A stretch of DNA of 64,000 nucleotides from Cristatella mucedo (Eukaryota > Bryozoa > Phylactolaemata > Cristatellidae), in contig WPIO01000014.1 in NCBI GenBank assembly GCA_009760855.2, forward strand, positions 3,340,501-3,404,500, in the 5' to 3' direction. A program made the translations under genes and the position numbers. Positions 1 through 64,000 of the stretch are shown here, piece after piece. Numbering within the stretch: position 1 is the stretch's first letter; each line of letters opens with the position of its first letter. The notes under the pieces were generated by a model. It was not told the DNA's origin and did not search any database. It saw nothing but the letters and a program-made list of their open reading frames with translations.

Positions 1-662
1 ACTAGGCATGCGATGGATGCTGCATGCATGACAGCAGTATGACCTTGTTTGTACATAGGTGCTGCGAGTGCAGATAGTAGTCGGCATTCTTAAAAGCAGA
101 GAGTATATCATGAGGCACCCTGTCAATGGATAGGCATGAAATTTTATGTTGACTAGCTGACTTATAGACAGCAAACGAAATAATACCGCATGGTCACCAG
201 TTCATTTCACAGCTGCCTTGTAAAAAGATACCATAAAGGCAGAGACAAATATTCGAATATTCTCTATGACAGCCACCTCACGACAGTGTAAGACTGCAGT
301 ACAGGACGCTGCGACAAGAATGTAATGTAGATGCAAGCAAATGCAAAAGCCTGAACTAGATAGGAGCCGCTAAAGACCCAGCTGCAGGTTGGCTGGCTGT
401 CAATACCAGCAACTCTAAAAACTTGTGTAGATACCTGCATGCTGTAATCGCGATGGAGATGCTTGAGATTAGCAACAAAAGAAGTGATTGGATAGGCATA
501 CACAAATTACGAGGCTACAATTGCTGCGTTTCCCCCGTCTCCTTGCTTATTGTAACCACCTTCAAGTCTCAAGATTTGTGGCACTAAAGCTGTATAGGGC
601 GGGTTTGCTCACTGAGCCGTCAGGGCCAGGGCTACCTCTGTATAAGGCCGACGCGTGTATGC

Positions 663-665
<3 letters not shown>
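1..665. other. No gene recognised
   Basis: This is AT-leaning sequence with only short open frames. I see no conserved protein motif and no complete repeat. If the carboxypeptidase gene at 2246-2551 continues leftwards, some of this must be its intron. Confidence 0.4.

Positions 666-737
<72 letters not shown>
666..737. repeat. (CA)n microsatellite
   Basis: About 72 bp of nearly perfect CA repeats. The long open frames that cross it on both strands are products of the dinucleotide and not genes. Confidence 0.97.
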
Positions 738-741
<4 letters not shown>

Positions 742-2245
742 GCTAATGCGCGCACACACACAGCATGTACACAGGGCGCACACAGGCATCATTGGTGAAA
801 GATCGATTAAGCTGCAGCTCGTTGTCTTGAAGTGTAGCCAGATATTTCGAATTCTTTTTTTAAATCAACAAACAGTACCAATCCTTTTCAACAGGCCAGT
901 GACTGTAAAAAAAAGACTAAAAAAGGTCTGCACCTGCAACTAACCGTGAAACGATCACGATTTTTGGAAGATAGCACAGAGGAGGCATTACACTGAATCA
1001 GCCTCGCCCTCCACTACTCAGTATCAAAGCAATAACGTGAGCACGTGGTGAGCATATGCGCACCTCCAGGAGCATGTGCCCAGCAGGATTGACTCAGTCG
1101 AGAATGGCACAGTGTTCCACGTGGGTCACACTGCAGCCGCTCACAGAACATGCAGTGATCCGACAACAGTATTGTCGAATGGAATCGAATGCGAATGCAA
1201 CTGGTTAAAATATCATTCAAACCAGACTGCTGAACAGCTGTTCTCTCATCGAAGGCTTGCCCCAGGCCATCAGAGGCCCTGGCCTTCCAGGGCTCGCTTG
1301 CAGCTGGCCCATTGTAAGGATTAGCAAGCAGAGAAACAAAGAGGCGCGATTATCAGACCCACTCAACTCGATTTGGCTAATGTACGGCGATTGTACTAAA
1401 CACCGGGTGCGTCGAGACCAGAATTAGCAAGACGACTGTTCAGGGTTAATCGGCTAACCCTCCTCAGTAGTTGTGGATTACAGTCGCTGTGAGACATCAG
1501 TTGCATCTCACCGGGAAGTAGTAGGGCAAAGCAGCAGACTCTCGCTCCGATATCCTCATTACCTAAAACACGATCTTTGTCCCTCATAACCTGAAACATC
1601 CAGGTTTCCAGGTTTCGGGCAAAGCGTGGAGACGGCTCTATCGCGCGAGCTCACGAAACACCGGTGCAATTTTAGTCTTGAGGTAGCTTCTCTGGCCGAA
1701 GCTGCGTCAGGGCTTGAATGTGCATAGGCGGAACAAGTCGAGGCACCAAATACGCTTACAGCAGTGCCCATCTGCAGTTCCAAGTTTGCTACTACGCTAC
1801 CGTAGCTACCGGAATCAGGAGGATTCAGAGGCTTTTCATCGGCCAGTCGATCTGTCGCTCTGCTCGCGTCACTGCAGCAGAGCGGTTCGGGCTCGTGGCC
1901 ATTGCATTCTCAGTCGCCGTCGGGCGAGCTCGAGGTAGCGCCCCATCACCCAATTTGACCCACCTCCGCATGAAAGCGTGCCGACGCCTGGCCAACAATA
2001 TCTGGTTGGAGCTGCCCAGTCGTAGTCAGCCTCCTATTTTGGTGCCTCCGCGGAACAAACTAAGGGCAGCACAGACAGGCCCAATCTAATTACGAGCATC
2101 GACAGAAAAAGATCGAAATGCTAGGCGGGCGAGTACAGGTACAGCTACGAAAGTACTGCTACTGTGAGTGGTGGCTATCAAGGGCACGATTTCGCGGCGG
2201 CCGAGAGACAGCAGCGAAAGGCACTCATCGACATGTCCAACTCAC
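738..2245. other. No gene recognised; likely carboxypeptidase intron
   Basis: I looked on the minus strand for the next M14 exons (His-Xaa-Xaa-Glu zinc site, HAREW-type motif) and did not find them. The donor that ends the exon at 2246 (gtgagt) means that an intron begins here on the minus strand. The interval is moderately GC-rich around 1700-2050 and otherwise unremarkable. Confidence 0.4.
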
Positions 2246-2324
2246 CTCCTGATGCGAATGGTACGACTCAAGAAAGTTGGGTGCCGATCGTTTGCTCCGT
2301 ACAGGTTCTTCAGCATCAATGACA
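2246..2324 (-). CDS. M14 carboxypeptidase zymogen, activation-site exon (partial gene)
   Basis: Minus-strand exon of 79 nt between an acceptor (ttgcag) and a donor (GAG|gtgagt). It reads (S)VIDAEEPVRSKRSAPNFLE followed by SYHSHQE. The RSKRS segment looks like the dibasic cleavage site that separates the propeptide from the mature enzyme. The NFLESYHSHQE stretch matches the start of the mature domain in A/B-type zinc carboxypeptidases, which normally has an aromatic residue, then Tyr-His, then acidic residues. The first base completes a Ser codon left open by the exon at 2418-2551, so the two exons splice in frame. The catalytic domain (zinc ligands, Arg substrate clamp) is absent and should lie further along the minus strand, left of the window. 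Reading the segment as an activation site is inference from family architecture. Confidence 0.72.
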
Positions 2325-2417
2325 CTGCAACGATTTCATCGTGACCCCAGTGACATCAGTCGTCGGGAATCCACTGAGATCACGGTGGCTGCAATACTGC
2401 CGTTATAAAACCACTAC

Positions 2418-2551
2418 CTTTGCAAATTGCTGATGAGGATCTCATATTCGACGCCGTGTTCCTGAAAGAGCTGTTTAACCTTCTGTAGCTCATCCGGTGC
2501 GATGTGAATGTCGACGGGTCGATTCTTTGCTGGCTGCTTCCAAAAGTCCAC
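2418..2551 (-). CDS. M14 carboxypeptidase propeptide exon (partial gene)
   Basis: Minus-strand exon of 134 nt, acceptor gcgtag and donor CAAAG|gtagtg, starting in phase 0. It encodes 44 residues beginning VDFWKQPAKNRPVDIHI, then APDELQKVKQLFQEHGVEY and EILISNLQ. This is the C-terminal half of the carboxypeptidase activation peptide (Propep_M14): the FW motif, the RPVDI beta strand, the helix, then GVEYEILISNLQ. The family consists of secreted zymogens that remove C-terminal residues after activation, commonly as digestive or extracellular enzymes. The preceding exon, which should carry the signal peptide and the first half of the propeptide, must lie at higher coordinates and was not found. 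It could be separated by a long intron filled with the repeats at 2.9-11 kb. Confidence 0.78.
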
Positions 2552-2859
2552 CTACGCAAAAAACGACCAACGACTCGCTCGCCAGTTCATTCCAGGCAAA
2601 GCTGTGACTCCTAAGCAGCGTGCAGTTGTCGTCGGCATTAAAAAGAGCGGCTTGGACGCGAAAAGCGGGTTGTCATGACTACACCCGAGGTAGGCATATT
2701 GACTGAGAAGACGGCTTGAGTTCAAGCGTCTATAACTGTGTTTAGAGTACCTTCATTCGGGATATTTGGCATTGTTGAAGAATCAGTCGTCTTTGGCAGT
2801 TTCCACATTATGAAGCAACGTGAAACTGGGCTCATGTATGCCTTATGAGAAACTTTACA

Positions 2860-3405
<546 letters not shown>

Positions 3406-4595
3406 CGCGACGGTAGCTGCAAGGAGGCAGTAAAAGTCATTGCCTGACTAAACTGACTCTAGATAGGTAATAACTGCTTCCGTTTAACAACTGGGTTCGG
3501 TTCAACCGTAGCTGCTTCAGAAGGAGCCACTTATTGATACACACGATGGCTGTTCCTTCAGTCTTATCTCTCTTCGCCCCTGATGGAGTTCGACAGCTTC
3601 GATGCTTTGGTTAATCGGAGGAGCACGACGGCTGACTGCAGCCGCGACTGCTCAGCTGCGAGTGGACTTCGAGCCGATGGTATTTTGGAGCCGATTCGCT
3701 GACCCGGTAAAACACCTAGAATGGCTCTGAATAGGAGACATTGAGAGATCTGACGACTGAACGGAAAGCGCATCTTCACCGATACACCTGCTCAGGAACT
3801 TTCGGAAGGGTGAACCTTGGCCAGCTTTTGGGGGACGGGGACGGGCGCCACCTTCGTAGGGCACGGCTCTACCGAGAAGGCCAAGAGAGTCAAGCGGTTA
3901 GAAAAGCTGTCTGCCAGTCGCGAGCACACCAGTGGCGGGAAAGAATGTCCAAAAGGGTACTTAGATATCAGGCTCCGAATTTCGATGCACGGCTTGAGGT
4001 TAGTGATTTCTGCTGAGGCCATAAACACGCCGTTGCAGTTACTGGGGAAAAGGCAGCCATAAGCTCAAGTATACAAAACTAGAAAATCTCGAGCCTCAAG
4101 TCTTGTGGTCTAATGATTCCTAGAGCGAAAATGAAATGAATAGGAAAATGTATAAGGTGGAAACCTATTATTTAAAGTGGCTAATACGCCTCTGTGAATG
4201 AAGGTTCGAGCAAACTTTAGTGTTCAGCCTACCCAGTGCAAACTAAGATGCTTGTTATATCGTTATCGACTTCAAGGTTATGTCGCACAATTCTAGGTTC
4301 CCTCATTCTCTTGACTCGGCCTACATATCTGAAATATTTCCGAATCGGACCTAACTACCTGAAAAGCTTTCTAATCAGGCTTCTCATCTTGTCAACCGCT
4401 CTTTTGGCTCTAGAGGTTTAGGCAGTGCCGTTAACCTACCCCTTTGGGGACCGTGCCTACTGTTCCTGTGCTCGCGAATTAAACTCATTAGTGACTGAAA
4501 TCACGATATTTCCTGTCTTGAATAGACATTTAAAAGGAAGCTAAACATTCACCCATTTCTCACAATGATTACTTCCCCTTCCGATTTGTCGTCTA
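3406..4595. other. No gene recognised
   Basis: Several open frames of 60-90 codons overlap on both strands at 3560-4060. None shows a recognisable motif or consistent splice sites. No clear repeat was identified. Confidence 0.35.
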
Positions 4596-4596
4596 T

Positions 4597-4768
4597 GAGG
4601 GCCACAATAGATCAGGGGGTAAGGTGCTCGCTCTTCTAAATTGACGTCACGGGTTCGAATCCGGCAGTGGGCGATCCTTTATTGCCAACTGCAATCGGCG
4701 GGGATAGCCGTTACGGCGCTTCTAACGTCTATGCAGACGAGGCTTGGAAACCAGCTAACATTTATTTA
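4597..4768 (+). mobile_element. SINE family B (tRNA-derived)
   Basis: The tRNA-like head includes an A-box-like stretch (GGGGGTAAGGTGCTCGC) and a B box (GGGTTCGAATCC, 4651-4662). It is followed by the family B body: GCGATCCTTTATTGCCAACTG, then a GATAGCCGTTACGGC element, then a tail near CAGCTAACATTTATTTAT. The same architecture recurs at 16.0, 27.0, 34.8, 42.1 and 58.6 kb. Confidence 0.8.
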
Positions 4769-5059
4769 TCTAGCATGTGCTCATACGTGCTGAAATTGTA
4801 CATACAATCACTAATAGGTTAGAATGTTTCCTTTTTCATCAGGTGCATAGTGCCTCATGGAAAGTGACTTAGTTCTCAAAGGGGGCATTAGTGTTCTTTT
4901 ATTCAAGCCAGCAGAGTGCCGATTTGAGGATTGAACAATGTATACGAATGCACATTGAGGAGTGCTCGCTGATCGCGTGGCTAGCAATGAAGGTTAATGA
5001 GATGCAGTTGACAAGAGCCACTCTTCAATAGGAGAAACTCAACGAAGGTAGACACCACG

Positions 5060-5215
5060 CGGTGGTGGAAGACAGTGAAAAGCCCCCAAGCGCTTAGGGT
5101 GCTCGCCCAGAGCAAGGTCTGAATGAGGTCGCGGGCTCGAGCCCCGAGGCATATGTGAAGCGCCTGATTAGAGATTAAGTTCTCTCGGGGCGCTATATAA
5201 ATGAAAATGAATTAT
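5060..5215 (+). mobile_element. SINE family A (LINE-tailed)
   Basis: The head is tRNA-like (TTAGGGTGCTCGCCC ... GGTCGCGGGCTCGAGCCC). The 3' part is GTGAAGCGCCTGATTAGAG followed by ATTAAGTTCTC and GGGGCGCTATATAAATG. This tail matches the 3' end of the LINE that begins just downstream. Confidence 0.82.
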
Positions 5216-5647
5216 ATAGCTTGAGACGGCTGCCAAGCTGACGCCGAGAGACTGTCGAGAGATCTGACGAGAAGACAGAGCGAATTCAAATTACTTTCTC
5301 TGTTGCTAATCTGTCTCTGCTTGCGTGCTACTACAATGGCTCCTATTGCTCACGTCTCCTCGATAGGCGCCCGATAGTCTTCCTCGCCGGCCCGAGATCA
5401 TCAAACTCGGCATCTGCCTCGCCTCCTGACATAGAGCGCTCTAACGTGCGTTCGTGTTCGTTGCAGAATTCTTCCGAAGACCGAAGCTCTTGCGAACATC
5501 GTATACGGAAACGATACGGCTAAGACCTGTTTAAAGTTATTGTGATTGTCATTTGACCGTAGCGCGTAAGAAATTACGTGCTTATGGACATCTAAACGCT
5601 TATCGCTTCGGGCTGCTGGGTCTCCCACGCCGGCGGCTCCCTTAGCT

Positions 5648-8600
5648 ATGCCGGCGGCTAGTAACCTGCTTGTTAGTTATGATCGTCAGCAGCTGCTATC
5701 GCTACGTCATCGTAGATCAAATGCATTCCTAGATATTAATGTTGTTGCTAAGATTCATGAACTATGCATTAACAAAAGAAAAGCACCCCGTAGCCGCTGA
5801 GGTGGCCGGAACCGCCAGCTCAGACGCCGCTCGTTGGGCGGGAACTTCGAGCTGAGTACCCGCTCGTTTGGTATTCCTAGCATTGTCTCGAACCGCTTAG
5901 CACGCTCCCCCACATGCGTCACTGTAAATCTCTCTAACTTAGTGGTCATCAGGCCTGTTGTAACTCCATCGGCCAGACTTAACGCTTGCCTTTGGAATCC
6001 TCGCTCAATGTGCAATAAACCTCTGGTAATAAGCGACCTCATTTCTGAAAATGGTATTGACCTGCTCGCCCTAACTGAAACCTGGCTGAAATCGATAAAC
6101 TGCCCGACAATTAAAGACACTACTCCATCCGGTTTCTCGTTCTTTCACACCCCTAGATCAATCAAAACTGGAGGTGGGGTTGCTATTATCGTGCGCTCGA
6201 AATTCAACTTCAAGCCATTTGCAGTACCCTCGAAGCAATCTTTTGAATCAATTGTCTTGGTCTCACCCGAAAACAAGCTACCGATAGTGGCAGTAGTCTA
6301 TCGCCCACCAGGTACCAAATCCTCCTTTATCTCAGATTTCTCGGATCTCATTTCGATTCTGTGTGCAAGAAATCGATCCTTCCTCGTTATGGGTGATTTC
6401 AACGTTCGCTTTGATAACTTATCTGACGCTTTCAGCACCGAATTTCGTGTATTGACTGACTAATTGTCTCTTGTGGCTCATGTGCATGGCCCTACCCACA
6501 TCAAGGGTCACACACTCGACCAGATTTTCTCATACAACTGCACTTTATCATCACCAATTATTACCAAATCCTGCTTATCTGACCACATGCAGATCTCATT
6601 CAATCTACAGTGTGTGCCATCATCCTCCTCTAAAATAATCTGTGAATCGCGAAACCTCAAGACCCTTGACATCGATGCTGTCCGTGCGAGAATATCTGCT
6701 TCGACTCGGCTGCTCAGTCCTCCCTCCGATCTGTCATCAGTGGTAGATAGCTACAACACGACACTAGCTGACACGGTCGAAGAGTTTGCACCTCTGACAA
6801 AGCGCACTGTGCGCACCCGCCCAGACGGCCTATGGTTTACCACAGACATTAAACTAGCCAGGTCTACTAAACGAAAGCTTGAAAAAGCATACACAAGATC
6901 CGGACTAACTGTCCATCGACAGGCATATGAAGACTACTGTAAGTCGTACCAATCGATCCTAGCAAAGGCCAAGTCTAGCCTCTATAGAAACATTGTTGAA
7001 TCACAGATGTACAATCCAAAAATGCTGATGTCGACAATAAACCATCTCCTCAACCGTTCCCAGATTAGCTCCTTACCTGATGATCCTTGTGATGATCTAT
7101 CCGATCGCTTCTCTCGATTCTTTGTGCAGAAGATAGACAAGATCAAGGAATCCATCCCTGCGATGACAACCTCCCCACTAGAATGCTGTTCCTCGGTTCC
7201 TGACTGCACCTCAATGTCCGCATTTAAGCAGGTCACTAGTGATCTAGTCCTAAAGTTCGTATCGCAATCAAAGAAGACAACAAGTCCTCTGGACCCTATT
7301 CCCACTGTCCTGCTCCTACGTTGCATTGATCTGCTGCTGCCATGCATAACTACCATCATTAATATGTCATTAGCCTCAGGTCAGGTCCCAGCACCTTTCA
7401 AAAAAGCTGTAGTCAGGCCACTTCTCAAGAAAGCTACACTAGACCAAGAGAACTTAAGCAACTACCGCCCAGTCTCCCTTCTACCATTTCTATTAAAGAC
7501 ACTGGAACGGGTCGTGGCAGACCAGCTAAACTCATATATCGAAACCTCACACCTTGCTACTAAGTTCCAGTCCGGCTTTAGAGCTAATCACTCCATAGAG
7601 TCAGCATTGCTTAGGGTATACAATGACCTACTTAGGAATGCAGACATGTGTAGAGTGTCTCTGCTTGTTTTGCTCGATCTTTCGGCAGCTTTTGACACCA
7701 TCGATCACAAAGTTCATCTAGAGCGCCTCTCATCTCGCGTGGGCATCACTGGCACTACTCTGCACTGTTCAGGTCCTATCTCAGTGGGAGACTCCAGAGT
7801 ATTGACGTGAATGGACAAAGATCATCTGAAGTACCTCTGAAATATGGAGTACCTCAGGGCTCCGTGCTAGGTCCGGTTCTTTTCACGGTTTATACTCTCC
7901 CTCTTGCTGATGTGATTGCTAAGCACAATCTAAGCTTTCACTTCTATGCGGATGACACTCAGTTGTACCTTTGCTTTGATTCCTCCCAGCCTTCGAGCAC
8001 CTCAAATTCTGCTTGCATTGATGACATCCGCACATGGATGGCAGCAAATTTTCTAAAACTAAACGATGACAAAACTAACTTACTAGTTATGGGCAAACCC
8101 GGTGTGATTCAGAAATTGGAAAGGCTGATGCTCAAAATTGGCTCTGCCATCATATCTCCTGTCGAATCAGTGCGAAATCTAGGTGTCATATTCCAAAGCG
8201 ACCTCTCGTTAGACGACCATATCAGCTCCACGGTCAAATCTGCCTATTTTCAGCTTCATAATATTGCTAAAATTCGGGCTTGTTTAGATAAGGATACCAC
8301 GTCCAAGTTGGTCCATGAATTCGTGACATCTCGTCTCGACTTCTGCAACTCACTGCTTACTGGCCTCCCACCAAGTGCGATCAGGCGATTGCAGCTGGTG
8401 CAAAACTGCGCAGCTAGGCTTGTCTGTCGTGAGCGTCGCAGTTGCCACATTACTCCACTTCTCGCCGACCTGCACTGGCTATCAGTCATGCAATGGATCG
8501 ATTTCAAGGTTTTGTCGCTCACTTTTAGGTCCCTTCATTCTTTGGCTCCAGCCTGTCTCCCAGATCTACTCCCCCACCAGGCCAAGCATCGTACCACCTG

Positions 8601-8793
8601 CTTTTCGGAATCCAACAGTTTACCAATACCTCGTACACACCTCAGATCCTTTGGAGACCGTGCATTTAGTTCGTATGCTCCCAAAGCCTGGAACTCCCTC
8701 CCGACCTGCGTCAGTACGTCCCCTGACCTGACCACATTTAAAAGGAACTTAAAAACACACCTATTTAGGACAGCATTTAGTGGGTCCCTGTGA
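5648..8793 (+). pseudogene. LINE ORF: APE endonuclease plus reverse transcriptase, three lesions
   Basis: A single long frame opens at ATG 5648. An apurinic-type endonuclease domain spans about 5970-6610. Visible catalytic motifs are LALTETWL (6064-6087), VYRPPG (near 6300), VMGDFNV (near 6388) and SDH (6578-6586). The reverse transcriptase domain runs from about 7340 to 8100, with [32 protein letters not shown] and the catalytic box FYADD (near 7940-7960). The C-terminal region ends with the conserved [16 protein letters not shown]. The frame is broken by a TGA at 5798, a TAA at 6461-6463 and a one-base loss near 7770 that shifts the frame before 7807. With only three lesions in over 1000 codons, the copy appears to have inserted fairly recently. 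It is not functional as it stands unless these are sequencing errors. Confidence 0.9.
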
Positions 8794-9005
8794 TTCATCC
8801 TTCACGTGCTTATGCGTGCTGACACTGTGCATGCTGCCACTAACCACATTTGCATGCTGACCCTGTGCATGTCACCCCTAACCAGGTTATTCATTTTGTT
8901 TGTTTTTCAAGCATGATTTTACTTACCATTTATTTGCATTTCCCTTTGCAGCAAATGTAAAGCGCCTAGAAAGAGATTAAGTTCTCTGAGGGCGCTTTAT
9001 CAAGT

Positions 9006-9006
9006 A

Positions 9007-9060
<54 letters not shown>
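9006..9060 (+). repeat. (ATT)n tail of the LINE
   Basis: A perfect trinucleotide run directly after the LINE 3' stem-loop. Shorter versions end the copies at 20.7, 23.1, 24.4, 36.4 and 59.4 kb, so the triplet tail is a property of the family. Confidence 0.95.
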
Positions 9061-9968
<908 letters not shown>

Positions 9969-10865
9969 TTTATATGTATATATAACTCACGCCGCGTTTT
10001 TGTTGAATGACCAGCCAAAGCAGACGCGCCGAACTCAGGTTTGTAATAAAAGACCTGATATTGAGCCTTTGCTGCTCATTGTCATCTTCACGTGGCCCTT
10101 TCCCGCTAAAAAGCGTAATTCGAGCCCAGCTATCTTTCGCGACCAAGTGCAGATACACGAGCAGCTTTGTTAGTACACGGAATTCACAGCAAGCTTCGAA
10201 GGTAAATGATAAAGCTAACCGACTTTTGCATACTGCATAGCTGTTGACCAGTTTAAATGGCTGGTCAGGATAGTGCAGGAAGTGTGTCCATGGCGCAGCC
10301 AATCGTCTACGGTTGAAGTACCGCGTCAAAAATGTTGGCTGCACCATCAGCCAGCTTCATCTAGCATTAAACACCCCAAAGGGTCAACCAAACGTTTGGA
10401 ATATATATATACGTTCCTTGGAAGGCATACATCGTGAAGTTCACAGTGCGGCTCGCCATCCTTAGAAATCCTAATCATGAGCTCTTGCGACAAAATGAGT
10501 TAGAAGCAGAAGACAGTAACGTAAAGTAAAGGGTAAATACTTGAACAGCATCATTTACGTAGCGTCAGAAAAGCCCTGGCGGCTATCGCCAGCTTTGCAG
10601 CGGGCATTAAAGGACCGCCTGCTGCTGGACTCGGACCAGCGACCTGGGTCCTGAAGGGCTAGCACCTTCGTCTGGGCTGAGACCCAAGGGCGACGGTAGC
10701 TCGGAAGGTGTAGTGTGGTCGCGCGACCACACCTATCCGTTTTACAGGCTCTGCAGTGTACGGCAATGGCGACGTGATAAAGATTGGTGCATCGGCCTCT
10801 GTCTATGTCATCATATCTGAATACTTCCCTAAACAGGCTTCGCATTGTAATGCTTTTCTTTAGTA
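9969..10865. other. No gene recognised
   Basis: Short overlapping open frames only. An interval near 10590-10730 (GCCCTGGCGGCTATCGCCAGC ... GGGCTAGCACC) could be a decayed, reversed SINE head, but it is too diverged to call. Confidence 0.3.
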
Positions 10866-10869
10866 GTGC

Positions 10870-11165
10870 CTCTAACCAAATCAAACCCTTCAGAAACCTC
10901 ACCTTCAGTTTCTATGTCCCCATAGGTTAGAAATTCATTACTGAATGACGTCATGGCATCCGCTGACTTGACGACATTTAAAAAGAAGCCAGAAACCCAC
11001 CTGTTCCTCGCAGCATTTGCTCCGTCCGTGCGTACTGTCCTTTGAGTGCTCATTCGTACTGTCGCTGAACGTATTATCACTAACTAGTTGACACGCTTTC
11101 TATCCATCGTAGGGAAAATGTCTTGGCAGAGATTTAGTTCTCTTGGGGTTTTATACAAGTGTATC
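10870..11165 (+). mobile_element. Decayed LINE 3' fragment
   Basis: Contains a diverged version of the LINE C-terminus (GACTTGACGACATTTAAAAA, then CCTGTTCC, GCAGCATTTG) and a decayed 3' end (AGAGATTTAGTTCTCTTGGG). It is much older than the copy at 5.2-9.1 kb. Confidence 0.65.
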
Positions 11166-11169
11166 ATTC

Positions 11170-13400
11170 TTGTTGATAATATTAGCTTGCCGACAGATTG
11201 CTCGGAGTTCACTCCCTCGATAAGCCAAGGCGGCTGCGGTGAGCAATTAAGACGCCGAATGGAGCGGCGGCGGCGGCAATGTTGCACAGCGACATTGCCG
11301 CCGGAGCCCGGGAGGACGGCGGTAGAAGGAATCGACCGAGAACTTAAAAAAGCGAAGCAAACGCCGCCACATTATGGTATGGCTATCGGCGACGCACTCC
11401 AGGGCAAACGAACGACAGTCGGCAAAATACGAACGCGTGCCGCGGGCTTCAAACTGGTGCATTACCCTATGAGTTCCCTGAAGGAATTAGGTGAGCTGGC
11501 GACGCAATTGTCTGAAAGCATTTAAAGAGAAGAGACGCGTCATCTTTCGATAACTCGATATCCTGATTTGAAAGAGGAATAGAGACAGGGAGAGCGAGTG
11601 AGAGAGTGAGCCACTGCGCGTTCAGTAAACGACAGCGAATTTCAAAGGCGAGCGGCCATAGTCGAACTCCATCCGAATCAGGTACTGCCGGGGCGCGCTA
11701 GTCGTCTAAACGAGCCGCTCCTGTCGAGCGCCCCGAGCCGCTCGCGCGGACGCACATTCAGCAGCTACGTACATGCGGCGTTGGCGCTGCTGCTTACGTT
11801 GTAAGCGTCCTGGTCGTCGGCCTGCGTCAGCGCGGTTCTTGGATCCTGCCGGTCCGGAGCGTGGCTTTTCCGCGACACGGGGGAAGGCACAGTCGAGCTA
11901 CGCTATGGGCAGCCCCGGCTCCAGCCTGCACGGCCTCTGAATTAGCCAGGAGCGGGGAGATTGGCAACAATGCAGCGTGCTTTTACGATCGACCCACTGT
12001 ACCGCTTGCAGGCGACCAAACTTGGCTTGTCAAAGCCATCGCAAGGCTGACTACTGGCTTTCCATAACCACGTGCGGATTGTAGGTACAGCGAATGGTTG
12101 TCGCAATAGTAGTATAAACCGCCCGCGAAAGGCGAGCCAGAGATGTTCTCGCTGCTACACGAATCGTAAAAATAAGCTTGCACGGTCGCCGCACGAAGCT
12201 AGCGATGGACCAGAGCACTGAGCATTCTGAGCTCCGATGCGCGGCCCGCGTCGCTTCAAGGAAACTCAACGCTCAAGTCGAAACTCGCGCTAGTCTTCGC
12301 TGAGCAGTAGGACATTTCGATGTGCAAGCGCCGGTTGACTGCCTTGTTACTTCTGGCCGCTCAGGCCAAGCATTGCGGATGATGTGGGCAGTGGAAACGA
12401 GAATAGCGGCTCTACCTATAGAGGTTAGGGCAACTAATGCGGCATCATTTGTGCGGAGAGGCAGCTCACTTTCTGCCTTGAGCACGGTGCCCATAGCAGG
12501 CCGTTCAACATGGTCGCCAGCGTCTGTTCATGTTTGCGTTAAATAAACACGACGACGCGTATAGTTTTCATCTCGCAAGATTGACAAATGTAGAAAAATG
12601 CACTTGCTCGATGCGCGCATAAAATAAGGCACCCAAAAAATTAGGAAAATGCAATGAACGCCGGTAGCCAACCGACTTGCTCGATGCTGACTGCGCTCGC
12701 TCGTACCGCGCCAGAGCTTGGGAGCCTCGCGAGCTCGGGCGCCTCTGGCGGCTCTCGATTCAACGTGCACCCGCACGAGGGAGGTACGAAAAGGGTCGCC
12801 ACGATTCGTACGACCAGCGAACGTGCCCTAGACGGTAGGCGGGCGCAGTACTAACCGGGCATTTTAACGAATGCCCCGGTAGAATGCGGCCCATGAAACT
12901 TATAATTGGCCGCCGTTAGCGCTAACAGGATTGATTTGCGAACAGGTGCAGCTTAAGAGCGGCTGACGGAGCTGGGCGCCGGCGCTCCCGCCACCACTGA
13001 ACAATCGGCTGCCTCGCAATGGAGAAGCTTAGTCTCCGACCTTATACTCGGGTTTCGCAAGTAATGTACTGGTCTCGTAATGACTCATCAAAGTAGTCAA
13101 GAAACGCGAGGCCAGGAGGCAGGTGCTTTGCCTTAATTTGATTCTTTTGAAAAGGGCCTCTGCAGAAGCGACGCGCAGGTCCGACGTCTCGGTAGGATTT
13201 CCTTCTGCCACCAATGAAAGCAGTACAAATTACTTTCTTACTAAGAAAAAAGTCTAGCTAATTTCGAAGGATAGAAACTTACAAAGCCAAACCCAGAAAT
13301 GCAGTTACGAACAGGTAAACAAAAAAGATACTTCTCATGCAACCACAGTAAATTCTCAGTAAATTCTAATGAGACTGCGGTTACTGCGAAAGACGGCGCC
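11170..13400. other. No gene recognised; GC-rich patches
   Basis: GC-rich patches lie near 11220-11340, 11640-11900 and 12660-12850. Short open frames occur on both strands without motifs. One of these patches could be part of a promoter or a distal exon, but nothing supports a specific call. Confidence 0.3.
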
Positions 13401-15513
13401 ACATGCAAGAAATAAGTCAAGAAGACCGCCCGGCACCCTTACGTTTCCGCCATTCTCACTGCACAGAGTGCATCGTTAGTCAAGTGGAGAAAATGGAGAA
13501 TGCAAGAACAACGAAGGTATCGTGGCACGAACTCAAATATTGTTCTTCGCGCGACTCGTTCAAAACATTTCCACTAGCGAGAATGCGACAGCTTGACCGA
13601 ACGATCGTACCGCCGCCGCCGCCGTGAAGCATGAGGGACGGCGATATTGCTGCTTGGCGCCATTCAGATGCTGCATCCGCCTAAGTCTGATAGATAATAC
13701 TGAGAGCGCTGAAAGGAAATTGTTATTTAGGCAGCCATGCTCTCTCTGCCTTCACTTTTTAAAGATGGGAGCACGTTAAGTCCAAGAAACGTAATTTGCA
13801 GTACTCGAGGACACCGACTTTTGAAAGCAAATTTCCGAAATTTCTCGAATTTCCTCGCGCTGCGCTCAGACGGTCGTTCAGACTATGCGAAGCGCCGCCG
13901 AGCGACGCGACATCCGCAAGCTGACACCGGATGGCCGCGGTCAAATGCGTAAGTCGCCGAGCGGATCTCGCTGCCGGTTTTCCTCCGCCTCGTTTTCTCC
14001 AAGGCGCCTCGGCGGCTCGGCAATCGTGCGGGCAGTCCATCCCGACCAGCTCGGCGCTCGCGACACGGCGGGACGGGACGGAACGGCCGGCCACGCCGGA
14101 TCGAGACGGAGGAGCGAACGCCGTCTGCTCGCAGCAGCTCGCAGGGGCGGAATATCGCGTTTTCGCTGCGAAGTCGCACACCGCCCCCTCCGGCGGCGTG
14201 CCAGTGCGCTTTCGCTCTCAGTCAGCACCGGGTCTACGCTCTACGCTCGGCTACCGCTCGCTCGGCTCCGCTTCCCCCGTAAAGACCGGCGGGCAGCGTT
14301 CGTGGCGCTGCGCCGGCCGCTCGACGCCCGGCTCGCTGCGACGCCCACCACTGACGCAGCCTTGGCGGCTGGCGGCGCGAGCTGGACGTCGAGCGAGCGG
14401 GCTGCGACTGGCGGCGTGGCGGCAGCACGCAGCGCCGCGGGCCCTCAGCCCCGATCCCGCACGCGCTAGCCGCGGGAGCGGCCGCGGGCGCCGTGCGGCC
14501 GCGCTGCTCGCCTGTCCTCAAAGCCACCGCCGCCGCCGTGGCCCGACTTACCCGTCGAACCTCTCTGACTGCGGTGGCGCCGTAGCTCGACTAGGCGCCG
14601 ACTGTGCTACGACGGCTAGGAAGCAGAGCGCCGCCATCGCCGCCGCTAGTATCGTCTGCCGCATCGAGCTGCAGGCCATTCGTTAGGCGGCTCCGCGAGC
14701 CGGAGCGTCGACTTTAGTCGGCTCGAGAGTGGCGGCTCCTCGAAACTCGATATGAACGCGGCCGGCGGTCAACCTGGTGGGAAGCTCTCTCGCGAAGCCT
14801 CCGCAGCCGCCGCCGCAACTAGCTCGCCGTCGTCGACTGGTCGGCCTTGTGATTTCTCACCTGAATATGCGGAAATCGCAGCAGCTGCTGAAAGCATATC
14901 CTACGTCTCCCGGCGCCAGCCAGCGAGTGGGAGTAGGAATGAGAAGACAACAAGTCGAGCGCGACAACGGCAAGCTCGAACGTCGCGCCACCACCACTGA
15001 CCCACTTCGGCGCTCCGGCACTAGCCGCGAACCGAGCGAAGCCAAAGCATGCGCTCAGTGAGGCACAGCCGCTCGAGGCGCGAAGCTTTATACGACGAGA
15101 GGCGGCACCGCGTACAAGCGCCAGCTGCGACCCGCGCGCTACCCGCCAAGGCCGCTCAACGTCCGCGCGGAAGGAGGCTGGGGGCGGGGCGAGGCTGGGG
15201 CTGGGCCACCCGATGCCGAGCCGGCGGCGCAGGTGCAGCGGACCCGCTTGTGGCTCCACCTTCCTCCCCTATGTGGGTGGGTACGCCCCGTACCGTATAG
15301 CCCAGTCGGGCAGTGCGCGCGCTGTGACCCCCATCCCGCCCCCTCAGCCCCGCAGCTGTTCGAGCGCTGACCCCGCAGCTGTTCGGGTCGTGCGGGCGGA
15401 GAGCTCCGCTACGCCCGCACTCCAAAGGGCGCCGCTAGCTAGGGCGAGCGCTCGCCGATGCGGTTTGCCGCGGGCGGATGTCGGTCGCGCCGGGGAGCAT
15501 TCGCCGTCGACCA

Positions 15514-15564
<51 letters not shown>

Positions 15565-15960
15565 AGCTGGGGCTTTGATCGGCCGAATGCAGTCCGAGCG
15601 AGCCCGGACCGAGTTATCGCTCCAGTGGCGGGGAGGGGGCCCGTTTGACGTCACGTGGTCTGCCGCAGCAGCGCCGCCACGTCTTCTCAGCGGCCCGAAC
15701 GAATTTCGGCCTTAGCCTTCCGCGGGAATTACGTAGCCCGAAGCTAATTACGAGGGCGGGCTGTAATGGGTGTCTAGGGGTTTCGCGAGCATTGAAGTCT
15801 CTCCGTCCAATGCCGCGCCAATTCCATCCGACGCGCTAGTCCGGCCGAGTACACCGATGCAGTACTTTCAATAATGAGCAGCGCATATTTAGCTACGCGA
15901 GTCTCGGCGGCTTCTCGGCGGCGGCTGCGCGCCCGCACCGGCCACGCACACAGACAGACG
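13400..15960. promoter_or_regulatory. Large CpG-rich island, candidate promoter or first exon
   Basis: About 2.5 kb of very GC- and CpG-rich sequence, the largest such block in the window. It contains GGGGCGGGGC-type GC boxes near 15180 and the (GGC)17 tract at 15514-15564. Because stops are rare at this composition, long frames exist in several phases on both strands, so frame length is no evidence for a gene. The stretch at 14752-15000 starting MNAAGGQPGGKLSREASAAA is one candidate exon on the plus strand. A good donor on the minus strand (CATATTCAG|gtgagaaat, near 14860) is another. I cannot choose between them. Confidence 0.5.
15514..15564. repeat. (GGC)17 trinucleotide repeat
   Basis: An uninterrupted 51-bp run of GGC inside the CpG-rich block. 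It would encode poly-Ala, poly-Gly or poly-Arg depending on frame, or sit in a 5' UTR. Confidence 0.97.
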
Positions 15961-16004
15961 AGGGAGAGATAGATAGATAGATATAAAAAATAAAAAATAA
16001 ATGC

Positions 16005-16172
16005 TAGCTGATTTAACTGCCTCTATTGCAGAAGAAGAGCCTTAACGGCTATCGCCACCGCTTGCAGTGACGATGAAGGATTGACCACCGCAGGATTCGA
16101 ACCCATGACATCGGGACCGAGGTCGTGAAAAGCAACCGCCTTAACTAGTGGGCCATCACGGCTCACCAATGA
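16005..16172 (-). mobile_element. SINE family B, reversed
   Basis: Read on the minus strand, it has the tRNA-like head with the B box visible as GGATTCGAACCC (16092-16103), then CAATCCTTCATCGTCACTGC, then GCGATAGCCGTTAAGGCTC, then AGCTAGCATTTATTTTTT. It is well preserved and directly abuts a GA microsatellite. Confidence 0.85.
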
Positions 16173-16180
16173 TCGAGAGA

Positions 16181-16181
<1 letters not shown>

Positions 16182-16246
<65 letters not shown>
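16182..16246. repeat. (GA)n microsatellite
   Basis: About 65 bp of pure GA repeat next to the reversed SINE. Confidence 0.95.
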
Positions 16247-16247
<1 letters not shown>

Positions 16248-16504
16248 GCGGAGAGACAGAGAATATTTTGCAGGTAACGAATGGTAGCCCTCTTGCTATT
16301 GCGAGATTACTCGATGTGCATTCGTTTGTGCTGACTTCGCGTTTTCTTCAGCAGCCGTCAGCGATTAGTAACGTTTACATTGTAGTTTTGGCTAGGCTAT
16401 CAAAAATATCAATTAAGCTACTATAGCCGGTCATGAAAACGATTGCACGGTTGATAGACGCATCCAAGAGGTTCAGCCTAGTGACTCCTTCGCTGATGGA
16501 GCTA

Positions 16505-17260
16505 CAATAATAATAATATTAATAATGAGACATTTGTATAGCACATCAAGAGAACTAAATATCTTTCTGGATACTTTACGTAACTCAGGAGAAAGCATGT
16601 CAATTGGCTAGTGATAACATGTAAAGTATCAGCATTTTAAGTACAAGAAGGACGATTCACATGGACCCAGAAAATAATAGGAAGAGCTGGTCTGCTTTTA
16701 GCATCTTTTTAAATGTCATTAAGTCAGCAGATGTGATGTCAGTTGCGTATGAGTTCCCGGCTTTGGTAGCATAAACAATTAGGTCATGCTCTGATAAAGA
16801 TTTGAGGTTGGTTAGAGGAACAGCTAAACGACTTGGTCAGAAGAGCTGGTGGTACGGTGCGTAGCCTGATCGGGAAGTAGTTCTGATAGGAAGGTCGGAG
16901 TATGAGAATGAAGGGACTTTAAAGTGAGTAACAAAATTATGAAAACGATATGCTGCGAGATAAATAGCCTGTGCAAACGGTGAGATATGATGTAATGGGA
17001 CAAATTTGATACACGTCCACGACAGACAAGCCTCACTGCGCGTATACGAATGACAAGCCTGGCTGCACATTTTTGCTGCGACTGCAATCGGCTTATTGCA
17101 CTGGCCGGACGACCTGAAAGTTATGAGTCCAGAAGCCAAGACAGGATCTCACAAATGCTTTGACCAACTTGGATTTTTTATCCCTGTTTATATTATACCA
17201 AATTCTTGCAATATCACGTAACTGAAAGGCTCCTGGTTGAGCAACGGATGAGTTAAGCTC
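16505..17260 (-). mobile_element. LINE 3' fragment, reversed and decayed
   Basis: Read on the minus strand, this is the C-terminal reverse transcriptase region (CAARLV..., LLTLKSLHS, LSELLPDQATHRTT) followed by the 3' UTR and an AAT-type tail at 16507-16525 on the plus strand. Several frameshifts and stops are present. It is a diverged member of the same LINE family or a close sister. Confidence 0.7.
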
Positions 17261-18340
17261 TTACTCTGACCAACAAGGCCCGCTATGGTTAACTACTCCA
17301 CACCCACGCTCATCTGCTGCACCAGTTTCATCCTCATCACTTCCTCAGGCTCTCCGTGGGCAGTAAATTTGCTCTTCCATTCTCACTTGAAGACTGTTGG
17401 AAATAAACTACCTTTGCCCATCAGGTCCTAGAGAGTGGAACTCATTTACAAAGTTCTTGTGAAAGAAATCATCTCTCCTGCTGCCAACTTTATTTCCAAT
17501 CATCTTGCACCGCCGTCTCTTCCATGCCGCTCAGTCCTTTGTTTGCTCGTCTGACTAAGCTAAGCCGCTAGATTCCTCTTCGTTGCCTGCGATGGAGTCT
17601 GTCTACTACAACTTTCGAACCGGAAACCACGTAGGTCTCGGTCGCACGTGCCTACGCTGGTTGGCTGAATGACGTCGATTCCAGCGTCACCCGATGGCCT
17701 CTCTGATGCTGGGTCATTACGATGGCTTAAGCATTTGCATAGGGCCATAGGGGAAGTCGTCACGCTGGACCCGGTTGGCTGGTAGTAGGAGCTGCTGGTG
17801 TTCGCAATTAAGGTGTTGTCAATTAGCTGGTAACGAGCCGAGGTGCAATGCACAGGCTCCGCCGCTGAGCAGCAGCAGCAGTAGCAGCAGCAGCAGCAGA
17901 AGCAGCAGCGGATGAAAAAATCGGACAACACGGTCGCTCTGCGGAGCCCGGGGTTGCTAACACATCGATTTCTATAGCCTCGGCTGGGCTCACTGTAAAG
18001 GGCAACTGCTCTTTTGTGAATCATCTTGCTTGCTGAGGTGTTCGAGAGCGGTCCGACATTCACTCTCATCGCAGCGATCGATACTTGGAACAGTTTGACA
18101 AGCAGCTGATTGCCAGCCAATATTTACGGACTCAGATGGTCTCAGGAAGACGTTGCAGTGTGCATACATGCTCGACAGGTTCATACGAGACCCGAGACCG
18201 CCAATGTCGGCGGGTAGCGCAGAGCTAACGCTCGCTGCTAGTAAATAGCGGCGAGCTAGCAAATTTTCGCACCAACGAGCGTCTAATAGTGCTCACCCTC
18301 GGTTACTGCTTGAGCAGCAGACTTATTTGAGAATTGCCCC
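17261..18340. other. Unassigned; contains a (CAG)n-type tract
   Basis: A short CAG/GCA tract near 17868-17910 creates Cys-rich and Ala-rich open frames on the minus strand (up to 186 codons, 17560-18120). I recognise no domain in them and treat them as unproven. Confidence 0.3.
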
Positions 18341-18344
18341 CCCC

Positions 18345-18545
18345 CCCGGCCTTAGCCAAGCGGTGTGGCGCTGGCACTTGACGACTCAAATGGTGGCTCT
18401 GCAGCAGGCAACATTATGTATCGCCTCTCTGCAAGTGAGGCGATACAGAATGTTGCCTGCTGCATGTATATACTACCACTGCAAGTGAGGTGATAGCCGC
18501 CGAGGTTCGTCTGCCGCTAATCGCCGGTTAATGAGGCTGCTGAAT
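18345..18545 (+). mobile_element. SINE family B-like copy with foldback
   Basis: Begins with a tRNA-like GGCCTTAGCCAAGCGGTG and ends with CACTGCAAGTGAGGTGATAGC, then TTAATGAGGCTGCTGAATTAGC, as in family B tails. The middle of the element is replaced by a 27-bp inverted repeat (18401-18463). Confidence 0.55.
18401..18463. repeat. 27-bp inverted repeat
   Basis: The left arm 18401-18427 and the right arm 18437-18463 are reverse complements with one mismatch, separated by 9 bp. The arms begin GCAGCAGGCAACATT and end in the GTATCGCCTC segment. Confidence 0.92.
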
Positions 18546-19785
18546 TAGCTAATTTTTATTTTACTGGACTAACGCTCGTTGAATCAAAGTACAAAGGATG
18601 TGGAAAATAATAGTAACTCTGATTCTGCGTCAGATAGTTCTGATCTCGTGCAATACCCGCTCGGTCTGCGCAGAGTCATGTCTCTGACAGTTCTGGCTTT
18701 TTGCGTCTGCTGATCACCTTGAAATGTTTGCACTGGATATTTGCTATTTATTTCTTAATTTTACTAAATGACTTTCTCTAGCTCTTTTAATTTGGCTATT
18801 TTATCGTGTATACAGCTAGATCCCAGTATAATTCCGCAAACCTCTCTGGGGGTTGTATACATATTTCGGCGGAAATCAGAAAAGACGACTCAAATATGCT
18901 CGTTAAATAGGAATTTCGCCGCTAGGAAAACCAGGGAAATGGAAAGGCAAACAGGAAACACCGGCTTTATTTTCGTGGCTCTTGTATGGATATACTAGCA
19001 GTGGTGCAGCTAACGCAAAAGCGCCTTCAGATAATTGAAATGACGTGAGCTTCTAGCGGAGGCTAACCAAATTTACTGGTTCCACAATGGGAGAGCACGC
19101 ACCTTGAGCATCCACGGCATGGCATCAGGACCCAAGATTTGAATTCCATTTGCTTTTATACTTCAGCTAAGCCGACGCGCTTGAAAAAATCCGAAATCTG
19201 TCTGCTATTGATACCGCAAATCTTTTGAATTGCTGCATGCTGTAGAATTTCTTTCGTTATCCCCAATTTATTCATACATCGTTGAGCTTACCGCAGCATC
19301 CGAAGCACTCGAAGTTAGTAGTTCACGGAGCTTATCGTGAAAGTCACTTAAAAAAGGTTTTAATGGCTTATTTCATATCGAAAGTACATTGCCATAACGT
19401 CCGCTAAGTTGATTACGGTGCCTTATATAGGTATACAACAGTTGATCTATGCAGTTTTCCTGGCATTTCAGCATTTCATTTCAAGCAACCGTAAAGGGCA
19501 TTTTGACTGTAGGTTTACCGAGATGAACGTTTTAGGCTTTCTGAGAAGTTCAGAAAAGGTACTTAAGCCGGTACAGGCTCTGTGGTTGGCACAACGACGC
19601 ACATTTTTGTATGCAGATCCAAATATAGCTGCCGCCTCTCGTGCATATCAGTGGAGACGAACCGTCCTGCAAGATGTGTTTACTTGGACTGTGAGGGCCA
19701 TCGCAGTGCATCATAATCTAAGATAAGAACTCCGGTATTAATTACAACAGTAATTAGGCATTTTATGTCACTGATAGATCTAAAT
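18546..19785. other. No gene recognised
   Basis: AT-rich. One open frame of 105 codons at 19409-19726 (plus strand) has no motif that I recognise and no supporting splice sites. Confidence 0.3.
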
Positions 19786-19787
19786 TA

Positions 19788-19945
19788 CCAGAGTTTTAGC
19801 TCAGGAGTAAGGTGCTTGAACTTTAGGCGCAGGTCTCGGGTTCGAGTCCTATTGCTGACAATTTTTACTGCTCGCCGAAGGAGAATAACAGCCACTTTAG
19901 GCGCTTCTGTTGGTAAGTGAATTATGCTGAAGAATTAGTTGACCT
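19788..19945 (+). mobile_element. SINE family B, diverged
   Basis: The head reads TTTTAGCTCAGGAGTAAGG ... TCTCGGGTTCGAGTCC (B box near 19846-19857), followed by a diverged body that keeps GCGCTTCTG. It is older than the copies at 34.8 and 58.6 kb. Confidence 0.6.
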
Positions 19946-20037
19946 TTCTTTTAACCGGTTTCTAAGGATCGCGTACTGGCTCAAACAGAAGCATACCGAG
20001 TTAACAGTGATGACAATACAAATGGGTTCATACGTTT

Positions 20038-20705
20038 GTGATATCCCGTCTTGACTTCTGTAAGTCACTGCTTGCTGGTCTACCGGCCTGGCTTGTTTGT
20101 CGTGAGCGTTGCGTTTGCCACATCACACCACTTATCGCCGACCTGCACTGGCTCCGAGTCAAGCAAAGCATCGACCTTAAGGTTTTGTCACTCGCTTTTA
20201 GGTCCCTTCATTCTTTCGCTCCAGCCTACCGATCAGATCTATTCCCTCCCCGCTAGGCTAAGCAACATACCGCCCTCTTTTCGCAAGCTAACTGTTTACC
20301 CATACCTCGTACAAATCTCAAATCCTTTGGAGGCCGTGCCTTTAGTTCGTATGCTCACAAAGCCTGGAACTCACTCCGAATTGCGTCACGACATCCCCTG
20401 ACTTGACCACATTTAAAAAGAAACTAAAAATGCATCTATTTATCACAGCATTTAGTGGGTCCCTGTGATTTGTCCTTTTTGCGCTTATGCCTGCTGAAAC
20501 TGTGCATGCTGCCACTAACCACACGTGCATGCTGACCCAGTGCATTTCACCCCTTACTATGTTATTCTTGTTGTTTATTGAGCTTGCTACCACTAACTAT
20601 TCGATCGTGCTTTTTTCAGCAAATGTAAAGTGCCTAGAAAGAGATTGAGTTCTCTGAGGGTGCTATATCATAGGTATTATTAATAGTATTGTTATTATTA
20701 TTATT
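20038..20705 (+). mobile_element. LINE 3' fragment
   Basis: 5'-truncated copy that starts in the region encoding SRLDFCKSLLAGLP. Relative to the copy at 23.2 kb it lacks about 45 bp just after that point. It continues through the C-terminal domain (frameshifted), 3' UTR, terminal stem-loop (AAGAGATTGAGTTCTCTGAG) and an interrupted ATT tail. Confidence 0.85.
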
Positions 20706-20859
20706 AGGAGGTGCATCGCACATAAGCATATTTAGGACTATTTACAGAAACGAAATTAAGGCTGCATGGAACATATTTTAGTTCACTAAAAATGTATTCA
20801 ATTCAGAAGATGTCACGATATCTGTAGAGAGTTCCTGGCTTAAGGCGTATACTTCCGGA

Positions 20860-20995
20860 CTTTAGCCGAGTTGTAATGTGCTCGAACTCACACGACCCAG
20901 GTCGTGGGTTCGAGTCTTGCAGCAGGCAATTTATTATTTCTAGCTGCAAGCGAGATTGAAGGCTACAGGACTCTTTTGCTCATTTAAAACTGAGA
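20860..20995 (+). mobile_element. SINE family B, diverged or partial
   Basis: Has TTTAGCCGAGTTGTAATGTG ... GGTCGTGGGTTCGAGTC (B box), followed by GCAGCAGGCAATTTATTA and a diverged body. The GCAGCAGGCAA segment is also seen in the copy at 18.35 kb, so these two may form a subfamily. Confidence 0.55.
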
Positions 20996-21262
20996 TTATT
21001 GAATTAATTTATTCTTAATTCTTTTAAGCGAGCTGAAGGCACCATCTCCATACAGTTTGAGGTTGGCTAGAGTCACAATTAAATGACCTAAGTCAGAGGA
21101 GCCGCTGGTTCGAGGGGTCAGAGGTGAGGTCTTAAGTGAAAGCATTTCAGATAGACGAGTGGGATGAAGAGAATGAAGGAGCCTATAAATTGAGTGAGTG
21201 ACATGACCTGATGTCGATGAGCTGATTGCTGGAGAACGCTGCAAAGAAGTGGGGTAACATCC
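20996..21262 (-). mobile_element. LINE fragment, reversed
   Basis: On the minus strand it encodes HSLHPTRLSEMLSLKTSP, then LTPRTSG and LKLYGDGAFSS, which correspond to the C-terminal region of the LINE ORF. It is diverged enough to be a separate subfamily. Confidence 0.55.
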
Positions 21263-21354
21263 CACTATTGACCATTCATGACTGACGTACCTAGCAGCTC
21301 AGTATTGAACCATCGTAAAGCATCTTCTTGCCCAGACAGAAAGACTTGGAAGTA

Positions 21355-22810
<1,456 letters not shown>

Positions 22811-22814
22811 GGAG

Positions 22815-23131
22815 GCATCCACGCAACCACATTTAAAAGGAACCTAAAAACACACCTATTTAAGACAGCATTTAGTGGGTCCCTGTGATTCGTCCTTGAT
22901 GTGCTTATGCGTGCTGACACTGTGCATGCTGCCACTAACCACATTTGCATGCTGACCCTGTGCATGTCACCCCTAACCAAATTATTCATTTCGTTTGTTT
23001 TTCAAGCATGATTTTACTTACCATTCAATTGCATTTCACTTTACAGCAAATGTAAAGCGCCTAGAGAGAGATTAAGTTCTCTGAGGGCGCTTTATCAAGT
23101 GAATTATTATTATTATTATTATTATTATTAA
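22815..23131 (+). mobile_element. LINE 3' end, severely 5'-truncated
   Basis: Only the last few codons (ACCACATTTAAAAGGAACC), the whole 3' UTR, the terminal stem-loop and (ATT)n remain. It is close in sequence to the copy at 5.2-9.1 kb. Confidence 0.92.
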
Positions 23132-23204
23132 ATTGGGAAAATTTTAATGGGAAACCAGCCAGTAAAAATACCCACAGTAAGAATATATAACCATTTGTCA
23201 CGGT

Positions 23205-24158
23205 CAGGGCTCTGTGCTAGGTCCGGCCCTTTTCACCGTTTATACTCTCCCTCTCGCTGATGTGATTGCCAAGCACAATCCAGGCTTTCACTTCTATGCG
23301 GATGACACTCAGTTGTACCTTTGCTTTGATCCGTCCCAGCCTTCGAGCACCTCAAATTCTCTCAACTCACTTGCTGCATGCATTGATGACATCCGATCAT
23401 GGATGGCAGCAAATTTTCTAAAACTAAACGATGATAAAACTAACTTACTAGTTATGGGCAAACCTAGTGTTATTCAGAAATTGGAAAGGCTGACTTTCAA
23501 AATTGGCTCTGCCAGCATATCTCCAGTTGCATCAGCTCGAAATCTAGGTGTCATATTCCAAAGCGACCTCTCGTTAGACGACCACATCAGCTCCACAGTC
23601 AAATCAGCCTATTTTCAGCTTCATAACATTGCTAAAATTTGGGCTTGTTTAGATAAGGATACCACGTCCAAGTTGGTCCATGCATTCGTGACATCTCGTC
23701 TCGACTTCTGCAACTCACTGCTTACTGGCCTACCAGCATGTGCGATCAGGCGATTGCAGCTGGTGCAAAACTGCGCAGCTAGGCTTGTCTGTCGTGAGCG
23801 TCGCAGTTGCCACATTACTCCACTTCTCGCCGACCTGCACTGGTTACCAGTCAAGCAACGGATTGACTTCAAGGTTTTGTCGCTCACTTTTAGGTCTCTT
23901 CATTCTATGGCTCCAGCCTATCTTTCAGATATACTACCCCATCAGGCAAAGCATCGTACCACTCGCTTTTCGGAATCCAACAGTCTAGAAATACCTCGTA
24001 CAAACCTTAAATCCTTTGGAGACCGTGCATTTAGCTCGTATGCTCCCACAGCCTGGAACTCCCTCCCGACCTGCATCAGAACATCCCCTGACCTGACCAC
24101 ATTTAAAAGAAACTTAAAAACATACCTATTTAGGACCGCATTTAGTGGGTCCGTGTGA
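23205..24158 (+). CDS. LINE reverse transcriptase C-terminal half (truncated, no own start)
   Basis: An open frame of about 315 codons beginning [19 protein letters not shown], with the catalytic FYADD box near 23295. It has the downstream [20 protein letters not shown] segment, the [19 protein letters not shown] block and the end [20 protein letters not shown]. The endonuclease and the first reverse transcriptase motifs are missing because of 5' truncation at insertion. No host start codon is needed to explain the frame: it is open because the copy is young. Confidence 0.9.
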
Positions 24159-24396
24159 TTCGTCCTCGATGTGCTTATGCGTGCTGACACTGTTCATGCT
24201 GCCACTAACCACATTTGTATGCTGACCCAGTGCATGTAACCCCTAACCATGTTATTCATTTTGTTTGTTTTTCAAGCATGATTTTACTTACTATTCTATT
24301 GCGTATCACTTTGCAGCAAATGTAAAGCGCCTAGAAAGGGATTAAGTTCTCTGAGGGCGCTTTATCAAGTGCAATATTATTATTATTATTATTATT
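23205..24396 (+). mobile_element. 5'-truncated LINE with undamaged reading frame
   Basis: The insertion begins inside the reverse transcriptase domain at the CAGGGCTCTGTG segment and runs to an (ATT)n tail. It lies about 75 bp from the previous LINE end. Its coding part has no stop or frameshift. Confidence 0.93.
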
Positions 24397-27035
24397 TGGA
24401 CAATGCACGCATTCCTAGACTACAACTTCCTTTGCTTCGGCTACTAATTACTATTAGGGTGTAAGGGCAGATTGCCACAGGCAAGGGACACAAAAAGCTC
24501 GCTAGCTTCTTGACAAGGTAGATTGAACAATTGAGGTATTTGTTTCTCTACGTAAATTTAGTTTTAATTGAAACTAGTCTGACATGTAGCCCTGTGATTT
24601 TTCTAGCAGGTTCTGAGCGTCACGGGATCTGTATCTGGATTTTAAGTCTCTGATATTTACCTTGCCATTACTCTTTCACAAGTAATTTACAGAAGTAAGT
24701 GATAAAACCATGAGGTACCAGCCGTTTTTGCTCCTAACTCTGTGCTAAATCGTACGGTACTTTCCTTCCACTATATTCCTAGATCAGTCCAAGCCCGTCC
24801 AATGAATCCCACCCGGTCTAGTTGGTTTTGGGCTGTGTGACAATAATGCTTTCGCCAAATAATTAACCCGGCGATTGAAAATATATTTAGCTGACTAAAT
24901 CAGGGGAAATTATTACTCTCAAATTAAATCCGATCTATTTAGGAAGTGAAAATGTGTGGCCCAGTTGAAAAAGCATAGTTAAAAATATGTTGACCTGGTC
25001 TCAGCTTGTAAAGAGCATAATGGAAAGAAATATTGACTAGCACTTCGCCTAGGGACTAGGACCACGTGAAAAACAACTTACATCTCTCCACGCCTCAGAA
25101 TCTCAGTAGGAAAGCCAGTTGTTGCTTTGTACTCACAAGTGCCTTTCCGTACCGCCAACAGCTGAAGATTTTGAGTAATACTGTACTGCAATACAATAAT
25201 CGTTTGTAAAAAAGTTTTATGGTAATGACTCCGCTCGTAGTCCGAGTGAGGCCTTCCAAACACTTACAACTGCAATCGCGATCTTCAAGAACTTTCGGGA
25301 TCTTCCTAGAGCCACGTGAAACTTCGTCGAAGCATCTTCACCTCTCCACACCTCTCTCTTTTCCGGGCCCCTTTTAGGTATTTCTTAAAATAGTCCGAAT
25401 ATAATCTTAGAAAATTTCGTAATTCCGTACTCAGGCTCGGTTCGGTTGGCTGAGACATTACGGCTGTAATGAGATAAGGGTCACCGGCTAGGCCGGGCTC
25501 TGACCTATGGGTATGGCCGGATGTGCGGTGACGAGAGGTCAGCGGGGTTCTTGGGTAACAGAAGTTGGCCAACGAAGTCGCGGTGTTGGACGCTTTCGCT
25601 GTCGCCGAGTTGTGCATCCGGATGGATGCAGGCGTGCTCCGGCGACGCGGCCATGCACGCAAGGCGACGAGTACCCAAGGCCCGACGCGAGCCGGATAGC
25701 AGGCTCGTTGTTACGGCTTGTGTATTCCGCGTTCCCCCTGTAGCGTGTTCGTGGCCCCCGTGAGCTGGCGTCTTTCGGTGGAAGCTTTTGACTGTGGTAC
25801 ACGTCGAGTCCGACTATCCAAGTAGTTACTCAGCCAGCCGGATCTTTGACGGCGTACGCTTGTACTGTTGGGACAGAGTCGGTGCAACGGCGCGACTCTG
25901 GAAGCCGACTGAGCAACTGACACGTTTGTTCGCGCTTGCGGCGTCGTCTCGTGCCCCTGTAGTTTACTGTGTGTAGGATCCTCCCTGTAGACTTGTTTAG
26001 TTACCATGTTATTGTTGGCGTATGCGATATCATAGCGAGGTTCAACCTGAACGGCGCTTGTCTTACTCTAGCTCGACGGCACGGCGAGCGGCGGCGGCGG
26101 CGCCTGAGCATGGCGGGGCTTGGCGAAAATTAGCCTCTGACCCCTGGATTTCGGCGACAATTCCACGGAACCACGTCAGCCAGCATCGAGCGCACCAAAA
26201 AAATCCCTCATCCAACGCGTGCGTGCAGCTCCGACAGGGTAGTGTATGTTTGCAGTACCTTCCGTCACCTCTTCGATATCCGGTTTATGGCCAGAAAAAT
26301 GATTCGATTAGAGGTTTACGGCATGGCAAGGAGGACGCCCCTCGTTGAACGGTCAACTCTCATACCTGGTAGAAAATCAAATCCCTAATTTTAAGGTTGA
26401 ATGAGTAAATTCTTTGGCGAAATCTTTGCGCCAGAATTGCAACTTTCTATTACAAAAAAATGAGTAGTGCTTAATCTGGCACCTGAGGGTATGGGGATGC
26501 TGATATGTCGTCATAGCAGTTTTGCAAGTTCCCCAAGTAATATATACTAAATCCAAGGTGGATGTCGAAGCTCGTGCGATGATCATTCTAGCTTCACCCG
26601 TTCTAGCCAGAGCCACAAGGGCCTTTCTAAGGAAAAACGGCTGCGAATACATCATGCAACTTAAGTCCTGGTTTGGTGCGTTGCGAACCTCATGTAGATG
26701 AGAACTTAGGCGTAGGGGAGAAAGGGCAATGGTCTCTCACAACCAAAATTACTGTTAAAATGGATCTAACAATCTTATTCTAGAACAAGGGGAAACATTA
26801 TGAACGACTCAGTGCAGGAGATATGTATGTATGTACAGGCATGTGCATATGTACGTACTTATATACAGTACGTACGTAAACATTACGTGTATACAGTACG
26901 TACATACTGTATCTGGGCAGCACAACGCCAGCGTGGCTCAATTTTAAGGCGAAAAAAGCACTGCTCGTCTGAAAAACACCGCTGTCCTCGAGCGGTGAGA
27001 AAGAGGAGTAGCAGTTGCGGTAGAATCTCGCTGGG
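24397..27035. other. No gene recognised; GC-rich block at 25.4-26.35 kb
   Basis: The interval 24400-25400 is AT-rich and featureless. The interval 25450-26350 is CpG-rich with several short frames on both strands and could be a small CpG island. A minus-strand frame at 26377-26655 (92 codons) is unrecognised. The interval 26815-26910 is rich in GTAC/TACGTA and nearly self-complementary. Confidence 0.35.
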
Positions 27036-27044
27036 CTGGGTCAT

Positions 27045-27305
27045 TGCTCCTCCCGTCTTCGCACAGGAGGTAAGGTGCTCGCTCTGCACGATCGAGGTCC
27101 TAGGTTCCGATCCTGCTGTGGGGGATATTTTCTTTCCCACTGCCAGCGATGGTGATAGCCGTTAAGGCTCTTCTGCGGCTATAGTTTCCCACTGCCAGCG
27201 GTGGTGATAGACGTTAAGGCTCTTCTGCGGCTATAGTTTCCCACTGCCAGTGGTGGTGATAGCCGTCAAGGCTCTTTTTCGGCTATACGAATGAGGCTGT
27301 AAAAT
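27045..27305 (+). mobile_element. SINE family B with triplicated tail
   Basis: The tRNA-like head (TAAGGTGCTCGCTCTGCACG, then CCTAGGTTCCGATCC) is followed by three consecutive 52-bp copies of the tail segment, then a final GAGGCTGTAAAATCGGCTAGG. Other family B copies carry this segment once. Confidence 0.82.
27133..27288 (+). repeat. Three tandem 52-bp SINE tail units
   Basis: Units at 27133-27184, 27185-27236 and 27237-27288 start TTTCCCACTGCCAG and contain GGTGATAG(C/A)CGT(T/C)AAGGCTC. They differ by only a few bases. Confidence 0.93.
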
Positions 27306-27689
27306 CGGCTAGGATCAGGAGGGCTTGAAGAGAGCTGGTAGGAGCAAGAGCCAGCAGCCACTAAGCTCTTGCCCTTTTGTCACTGCCAGCTATTTAAGAA
27401 TAGGGCGACGCTTGCTCAAGGCCGCCGCCAGCCGTGTCGACAGTTGCCTCGTTGCACTCGTTTCTCTTAGAGCGAGGGAGGTGTGTGGAGCGTTCGCCCC
27501 AGCGCATCGACGGCCCAGTGGGACAACGAGAGCCAGCGCCGTGAGAATTCGGTGGACGCCACCGAATACGTTCGTCGCATGCGCCCGCGGCTTGCATTTT
27601 GTGATTGAGTGCGTGCGTAAGCGTAAGCGCGAGTGAATCCGGCGTAGGGGTTCAGCTGCGAAGTAGCATTAGGGCTACCCACTATTTGA

Positions 27690-27945
27690 GCAAAGGTGGA
27701 GCTAGGGATTGTTTTCGTTGAGCGAAAGCGAAGCCTAAAGCCCTAAGTTTACTTGCTTGCAAGTAAGGTGGAGGCGGAATCCCAATTCTCCAGTCAGTAG
27801 TTAATGGCCGGTGATCGCCTGCGTTAGAGTAAGGTGGCGGCGGAGTTATAGTTCTCGGGTCAGGCGTTAGGGTCTGGTGTTTGCCTGCCTTCGAGCCAGG
27901 TGAAAGCCAAATCCTAGTTCTTCGGCCATGGCAAACAACAAGGCT
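27690..27945 (+). repeat. Imperfect minisatellite of about 66 bp, four units
   Basis: Units begin near 27693, 27766, 27831 and 27897 with (A/C)AGGTGGAG-like starts and contain a CCTAGTTCT/TTCTCGGGTC-like core. Spacings are 73, 65 and 66 bp. Confidence 0.6.
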
Positions 27946-28119
27946 CGGTGTAAGAGCTAAAGTATGGCGGCATAAAAGTTTAAACCGTGAGTGTAAACGA
28001 GCTGAGTCCGCCGGCCATTGTACGGGCATGCCACAGTGCCCCTTCGTACATCTGCCTCGAGCTCTGTCACGTGCTCCGTTGTCAGTCACAGGCTGTTCTG
28101 ATATTCACTCATGTGCAAG

Positions 28120-28141
28120 CTCGAGAGAGAGAGAGAGAGAT
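28120..28141. repeat. Short (GA)n tract
   Basis: About ten GA repeats. Confidence 0.9.
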
Positions 28142-28144
28142 TTG

Positions 28145-28907
<763 letters not shown>

Positions 28908-29404
28908 CTTAGTTAATACTTTTTCTAATTGGTTCACTCAATAGCAAAGATTTTTCTACTTATGAGTGTTTTTCAGCTCAGCTATCTTTGGCAGCTAACG
29001 AAATCGACGCTTACCTGAAAGAGGCGCATATGACGCAGCAGTGGGGCCCAGCACCTTCCTTGTAGATGCATTCACACCATCCTGCAGTGTCCAGCCATTT
29101 TTTCTGACCACGCCTCATTCCGAATAATATTTTTAATATTATCCATCCGTTGAGTGGCAAGAAACAACTACTGTCCGTGAAAGAGGCCTACTTTATTATT
29201 ATTTTAATAATTGGCTATGACGAGCTATTCTTCATGAACAGGCAATAGGCAGCCGTCGTAAACAGATCAATATTGTCTTACCTAATGGTGCAGCCAGTCC
29301 ATTCAGAACAAGCTTGATCAGCTCGGCTGCGCTAAAATATTATGCCTAGATATTCTAGTTGCTCGGGCTCTGCTTCTACAAAGGTTAGCTCTGTACTTAT
29401 ATGC

Positions 29405-29620
29405 CCCCTAGTCTTATCCTAGGGTTAAGATGCTCTCTCTTGACGACCCAAAGGGTCTTACGTTCAAGTCCTCCATCAAACACTTCTGTATTGTCCATTG
29501 CAAACGGAAGTGATGGAAAGGTACTTAAGACTATAATATTGCTATTAGTTTTGTGAAGAATATTTAAGACTCTTTAGCCTATATATAAAAGAGGCTATTG
29601 AATCAGCTGACCTTTACTTT
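29405..29620 (+). mobile_element. Decayed SINE family B copy
   Basis: Traces of the head (TATCCTAGGGTTAAGATGC, then TCTTACGTTCAAGTCC as a damaged B box) are followed by ATTGCAAACGGAAGTGATGG and a tail with GAGGCTATTGAATCAGCTGAC. Heavy divergence indicates an old insertion. Confidence 0.45.
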
Positions 29621-29761
29621 ACGTGCAGCAGCTGCTTTATTACCGATATATCCGTCATTCATGAGATGACACAGAACCAGCATAGCACTGCATAGTGCCA
29701 TGTTTGTCGTGAGCTTCAGTAACCAGCGTCGGCGTAAGGTGGGTTAAATCCATTGCAGTCT

Positions 29762-29925
29762 TAATAATATAAGTCATTTGTATAGCGCCCTAAGACAACT
29801 TAATCTCTATTCAAGCATTTCACTTACGCTACGAGGCTCGAGCCCGCGACCTCGGTCATCAAATATAATCCCCTTGACCTTGGTTCGAGGCGAGCTCCTT
29901 AACCACTGGGCCAAGCCAGCACGGC
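29762..29925 (-). mobile_element. SINE family A, reversed
   Basis: On the plus strand it reads TTTGTATAGCGCCCTAAGAC, then AACTTAATCTCTATTCAAGC, then GAGGCTCGAGCCCGCGACCT (B box), then CTCCTTAACCACTGGGCC (A box). This is the reverse complement of the family A consensus. Confidence 0.82.
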
Positions 29926-29929
29926 ACTC

Positions 29930-32400
29930 CTGAAGCCGGCTTATTTTCGTAACTTGTGGCGCAGATTAAGATGTCTCAGGTGTATGCCAACTGATTGACT
30001 TCTCGCTAGCAGCCTCGAGGTGGCTTCCTGCGCCGGCCGGCGCTTTCTCTTCTGACTTCTCCTGACCTCCTCTAGCACTGGCTGCACCCGAAAAAGAGCT
30101 GCTCAATGCGTCTTCTTAACTCACCTACCTCGAGCCTGGCTCGTGGAAGCTTCGCCTGCTATGGCGGACGGGAGCGCAGCTGCGCCTGCTCGCGTGTTTG
30201 TCTCACTCTCCAGCCGCGAATCCGGGCCGTATTTTTTAAGGTAACGACGCAAAGAAAACACGCACGAGCTGCCACACGTCGACATCGGCGCAATAAACAG
30301 CTACAGCAGCGAACCCCGGCGCGGCGGGTTAGCGGGTCGCTCATGACGTCAGCGAGCCCTACCTACGTGCCGCCGACCAATCGCTGCTGAGGACGGTCGA
30401 TCGCTTCCCGGTCTGCAGTCAGCTATGCCTGCAGCTCTCGTACCGTCGGTACCGACCGCATCATTAAGTACCCTGCGAGCGTAACTCGTCGAATGCCTCT
30501 CGAATGTCTTTAAAAATACCGAAGGCTGCCGGGCTAGATCGACCTTTCAGCCCAGCCCCTGCCCGCCACCGAAAAAGCCAGGCCTGCGCACAAATTTGAG
30601 GTCCGGTAACCTCGGGTACGATCCGTGTCCTCTTTGTGCACAAACAGTTGCCCTAGTAGCCAAACTACTACTGTGCATCCTGTTCAAATGACTAGTTTTC
30701 TTGCAGAAGCAAATCAACAAATCGCAGCTCGGGACTGAGCGCATGACTTACCGACCAACAAACAGTGTTACGAACGTGTCGTGCGGCTTCCACATCCGGT
30801 CAGAACTAGGCGAAAACACCTCGCTGGTAGCGGTGCTAGTCTCAGTCGGCTCACGACGAATACTGGTGACGCCTGCACCTTCTAGCACGGCTAGGTACTT
30901 GCACGTGCTGCAACAATGCATGCAGGTACGCCGGCAGGATCAGAAATTCGGCATCGATATCGTATATCGAGTCCATACACGTAATGCAGATAAGTCTCTA
31001 TAGCAGCAGCAGACGGTAACAGCCACACTCCAAAGGCAGTGTTAACTTTAGCTCACGTCAGCTCCAATGCCAACGACTCGAGTCTCGAATCCTCACTGCC
31101 CGCCTTTCTCAGGGCGCTGGCCTTTTACACGACCTCTGCAATAATCTATCGCATAGTCGGATAGTCGCGAAAAATAATTAACTGCCATAAGTCGGATGGT
31201 TTAGCTGGCGCCGCCGTTACACTGTCTCATTAAATCTTCAACTGTATCTCTCCAACTTACACGGACGATCTCCCTGCGCCGTGCTTTTTGCAACGTTGTC
31301 TCTTTTGGTTGACCTTTCTGCCTTATGTGCAAGCTAAGTCGAGAGGTCATAAACGTGATTCAAAGAGATAATCTCCACAGCGTCCCGACAAAAATGCATC
31401 ACACTGCTCGTTAGTCTGCTTAACACGAGTTGTACAGAATCTGTCTGTTTCCACGTGGGTTGCCAAGGTCAACCCTGCATTACGAAGCGTCGGGTGGACG
31501 AGCGACGCAGCAGCCAAAACGAGACGGCTGCATCTTCGCTTCAGGAGACGTTGGCGTCCGCCGCATGCGAAACCGCGCGCCAAACATTCGCCCGAGTGCC
31601 GATTCTCAAGATGGAGCTGAGCTTTCGCCGTGCAGAGGGCAGCCGTCTGGAGCTATGCAGTCGATGCTAGTCAGAGAGATACAGGGCCGTGAAGCAGGAC
31701 CGTTTGCCTGGCGGCCGCAGCCGGCCGGCGAACTCAGCTGCGGCTGTGCTGATAAGAGGGCAGACCCGTCCATGCCGCCAGGCGGTCTGCACTCACCGCA
31801 CTGAGCCGACCCGCCCCGCTCCCCTCCCCGACCGCCGGCCACTGGCGCCCTACCCCACTTCCGGCCCCTCATTGTTTCCCTTTCCCGGCAGCCAGCCTCG
31901 CACGGCTATTCTGACCTCGCTGTCTGGCTTCGGGCATTACCCACCCCCTAAGCCTTGATTCGTCGCCTGAGCTCTTTTGGAAGAACGGCCAGTGGCGAAG
32001 CGTCGAAGTGAGCGGACGCTCAAGGAGCGGACGCTCGCGCCGGCCGGGCCGTCTTCGCACGGGGCGGGGCAAAGCAGGAGTCGCCGAGCTCCGTGGTCTT
32101 GTTTGTCAATGCCCTCCGGCAGCTAAGCGATGCCGTAGGCGAACGAATGCTGTCGTCGTCTCGTTGCCACCCGCTGCAGCCGCGAACCACCCGGCCGCCC
32201 GGCGGCGGGGTGGAGGAGCCGAAGAGGATCGACGGACGCGGCTCCTGCGAGCTGCCACCTCGCGAAGGGCCGCGAGGACTAATATGAGCCGTTTCGCTTT
32301 TTTTTTATATTTTGCGTCTATCCGCTGATCGCTTGAGAAGCCGCTGCCGCTCTTTTAACTAGTGTGGTACAATCGGGTAGATTACACAGATTTGAAAAAT
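29930..32400. other. GC-rich flank without a recognised gene
   Basis: CpG-rich patches lie at 30000-30450 and 31400-32330, the latter with a GGGGCGGGGC box near 32060. Frames on both strands reach 124 codons without domains. The patches may be CpG islands of an unseen transcript. Confidence 0.35.
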
Positions 32401-32411
32401 TCAACTCCACT

Positions 32412-32615
32412 GCCTATGCCAGCGGTTCTCAACCTGAGGGTCGTGACCCCTTTGGGGTTCGAACGACCCTTTCGCAGGGGTCGCCTAAGACCGTCCAAAT
32501 ACATGAATTTCCACATTTAGCACACAATAATTTTATGGTTGGGGGTCGCCACAACATGAGGAACTGTACTTAAAGGGTCGCGGCATTAGGAAGGTTGAGA
32601 ACCACTGGCCTATAC
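32412..32615 (+). mobile_element. SPIN-like hAT MITE with target-site duplication
   Basis: The element spans 32420-32607 (188 bp). Terminal inverted repeats are CAGCGGTTCTCAACC on the left and GGTTGAGAACCACTG on the right (14 of 15 match). Flanking 8-bp duplications are GCCTATGC (32412-32419) and GCCTATAC (32608-32615), 7 of 8 identical and of the length that hAT elements make. Subterminal sequence (GACCCCTTTGGGG, GGGGTCGCCTAAGACC, ATAATTTTATGGTTGGGGG, CACAACATGAGGAACTG, AAGGGTCGCGGCATTAGGAAG) matches what I remember of the SPIN non-autonomous family. No transposase is present. Confidence 0.88.
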
Positions 32616-32707
32616 CATGATTAGGCTATTATGCCACCTGACCAAAGATTACGACATAGAAGTTTCCGAGCAATAATAAGTCAGGAGCCGCGAATATTAT
32701 CTTGACA

Positions 32708-32855
32708 GGCGCGATGGTTTGGCCAAGTGGTCAAGGCGCTCGCCTCGGCCAAAGTCATGGTTAAATGTAATTGATGACCGGCCATGAGCTCGAGAACAGT
32801 GGTATATGTAAGACACCTGAATAGTGATTAAGTTCATTTAGGGAGTAATAAAATA
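32708..32855 (+). mobile_element. SINE family A, diverged
   Basis: The head GATGGTTTGGCCAAGTGG, then TCAAGGCGCTCGCC, is clear. The B box is damaged. The tail (GACACCTGAATAGTGATTAAG, then TTCATTTAGGGAG) is a decayed form of the LINE-like 3' end. Confidence 0.7.
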
Positions 32856-32859
32856 AATC

Positions 32860-33690
32860 ACGTTTATTTTTACATAATGTTTATAATCTGGCTGTTCTAG
32901 AACTCCAGCAAGTCAATATTGATCTTTTAGCCTTCCTCTAAAACCTGTGAGGGGCCGCTAGACTTCGAGAGTAACTCTATAGAGACTTTCTGGACTCCTT
33001 TCGCTCCTTCCGCGAGTAGATTCAAGGTGTTCCTGCTGAGGCAGGTAAACGCTCTTTAAATGGAGCAGCTAGAAAGGCTGCTGGTTCGGAACTGCCATCT
33101 GAGTTCACGTTCGGTGTCTTTATCCAGTCGAGGCTGTCCATTTTTAAGGAAAAAGTCGTACTTATAAAGTTTCTAACGAGATTTCTCTTGCTCAGCAGGC
33201 CTAACAGCCGTGAGAAACTCCTGGCCGCACCACTGGATCAGACTCATTACATGAGCATGTGCTTTGAGCTCAAGATAAAATTTCCGTAGCCGCGTAAGCA
33301 CGGTCGTAGCTATCCACGCTTCCTTTAAGCGCAGAGTAGCCAAAAGCCGTCGGCCTTAGGATTGAGACCTTAGGATAACTTTTTCACGCCGAGCGGAGCC
33401 TGCTCCTCCGGTACCTCAGCTTCACTGAACCAGTGCTCTGCCAAATTGAGCAATCGCGACCCTGTTCTCCCGCTATCAGCTCCAAGCTAAAGGTCAGAGC
33501 TTCGAGTCAAGGCTCGTCGTCCCCGAATCGCATCTCAGCCGCAAAAGCGCGCTCGCGTCTGCGAGCGGATGACTCGCAAGGGTGACGGGAGGCGCACACG
33601 ACCGGAAGCTAAAGGTTCGCGGCCGCCAAGACCGGCTCGTGAGGCACACGGTATGTGCGAGAGAACCTGGGGCCGCCTTCGGATGGAGCG
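32860..33690. other. 3' flank of the aquaglyceroporin gene; no gene recognised
   Basis: No coding signal was found. Minus-strand AATAAA-like sequences occur near 32866, inside or next to a SINE. I cannot show that they are the gene's polyadenylation signal. Confidence 0.3.
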
Positions 33691-33695
33691 CACTG

Positions 33696-33763
33696 CAGCT
33701 AGCGCGAGCCCTCAGCTAGCGCGAGCCCTCAGCTAGCGCGAGCCCTCAGCTAGCGCGAGCCGC
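33696..33763. repeat. 17-bp minisatellite, four units
   Basis: Four consecutive CAGCTAGCGCGAGCCCT units (the last ends CGC) at 33696, 33713, 33730 and 33747. Confidence 0.96.
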
Positions 33764-34084
33764 TCGCTCCGCCACGCACGCACGCGCGCGCCTGAGCCGC
33801 TCTCTCGGCGGCATGCCCGAAGAGGTTTTACTCTCAGCAGCCGCTTCCGTCAGCGGCTTACGGGCCTCGGGTCTTACGATGGGCCGAGTGCCCGTTCTCC
33901 TCGCTTGCCGCGTCGCCGCCCGGCCTGTCCGAGCGTTGGCGTGGCCACTCGTCGCAACTCGCACGATGAGGCACTACGTCCTCGTCTGATCGGCGGCCGA
34001 ATCTGTCGGGCGGGGTTTCGGGGGAGGGGGAGACGGGCGGCAACGAGGGGAGCGATGCTGCCGTCGGGCGCTACACAAACGAGC

Positions 34085-34646
34085 TCATAGCGTGTTGCCA
34101 ACGCCGCACCCGGCAGCGCCCGGACTGCTGGCTTGCGCGCGCGGCCTAGTCTTCTTCGTTCGCCCGTTTTTGCCCCCGGCCGACGCCGCTGCCGGCGAGT
34201 CCTCTTGCAAAACGGAAGCGGTCGTCGTTGTCGCCGCGGCTGGCGCAGAGCCACCGACGGCGACGGCCGACGAGGCGGCGCGCGATTTCTTGAGTGCGAA
34301 CGCCGCCGAAAGGGCTACCCCTGCAGACAGCGTCGTCGCCGGCGGCGCCGACGCCGCCGGAGACCTGGAGGCAGCGGCGTTCGCTGGCGATTTTGCGGCT
34401 GCCAACGTAGCCGCAAGCTTGGCCGCTGCGCATGCGGCGGGCGCCGCCGCCGGATCCAGAGTCGGAATCGCCTCGCTCCTCGCGGTTGCGGTCGGCGACT
34501 GCGAATGCGGCGGCTCGGCGTCTCGCATTGAGGCCTCCGCTTCCGGCCAGTGGCAGCCGATCGCCATATTGTACAAGAGGGCGCCAGCCAACGCCCCGAG
34601 GTGCGGTCCGATCACGGGAATCCAAAACCACTGGTAGTCGTCGTAG
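34085..34646 (-). CDS. Aquaglyceroporin exon 6 (last membrane segment, C-terminal tail)
   Basis: The acceptor is cttgtag. The exon begins by completing the Ser codon of exon 5 and reads [19 protein letters not shown], then [18 protein letters not shown]. This is the family's final helix. The frame then stays open to TGA at 34087-34085 through an Ala-rich stretch (for example [20 protein letters not shown]). In this GC-rich DNA other frames are open as well, so an unrecognised further intron or an earlier end cannot be excluded for the tail. The helix itself is certain. Confidence 0.85.
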
Positions 34647-37600
34647 CTACAAGCAAAGTGCCCGCGTTAGTGTCAGCATTACACTTACGGTGCGCTTTGG
34701 CGACACGGGACGTGCAGTGCGTCAGTGGGCCCGTAGGGAGGGTGGGTGGGTATGTGGGGGGCACGAGTCTCCCGCAACCCTGGACGGCAATGTGGAATAA
34801 TAATAATAATAATAATACCTGATTTAACAGCCTCTTTTTGCATAGCGACAGAAGAGCCTTTACGGCTATCACCACCGCTTGCAGTGGCGATGAAGGATCG
34901 CCCACCACAGGATTCGAACCCATGACCGTGGGGTGGAGGTCGTGAAAAGCAACCACCTTACCTAGTGAGCCATTACTACTCACTAAGTAAGGCAAAGCCG
35001 ACGATGCTTCCCTGTCCCCTGACCTGGTTCCGCCAGCACGTTCGCCCCGCTGAGTGGCTACCGATCCTGCAGGGGAGGGGGGCTAGCAGGAGGGGGGCTA
35101 ACAGGAGGGGGCTAGCAGGAGGGGGCTAGCAGGAGGGGGGCTAGCAGGCTGAGCGAGCCGCTCATGCGGAGCTTTTCGTACTCAAAGGCGCGCCATCGGC
35201 GGCGGCGGCGAGTAGCTTCCTTCAGGTGCTTCTTTGGACGGGCGTCAACTGTTTTCCCTTTTTCTTATTTTAATAATAAGCTTTGGAAGAAGCTGCTGGC
35301 GCGGCACGCTTGGGCTACGCTTTCGCAGGGTCATCTTTATGTAAAGCGGGCGGTAGTGTTTCTCGAGTTGCTGAAGAGGCAATTCCTTTTTTTTTAGACA
35401 GGTTTGCCTGGCGGCGTGAATTCGGGGCGTGCGCGACTCGTCAATTTCTCCAAACTAATCTAGAGCTCCGCAGAGGGCAGCAACGGCAGCTCGACGCTGG
35501 GAGCTTTTTCAGGCAAGACGAGATCGTGAGCCTCACGCAGCGCGCCTTCGGCGTTCAGGGTCTGGTTTGGCTCAGCGGTTAAGGTGCTCGCCCCGACCGA
35601 GGTCGTGGGCTCGGGCCCCGTGGCATGTGTGAAGTGCCTGAATAGATATTTTAAGTTCTCTTAGGGTGCTACACAAACGAATTACATTTGAAGTTATATT
35701 TACAAGTGGGTGCTTTTGCCAATTTATTTTTAGACATTGTCTAGAGAGGCAACAGGGTTATATACTTCCTGCGAGGAATATTAAGATCTCCTAAAATGGT
35801 ATACGAAAAAACACCCCCGCGTAAGAAATAGTCCGAGAACGTGCAGCGATCATTTCCAGAGTGTTTTCCTAGCAGCTTCGGTATCAGAACAGTGATTTCC
35901 TACAAGTCCCTTCATTCTTTGAGTCCAGCCTACCTATCAGATCTACTCCCAAATCAGGCTAGGGCATTGTGCCATCCGATTTTCGGAATCTAATCTTTTA
36001 CCTGCACCTCGTAAAAAATCTCAAATCCTGTGGAGACCATTCCTTTAGTTCGTACGCTCTCAAAGCCTGAAACTCACTTCCGACAGATGTCACGACATCA
36101 CCTGACTCGACGACGTTTAAAAAGAAGTTACAAAATATCTATTTATCACAACATTTGGTGGGTCCATGTGATTTGCCCTTTGTGAGCTAATGCGTGATGA
36201 CACTTTGCATACTGCCACTGACCATATTTGCATGCTGACCCTGTGCATGTCACCTCTAACCATTTTATGCTTGTTAACATTCCGTTCGATCAAAATTCCT
36301 TTACGGCATATGTAAAGTGCCTAGAAAGAGATTAAGTTCTCTGAGGGCGCCATACTCATGCATTATTATTATTATTGTTATTATTATTATTACCGAACCT
36401 ATCGTTGCACAATAGACGTTTGGTCCTAGCCAAATTTTCCAACTTCCAACAAGACAAAATTGGGCGAGCAAGTTCACTAGGTTTCCGCTTACCCTAACCC
36501 CATGATAGTTGAATCGCATCAACAGACTCTTCTCTCGCTGTGAAACAATCCTAAAAGTACCTACGAGTCAAAAGCCTGCGAGTCAGTTACATTCGAGCCT
36601 AATATTATACCCGCGATCGACGCAGCTGTATAAAAAACGATCTCACCAGCAAGAATTTAATGGCACGAGTCTTTTGTCGTATACCTCTCCATCAGAATTA
36701 ACTACTTTCGGAAGCATTTAATTTGATCTTTGCGACTACTTCTCGCCACCAGTCCTTTTACTATTAAGTAACTTCAGATCCCAGTCCAGTCCCAGCCTAC
36801 GGAGATGTTTTAGACGCTAGATGCTTTAGAAATGTCATAGAGGATGGTTCCTTTATCAACACACCTATTTAGGACAGCATTTAGTGGGTCCCTGTGATTC
36901 GTCCTTGATGTGCTTATGCGTGCTAACACTGTGCATGCTGCCACTAACCACATTTACTTGCTGACCCTGTGCATGTCACCCCTAACCATGTTATTCATTT
37001 TGTTTATCAAGCATGATATTACTCACCATTCAATTGCATTTCCCTTTGCAGCAAATGTAAAGCGCCTAGAGAGAGAGATTGAGTTCTCTAAGGGCGCTTT
37101 ATCAAGTGCATTGTTATTATTAAATCAACCACCTCCTACCCCGCCCGAGAGGCGGACTCACAACTGAAGCGCTGCGTACCGCGAAGGCAATTTTAGTACT
37201 TCCGCCTGGCTGCCGCTCCATTAGAGACAGGCAGACTCGGTAGCTTCTTTAGCACTCTCTTCCATAAAATATGCGTGGTTAGCGAAAAGAAACGCGAGAG
37301 CCTCTCAAAAGGATAAGGTGACGTCTTTGGGGGACTATATCTTTGGAAAGCCTGACGTGGCACCGCCTTCTTTGAAGACGCGGCGAAAGCCTGCACGCGC
37401 CCAAGTAGGAGCGCTTATTGGAAAGACTCTCAGCCCTCGACATAAGTCTTGATGCACTACGTATACTCGTAAAGTGCCTAGGCTGAGAATATTAGAGGTC
37501 GCACGGCGCTGGACATAAATATTAATCAGCCAAGCTGGTCCGAGTGTTCGTGTCATTCCATAGAGACTTGTATACCTCAAAACTCGCAAATGTCCCAGCC

Positions 37601-40581
37601 TATGCGATAAGGCGCTCCTGTTTCTCGCAGCATTTGGCGGGTCCTTATGATTGGTCCTTTATATGCTTATGCGTGCTGACACTCTGCACGCTACCACTAA
37701 CCATACGGTCATGTTTCCTTTACTGCATATGTAAAGTGCATAGAAAGAGAGTTGATTCTCTGAGGGTGCTATACAAATGTATTATTATTGTTACAGCTCG
37801 TGCAAAACTCTGCAGCTAAGCTTGTCTGTGGTAAACTGCCACACTGTACCACTTCTCAACACTGGTTTGGTCTAGCAGTTAAGGTGCTCGCCCCGACCAA
37901 GGTCTGACTGAGGTCGTGGGCTCGAGCCCCGAGGCATATGTGAAGCGCCTGAATAGAGATTAAGTTCTCTTGGGGCGCTATATAAATATATTATATATAT
38001 ATTATATACTCTCTCTATATATATTATATAATATATATATATATATATACATTATATTCTCTCTCTATATATTATATCCATAAAACGGGGTGTCGAATGC
38101 AAAATTCTGTCGCACAGTTTAAGGTTCCTTTAGTCTCTTGCTTCCGCCTGCTTGTCCAAAATACAACGTAATCGTCCTTGCATCGTAGCACCCACTGTTC
38201 TGACGAGCTGGTATGGTCCAGCCGTTAGGGTGCTCGACGAGACCAAGGTCTTGCTGAGGTCTTGGGCTCGAGCCCCGTAGCACATGTGAAGCGCTTGAAT
38301 AGAGATTAAGTTCTCTTGGCGCGCTATACATAGGAAATGCATACATTTTAAGTCGCATAACCATGCATCTAACCCAGTTCAAATCCCCGGGGACTCTACC
38401 TTATGCTCGCATGGTCCCAAAGCTCGGAGCTGCCCCAGACTGGCATCGCGACATCCTCTGAAATGACAACATTAAAAAATCTACATCCACATCTAATCAC
38501 ACCTACATGTTCTTCACAGAATTTACTACTACCCGTTTGAATTATTATATGTGCGCTAGTCCGGGCTGACACTGTGCGTGCTGTCGTCAACGAACGGACC
38601 TTTGCTTCCTTTCTAGCGGATGGTAATAGCCTAAAATAGATTTATATCTCTTAGGGAGCTATGCTTCTTACGCAACGACAACTACTCTCCTGCTGCCGAC
38701 TGTGGCTCATCCTTTCCAGCGGTCCTGAGCTGCTACTTCCACGCTACTGACTACCTCAACTGCTCTCCTGACTCTGCTATGCTTCCCACTTTCTCTTTAT
38801 TGCGTGAGACGAAGTCTGTTGGCTACCGAATGCGTACCGAAAGCCGCTTAAGCTGTGAGTACGCTATACAAAACTCTCCTGCATAATACCCTCATAGTCT
38901 TTATGGCTTCGTGGAGTTACAGACGGAGATACACACATATGCAAATTTTTCTTCTTGCAATTCTTCTTATTTTCATGTGCGCACACGTGTACTTTCAGTT
39001 GTAACCCCAAAAAAGTCGTAAAGACTAAATCGTACGCTCCATTTTGTTGAAGAACTTGAAGCTCCCACGTCTTCGTTGAGCTCTGCAGTAGTATCTTTAT
39101 ACTTCTTCTTCTTCGATGAAGAATACTTTTTTTTACCCGGCCACCATTTTGAGTGTGAAGCCGTGCGCGAAAGTCTCACAGCCCAGCAGGCTCGTTAAAC
39201 TTTTTAGAATGGTCGAGGCCGGCTGAATTAGCAGCCTCGTTTGGAAAGCGACCGCAGAGCTCTAGCTAGGCTGCAGCCGAGGCTCAGGCGTCTAACCCCG
39301 CTGGCCGGCTGGCGCCGCTGGCCGGCTGGTGCCGCTGGCGTGCGTCCACTGGCGCGCAGCTCGTAGAGTGCTCGCCCACCTGAACACGGCCATTCCCCAC
39401 CCGGCCGCCGCGGTGAACAAGCGTGGACCGAGGTCTCGGGCCGGGTTGATTGCGTATCCGCAGTTGTAGCCGAGAGACGTGCCGATGGCGAGCACCATGA
39501 GTCCCACGGCTAGCGGAGCCACGTGTCGCGGCAAGGCCAGATTCCTGCCGTCCGTCGCAGCCATAATGCACAGCATCAGCAGCGAAGTTCCGACGACCTG
39601 CAACGCCGATGCAGCTCATTTCAGCGCCCCACCACCCCCCCCCCCCACCGCCACGCGCTCCTCGAGCTGTCCGCGGCGGCGGACAGCTCGAGGAGCGCCC
39701 GTCGGGTCGCTACGCTCGAGCGCTCGCGGCCGCACGAGAGCCACCGCCGCCGCCGCCGCCGCCGCATCGGTCGGGCTTTAAGACTCGATCAACAGTCGAC
39801 GAGCGAACGGCTGTACTGAGCCTACCGGGTTCGAGCGACGAACGCACTTACGCCCGCTGCCAGTTGCGGGGCGTCGCGTCGCCTAGGCGACGAGCCTCGG
39901 ACTTACTTGGTCAAAAAGTCCCTGAGCCATTCCGACATGTTCGGCTGGGTACGTAGCGAATATCGCAGCGGTCCCGTTCGTGCCGCTGACGTACCTTTGG
40001 CCGCCGTCGAAACGAGTCAGGGCCTCTGCGGACCGAAGCACAAGATCTCATTACCATCTGGTGCAAAAGAATACGATAAGCGCTTACATCTCGAAGACTA
40101 AAGTGCACGTCGGCGACGCCAGGAGCCGTGCAGGCGACAGCGGTCGTGGCAGCGCAGCTGCTCGCTTAGCGCCTGCCGGCGGCAGTGGGAGGAATTGAGC
40201 GAGGCAGGATCGAGGCTGAGCGGTACCGTGAGAGCGGTGCAACGAGGAGAATGCGGCAGCACCGGCGGCTTTGCCTAACGAATGCCAAGCAGCGAGCGGT
40301 TCCGTTATACCTCGCCGGAAGTATGGTAAGCTAGTCGCTAGTAGTTAGCGGTGTCTAAACGGACAAATTATGTCCGGGCGGTGAGCATCCAAAGAAATAT
40401 TGTACATCGAAAGCTCAGAGTTTGTTACCACTTTTCATTTCAGTCTCTCTAGCGAGCCATTTCGCATACTCTCATGGACTGCAAAATAGTTTTGAATTAT
40501 CTTTGCATTCATTCTAATATCTAGCGAGATATTTTCTTAGCACTGGTAGACTATACGATATTCTTAGTTAACATGAAGTTG

Positions 40582-40669
<88 letters not shown>

Positions 40670-43600
40670 CCTTCCTCCCCTCTCTCTCCCTCGCTCTCTC
40701 TCTCCCGCGCTCTCTCTGTGTCTCTCTGTCTCTCTTTGTCTCTCTCTCTTTTTCTCTCTGTGTATGAATACGGTTTGACTGATCAATGTTTGTGCATTCA
40801 AGTGTCGCGTGCATACAAGCGTGCAATAGCGTTGTCGGTTAAGGGATCACAGCGAGACATGCAGCCATACACGGCTTATCTGTCAAACGAGGCACGAGGA
40901 AGTAACGAGTGATTATCATTGCAATGGAAATTTAAAAAAATTGTATATGCGTGCTCTCCTTTGATATGGAGACGGGGAACTCATAATCTCGGGATAACAG
41001 TGAAAAAGTGTAGGCCTCCGCCGGGAAGGCCAAATAAAAAGCACTTGTTTTGTGGGCTTTCACAGTAAACACTTGCACCGTCAATGCAGAATACCATTAC
41101 TACCGAACTAAAGCCCGGCCGTATCCCGCAAGCTAAGATAGCCTGTGGCTATCATATGCCTGCAAATCGACACGGCAAGAGAAGGATATTATAAAAAATG
41201 AAGAGAACTCGTGAGAGAACTACTTCACAACTTTAAAATATCGTAGATATGTTTTTGGATTTTGACATTTGAAGTATGCACAGTGCCACTCTAAAGTGGC
41301 CGAAGGGCACCTCACAGCAATGTCTCGGCACGTCCGTCCATGCGGGAATGCCATTCTCAACGGCCACCGCTTCGCTGATTAAAAGCCAACTGACACGGGA
41401 CAACTTCAGCAGCAATAGGGTAACGGGCAGCCGGCACACTTGTGCACACTCTGCTTCTACCATATTATTCAAAAACTACAATTAGTGAACTGAGATAAGT
41501 TTCGGTTTTTATCGCGAGATCTTATCATTTTTGGCCACTACTGTATAGCCTGTTGATGCACGCTTTCACGGAAAAATGCACCTGGTTTCGCTAACAAATA
41601 TTCATATGCAGCTAACAAAATTACGAGGATTTTTTCCAAGGTCCTTCAGTAGCTGCGATCAGAGTTCTTAGGAAGTAACTCGATGTAGGTCGATTTTGGA
41701 GCTTTCGAAGCTGAAAGAATCGACAGCAGACGCACTTTCTCCAAAATTCTTGCAATTTACTTGAAACGAGTCAGATTCTGGGTGTCTGGATCATCGTAGA
41801 TATACTTTATGCTCATTTGAAATAACAGTTACGAGCAGCTCACTGCCTGTGGACTCGCTTCGCTGAGTAATAGGAGACGGACACTAAACGTCTATTACAT
41901 GTCACTCCCGGAAGTACTGGTCACGGAAGACAACGCTGCGCTATCTTGCGGCGTGACGGAGGTAGTGACGGACTTTCTCGTTTTAATTAGTAGAGATTAT
42001 TAGTTTTGTAAGGAATTTCTCGTATTTTTTTAATTTATTTGTACGAGAATACGTCGTCAATATAAAGCCAGCCTTCTGAGTCCTTAATGATGGAAAGGGT
42101 TCTCGTTCGCCCCAGGTCTTCGCCCAGGAATAAGGTGCTCGCTCTTCACGACCCGGGTCGTGGATTTGAGTCCGGCTATGGACAATTCTTTATCTCCAAT
42201 TGAAAGCGGAGGCTCTTTTGCCACTGTATAAATAAGGCTTTAAAACTTTTTATGTGCATACTGCAAAAGACACTCGTACGTTGCTTGCTTAGCCACACAG
42301 CTACGTCGAGCTATCGCAATTGGTAACCAAACTTTGTCTACCTCAATAGTCCTATTTTCTTATCTTTTCTGCAATTGGAATTTTGTTTCACTACTCGGTT
42401 GAAATGTATCCTTTACAGCATAGTGCTAATAAAGAAAATGTAGTCTCTCTTACTTCATTATTCACGCGTGATACTGTTATTATTATTACTATTAAAACAC
42501 TGATAAACATTAAAACATAATATATCAATCCTTATTCGACCTACCAAGCTTACCATGCAAAGGACGAGTCTGTTAAGAAGCCTATCGAGCTGGATAGTTA
42601 TAGCAGACATCGTAAACATGCCCCTGGTCCATGCTCTTCTGAAAACAGCTATTGTCAGGCCCCTCGTGTATAATTTGGCCCTAGATCAACAGAGCGTAAG
42701 TAGCTGTCGCTGAGTCGTCCTGCTGCCGTTCTTATCCGTAACCTTTGAATGAGTTGTAACCCAGCAGATGAATGATTACACCAGTTCCCCAGGTCCCCAG
42801 GTGCTAGAAATTTCCAATCAGGACTTAGAGCTACCGATTCACTGGTACTGCTCAGCTGAGGCTTGACAATGGCTTTCTAAACAGTTCCGATCAGAGTATC
42901 TGCTAGACCTCTCAGCAATATTTGATACCATTAACCGCCAGATCATTTTAGAGCACCTCTCGACACACAAAGTTGTTATTGGCATACTATATAACTGGGT
43001 GAGATTTTACCACAGTGACAGAGGCAGATAGATAGATGTAGATGCAACACGTCTGTTTTGCACAGCTTTCCCTGCGCCCCAGTCAGCTTGTCATTTTGTT
43101 TCTCTGTGCTTTGTGTTTCTTTTCGTTTGCGTTTCTCTGTGCTTTGCTTACCTGTGTATGATTTAGTGAGTGTTATTAAAAAGGGTCCTACCAATCGCTG
43201 GCCTTGAATGTCCTTTTGGACTTTAGAATTCTGGCCCAAGCCTAATACAACGCATGCCGTAGCCCTTTGTTAAATGCTTCTCTTGCAGCGAATATTTAAA
43301 GCACCTGGATTGAGATTGTGTTCTCTTGGGGCACTGGATAAAAGACTTAGGACTTTACAAATTACTACTATTGACAGCACATAATGGGTTAAACAGGTTA
43401 TTGGGATGACAGGGTTCAAGTGCGTACACACCGCAGCTTACTGAATGGCTATCAATCATTCGAGTCCAAGATGCTAATTGCAGTGACAATATTAGCAAGC
43501 CGCCAGCGCTACTACCCACTTTAGGTGGATTTTGGGTAATGTTGCTGACATTTTCCTTGTAGTTTTCTAAGCATTGTGCGGAGAGGAAGACTCACGGTAA

Positions 43601-46600
43601 AACTTACCAAAATATGTCGCGTACACAATAAAGGCTCCGAAAAAAGCTCCGACGTACTGTGCCAGCATATAGATTGGCGTCAGCTTCCACGGAATTCTGC
43701 CGAGGATGCTCATGGTAAAAGATACAGCAGGATTCAGATGCGCACCTTCAAATACAAGCGATGAATGATGCTTGCACGTCTTTGCTACCTTGGCTTTTAC
43801 TGAGTATACATTTTGGACAATCATATTAAGTTAACCGCTAGTTTAAGTTTACGTAGTTCTTTGCATTACAGTTGAGGATACATACAGTTGAGGATATTTA
43901 GTATTGAATAGGGTGTTAATCTATGCATTAGATCCCCATACAATTTTTCCTTGTGTAAGACTGTTATGACTGCTTACAATTAACAAAAGTTAAACATCCC
44001 GAAAAATTGTGCTGGCTTTCATGTTAAATAAATCAGCACTTCACACTCATTGGGCATGACCGAAAGTAACCGTATGGACGATCTTCTTCCTCTCGCTGCC
44101 CTTGACCCCGCTTCTATCCTTTATTCTTACGCAACGACAACTACTCTCCTACTGCCGACTAAGGCACATCCTTTTCAGCAGACCTGAGCTGCTACTTCCA
44201 TGCTACTCACTACCTCAACTGCTCTCCTGACTCTGCTATGCTTCCCACTTTCTCTTTGTTGCGTGAGACGAAGTCTGTTGGCTACCGAATGCGTACCGAA
44301 AGCCGCTTAGGCTGTGAGTGCGCTATACAAAACTCTCCTGCGTAACACCCACATGGTCTTTATGACTTTGTGGAGTTACAGACGGAGATACATTATTCTC
44401 TATAAAAAAAAAACGTCGCCCCTTCACACTCGCGGCTCCTTTTCTGAGCTGTCAGCCCTATTGAAGGATCCCGTCTGCACTTTTTGAAGGACGACACGTT
44501 AATCATAGCTTGATAAAACTCTTTCCAACCTGTAATCAGCATTATATGCTGATTAAGTTAATAGTACTTTCGGGAAAGACGCACACTGCTTTTTTTCATG
44601 CAATCTTTTGGAAATCTAGCCGAATAAAATGTGCAGTAGCGCACCAGCTGACGGGTTATTTCAACGCGGATGACCATAGTAACATCACTCCAACGACCAA
44701 AGGTACGGTTTGCTGAGAAATTTGCTACCAACCACGCTTGCCTAGCCTAGGTAGTCCTAGCAATAGCGAACATTGGGTGTGCTGGGGAAGGCATTAAGAA
44801 GGAAAGAATGAATGGTGACCTTAAGGATTTTCAAGTATAAGTTTCTCATCCTCTAATTTTCTTACCGGAGTAATGTATCCCTTCGTAATAGTAGGCGACC
44901 TGCTAATGCTAACATTTACTACACTTGAAATATCACTATTCTTGTAACTACCTGGCCACGACGGCAGAACAGCGTGCTTATTTTAAATTTGTAGATCCGT
45001 GAACCACATCGTGCATCAACATTTTCAGGGGATTCTATGTTGATTTTGGCAGCCCGATGATATGATTGACTTCTGAGACTAACGATTGAAAAAGAAGTAC
45101 TTTTCCTCATTTTTATGTTGGTCTTGCTATTTGTTACAATTTAGAACCTTCAAAAACTGACTAAAATGTGACGAGTACAGAAATTTTAATTGAATAAATA
45201 AACGCATGAACGTGAATTTGCGTAGTTCTTCGAGAATCAAATGACCAGCGGGGCACTTTAAGCTGCACCTATATGTCAAATCAAATTATTTACCAATATG
45301 GCTAGAGTTGCATTCAATTTAAGACCTTTAATAGTGAAACAAAAAGAATGATACATTTACACAGCTCCCTAAGAGAAATAAATATAGCTAATTCTATGTA
45401 ATTTAATATGCCGAAAAGGAATTTCGACATATTCCGTTCTCCGTACAACTGCGTCATGGGAAGAAAGCGTTTTAGGGCGAGCGTAGTTAATTTGAAACGA
45501 CCCTCTCAACTGCTGATTCCTAAATAATCGAGCTTACAAGCGCAGCAATTGTTATGGGCAATCAGCCAAAGATAAAGCACTGCCAGGAAACCTACTAAAC
45601 TAATGTAACTCATAACGGTCTTGTGACACACAGTTGTAGTCCGTCTAAGCGCCGGTGGGCGAAAAGTGAGGACTGTGACCGCATCACTACGATGAGCTGC
45701 ATTTGTCATTAGATTAGGAATGTCCAGCCTTCGCTTGGATTTTTAGATTATCTATACGTTTTTCGTTGTTGGGCAAGTTTTTTTTAATCATGCGGCCGTC
45801 AGGGCCACAAGTCGCAAGTCACTGTTAGGTAAGAAAGCAAGCTGTGCCTAACAAAATAGTTGCGATTACCCGGCCGATTCAGGCTTTCGATAGAGTTAGT
45901 CATAAATTTGACACCATATCGGCATCATTTTAACTTGATCATATCTATAAGATCCTCTCATCACGAAGTCCTCAGTACAAATATTATTTGAGAAATATCA
46001 ATAAAGAATCTGACCACATGAAATTAGTCTTACAAGTCCACGAGCAATTTAATTTCCGAAGTCAACAAACGAACAAGAAATAAAGGCGAAATAATAGCTC
46101 AATAATAATAATATACTTGCATAGCTCTCTCGACGATTTTAATCTCTTTCTAAACACTTTACAGATGCTTAATAGAAATTATTAGCAATTGATCGGTGGT
46201 AAAATCCGCAAGCAGCAGGCTCAGTGTAAGCAGGCACATGCATACAAAGGACAAATCACAAAACCCCACCAAATGCAATAATAAACAGGTGTATTTTAAG
46301 CTTCTTTCTAAATGTCGTCATGTCAGGGGACGTTGTGACGTGCGTCGGTAGTGAGTTGGGAGCATACGAACTAAAGACACGGTCTCTAAAGCTTCGAGGT
46401 TCATACGAGGTATAGCTAAACGAGTAAGAACAGCGGGTAGTACTATTTCTTGGTCTGGTGGTGGAGAAGTTCTGTCAGGTAGGCTGGAGCCAGAGAATGA
46501 AGGAACCTAAAAGTAAGTGACAGAACCTTGAAGTTCAAAAGTTTATGAACCAGTTTCGATGTGGTATCTCTGTCTAAGCAAGCCAAAATTTTAGCAGTGT

Positions 46601-49600
46601 TGTGCAGCTGAAAGTAGGCAGACTTAACTATGGAACTGATGTGGCCATTTAATAAAAGCTCACTTTGGAATAGGCACCCAGATTTCGTGTAGATGGTACA
46701 AGAGATGTGATGAAAGAGCTAATTTTTTAAGCGTTAAGCTTTCAATTTCCGAGTCACACTTGATTTTCCCGTAACTGGTAAATTGGTGTTATCGCCATTC
46801 AATTTGAGAAAGTTTGCTGCCATCCATGTGCGGATGTCATCGACACATGCTGCAAGGGTGTGTCGAGAATTCGATGTGCTGGAGGGCTGGGAGAGATCAA
46901 AGCAAAGGAACATCTGAGTGTCATCTTTATAGAAGTGAAAGCCTAGATAGTGCTTGGCGATCACATCGGCAAGACGGAGAGCATAAACTGTGGAAGAAGC
47001 GGACCGAACACAGAGCCTTGAGGCACCCCTTACTTAAGTGGTTCCTCGGATGTTTTTTGCCTGTTCAAATCAATACTCTGGAGTCTCCCACTGAGGTAGG
47101 ACCTGAACCGTTGCGGCGCAATGCCAGCGATGCCCAGGCGAGATGCAAGATGCTCAACAAGGACTCTGTGATCAGTATTATCGAATGCTGCTGACAGATC
47201 GAGCAAAACAAACCGAGAGACTTTACCCAAGTCTGGATTCCTCAGATCATAGTTATACACCCGAAGCAATGCTGACTCTGTGGAGTGAATAGCTCTAAAC
47301 CCAGGCTGGAAATTACATGCAAGGTTTGAGGTCTCAATATAAGAGTTGTGAAGGCACAGCTGGAGATTATTTAGCAGCTACTAGAAACGATACCGAAGGA
47401 AAAACGCTATTGACATCAGATCCTAGAAATCTCCAGCAAAATATTTGGTCATTGATAAAATAGTAAAGAGATGAGAGTACAAATAACTACTGTGGTACGT
47501 CGCCATAAATGAATATGTGTGTGTATCGCCGAAAGTAAAAATACACAAATATATAATTAGGCTCCTATATAACTTTATTTTTCCATTGCTGGAAGTACTC
47601 TGGAAGTACTACAGATAGTAGGCAGAGCTAAAAAAAATATATCATTTGTTTCAGAGTGTGCCGCAATATTAATTAATGTTCGTAATTCTAAGCACAGCGG
47701 TAGTGGCGAGTGACAGAAAGCGAAAGGGTAGTACTATTCAAGAAATTATGTATTTTTTGGTCTAGCTGTTAAGATGCTCGCCCCGACCAAGGTCTGACTG
47801 AGGTCGTGGGCTCGAGCCTCGAGGCATATGTGAAGCCTGAATAAAGATTAAGTTCTTGTAGGGCGCTATAAACATGAATTATATTTGAATTATATTTTAT
47901 TCTTTGCCTCAACTTCTGCTTCTGAGATCTCCACTGCAGGAGATATGTGTATATATGTAAGCGAAGAAGTTTCTCTGATGTATCAACACATATAGAGAAA
48001 TGTGGAATGAACACAATCGGTATTAGTTTTGCGAGAATTGCTTTTGTTGTAATTTGACTGTGTGGGCCTAATTTTTCCCATTTACGGATTTAGTTAGTTT
48101 TGCCACGTTTGAAAGGGTTTATCCATTTTTACCAATGTACTGGTAAGTGTACGCATTCGCGTATATGTTCTCGGTGACTTGAAACACCAATATAAAATCA
48201 TCGTGTGCACGTGTTACATTTCTCACTATGCTTACACTAAGAAGTCACTACGAAATCGGTCATGCACGCTCTGCTTAAAGCACTCTTACAGGAAAAAACA
48301 AATGGCATCTGGAAATTCAAATGTGGTCTCTAACCTGAAACGCCACCACTAATGTAGGCTCCCATAGTAATGCCTAAGCACCACGCTAGGTTTACTGACA
48401 GAAAGTCTCCACTGGTCTCTCTGCTCAAGACTTGTTGTGCCAATGAGCCGTCGCCTATTATCTAAAAAGTTAAAGATGCCATTATAATTTAACAATAGAA
48501 ATTGCCTTCACAAGAATACTTAGTACGTAATATGCACAGCAGGATGCTTCCTTAGAGATATCTTTAATATGAATTAAATGCTGGTTGACGGTAGAGCATC
48601 CAGTGTACTTTTTAAAAAGTTGCACAAGCAAAGAGTGTCAGTCGAATAATAGCATTGCCCTCTTAACGTTCCGCCTTGTCGGAGAAGATCATAGCATTAT
48701 ACAACTACCGAGTTGCTGTAAGTGCTAGAACAGTTATTCAATGGAAAGAGAGCTCTTATAAACCTTTAGTAAAACCTCGGATACACACCAAGTGTGTGTG
48801 GACACTGGGATCTGTTTACCAGCGCCTCAGCAGCTTCTAGATCGTACAATGAGTAGTGCGAAAATGTCTCACACAAATTTCTAACATTTTTTTCTTGCAG
48901 CATTAAGCAAGTTAGCGCATTACCGACACCCACTACACATCAATAATTAGTATTATGGTATCATAGTTAGTTCACTTTAATGTCAAATCAGTTGAATAGC
49001 AAGGCATTCTGGTAATTAAAAACAACAAGGTCATCGGCATCCAAATTGCGAGCATAAATTGGAGGTGGCCAGTGCAACTAAAATCCAGTGCAGCTACAAA
49101 AATACAGGCAGCCCCTGACTAACGATTCTTCGACTGACGAAAATTCGGAAATTCGAACTCGGCTATAAATATGATCAAAATTAAAAATATATCCAATAAA
49201 ACTTTTAAATCCGCGCGTGGTCAGTAGATTTGACAATGCGGCAAACAAAAAGAAAACTATGGAAGGAAGAAAACTATGTCTGACAGCTATGCATTGTGGG
49301 TACTGAGGGCTCTCCGTCACGAAACCATGAAGTGAAAGAAATGGCTGAGGCATTCTCATCTATCGCTCACAGAATAAAATTGCTAGAACAAAATTACTGC
49401 AACTTAATAATAATAATACACTTGATATAGTGCCCTCGGAGAACTCAATCTCTTTCTAGGCAATTCACATCTGTTGCAAAGGAAGCACGATTGAATGGTT
49501 AGCGGTAGCATGCTGAATAAACAGCAAGAATAATATGGCTAGGGGTGATATGCATAGGGTCATCATGCAAGTATGGTTAGTAGCAGCATGCACAGTATCA

Positions 49601-50911
49601 GCACGCATAAGTGCATAAAGGACGAATCACAGGGACCCACTAAATGCTGTGATAAGTGGATGCGATTTTAGTTCCTTTTTAATGTGGGCAAGTCAGGAGA
49701 CTACCGTAACCTCGGAGTTTAAAGGCCACAAGATTAATATAACTTCGAATGATACCTCAAAGCTGAAAGGCAAGTTAATGATTATCTAGCCTATTATCGT
49801 GAAATATTCCAAGGAAATGAGCTATAAGCAAACAAAACAGTCAAAGTTCAATTCTAGTTTCATCAAAATGGAAATAGGTTGACCCCAATCATCCACTAGC
49901 AAAGCAGCTGATTCACCTCAGCCATTCATCTGTCACGAGGGTTTAAAGAAAGGGAAAGTTGTTGATCTTCCAGCAAGATTGTCCAACTCCTTGCATCCTC
50001 GTCCCAATAGTAATCAATGTACAGTACTAGGAATGCCAGCTTCTGTATGCCCAAAAGTGATCCACATTATGGCATGCAAATACAATCGTATTTACTTGTT
50101 CTTATACATTTCTTATTTGTTGGGTATTCGTAAAAATGTTCAACTCGTTCACGTCTTCGTCTGAACGTTTCGCAGTAGAACGTATCGTATACCAGCCACG
50201 ACTTACGAAAATTTGACTTACGACAGGTTTGCCAGTCCGTATCTATTTTTCAAGTCGGGGGCTGACTGTAGTACATGTCATTCGAGTAATTTAAGCTTCA
50301 AGTGAACTCTCCACGGAACTCCAGGAGCAGTTTTAATCCTGCCTGCGTGCAATTCATTTAGCGGATACCTTTTTAAGTGATCTTCACGTTTTTCATCACT
50401 ATAGATGGAATGAAAATAAAAAAGCGAAAGTTCAAAGTAATTGATCTTTAGCTTAGGTCAATTAATTGTTCTTTAGCCTAGGCCAATTTAATGGTCACCA
50501 CATCTTCTATTACCAACCCCGTGTCCGCTAGTCTCAAAAAAGCAATGGACGCGAGATGCTGCCTGGAGAGCGCTAAGCGCATACGGTAAGTCGAGCACGC
50601 CTGGTAAATGCCGCAGAGCAAGTTTTATAAAAAAAAAAATAATTTCTCTAATCGCGCTATTAAACCAGCATAACAAAAAAGTGCTATTACTGAAAAAGTA
50701 CTGCGCTCGGAATAATCTTGCTACGGTACTGTGAGAGAAACCGATGACGCGGCGGGTCCAGTTAGGGAGAGCGTGACGAGGTGCAATTTTCGCTAGAAGC
50801 CAAAGTACTCACGACGGCGACGCTCGTTCCCACGAACTCAGCCATCGCTATCCTGACGTAAATGTTCGTTATCTTCGCCCGCGCGGCCACAGCTCTTCGG
50901 ATCGCCTCCAT
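34085..50911 (-). CDS. Aquaglyceroporin (MIP family), six exons
   Basis: Membrane channel for glycerol, other small solutes and water. Exons on the minus strand: 50911-50813, 48461-48335, 43745-43608, 40025-39907, 39597-39380 and 34646-34085. All introns are GT-AG and phases agree, giving about 420 residues. The first half carries MAEFVGTS and GAHLNPAVS (NPA Asn at residue 80). The second half carries [19 protein letters not shown] and NPARD (Asn at 212). The Asp after NPAR and the sequence [19 protein letters not shown] are typical of the glycerol-conducting branch, not of water-only aquaporins. The sixth membrane segment ([19 protein letters not shown]) ends near residue 263. The remaining 157 or so residues are an Ala/Ser/Pro-rich tail that is absent from typical family members of around 250-320 residues. 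Introns total about 15.6 kb and hold many mobile elements. Confidence 0.93.
34817..34988 (-). mobile_element. SINE family B in aquaglyceroporin intron 5
   Basis: A well preserved reversed copy. On the plus strand it has GAGCCTTTACGGCTATCACC, ACCGCTTGCAGTGGCGATG and GGATTCGAACCC (reverse of the B box, 34910-34921). It ends in the reversed head at CCTTACCTAGTGAGCC. It lies in the same orientation as the host gene. Confidence 0.88.
35070..35150 (+). repeat. G-rich 16-18 bp minisatellite
   Basis: Five units of GGGGG(G)CTAGCAGGAG. The plus strand has many runs of four or more G and could form G-quadruplexes. The repeat is in intron 5 of the aquaglyceroporin gene. Confidence 0.93.
35561..35692 (+). 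mobile_element. SINE family A
   Basis: Nearly complete: TCTGGTTTGGCTCAGCGG, then TTAAGGTGCTCGCCCC (A box), GGTCGTGGGCTCGGGCCCC (B box), then GTGAAGTGCCTGAATAGA and TTAAGTTCTCTTAGGGTGC. It is antisense to the host gene. Confidence 0.87.
35875..36392 (+). mobile_element. LINE 3' fragment
   Basis: A decayed C-terminal coding end (TCCCTTCATTCTTTGAGTCC, CTGACTCGACGACGTTTAAA), then the 3' UTR, the stem-loop (AGAGATTAAGTTCTCTGAGG) and an ATT tail. It lies in intron 5. Confidence 0.85.
36855..37122 (+). mobile_element. LINE 3' end
   Basis: The last coding bases and 3' UTR (AACACACCTATTTAGGACAG onward), then AAAGCGCCTAGAGAGAGAG with the terminal stem-loop and a short tail. It lies in intron 5. Confidence 0.88.
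37600..37860 (+). mobile_element. LINE fragments, rearranged
   Basis: A 3' UTR and stem-loop with an ATT tail (37620-37795) are followed at once by an internal coding fragment (CAGCTCGTGCAAAACTCTGC ... CACTTCTC), which normally lies upstream of it. This indicates two insertions or a local rearrangement. It lies in intron 5. Confidence 0.75.
37862..37998 (+). mobile_element. SINE family A, well preserved
   Basis: CTGGTTTGGTCTAGCAGTTA, AGGTGCTCGCCCCGACC, GGTCGTGGGCTCGAGCCCCG, then GTGAAGCGCCTGAATAGAG and ATTAAGTTCTCTTGGGGCG. It runs straight into an AT-rich foldback. Confidence 0.92.
37985..38085. repeat. TA-rich, self-complementary tract
   Basis: Two blocks of (TA)n with CTCTCTATATA interruptions, attached to the end of the SINE. 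It is probably an expanded 3' tail. Confidence 0.85.
38203..38340 (+). mobile_element. SINE family A
   Basis: GAGCTGGTATGGTCCAGCCG, TTAGGGTGCTCGACGAG, GTCTTGGGCTCGAGCCCCG, then GTGAAGCGCTTGAATAGAG and ATTAAGTTCTCTTGGCGCG. It lies in intron 5, about 200 bp from the previous copy. Confidence 0.88.
38385..38660 (+). mobile_element. Decayed LINE 3' fragment
   Basis: Recognisable but damaged pieces of the LINE end: GACATCCTCTGAAATGACAA (DLTT region), TTCACAGAATTTACT, GCTGACACTGTGCGTGCTG and TAGATTTATATCTCTTAGGG. Confidence 0.55.
38665..38933 (+). repeat. 269-bp interspersed repeat, copy 1
   Basis: Collinear with 44124-44392 at the same length and only scattered substitutions. It starts TTCTTACGCAACGACAACTA and ends GTGGAGTTACAGACGGAGAT. 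The part near CCGAAAGCCGCTTAAGCTGT, then GAGTACGCTATACA, resembles a SINE-type tail. The family was not recognised. It lies in intron 5. Confidence 0.92.
39380..39597 (-). CDS. Aquaglyceroporin exon 5 (second NPA motif)
   Basis: Acceptor cgttgcag, donor TTCAG|gtgggc, 218 nt. It encodes [20 protein letters not shown], then [38 protein letters not shown] and [14 protein letters not shown]. It contains helix 5, the second NPA half-helix and the pore Arg. The Asp directly after NPAR marks the glycerol-conducting subfamily. Confidence 0.95.
39655..39698. repeat. Perfect 20-bp inverted repeat with 4-bp loop
   Basis: The arms 39655-39674 and 39679-39698 are exact reverse complements (arm starts GCGCTCCTCGAGCTGTC). 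The loop is GGCG. It lies in the 309-nt intron 4 of the aquaglyceroporin gene, 57 bp from the acceptor of exon 5. Confidence 0.95.
39907..40025 (-). CDS. Aquaglyceroporin exon 4
   Basis: Acceptor gtccgcag, donor GACCAA|gtaagt, 119 nt. It encodes (E)[16 protein letters not shown], then [20 protein letters not shown] and FDQ. This is the extracellular loop and the start of helix 4 of aquaglyceroporins. Its Asn in SGTNGT is a possible glycosylation sequon on that loop (inference). Confidence 0.95.
40030..40580. other. Aquaglyceroporin intron 3, GC-rich then AT-rich; nothing recognised
   Basis: The stretch 40030-40310 is CpG-rich, continuing the island around exons 4-5. The rest is AT-rich. No repeat was identified before the CT tract. 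Confidence 0.4.
40583..40770. repeat. (CT)n microsatellite
   Basis: About 185 bp of CT repeat with CCTCCC, GCGC and TGTCTC interruptions towards its right end. It lies in intron 3. Confidence 0.97.
40775..42110. other. Intron 3, nothing recognised
   Basis: No coding motif or repeat was identified, although the sequence was read on both strands. Confidence 0.35.
42112..42262 (+). mobile_element. SINE family B
   Basis: CAGGAATAAGGTGCTCGCTC, GGGTCGTGGATTTGAGTCC (damaged B box), then GACAATTCTTTATCTCC, GCGGAGGCTCTTTTGCC and ATAAGGCTTTAAAAC. It lies in intron 3. Confidence 0.72.
42545..43370 (+). mobile_element. Old, decayed LINE copy
   Basis: Contains a damaged reverse transcriptase segment ([17 protein letters not shown]-like, near 42900-42960) and, after a gap, the terminal stem-loop (AAAGCACCTGGATTGAGATT, then CTCTTGGGGCACTGG). 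Many stops and indels are present. It is among the oldest LINE copies here. Confidence 0.65.
43608..43745 (-). CDS. Aquaglyceroporin exon 3 (first NPA motif)
   Basis: Acceptor ttgaag, donor TTTTG|gtaagt, 138 nt. It encodes (G)[18 protein letters not shown], then [17 protein letters not shown] and [10 protein letters not shown]. It contains the first NPA half-helix and helix 3. Confidence 0.96.
44124..44392 (+). repeat. 269-bp interspersed repeat, copy 2
   Basis: Collinear with 38665-38933. It lies in intron 2 of the same gene, in the same orientation (antisense to the gene). Confidence 0.92.
44393..46100. other. Intron 2, nothing recognised
   Basis: AT-rich. The stretch near 45350-45390 (TTTACACAGCTCCCTAAGAG) may be a relic of a reversed LINE or SINE 3' end. 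Confidence 0.35.
46105..47400 (-). mobile_element. LINE copy, reversed, about 1.3 kb
   Basis: On the minus strand it encodes [40 protein letters not shown] and [15 protein letters not shown], then the DD-box region with several stops, and then the 3' UTR ending near the AAT run at 46103. Internal sequence between the catalytic region and the C-terminus is partly lost. It is sense with respect to the host gene in intron 2. Confidence 0.88.
47752..47882 (+). mobile_element. SINE family A
   Basis: TTTTTGGTCTAGCTGTTAAG, ATGCTCGCCCCGACCAAGG, GGTCGTGGGCTCGAGCC, then ATATGTGAAGCCTGAATAA with a 3-bp loss, then AGATTAAGTTCTTGTAGGGC. It lies in intron 2. Confidence 0.88.
48335..48461 (-). CDS. Aquaglyceroporin exon 2
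   Basis: Acceptor ctttttag, donor TTTCAG|gttaga, 127 nt. It encodes [20 protein letters not shown], then [20 protein letters not shown] and VS. It covers the end of helix 1, loop A and helix 2. The GDGSLAQ stretch corresponds to the family's GxGSxAQ motif. Confidence 0.95.
48465..49100. other. Intron 1, nothing recognised
   Basis: AT-rich, with no coding motif and no identified repeat. Confidence 0.35.
49103..50270. mobile_element. Tc1/mariner-type DNA transposon remnant with nested LINE
   Basis: Left end CAGGCAGCCCCTGACT (49105-49120) and right end AGTCGGGGGCTGACTG (50253-50268) are inverted repeats (14 of 16 match). Both are flanked by TA (49103-49104 and 50269-50270), as expected of Tc1/mariner or pogo/Tigger-like elements. 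GACTTACG/GACTGACG-type subterminal motifs occur at both ends. A reversed LINE end interrupts it at about 49405-49690, leaving roughly 0.88 kb of transposon. I do not recognise a transposase, so it is probably non-autonomous or badly decayed. It lies in intron 1. Confidence 0.75.
49405..49690 (-). mobile_element. LINE 3' end, reversed, inside the DNA transposon
   Basis: On the plus strand: AATAATAATACACTTGATAT, then GAGAACTCAATCTCTTTCTAG (reverse of the stem-loop), the 3' UTR, and the reversed C-terminal codons near 49670. Confidence 0.9.
50813..50911 (-). CDS. Aquaglyceroporin exon 1 (start codon)
   Basis: ATG at 50911-50909, donor GCCGTC|gtgagt, 99 nt. It encodes [20 protein letters not shown], then [13 protein letters not shown]. 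The basic N-terminus followed by (L/M)AEF(V/L)GT is the standard start of helix 1. This ATG is the first in its frame: the frame runs back 56 codons to a TAA at 51082-51080 without another ATG. Exon-intron phase (0) agrees with exon 2. Confidence 0.9.
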
Positions 50912-51360
50912 GCGGTAGCTGGCACGCCCGTCGCAACTCGAGTAGCCGACGCTCCGAGCTGACCCGGCTCGGCGCCTCCCTACGCGGTCGATACGCGGCG
51001 GCGGCCGCCGCCGCCGCGTGCATTTGCAGACATTCGTCGACAGCGCACATAGCTTGGCGTACCGCTTCCAGCTCGACGATTAATGCCGCCATGTTTTCGC
51101 TCGCGTCCCGGTTTCGCTGAACGTCGCAGAAATCTTTTGTCGTGGCCACTCAAATGAGCCGCGGCTTCCAAACGGCAGGCTGCGGCGGAGCCAGGGGGCG
51201 AACAGCGGTGGCATTTGCCCTCTTCCTTTAGAGCGGGGGGGGGGGCAGCGACCTGGGCCACCCCCTACACCTACACTCCCGACCGGATCTAAGGACGAAA
51301 TGACTCCTACTATCGCTCGATGAGCCACCGCCGAGTGCGTGTTCAATAAAAAAATATAGA
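50820..51360 (-). promoter_or_regulatory. CpG-rich 5' region of the aquaglyceroporin gene
   Basis: CpG-dense sequence surrounds exon 1 and extends upstream (on the minus strand) to about 51.35 kb. It contains a (GGC)-like run near 51000-51020 and a G10 run near 51237. This fits a CpG-island promoter. No TATA box was identified and the transcription start is unknown. Confidence 0.5.
50838..51149 (-). other. Upstream ORF overlapping the aquaglyceroporin start
   Basis: A 103-codon frame from ATG at 51149, in a different phase from the aquaglyceroporin ATG and ending inside exon 1. It reads MATTKDFCDVQRNRDASENM and later contains an (Ala)8 run. If the transcript starts upstream of 51149 it would be an overlapping upstream ORF expected to depress translation. 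If transcription starts downstream it means nothing. Confidence 0.35.
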
Positions 51361-52700
51361 TCGCGGGCTATACTTTTATACTACTCGCTGTTCTTACTCC
51401 TACATAGAAAGTTTGCGAGTCTCGCCCTCCCCCCTGATGAAAGTCCTGCTTCCGCCACCACTGCGAGTGGCCATTTGAGTTCAGGATTGGTGCTCGAACT
51501 ATACCTGATTACGGGGGGGGGGCGACGTGCACACGGCGAAAATAAGGCTTATTGACAAGGCGCGACAAAACTAGCTCCGGGAAATCACTATAGCAGCTAC
51601 CGACGCTGGACCGTTGCGCGGAAGTTCAAGGAAATACTCCATGCCTCGCTGTGTTTAATCCGATAGTGGTTTTAATCGGTACTGCGCTCAAGCCACTCTA
51701 GTTCGCTTCCCTGATAACCCAACTATCGCACCCGTGCCCTAACGAGCTCGCAGTGCAGCGAGAGTGCTTCACTTTTTCTAATATAGCCGCAGTTCACCGG
51801 GAGCGCTAGCAAAGCGCTAAGCAGAATTTTCGGTCAACAGCTTGAACAGTAGCGTATTTTCATTTTTGAGATAGCAAGCCTGCGGCCTATTTGATAAGTA
51901 TTAGATGAGTGGCCGCGCTGTGTTGCATGAGAAACGTCGGCATTCTATGAAATAATCAGCCAGACTACGTCTGCCGAGATACTATTCGTGACTCCTGAAT
52001 CGTACTTGCAAAAAGCCGCTTGTGTGATAATCTACGGTTAGCTGGCATACAAGGCGAAGTCGTACAAATGTTAGCTAGTTGGGCTCAAAGTCTCTGATCA
52101 AGACAAAGGTTTGTGCGCGACACTTTGCCCTGGCTTCGACGGTGCTCTGGGCGCCGCAAGCCGAGAGCCGTCGTACAGTTGCACGCCATTGCAGACTGCC
52201 GCCCTTGCAATCCGCCGCCGCTGCCGCCGAACAGACTGCTGTACACACTGCGGATAGGAAGCTGCCATCCTAAAGTACGAGCGCTCTTCATTGCATGCGC
52301 TAGCGTGTCGCTAGCCGCCACCGTCCGTGCCGGCGTCCGTCGGCGGCGGCGGCGCTCCTAAAAGTCGTTCGTCGTGGCTCCGAGGCTCTAAGGGCCTTAG
52401 CCGCTATTTGTATTACGTCGGCACAGCTACGAGCATTGCTACGAGCGCCGCGTTATCGGCTTATTTCTGTCCGAATGTGGAATCCGCTCCACCCCGAGTT
52501 GGCGATAGTCGCGCTCCAAGGGCGTCAGAAACAGCGACAACAGCTAGCTAGTCGTTAGAGACACCGATGGCTATTTATAGGATCTCAAGTAGCGACTTCT
52601 GATCCTTGACGTCAGTTTAGTGGAATTCAAAGGGCCCTCGTACGAGCGAATATGAAGGACCAGCGCCGATCCTGCAGCTCACTGCTGCACTTCCGCTGCT
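51361..52700. other. No gene recognised; CpG-rich at 52.1-52.55 kb
   Basis: Short GC-rich frames on both strands at 52079-52551 lack motifs. The patch may be a second CpG island or a distal promoter element. Confidence 0.35.
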
Positions 52701-52714
52701 GTGCTAACGACGCT

Positions 52715-55700
52715 TCGTCAGCGCTCGTGAGAAGTAGGTAAATTCAGCATCCGGTCCCAGGAGGCAAACCGCCACTTCAATTTTGCCGCTAGCTTGAATC
52801 TCATCTCGCCGCTTCATCTCGCCGCAAGCCAGTCGTAAACGCAGAGCGGCAGTCGCTGGACCTCTCTGGTGGCTGGAGGGCTCAAGTTAGGAGTGCTACC
52901 AGCGGAAATCAGCTGGATAGTTCTAGATCGACCGTGCAAGTGCAGCTAAATAGTACTGGAACCCGATGCTGCTTAATAACCCTGCTGCTTGATAATCCTT
53001 CTGCTTAACAATCCTGCTGCTAATTAATCCTTTCACTTAATAGTCGTGCTGCTTAATAATCCTACTGCATAAAAATATTGCTGCTTAATGATCCTGCAGC
53101 TAAATAATAATCCTGTTGCATAATAATGCTGCTGTTTAATCATCCTGTTGCTTAATGAACCTGCTGCTCTCTAGCGGAGCTCAAGAAGGTGCAGCTGAAT
53201 AGTGCTGGAGCCTGATGTCCTTAATAATCCTGCTGCTTAATAATCCTATTGCTTTATAATCCGTGGGCACACGTGACAAGTAGGACAATTCAGAATCTGA
53301 TCGCACTAGACCGACCGTTGCTTGAATTTTACCGCTCGCTTGAATCTCATCTTCCTGCTTCTTGTTACTGCTAGCCTTCGTCTTACTGCTTAGCTGTTTG
53401 CGTACGATTAGCGGTCGCTCAACCTCTCTGCCTGCTAGGAGAGCTCTAGTTCGGACTCCTCCTAGTAGAGAGCGGCGGAATAATTCTAGTCATATTAAGC
53501 GACTGCAGCTGCATAGTGCTGGAGCCAGATCTTCAATAATCCTGCTGCTTAATAATCCTGCTGCTTATTAGTCCAGTTGCTTAATAATACCGCTGCTTCA
53601 TAATCGTGTTGCTTAATGATCCTGCTGTTTAATGATCCTGCTGCTCTCCAGCTGAGCTCCAGCAAGTGAAGCTCAATAATGCAGGAGCCTGATGTGCTTA
53701 ATCATTCTGCTGGTTAATAATCTTGCTGGTTAATTATCCAGCTGTGTAATCATCCTGCTGAATAATAGTCCTTATGCTTAATAATGCTGCTACTTAGTAA
53801 TCCCGATACTTTATAAATCTGCTGATTTATAATTCTGCTGCTCAATAATCTTACAGCATTACAAAACTGCTGCTTAATCATCCTGTTGCTTAGTGATCCT
53901 GTTGCTTAGTGATCCTGCTGCTCTATGGGGGAGCAATGGCTAACTTAATAGTGCTGGACCCTGATGCTCTTTATGATCCTTCAGCTTAATAATCCTGCTG
54001 CTCTATTATACTGCTGCTTAACCATCCTGCTGCTGCTTAATAATCCCAGTGCTTAATAATTCTGGCACTTAATAATCCTGCTTCTTAGTAATCCCGCTAC
54101 TTACTAAATCGGCACACGTTAGAAGTAGCACAGTTCAGTGTCTGGACAAAGTTGGCCGACCACAACTTGAATTTCGCTTCTAGCATGAATCTTATCTCGC
54201 TGCTTTGCCCGGCCACTAGCCAGTCGTATACATAGGGGCGGCGCTCACTGGACCACTCTGGCTGCTAGGAGATCTCTAGTTAGCTATCTCTAGCTAGTGC
54301 TCCTAATGGAGAGCATGGATGGTTCTAGATAGATGTAGCAAGTACAGCTGGATAATGCTGGATGCTAAAGCTGCATACTAACTCTGCAGCTTATTAATCC
54401 AGCTGCTTCTTAATTATGTTGCTTTATAATCCTGCTGCTTTATAATCCTGATATCTAATAATCCGGTTGCCTAATCATCCTGCTGTTTAATAATGCTGCT
54501 CATAAGACACCCTAAGAGTGTGGCTGGATAACAAGGCTTCGGTCTTCTAATAGGTGATGCTGATGTGCGACCATTACCATGTGCTCAAAATGTAGGTGTC
54601 GTTTTCGGCCATTGCAGCTTCATTATCGCGTTGCTTAATGATCCTTCTGCACTCTTGGCGAGCTCCAGCAAGTGCAGCTGCATAGTGCAGGAGCCTGATG
54701 CTCTTTATATGCCTGCTGCTTAATATTCCTGATGCATAATAATCCTGCTGCTTAGTAATCCTGCTTTTTAATATTCCTACTGCTCAATAGTATTGCTGTT
54801 TAGTAATCCTGCAGCTTCATAATCCTGCATTAATAATCCTGCTACTTAATAATCTTGCTTTTTAATAATCCTGCTGCTTAATGATACTGCTGCTTGATAA
54901 TCCTACTGCTTAGTAATCCTGCTCATAATTAATTGTGTGCTATTTATTAATCCTGCTGCTTAATAATGCTACTGCCTAATAATCCTGCTGCCTAATGGTC
55001 CTGCTGCTTAATAGTCCTGGTGAATAATAAGCCTGCTGCATAATAATTCTGCTGCCTAATAACCCCGATGCTTAATAATCCTGTTTCTTAATAAATATGT
55101 ACATACAAGGAGTAGGGTAATTCAGCGCCCGGTCCTAGGTAAGCCTGCTAATTAATAATCCTGCTTCTTACTAATCCTGCTGCTTAATAATCCTCCTGCG
55201 TTATAATCTTGTGGCGCTAATTAATCATGCAGTTTAATAATTCTGCTACCTGATGATCGCGCTGCTTAATAATACTAATGCCTAATCATACTGCTGCCTC
55301 ATAATCCTTTTGCTTAATAAGCCTATAGCCTAATTATCCTTTCATTGGCGTACGTGAAAAGTAGGGCGATTCAGCATCCTGTCTCGTGTGGCTGACAGCC
55401 GTTTTAATTTTGCAGCTAGCTTGAATGTCATCGTGCTGCTTCGTCTTGCTGCTAGCCAGTCGTTAATGCGAGGTCAGGTTCGCTGGACTTCTCTGGTTGC
55501 AAAGAGAGCTCTAATTAGAAGTGTTTCTAGTGGATAACAACTGGATAGTTATAGATCGATCTAGCGCTAGCGGCTGGATAGTGCTGGAGTCTGATGCTAA
55601 TTATTAATCCCCCCGCAGCTTAATGATCTGGCTGCTTAATAGTCCTGCTAAATACTTAATACATTAGCACAAGTGAGAAGTATGAAAATTCAGAATCTGG

Positions 55701-56760
55701 TCATAGTCGGTCGGATGCTGCTTAAATTTTGCTTCTTTGCATGAATCTCATCCGGCTGCTTCATTTGGCTGCTAGCCAGTCGTATACGTAGGGGTGGCGC
55801 TCACTGGACCACTCTGGCTGGTACAAGAACCTTTAGTTAGGTGTGCTTATAGTGGAGAACAGCCTGATAGTTCTAGATAGATATTGCGAGTACAGTTGAA
55901 TAATGCTGGAGCCTGGTACTGCTCTATAACCCTGCAGCTCAAGGATCCATTCACTTAATGATCCTGCTGCTCTACTGGGAAGTTCGAGCAAGTGCAGCTG
56001 AATAATGCAGGAACCTGATGCCCTTAGTAATCATCCTTCTGCTTAGTAATACTGCTGCTTAACTATCCTCCGGCTCAACAATCCTGCTGTTTAGTAATCC
56101 TTCATAATAGTCCTGCTGCTTAATAATTGCTATACTTTATAAACCTGCTGGTTTATAATTCTGCTGTTCAATAATCCGGCTTCTTGATAATATTGCTGCT
56201 TAATAATCAAAACGCTTATAAATCCAACAGAATAATAAAACTACTGCTTAATAATCCTGTTGCTTAATGATCCTGCTGATCTATAGAGGAGCCCTGGCTA
56301 GGAGAATTGTGCTTGATCTTGATGCAGTACGAATCGTACTGCTTAATAATTCTGTTAGTAATCCTGCTGCTTAATAATCCTGCCGCTTAATAATCTTTCT
56401 GTTTAATAATCCCGCTGTTTGGTAAGCCTGCTAATTGATAAAAATATTGATAATAATCCATAATAATTCGGCGGCTTAATAATACTGCTGTTTAGTAAGT
56501 CTGCTGGCCAAAAATTCTGCGGTATAATAATCCTCCATAATAATCGTGCTTCTTAATAATCCTGTTGTTTAATACTAATAATTATTAATCCTGCTGTTCT
56601 ATAATCCTGCTAATTAATAATCCTGCTACTTAATAATCTTGCAGCTGGAGAATCCTCTTGCTTAATAATACTGCTGTTTAATCATCCTTTGCTTAATAAA
56701 CCTGCTGCTCTCAAGGGTAGCTCCAGAAAGTGCAGCTTAATAATCCTGCTTCTTCCTAGG
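52715..56760 (+). repeat. Higher-order satellite: 16-bp monomers plus a ~250-bp module
   Basis: The basic monomer is CCTGCTGCTTAATAAT (16 bp), repeated in degenerate form over most of 52.97-56.75 kb. The array is punctuated by a longer module. The module starts near 52725, 53265, 54110, 55347 and 55665 (plus a truncated start near 55090). It runs from CACGTGAGAAGTAGG ... ATTCAG through TTGAATCTCATC and CTAGCCAGTCGTA to GGATAGTTCTAGATCGA. A second shorter module, around GAGCTCCAGCAAGTGCAGCT followed by GAATAGTGCAGGAGCCTGATG, recurs near 53170, 53645, 54655 and 55980. Stops in every frame make coding function unlikely. Confidence 0.93.
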
Positions 56761-56774
56761 AGATTTCCAGAAAG

Positions 56775-57062
56775 TGTAATATAATAATAATAATAATGTA
56801 GTTTATAAAGCTCCCTCAGAGAACTTAATCTCTTTCTAGGCGCTTTATATTTGCTGCAAAGGGAAATGCAATTGAATGGTAAGTAAAATAATGCTTGAAA
56901 AACAAACAAAATGAATAACATGGTTAGGGGTAACATGCACAGGGTCGGCATGCAAATGTGGTTAGTGGCAGCATGCACAGTGTCAGCACGCATAAGCACG
57001 TGAAGGACGAATCACAGGGACCCACTAAATGCTGTCCATAATAGGTGGGTTTTTTAAGTTCC
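56775..57062 (-). mobile_element. LINE 3' end, reversed
   Basis: Begins AATAATAATAATAATG on the plus strand, then GAGAACTTAATCTCTTTCTAG, the reversed 3' UTR and GGACCCACTAAATGCTGTCC. It is well preserved and ends the satellite array. Confidence 0.92.
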
Positions 57063-57064
57063 TG

Positions 57065-57420
57065 TAAGTGTAGCTGGTGAGTGGGAGACTTCTGGAGCTC
57101 TGGCTTTACTTTCGCCTGTTCATGGTTGTGTCCAGCGGCAGTAGGTTGTTCCCAGACATTTCGCTATTCATCAGTGGCTTGCGAAATAGTCATGCAAATT
57201 AAAAGTCACTCTGTAGAACTGGCGGGGGCTATTGTATTACTTACATCGTGGTGGCCACTGGAATTTTCCAACTGTTGGCTATCGAAGCTAGTTTTTTTAT
57301 GTTGCTTGGCTGGGCATACTTTGAAATCGGCCTCTTCCCGTATAGACTTTCGCCGGACATCACCAAGCTAGTTTATAAAAGTAAAGTGTAAAGATCCATT
57401 TATCCAGGTACGTCATTTTT
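57065..57420. other. No gene recognised
   Basis: Contains one 96-codon frame on the plus strand without a recognisable motif. Confidence 0.3.
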
Positions 57421-57423
57421 ATA

Positions 57424-57487
57424 GTAGCAGAAAATCCTTTACGGCCATAATTCTGCTTGCAGCAATCAATAAAGGATTTTCTGCTAC
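57424..57487. repeat. 18-bp perfect inverted repeat
   Basis: GTAGCAGAAAATCCTTTA (57424-57441) and its exact reverse complement (57470-57487) are separated by 28 bp. The interior resembles a reversed family B SINE body (TTACGGCCATAATTCTGCTTG). Confidence 0.95.
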
Positions 57488-57540
57488 AGAATTCAGACCT
57501 ATGAAATGGCTGGTGAAATGCGAGTACCTTAACCCTACCC
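57430..57540 (-). mobile_element. SINE family B fragment, reversed
   Basis: CCTTTACGGCCATAATTCTG, CTTGCAGCAATCAATAAAGG, then CAGAATTCAGACCTATGA (damaged B box) and GAGTACCTTAACC (A box). A foldback is built into it. Confidence 0.5.
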
Positions 57541-58585
57541 AGGCTGAGACCCTTACTAACATTCGTATGGAGACAGCTGGTGCTCAGATGGTATGGATTC
57601 CTGCGATTTTCGATAGACGCGTGAGCTGACTGTATACCTTTCTTTCGTGTGTGTGTTTATGCCAACGCAACGCAACGCATGGGGTTTTTCTGTTCCTCGC
57701 GGGACCTAGATTATTTTTCGCCAGGTCTGTAGCATCGCAATCTACGAGGGCCTTGCTTGAGGAGTTTAGACAATGCCCCTACACTTCGTCGATCGAAGCA
57801 TCCGCATTGACTGCTCCGAGGCACACCTAAAGCGGCAGCTTTCGTTTAGACACATCCTAACACGCCAATCACAATTTTCAAATGCCTTCCGCTTGATCTG
57901 AAGTACAGATGTCGTCTTTAACAACCATCTGCCTCACCTGCAGTGTATCTGGTTCAGGTGCAAGGGCTGAGGCAGCAACTACCTTCGCAGTACTCCTGTA
58001 ATGTACATCCCGGTCTATACGTGTGTTCTGCCGGATGTATAGGTGTAAGAAATTTCGTGGAGTACCAGAGCGTATACGACCTCACCATAGTATGTGAGCT
58101 AGGAACAGAATGCTCACAGATCGTCTGCACCTTATTCGAGTTAGGCCTTCTTCCGACAAAATATGCCTGCATATGCTCCGGTCTACTGAAGCAACACTAA
58201 TATGCATTGAGGCCGGTGTTGATTTCGCGTCAATCAATCGTGCTTTAACACAAAGCACATGCGTTCATCGTACTTCTAAACCTTGGAGCCTGCGACTAAT
58301 ACATCACCAATGTACGTCAAAACTCTAGGGAATCCGCATATGTTGACATACCTCAGGATGAACAGATAAACCAAATGGCATATGATGAAATCGATAATCC
58401 AAAACACGTAGCCACAGTAGTTCCCGGACTGCTAGCCGTGTCTATGATTACATTCATGAAATCTGGTATTGCATCGAGGGTATTAGTGTAATTACAGGCA
58501 CTTAGGTTAAAAAAGATCTCATCAAGGATCCGCAGCTAATAATGCGGGCAAAGTGCAGCTTAATTAAGAGTACCTGGATCCAGAG
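57541..58585. other. No gene recognised
   Basis: Plus-strand frames of 72-85 codons at 57943-58328, one of them Cys-rich, match no family that I know. No repeat was identified. Confidence 0.3.
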
Positions 58586-58587
58586 CC

Positions 58588-58768
58588 GCAATGGCACACT
58601 AGGTAAGGTGGTTCCTTTCACGACCTCGGTCTCGAGGTCGTGGGTTCGATTCCTGCGGTGAGCGATTCTTTATCGCCACTGCAAGCGGTGGGGATAGCCG
58701 TAAAGGCTCTTCTGTCGCTATACAAAAAAGAAGCTGTTTAATCAGCTAGGATTTATTTATGTACACGT
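58588..58768 (+). mobile_element. SINE family B, best preserved copy
   Basis: GCAATGGCACACTAGGTAAG, GTGGTTCCTTTCACGACC, GAGGTCGTGGGTTCGATTCC (B box), GCGATTCTTTATCGCCACTG, CAAGCGGTGGGGATAGCCG, TAAAGGCTCTTCTGTCGC, then AAGCTGTTTAATCAGCTAGG and ATTTATTTAT. A useful reference copy for the family. Confidence 0.9.
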
Positions 58769-58964
58769 GCAGCTTCCTTGACAGCGGCTTTTTAGTTACT
58801 AGCCCAATCTGTTTGCTTTCTCTCGACGCTTTATAGCCCACTCAGCTAGCAGCTTTCTCAAATTTCCAAAGTAATCTTTATTAAACCTCAAAGAGCGAAT
58901 TCTTCGTTGACTGAGGAATTAACGGTAGCCGTATGACCAATGGTTTCCAGAATCCTGAGGCAAG

Positions 58965-59457
58965 GCAGCTCTATGAGCTCGATCTTTCGGCAGCTTTTGA
59001 TACTACCGATTACCAGGCTAAGCATCATACCGCTCGCTTTTCGGAACCTAACTGTTTACCTATACATCGAACAAACCTCAAATCCTTTGGAGACCATGCC
59101 TTTGGTTTGTATGCTCCTAAAACCTGGAACTCACTCCCGACTTGCGTCAAAACATCTCCTGACTTGACCACATTTAAAAAGAACTTAAAAACGTACCCAT
59201 TTAGGACAGCATTTAGTGGGTCCCTGTGATTCGTCCTTAATGTGTTTATGCATGCTGTTTATGTGTTCATGCTGCCACAAACCACACTTGCATGCTGACC
59301 CAGTGCGTGTCACCCCTAACATTTTATTCGTGTTGCTTATCAAGCATGATATTACTCATCATTCAATCACATTTCTCTTTGCAGCAAATTTAAAGCGCTT
59401 AGAAAGAGATTGAGTTCTCTGAGGTTGCTTTATCAAGTGTATTATTATTATTATTAT
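58965..59457 (+). mobile_element. LINE with internal deletion
   Basis: Joins the segment encoding [14 protein letters not shown] directly to AKHHTARFSEPNCL. Most of the reverse transcriptase domain, including the catalytic box, is missing. After that it continues intact to [13 protein letters not shown], the 3' UTR, stem-loop and ATT tail. The frame stays open across the deletion. Confidence 0.9.
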
Positions 59458-59880
59458 GAGCATGGGCTATAAGGATTGGTTTTTCATTCAACGATAACGT
59501 TTTCTCTGTCCTCATCATACCATTAATTTGTAATGGAACCTTTTTAGCTCATTCAAGCTCAATTTAGCTTGCATTAAATGATCATGAATTTGTTTGCCTT
59601 TTGGTGCTTCTTGGGAAACCTGCGACATCTGATCCTTATAAAGGCTTAATTATGCCCTAATACACAGCATCAACTAGCCTGTTAGATTCGGTTCATAAGT
59701 CGGAACTGCAGTCGTAATCTGGGTAATTTGGTTGGCAAACTCGTATTCATAACTCGGACTACTCAAGACATTCGTTCCCGGGACCCTCACTGTACTTTTT
59801 TTTGCACACGCTGGAACAAGTTCTGCCAATAGGAAGTGCGCATATCAGAGCTAAACGTTGGGGAGATAACTAGCGAGCAT
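59458..59880. other. Unassigned; possible DNA transposon end near 59690-59794
   Basis: GTTCATAAGTCGGAACTGC ... CATAACTCGGACTAC ... GGGACCCTCACTG followed by TA resembles the right end of a Tc1/mariner-type element. No matching left end was found. Confidence 0.3.
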
Positions 59881-59884
59881 TCAG

Positions 59885-60180
59885 ACTTTGGAGGAGGCTA
59901 TTCAATAACCAATAAGTTGGTTTATTGCCATGGAATTTAAAGAAGTTTGTTGCCGTCCATGTGCGAATGTCAGCAATACACGCAGCAAGTTAGTTGAGAT
60001 TATTAGGCGTGCTGGAAGTCCAGCATGAATCGAAGTATGGATGAAGCTAACTGTTTCATCTGCATTAAAAGGAAAGCCTGGATTTTGCTTGGCGATTACG
60101 TATTCAAGAGTGGGAGTATAAATTTTGAAAAGAAGTGGATCAAGCACAGATCCCCGAGATACCCCATAATTTAGAGGCTT
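59885..60180 (-). mobile_element. LINE reverse transcriptase fragment, reversed
   Basis: On the minus strand: GVSRGSVLDPLLFKIYT-like, then VIAKQNPGFPFNADE (a damaged catalytic box) and AHGRQQTSLNSMAIN. It is internal LINE sequence without a 3' end. Confidence 0.75.
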
Positions 60181-61744
<1,564 letters not shown>

Positions 61745-62750
61745 GAATGTGGCCGCAGTTGCCACGGCCCGGCCCAGATGGCCCCTGTATAGTCAAACTT
61801 CTAAACAGCTGTTATTTCAACAAAAAGCTTTTCGCAACTGCGGTTTTTATTGCAAATTATAGAAAGCGAAGTTCCAGGTTTACACATACAAATTTCATGC
61901 AATTAGGCCTTCGCGTTCTCACGCTATGGCCTCCGATGGCCCGGGCCTTCCAGCCTCCCTACATACTCGAACTATGGAAAAGCAGATATTTTTACAAATA
62001 GATTTGACAAGCCACGGTTTTGATTCTACGCTACGTGTAACAGTGCTCTAGGTGTGCCCACTAAATTCCTTGACATTGCACATGCCTATTCTCATGCTAT
62101 GGCCTCCGATGGCCTGGGCCATCTGAGGCCATGGCATGGTAATGCATCAGCATAATCGCATCAAATTTTAAGGATTAACATGGTACCCTGGTTACTATAA
62201 TGTGCAACCAATACCGCAGTTTCGCAACGCCTATTTTTGAAGTAGTAGCTGTATTTCAGTCCGAAAATGCAAAATGGACCGGGGCACTGAAATAATTTTA
62301 TGGGGAACACGCTTGTGCAATTACATAAAATTTAGTAAGTAAACTTGTAACACTGTTGGCTATAATTTAGAATCAAAACCGCAATTACTAGACGTCTATT
62401 GTTGAAGTAGCAGCTAAATGGCTATTCGTTAATGTAGGGAAGATGGCTGACCCGGACCATTGAAGGCCAAAGCATAAAATGCATATGCAAAGTCGTGTGA
62501 CAACACGAGCACTGTTTTCAATAATTTGGAATGAAACCAGTTTCGCTACGCCTATTGTGGAAACGGCAGCTGTATGGCAGTGCAAACACGTAGGGCGGCT
62601 GGTTGACTCGGGCTATCGGAGGCCACGGCGCAAGAATGGGCACGCCTTGTGCTATTAACATTGGCTGGTAAACCCGGAACATGATTTTCTAAAATTTGGA
62701 ATACAAGTCTATTATGAAAATTGCGGTGATATTGCAGTTCAAAATGGCAC
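61745..62750. repeat. Degenerate satellite with ~160-170 bp unit, about six units
   Basis: Anchor segments recur near 61920, 62093, 62228, 62389, 62547 and 62715. They are CGCCTATTNTTGAAGTAGCAG or its variants, GGCCTCCGATGGCC(T/C)GGGCC, and CAGTTTCGCAACGCC. Spacings are mostly 158-173 bp. Units share an order: AACCGCAGTTTCGCAACG, then a GAAGTAGCAGCTGTATGGCAG segment, a GACCNGGNCA.. segment, and a TATAATTTGGAAT end. Confidence 0.75.
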
Positions 62751-63990
62751 GATGACCCAATTAAGAAACATTTTCTCCATAAGTTCCAGTGGGGTCTTTG
62801 GTGCTAGTCGTGACGTGTGGCAACAAGCATTTTGCAGTCATATATTTCGTTGTACAACTCTGTTCCATCAACGTCTGAACAATGGAAGCCTCCAAAATTT
62901 AGATATTGCTGGCGGAGTTTGGTTGGTCAAGTGTCTTCAAAAGCTGCTCAACTTCCAACAAGAAAGCAAATTTGACAGACGATCTGTGAGCCGGGAAAAC
63001 CTAGTTGTAGTTTCTTGTAGGAGAGTCTATTCTGTCCTTTATTGTTCTTGCAATCTCCTCCTATGCCGTGGGATCAACATCTTGAGAGTTCTCCAAGCGT
63101 CAGTGTCCTCCTGCAGGTTCTTCGTTCAACTGTAAGTCCCCCACAATTCACTTCCCCTTTGCGTATCTAAGAGTGATTCTTGGCGCAGCTCTTCTCGAAG
63201 TCTTGACAAATCAATCTCAAGAGAGTATAGGTCACAAGAGGCGTCTTTGAAGTCCATCTTAGGATTCTGCAGGCTTTTCTTAACGTGATCAATCTTCCTT
63301 AAGATACTGTACCAAAATGGCAACAGAGCCAACAAGGTAAAGCCCAAAATACAATACAGGAGACTGTCAGCTTCACTTCTTGTTTCAAGTGTTTCACCTG
63401 TGTCCTCAGACAGTTGCTCCAAAAGACCTACGGTGTTGTTCAGTCAATCAATAATAGCTTTCACAGCCTCCACTCTTGCACTCCATCTTGTTGCAGAATC
63501 ACGTTTGACAGTGATGGCCAACACTTTCTTCAACTCTTCTTACCTCAGAATTGATCTTGAAAAGAATAAGTACGTGCTCTCTATTGTTTCAAAAAGGTAA
63601 TGATAGCGGAATCTTGACTTGCAGCATAAACTACTGCCACGTTCAAACTGTGATTATCGCAGTTTAAAAACATATCCTTCTCATTTCTGGACAGTAATTT
63701 CTTTTGGACACACATGACAGGTGGCCAGAGACGACTGCTGAGTGGTAGTAGTACTGCAACCTGCAAACTTGCAAGGACATTGTGTCAGATTCGAGTTTGT
63801 CCAAGATGAGGCCCTCAATTGTTGCAGCCTCTTTAGCGTAGATTTGAAGAAATCCCAGGAAATACTCTTTGAGGATGACTATTTTGTTGGTAAAGCCAAC
63901 ATCGACATATCTATTGACCCTAGACATCTATCTGCTTGCGGTGTGCCAAATCAGGAGTTAAGTCTTACAGAATTCCACAGTACTTGTTTC
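62750..63990 (-). pseudogene. Decayed hAT-type transposase (ZMYM1-like), running off the right edge
   Basis: Read on the minus strand from about 63927, the pieces appear in the order known for hAT-related zinc-finger MYM-type transposases. First is an RYVDVGFTNKIVILKEYFLG segment with FLQIYAKEAATIEGLILDKLE. Next are NCDNHSLNVAVVYAASQDSA, a TRWSARVEAVKAI stretch and QLSEDTGETLETRSEADSLL. These are followed by ILRKIDHVKKSLQNPKMDF. The pieces are in different frames with stops between them, so the gene is dead. The C-terminal dimerisation part near 62750-63100 is barely recognisable. The N-terminus lies beyond 64000. The family assignment is from pattern memory, not from alignment. Confidence 0.72.
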
Positions 63991-64000
63991 GCCGTAAGTC

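Follow-up and report, generated by a model that had tools for sequence, protein, structure and literature searches.

The 188-bp element at positions 32420-32607 of the window (the whole 64-kb stretch of Cristatella mucedo DNA that was analysed) is a non-autonomous hAT element (MITE) of the Buster group. We consider it very probable that it is one copy of a high-copy MITE of the Buster/Charlie hATs, of the SPIN/rodent URR1 type, with the explanation proposed below. By mechanism, the element is an ordinary MITE; by distribution, it is in an unexpected place, and it probably adds Cristatella mucedo to the hosts of a kind of element that is already known. SPIN (SPACE INVADERS) is a textbook example of transfer of DNA among distantly related animals. 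Every additional invertebrate host of SPIN helps in dating the wave and in finding its possible carriers. In the present case, an apparent protostome carries hundreds of copies, and their consensus agrees with mouse DNA along parts of both non-coding ends. The consensus, longer variants of the element and a nested insertion make the timing and direction of its movement testable through comparison with relatives of the host. The gain is incremental, since the kind of element and the kind of inference are already known.

The element and its family in the host genome

The original prediction described a 188-bp element with 14/15 matching terminal repeats and near-identical 8-bp duplications, which the closer analysis confirmed. 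The terminal inverted repeats (TIRs, Table 1) are alike at 15 of 16 positions (14/15 over the first 15), and the flanks agree at 7 of 8. Inverted ends alike at 15/16 or better delimit 280 intervals of 60-3000 bp in the window, five of which also have flanks alike at 7/8 or better. Three of these five lie in a TA microsatellite, one joins two opposite L2-type LINE tails (recognised through the coordinates of the window repeat comparison), and one is the 188-bp element. Dinucleotide-preserving shuffles of the window (30 in total) gave a mean of 2.4 inverted pairs at 15/16 or better and none with matching flanks as well. The motif GGGTCG/CGACCC is present at five places in the element, where 0.05 would be expected, and elsewhere in the window no stretch of 188 bp reaches this number. 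Within the 64-kb window, a search for a second copy returned short chance-level matches only.

Table 1. Features of the window, with positions counted from its first letter.
Feature	Positions	Strand	Basis or remark
Non-autonomous hAT element (Buster/Charlie group, likely SPIN type)	32420..32607	+	188 bp, 5.9% from family consensus
Target-site duplication, left, GCCTATGC	32412..32419	.	Flank comparison
Target-site duplication, right, GCCTATAC	32608..32615	.	7/8 alike; TA centre, Buster-type (available parts of PMC3517528, PMC3499496)
5' terminal inverted repeat, CAGCGGTTCTCAACCT	32420..32435	+	End comparison
3' terminal inverted repeat, CAGTGGTTCTCAACCT on the - strand	32592..32607	-	15/16 alike
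5' subterminal GGGTCG/CGACCC at 32438, 32464, 32478	32438..32483	.	Motif count
3' subterminal GGGTCG at 32543, 32575	32543..32580	+	Motif count
Last aquaglyceroporin exon	34085..34646	-	AQP3 best match in the first 39 codons searched; frame to stop at 34085
Aquaglyceroporin exon, 218 bp, second NPA box	39380..39597	-	Pfam scan, PDB match, boundaries by eye
Aquaglyceroporin exon, 119 bp	39907..40025	-	Assigned by eye; without own Pfam match
Aquaglyceroporin exon, 138 bp, first NPA box	43608..43745	-	Pfam scan, PDB match, boundaries by eye

The assignment as a hAT MITE with a target duplication also holds genome-wide, in the form of further copies, a shared consensus and duplications. The genome that was searched comprises 572,011,866 bases in 688 contigs. 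With the element as query, there were 2226 first-look candidates (a count without a control). Of the 2226, 40 were scored. Besides the window copy, these comprise 39 copies with an identity of 89-92%, and the alignments extend over 182 or more of the 188 bases in every case. The exact 5'-end pattern (two free positions) has 333 matches in the genome and the exact 3'-end pattern (one free position) has 132, with 0 matches for either reversed control. The copy count that had been proposed as a check on the prediction thus yields hundreds of copies, on many contigs. The 333 5' ends imply about 2,400 copies at a divergence of 9.0%, or about 1,050 at 5.3%.

These two divergences come from different samples. 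The 28 best-scoring copies (the window copy and the next 27), a set biased towards copies resembling the window copy, gave a 187-bp consensus with a mean substitution divergence of 5.3%. Among the matches listed for the 5' end, 20 copies were picked by hand. Their majority base equals that of the best-28 consensus at 187/187 positions, of which 1-23 fall within the sampling pattern itself. When these 23 bases are excluded, the copies diverge by 9.0% on average (over the 18 that have 60 or more comparable sites), and the pooled Kimura distance over all 20 copies is 0.098. Differences are found at 17% of CpG sites versus 8% of other sites.

For the ends and target sites, a set of 53 copies was used (the best 28, the 20 sampled by their 5' end and five chosen by an interior pattern). 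Both ends are kept within 2 bp in 42 of them. Short TIRs (15/16) and an 8-bp duplication (7/8 in the window copy; at least 7/8 in 30 of the 42 copies with both ends) place the family in the hAT superfamily. For Buster-group hATs, the available parts of two sources give the target duplication rule nnnTAnnn (PMC3517528, PMC3499496), and the second lists SPIN within this group. In the family described here, 40 of the 42 copies have a TA centre on one or both sides. Both filings rest on tested features, because the duplications and the TA centre were found across copies. The family also has the traits of a MITE: it is short and non-coding (187-bp consensus), has many uniform copies with shared ends (333 exact 5' ends), and 14 of the 20 5'-sampled copies are full-length.

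Likeness to rodent DNA and origin of the family

The host itself appears to use the invertebrate mitochondrial code; apparently it is not a vertebrate, and it appears to be a protostome. The COX1 gene on contig C688 (21,008 bases) gives an uninterrupted reading when TGA is taken as Trp. It contains six AGA and three AGG codons, at positions which, by conserved COX1 motifs, we judge to be Ser, and the protein seems mollusc-like. Five codes were tried on it: table 2 leaves no open frame longer than 300 residues, while tables 4, 5, 9 and 13 each leave one, among which table 5 was chosen by judgement. The GC content is about 45-46% in loci other than C688. There are five further COX1-like matches on four contigs (C166, C83, C549, C299), possibly nuclear copies of mitochondrial DNA.

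Several pieces of printed mouse DNA resemble the consensus. One of the mouse genes concerned is named FDH in its source, and we take it to be Adh5. As printed in the available parts of the sources, whole primers for mouse Ate1 match at 18/20 (bases 1-19) and 18/20 (bases 56-75) (PMC2767504), a whole primer for mouse Kcnq1ot1 matches at 19/20 (bases 60-79) (PMC6221546), and a stretch of the mouse Adh5 intron matches in 67/81 columns (bases 107-187), ending exactly at the last base of the element (PMC8376875). All four, the three primers and the intron stretch, score above the best of 1000 shuffles; the intron alignment scores 90 versus a best shuffle of 34. Rat Avpr1b primers match at 20/22 and 18/21 (available part of PMC4676835). 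They add little: the score of one (28) equals that of the best among 1000 shuffles, also 28, while the other is slightly above its best shuffle (26 versus 24) but has its matched core in the inverted end. For a mouse locus from the available part of PMC11247941, the comparison was made with the window copy alone and gave a match in 28/34 columns.

The match to mouse DNA extends beyond the TIRs at both ends (bases 56-75, 60-79 and 107-187). We take the rodent copies, which their sources leave unnamed, to be URR1, a family of hAT-Charlie elements that is close to SPIN. Set against these copies (the mouse Ate1, Kcnq1ot1 and Adh5 regions), the consensus is matched by printed mouse DNA at bases 1-19, 56-79 and 107-187. 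The printed mouse sequences are fragments only, and the intron copy has decay of its own (67/81). The original prediction had called the element SPIN-like. This is supported by the Buster-type target site and by the printed mouse DNA beyond the TIRs, so that membership in the SPIN type is likely; the label depends on rodent copies to which their sources do not give the name SPIN. The family shares with SPIN a short non-coding element with hAT ends, an 8-bp duplication with a TA centre, hundreds of copies and a host far from rodents. It differs in that the 187-bp form may be particular to Cristatella mucedo; in the partial search of the genome, no SPIN transposase was found.

Horizontal transfer is the likely but unproven origin of the family in this host, since non-coding sequence would hardly have stayed so rodent-like since the split of protostomes and deuterostomes. 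It is plausible that this adds a new taxon through horizontal transfer. More specifically, we cautiously favour the view that a SPIN/URR1-type hAT crossed between vertebrates and a protostome lineage and then, if the assumed rates hold, spread some tens of millions of years ago in a burst to roughly one to a few thousand copies. The 187-bp element would be a host-specific derivative and its presence an independent invasion of invertebrates. A protostome host is Rhodnius prolixus (available part of PMC11614815). For the snail Biomphalaria glabrata, the available part of PMC5440852 reports about 1,000 copies of a hAT with significant identity to SPIN. That family has in common with ours a hAT resembling SPIN, a high copy number and a protostome host, a likeness drawn by description only.

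The main rival to horizontal transfer is constraint on the ends. The family might be an old, vertically inherited Buster-group hAT of animals, and transposase binding, by conserving some 100 bp at either end, would then explain the resemblance to the rodent ends; we regard this as unlikely. Part of the rodent likeness could indeed be constraint, because Buster families share about 106 bp of their ends: the available part of PMC4298943 describes Buster elements as alike over about 106 bp of terminal regions. The TGGGTCGCG subterminal repeats given there for Buster1 also resemble the GGGTCGCG motif of the element, and Buster1 and Buster2 share with it the Buster group, MITE forms and a patchy distribution. 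However, their TIRs in the same source, such as CAGGGCTTCTTAAAC and CAGGGGTGGCCAACCT, differ from CAGCGGTTCTCAACCT. Moreover, mouse DNA agrees with the consensus outside the TIRs and the GGGTCG motifs too (bases 65-79 and most of 107-171). The burst divergence of about 9% dates the spread and not the arrival of the family; therefore, age does not decide between vertical and horizontal descent. Horizontal transfer would explain the non-coding likeness between rodents and a protostome better.

We give still less credence to the idea that the host has another hAT family, unrelated to SPIN and resembling it at the ends only, to which this MITE belongs. The core of the consensus (about bases 80-106) has no counterpart in the printed DNA found, and no transposase was tied to the MITE in the 50 hAT-domain loci inspected, both of which would suit such a family. 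Against it, longer variants in the genome carry further interior sequence, namely GCAAAATTACAGTTATGAAGTAGC and its neighbours. This interior would also be that of the rodent element, which serves as a lead only. Contamination of the assembly with rodent DNA would account for the likeness to mouse DNA, but is in practice already refuted by copy number and contig spread: the copies number in the hundreds and are distributed over many long contigs, those that were read carry individual differences and, for the most part, individual target duplications, and one has been interrupted by an insert whose beginning resembles a host LINE tail.

The end patterns have 0 matches in the viral_contigs and genome_contigs collections. 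A host LINE pattern and a LINE protein likewise have 0 matches in these viral and prokaryote collections. Such zeros say little, because the contents are viral, bacterial and archaeal sequence.

Proposed mechanism, longer variants and age

In the hAT mechanism, the transposase binds the inverted ends and subterminal motifs, excises the element and reinserts it, leaving an 8-bp duplication. We propose that internal deletion from a longer element gave rise to the MITE, which would have been mobilised in trans by a hAT transposase binding the 16-bp ends and the subterminal GGGTCG motifs. Its spread would have occurred mainly in one burst, since by eye the shared variants show no strong linkage; there are, however, longer sister variants. 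The window copy would have inserted beside the aquaglyceroporin gene and decayed since. Entry into the invertebrate lineage by horizontal transfer is a less certain step of this scheme. As to linkage, derived bases common to at least six of the 53 copies show no strong association by eye; there are small excesses at a few pairs, e.g. four copies common to sites with 7 and 12.

A search for an autonomous hAT partner of the MITE, which had been proposed along with the original prediction, found none. This search was partial and covered 50 of 138 hAT-domain loci, five of 12 variant 5' sites, one long interval on contig C61 and three of six GCAAAATTACAGTTATGAAGTAGC sites. The 138 loci are the matches to hAT domains among 150 scored of 766 candidates. 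Around 50 of them (30 Hermes-like, 20 weaker), no MITE match was found at E<=0.001. The same 50 loci have three end-like sites with 3 mismatches, which is about chance level by a rough estimate. There are 12 sites in the genome at which something other than the customary GC follows the 5' part; reading the five that have AT there showed each to be a MITE copy.

Among the hAT-domain matches, there is a very young Hermes-like family (L009-L038), spread over many contigs. It accounts for 63 of the 138 matches, with at least 69 bits (the next match has 45). Over the main aligned piece, 29 of its loci are 98.9-99.9% alike to L014. The open frames mostly reach up to about 640 aa, and the end of this family (...CCGGTACAGCCCTA) is unlike that of the MITE.

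The interval C61:669917-673700 (L105, L106) was considered as an autonomous element because of its length and was rejected, since its two 256-base ends are an interrupted MITE. The ends were read: the insert begins like an L2-type LINE tail, and the MITE copy that it splits still has the perfect duplication CTATAGAG on both sides. At C15:346346-346827, there is a 482-bp variant with the same two ends as the MITE. Its interior motif GCAAAATTACAGTTATGAAGTAGC is found at six genome sites, including this one (control 0). For two further sites, the part that was read shows this 5' end and a longer interior; as the 5' end lies about 200 bases before the motif, they look short.

The good preservation of the window copy had been taken as a sign of recent activity relative to the decayed repeats around it, a claim that the comparison does not support. 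The window copy is 5.9% from the consensus and ranks 27 of 53 in the mixed sample, the 5'-sampled copies average 9.0%, and several (not all) repeats of the window look equally young or younger. Identities within pairs are 91.5, 95.1 and 94.4% for LINEs, 93.6% for a SINE and 93.3% for another repeat; pair identity and distance from a consensus are different measures, and halving the former gives a rough comparison. Decayed repeats are also present, with many further pairs only 64-85% alike. The claim is countered as well by the insert with an L2-like beginning that splits the MITE copy on C61. For this reason, and because several window repeats look no older, the genome has probably seen more recent activity than this burst. 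Of the age estimate that had been suggested, the divergence part stands (5.3% for the best 28 copies, 9.0% for the 5'-sampled ones), while the conversion to years rests on assumed rates. The burst would be 20-45 million years old at 5e-9 and 2.2e-9 per site and year, rates that were not measured in this host.

The neighbouring gene and other repeats of the window

An aquaglyceroporin gene had been noted close to the element. It is real and has four exons on the - strand, with boundaries set by eye (Table 1). Three exons were searched against the Protein Data Bank, with AQP3 as the best match, and two of the three exons scanned reach the Pfam MIP family. The exon lengths of 138, 119 and 218 bp are the same in vertebrate AQP3, which would mean that the intron positions are old. 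About 1.5 kb separate the stop codon that ends the frame of the last exon from the element, which is located past it. Judging from sequence, nothing suggests a host function for the element or an action on the aquaglyceroporin gene.

Some other repeats were observed in the window. A 269-bp repeat pair (38665-38933 and 44124-44392) is 93% alike, and one of its copies lies between two aquaglyceroporin exons. A tRNA-like SINE is found at 5070-5215, 37855-38000, 38201-38346 and 47745-47890. It has a 3' end similar to that of the L2-type LINE tails (e.g. at 22826-23130), of the form GCGCCT...GAGATTAAGTTCTCT...GGCGCT. This similarity suggests that the SINE may borrow the machinery of the L2-type LINE. 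Finally, a degenerate 16-bp minisatellite (TGCTGCTTAATAATCC) forms several stretches at 52967-56709.
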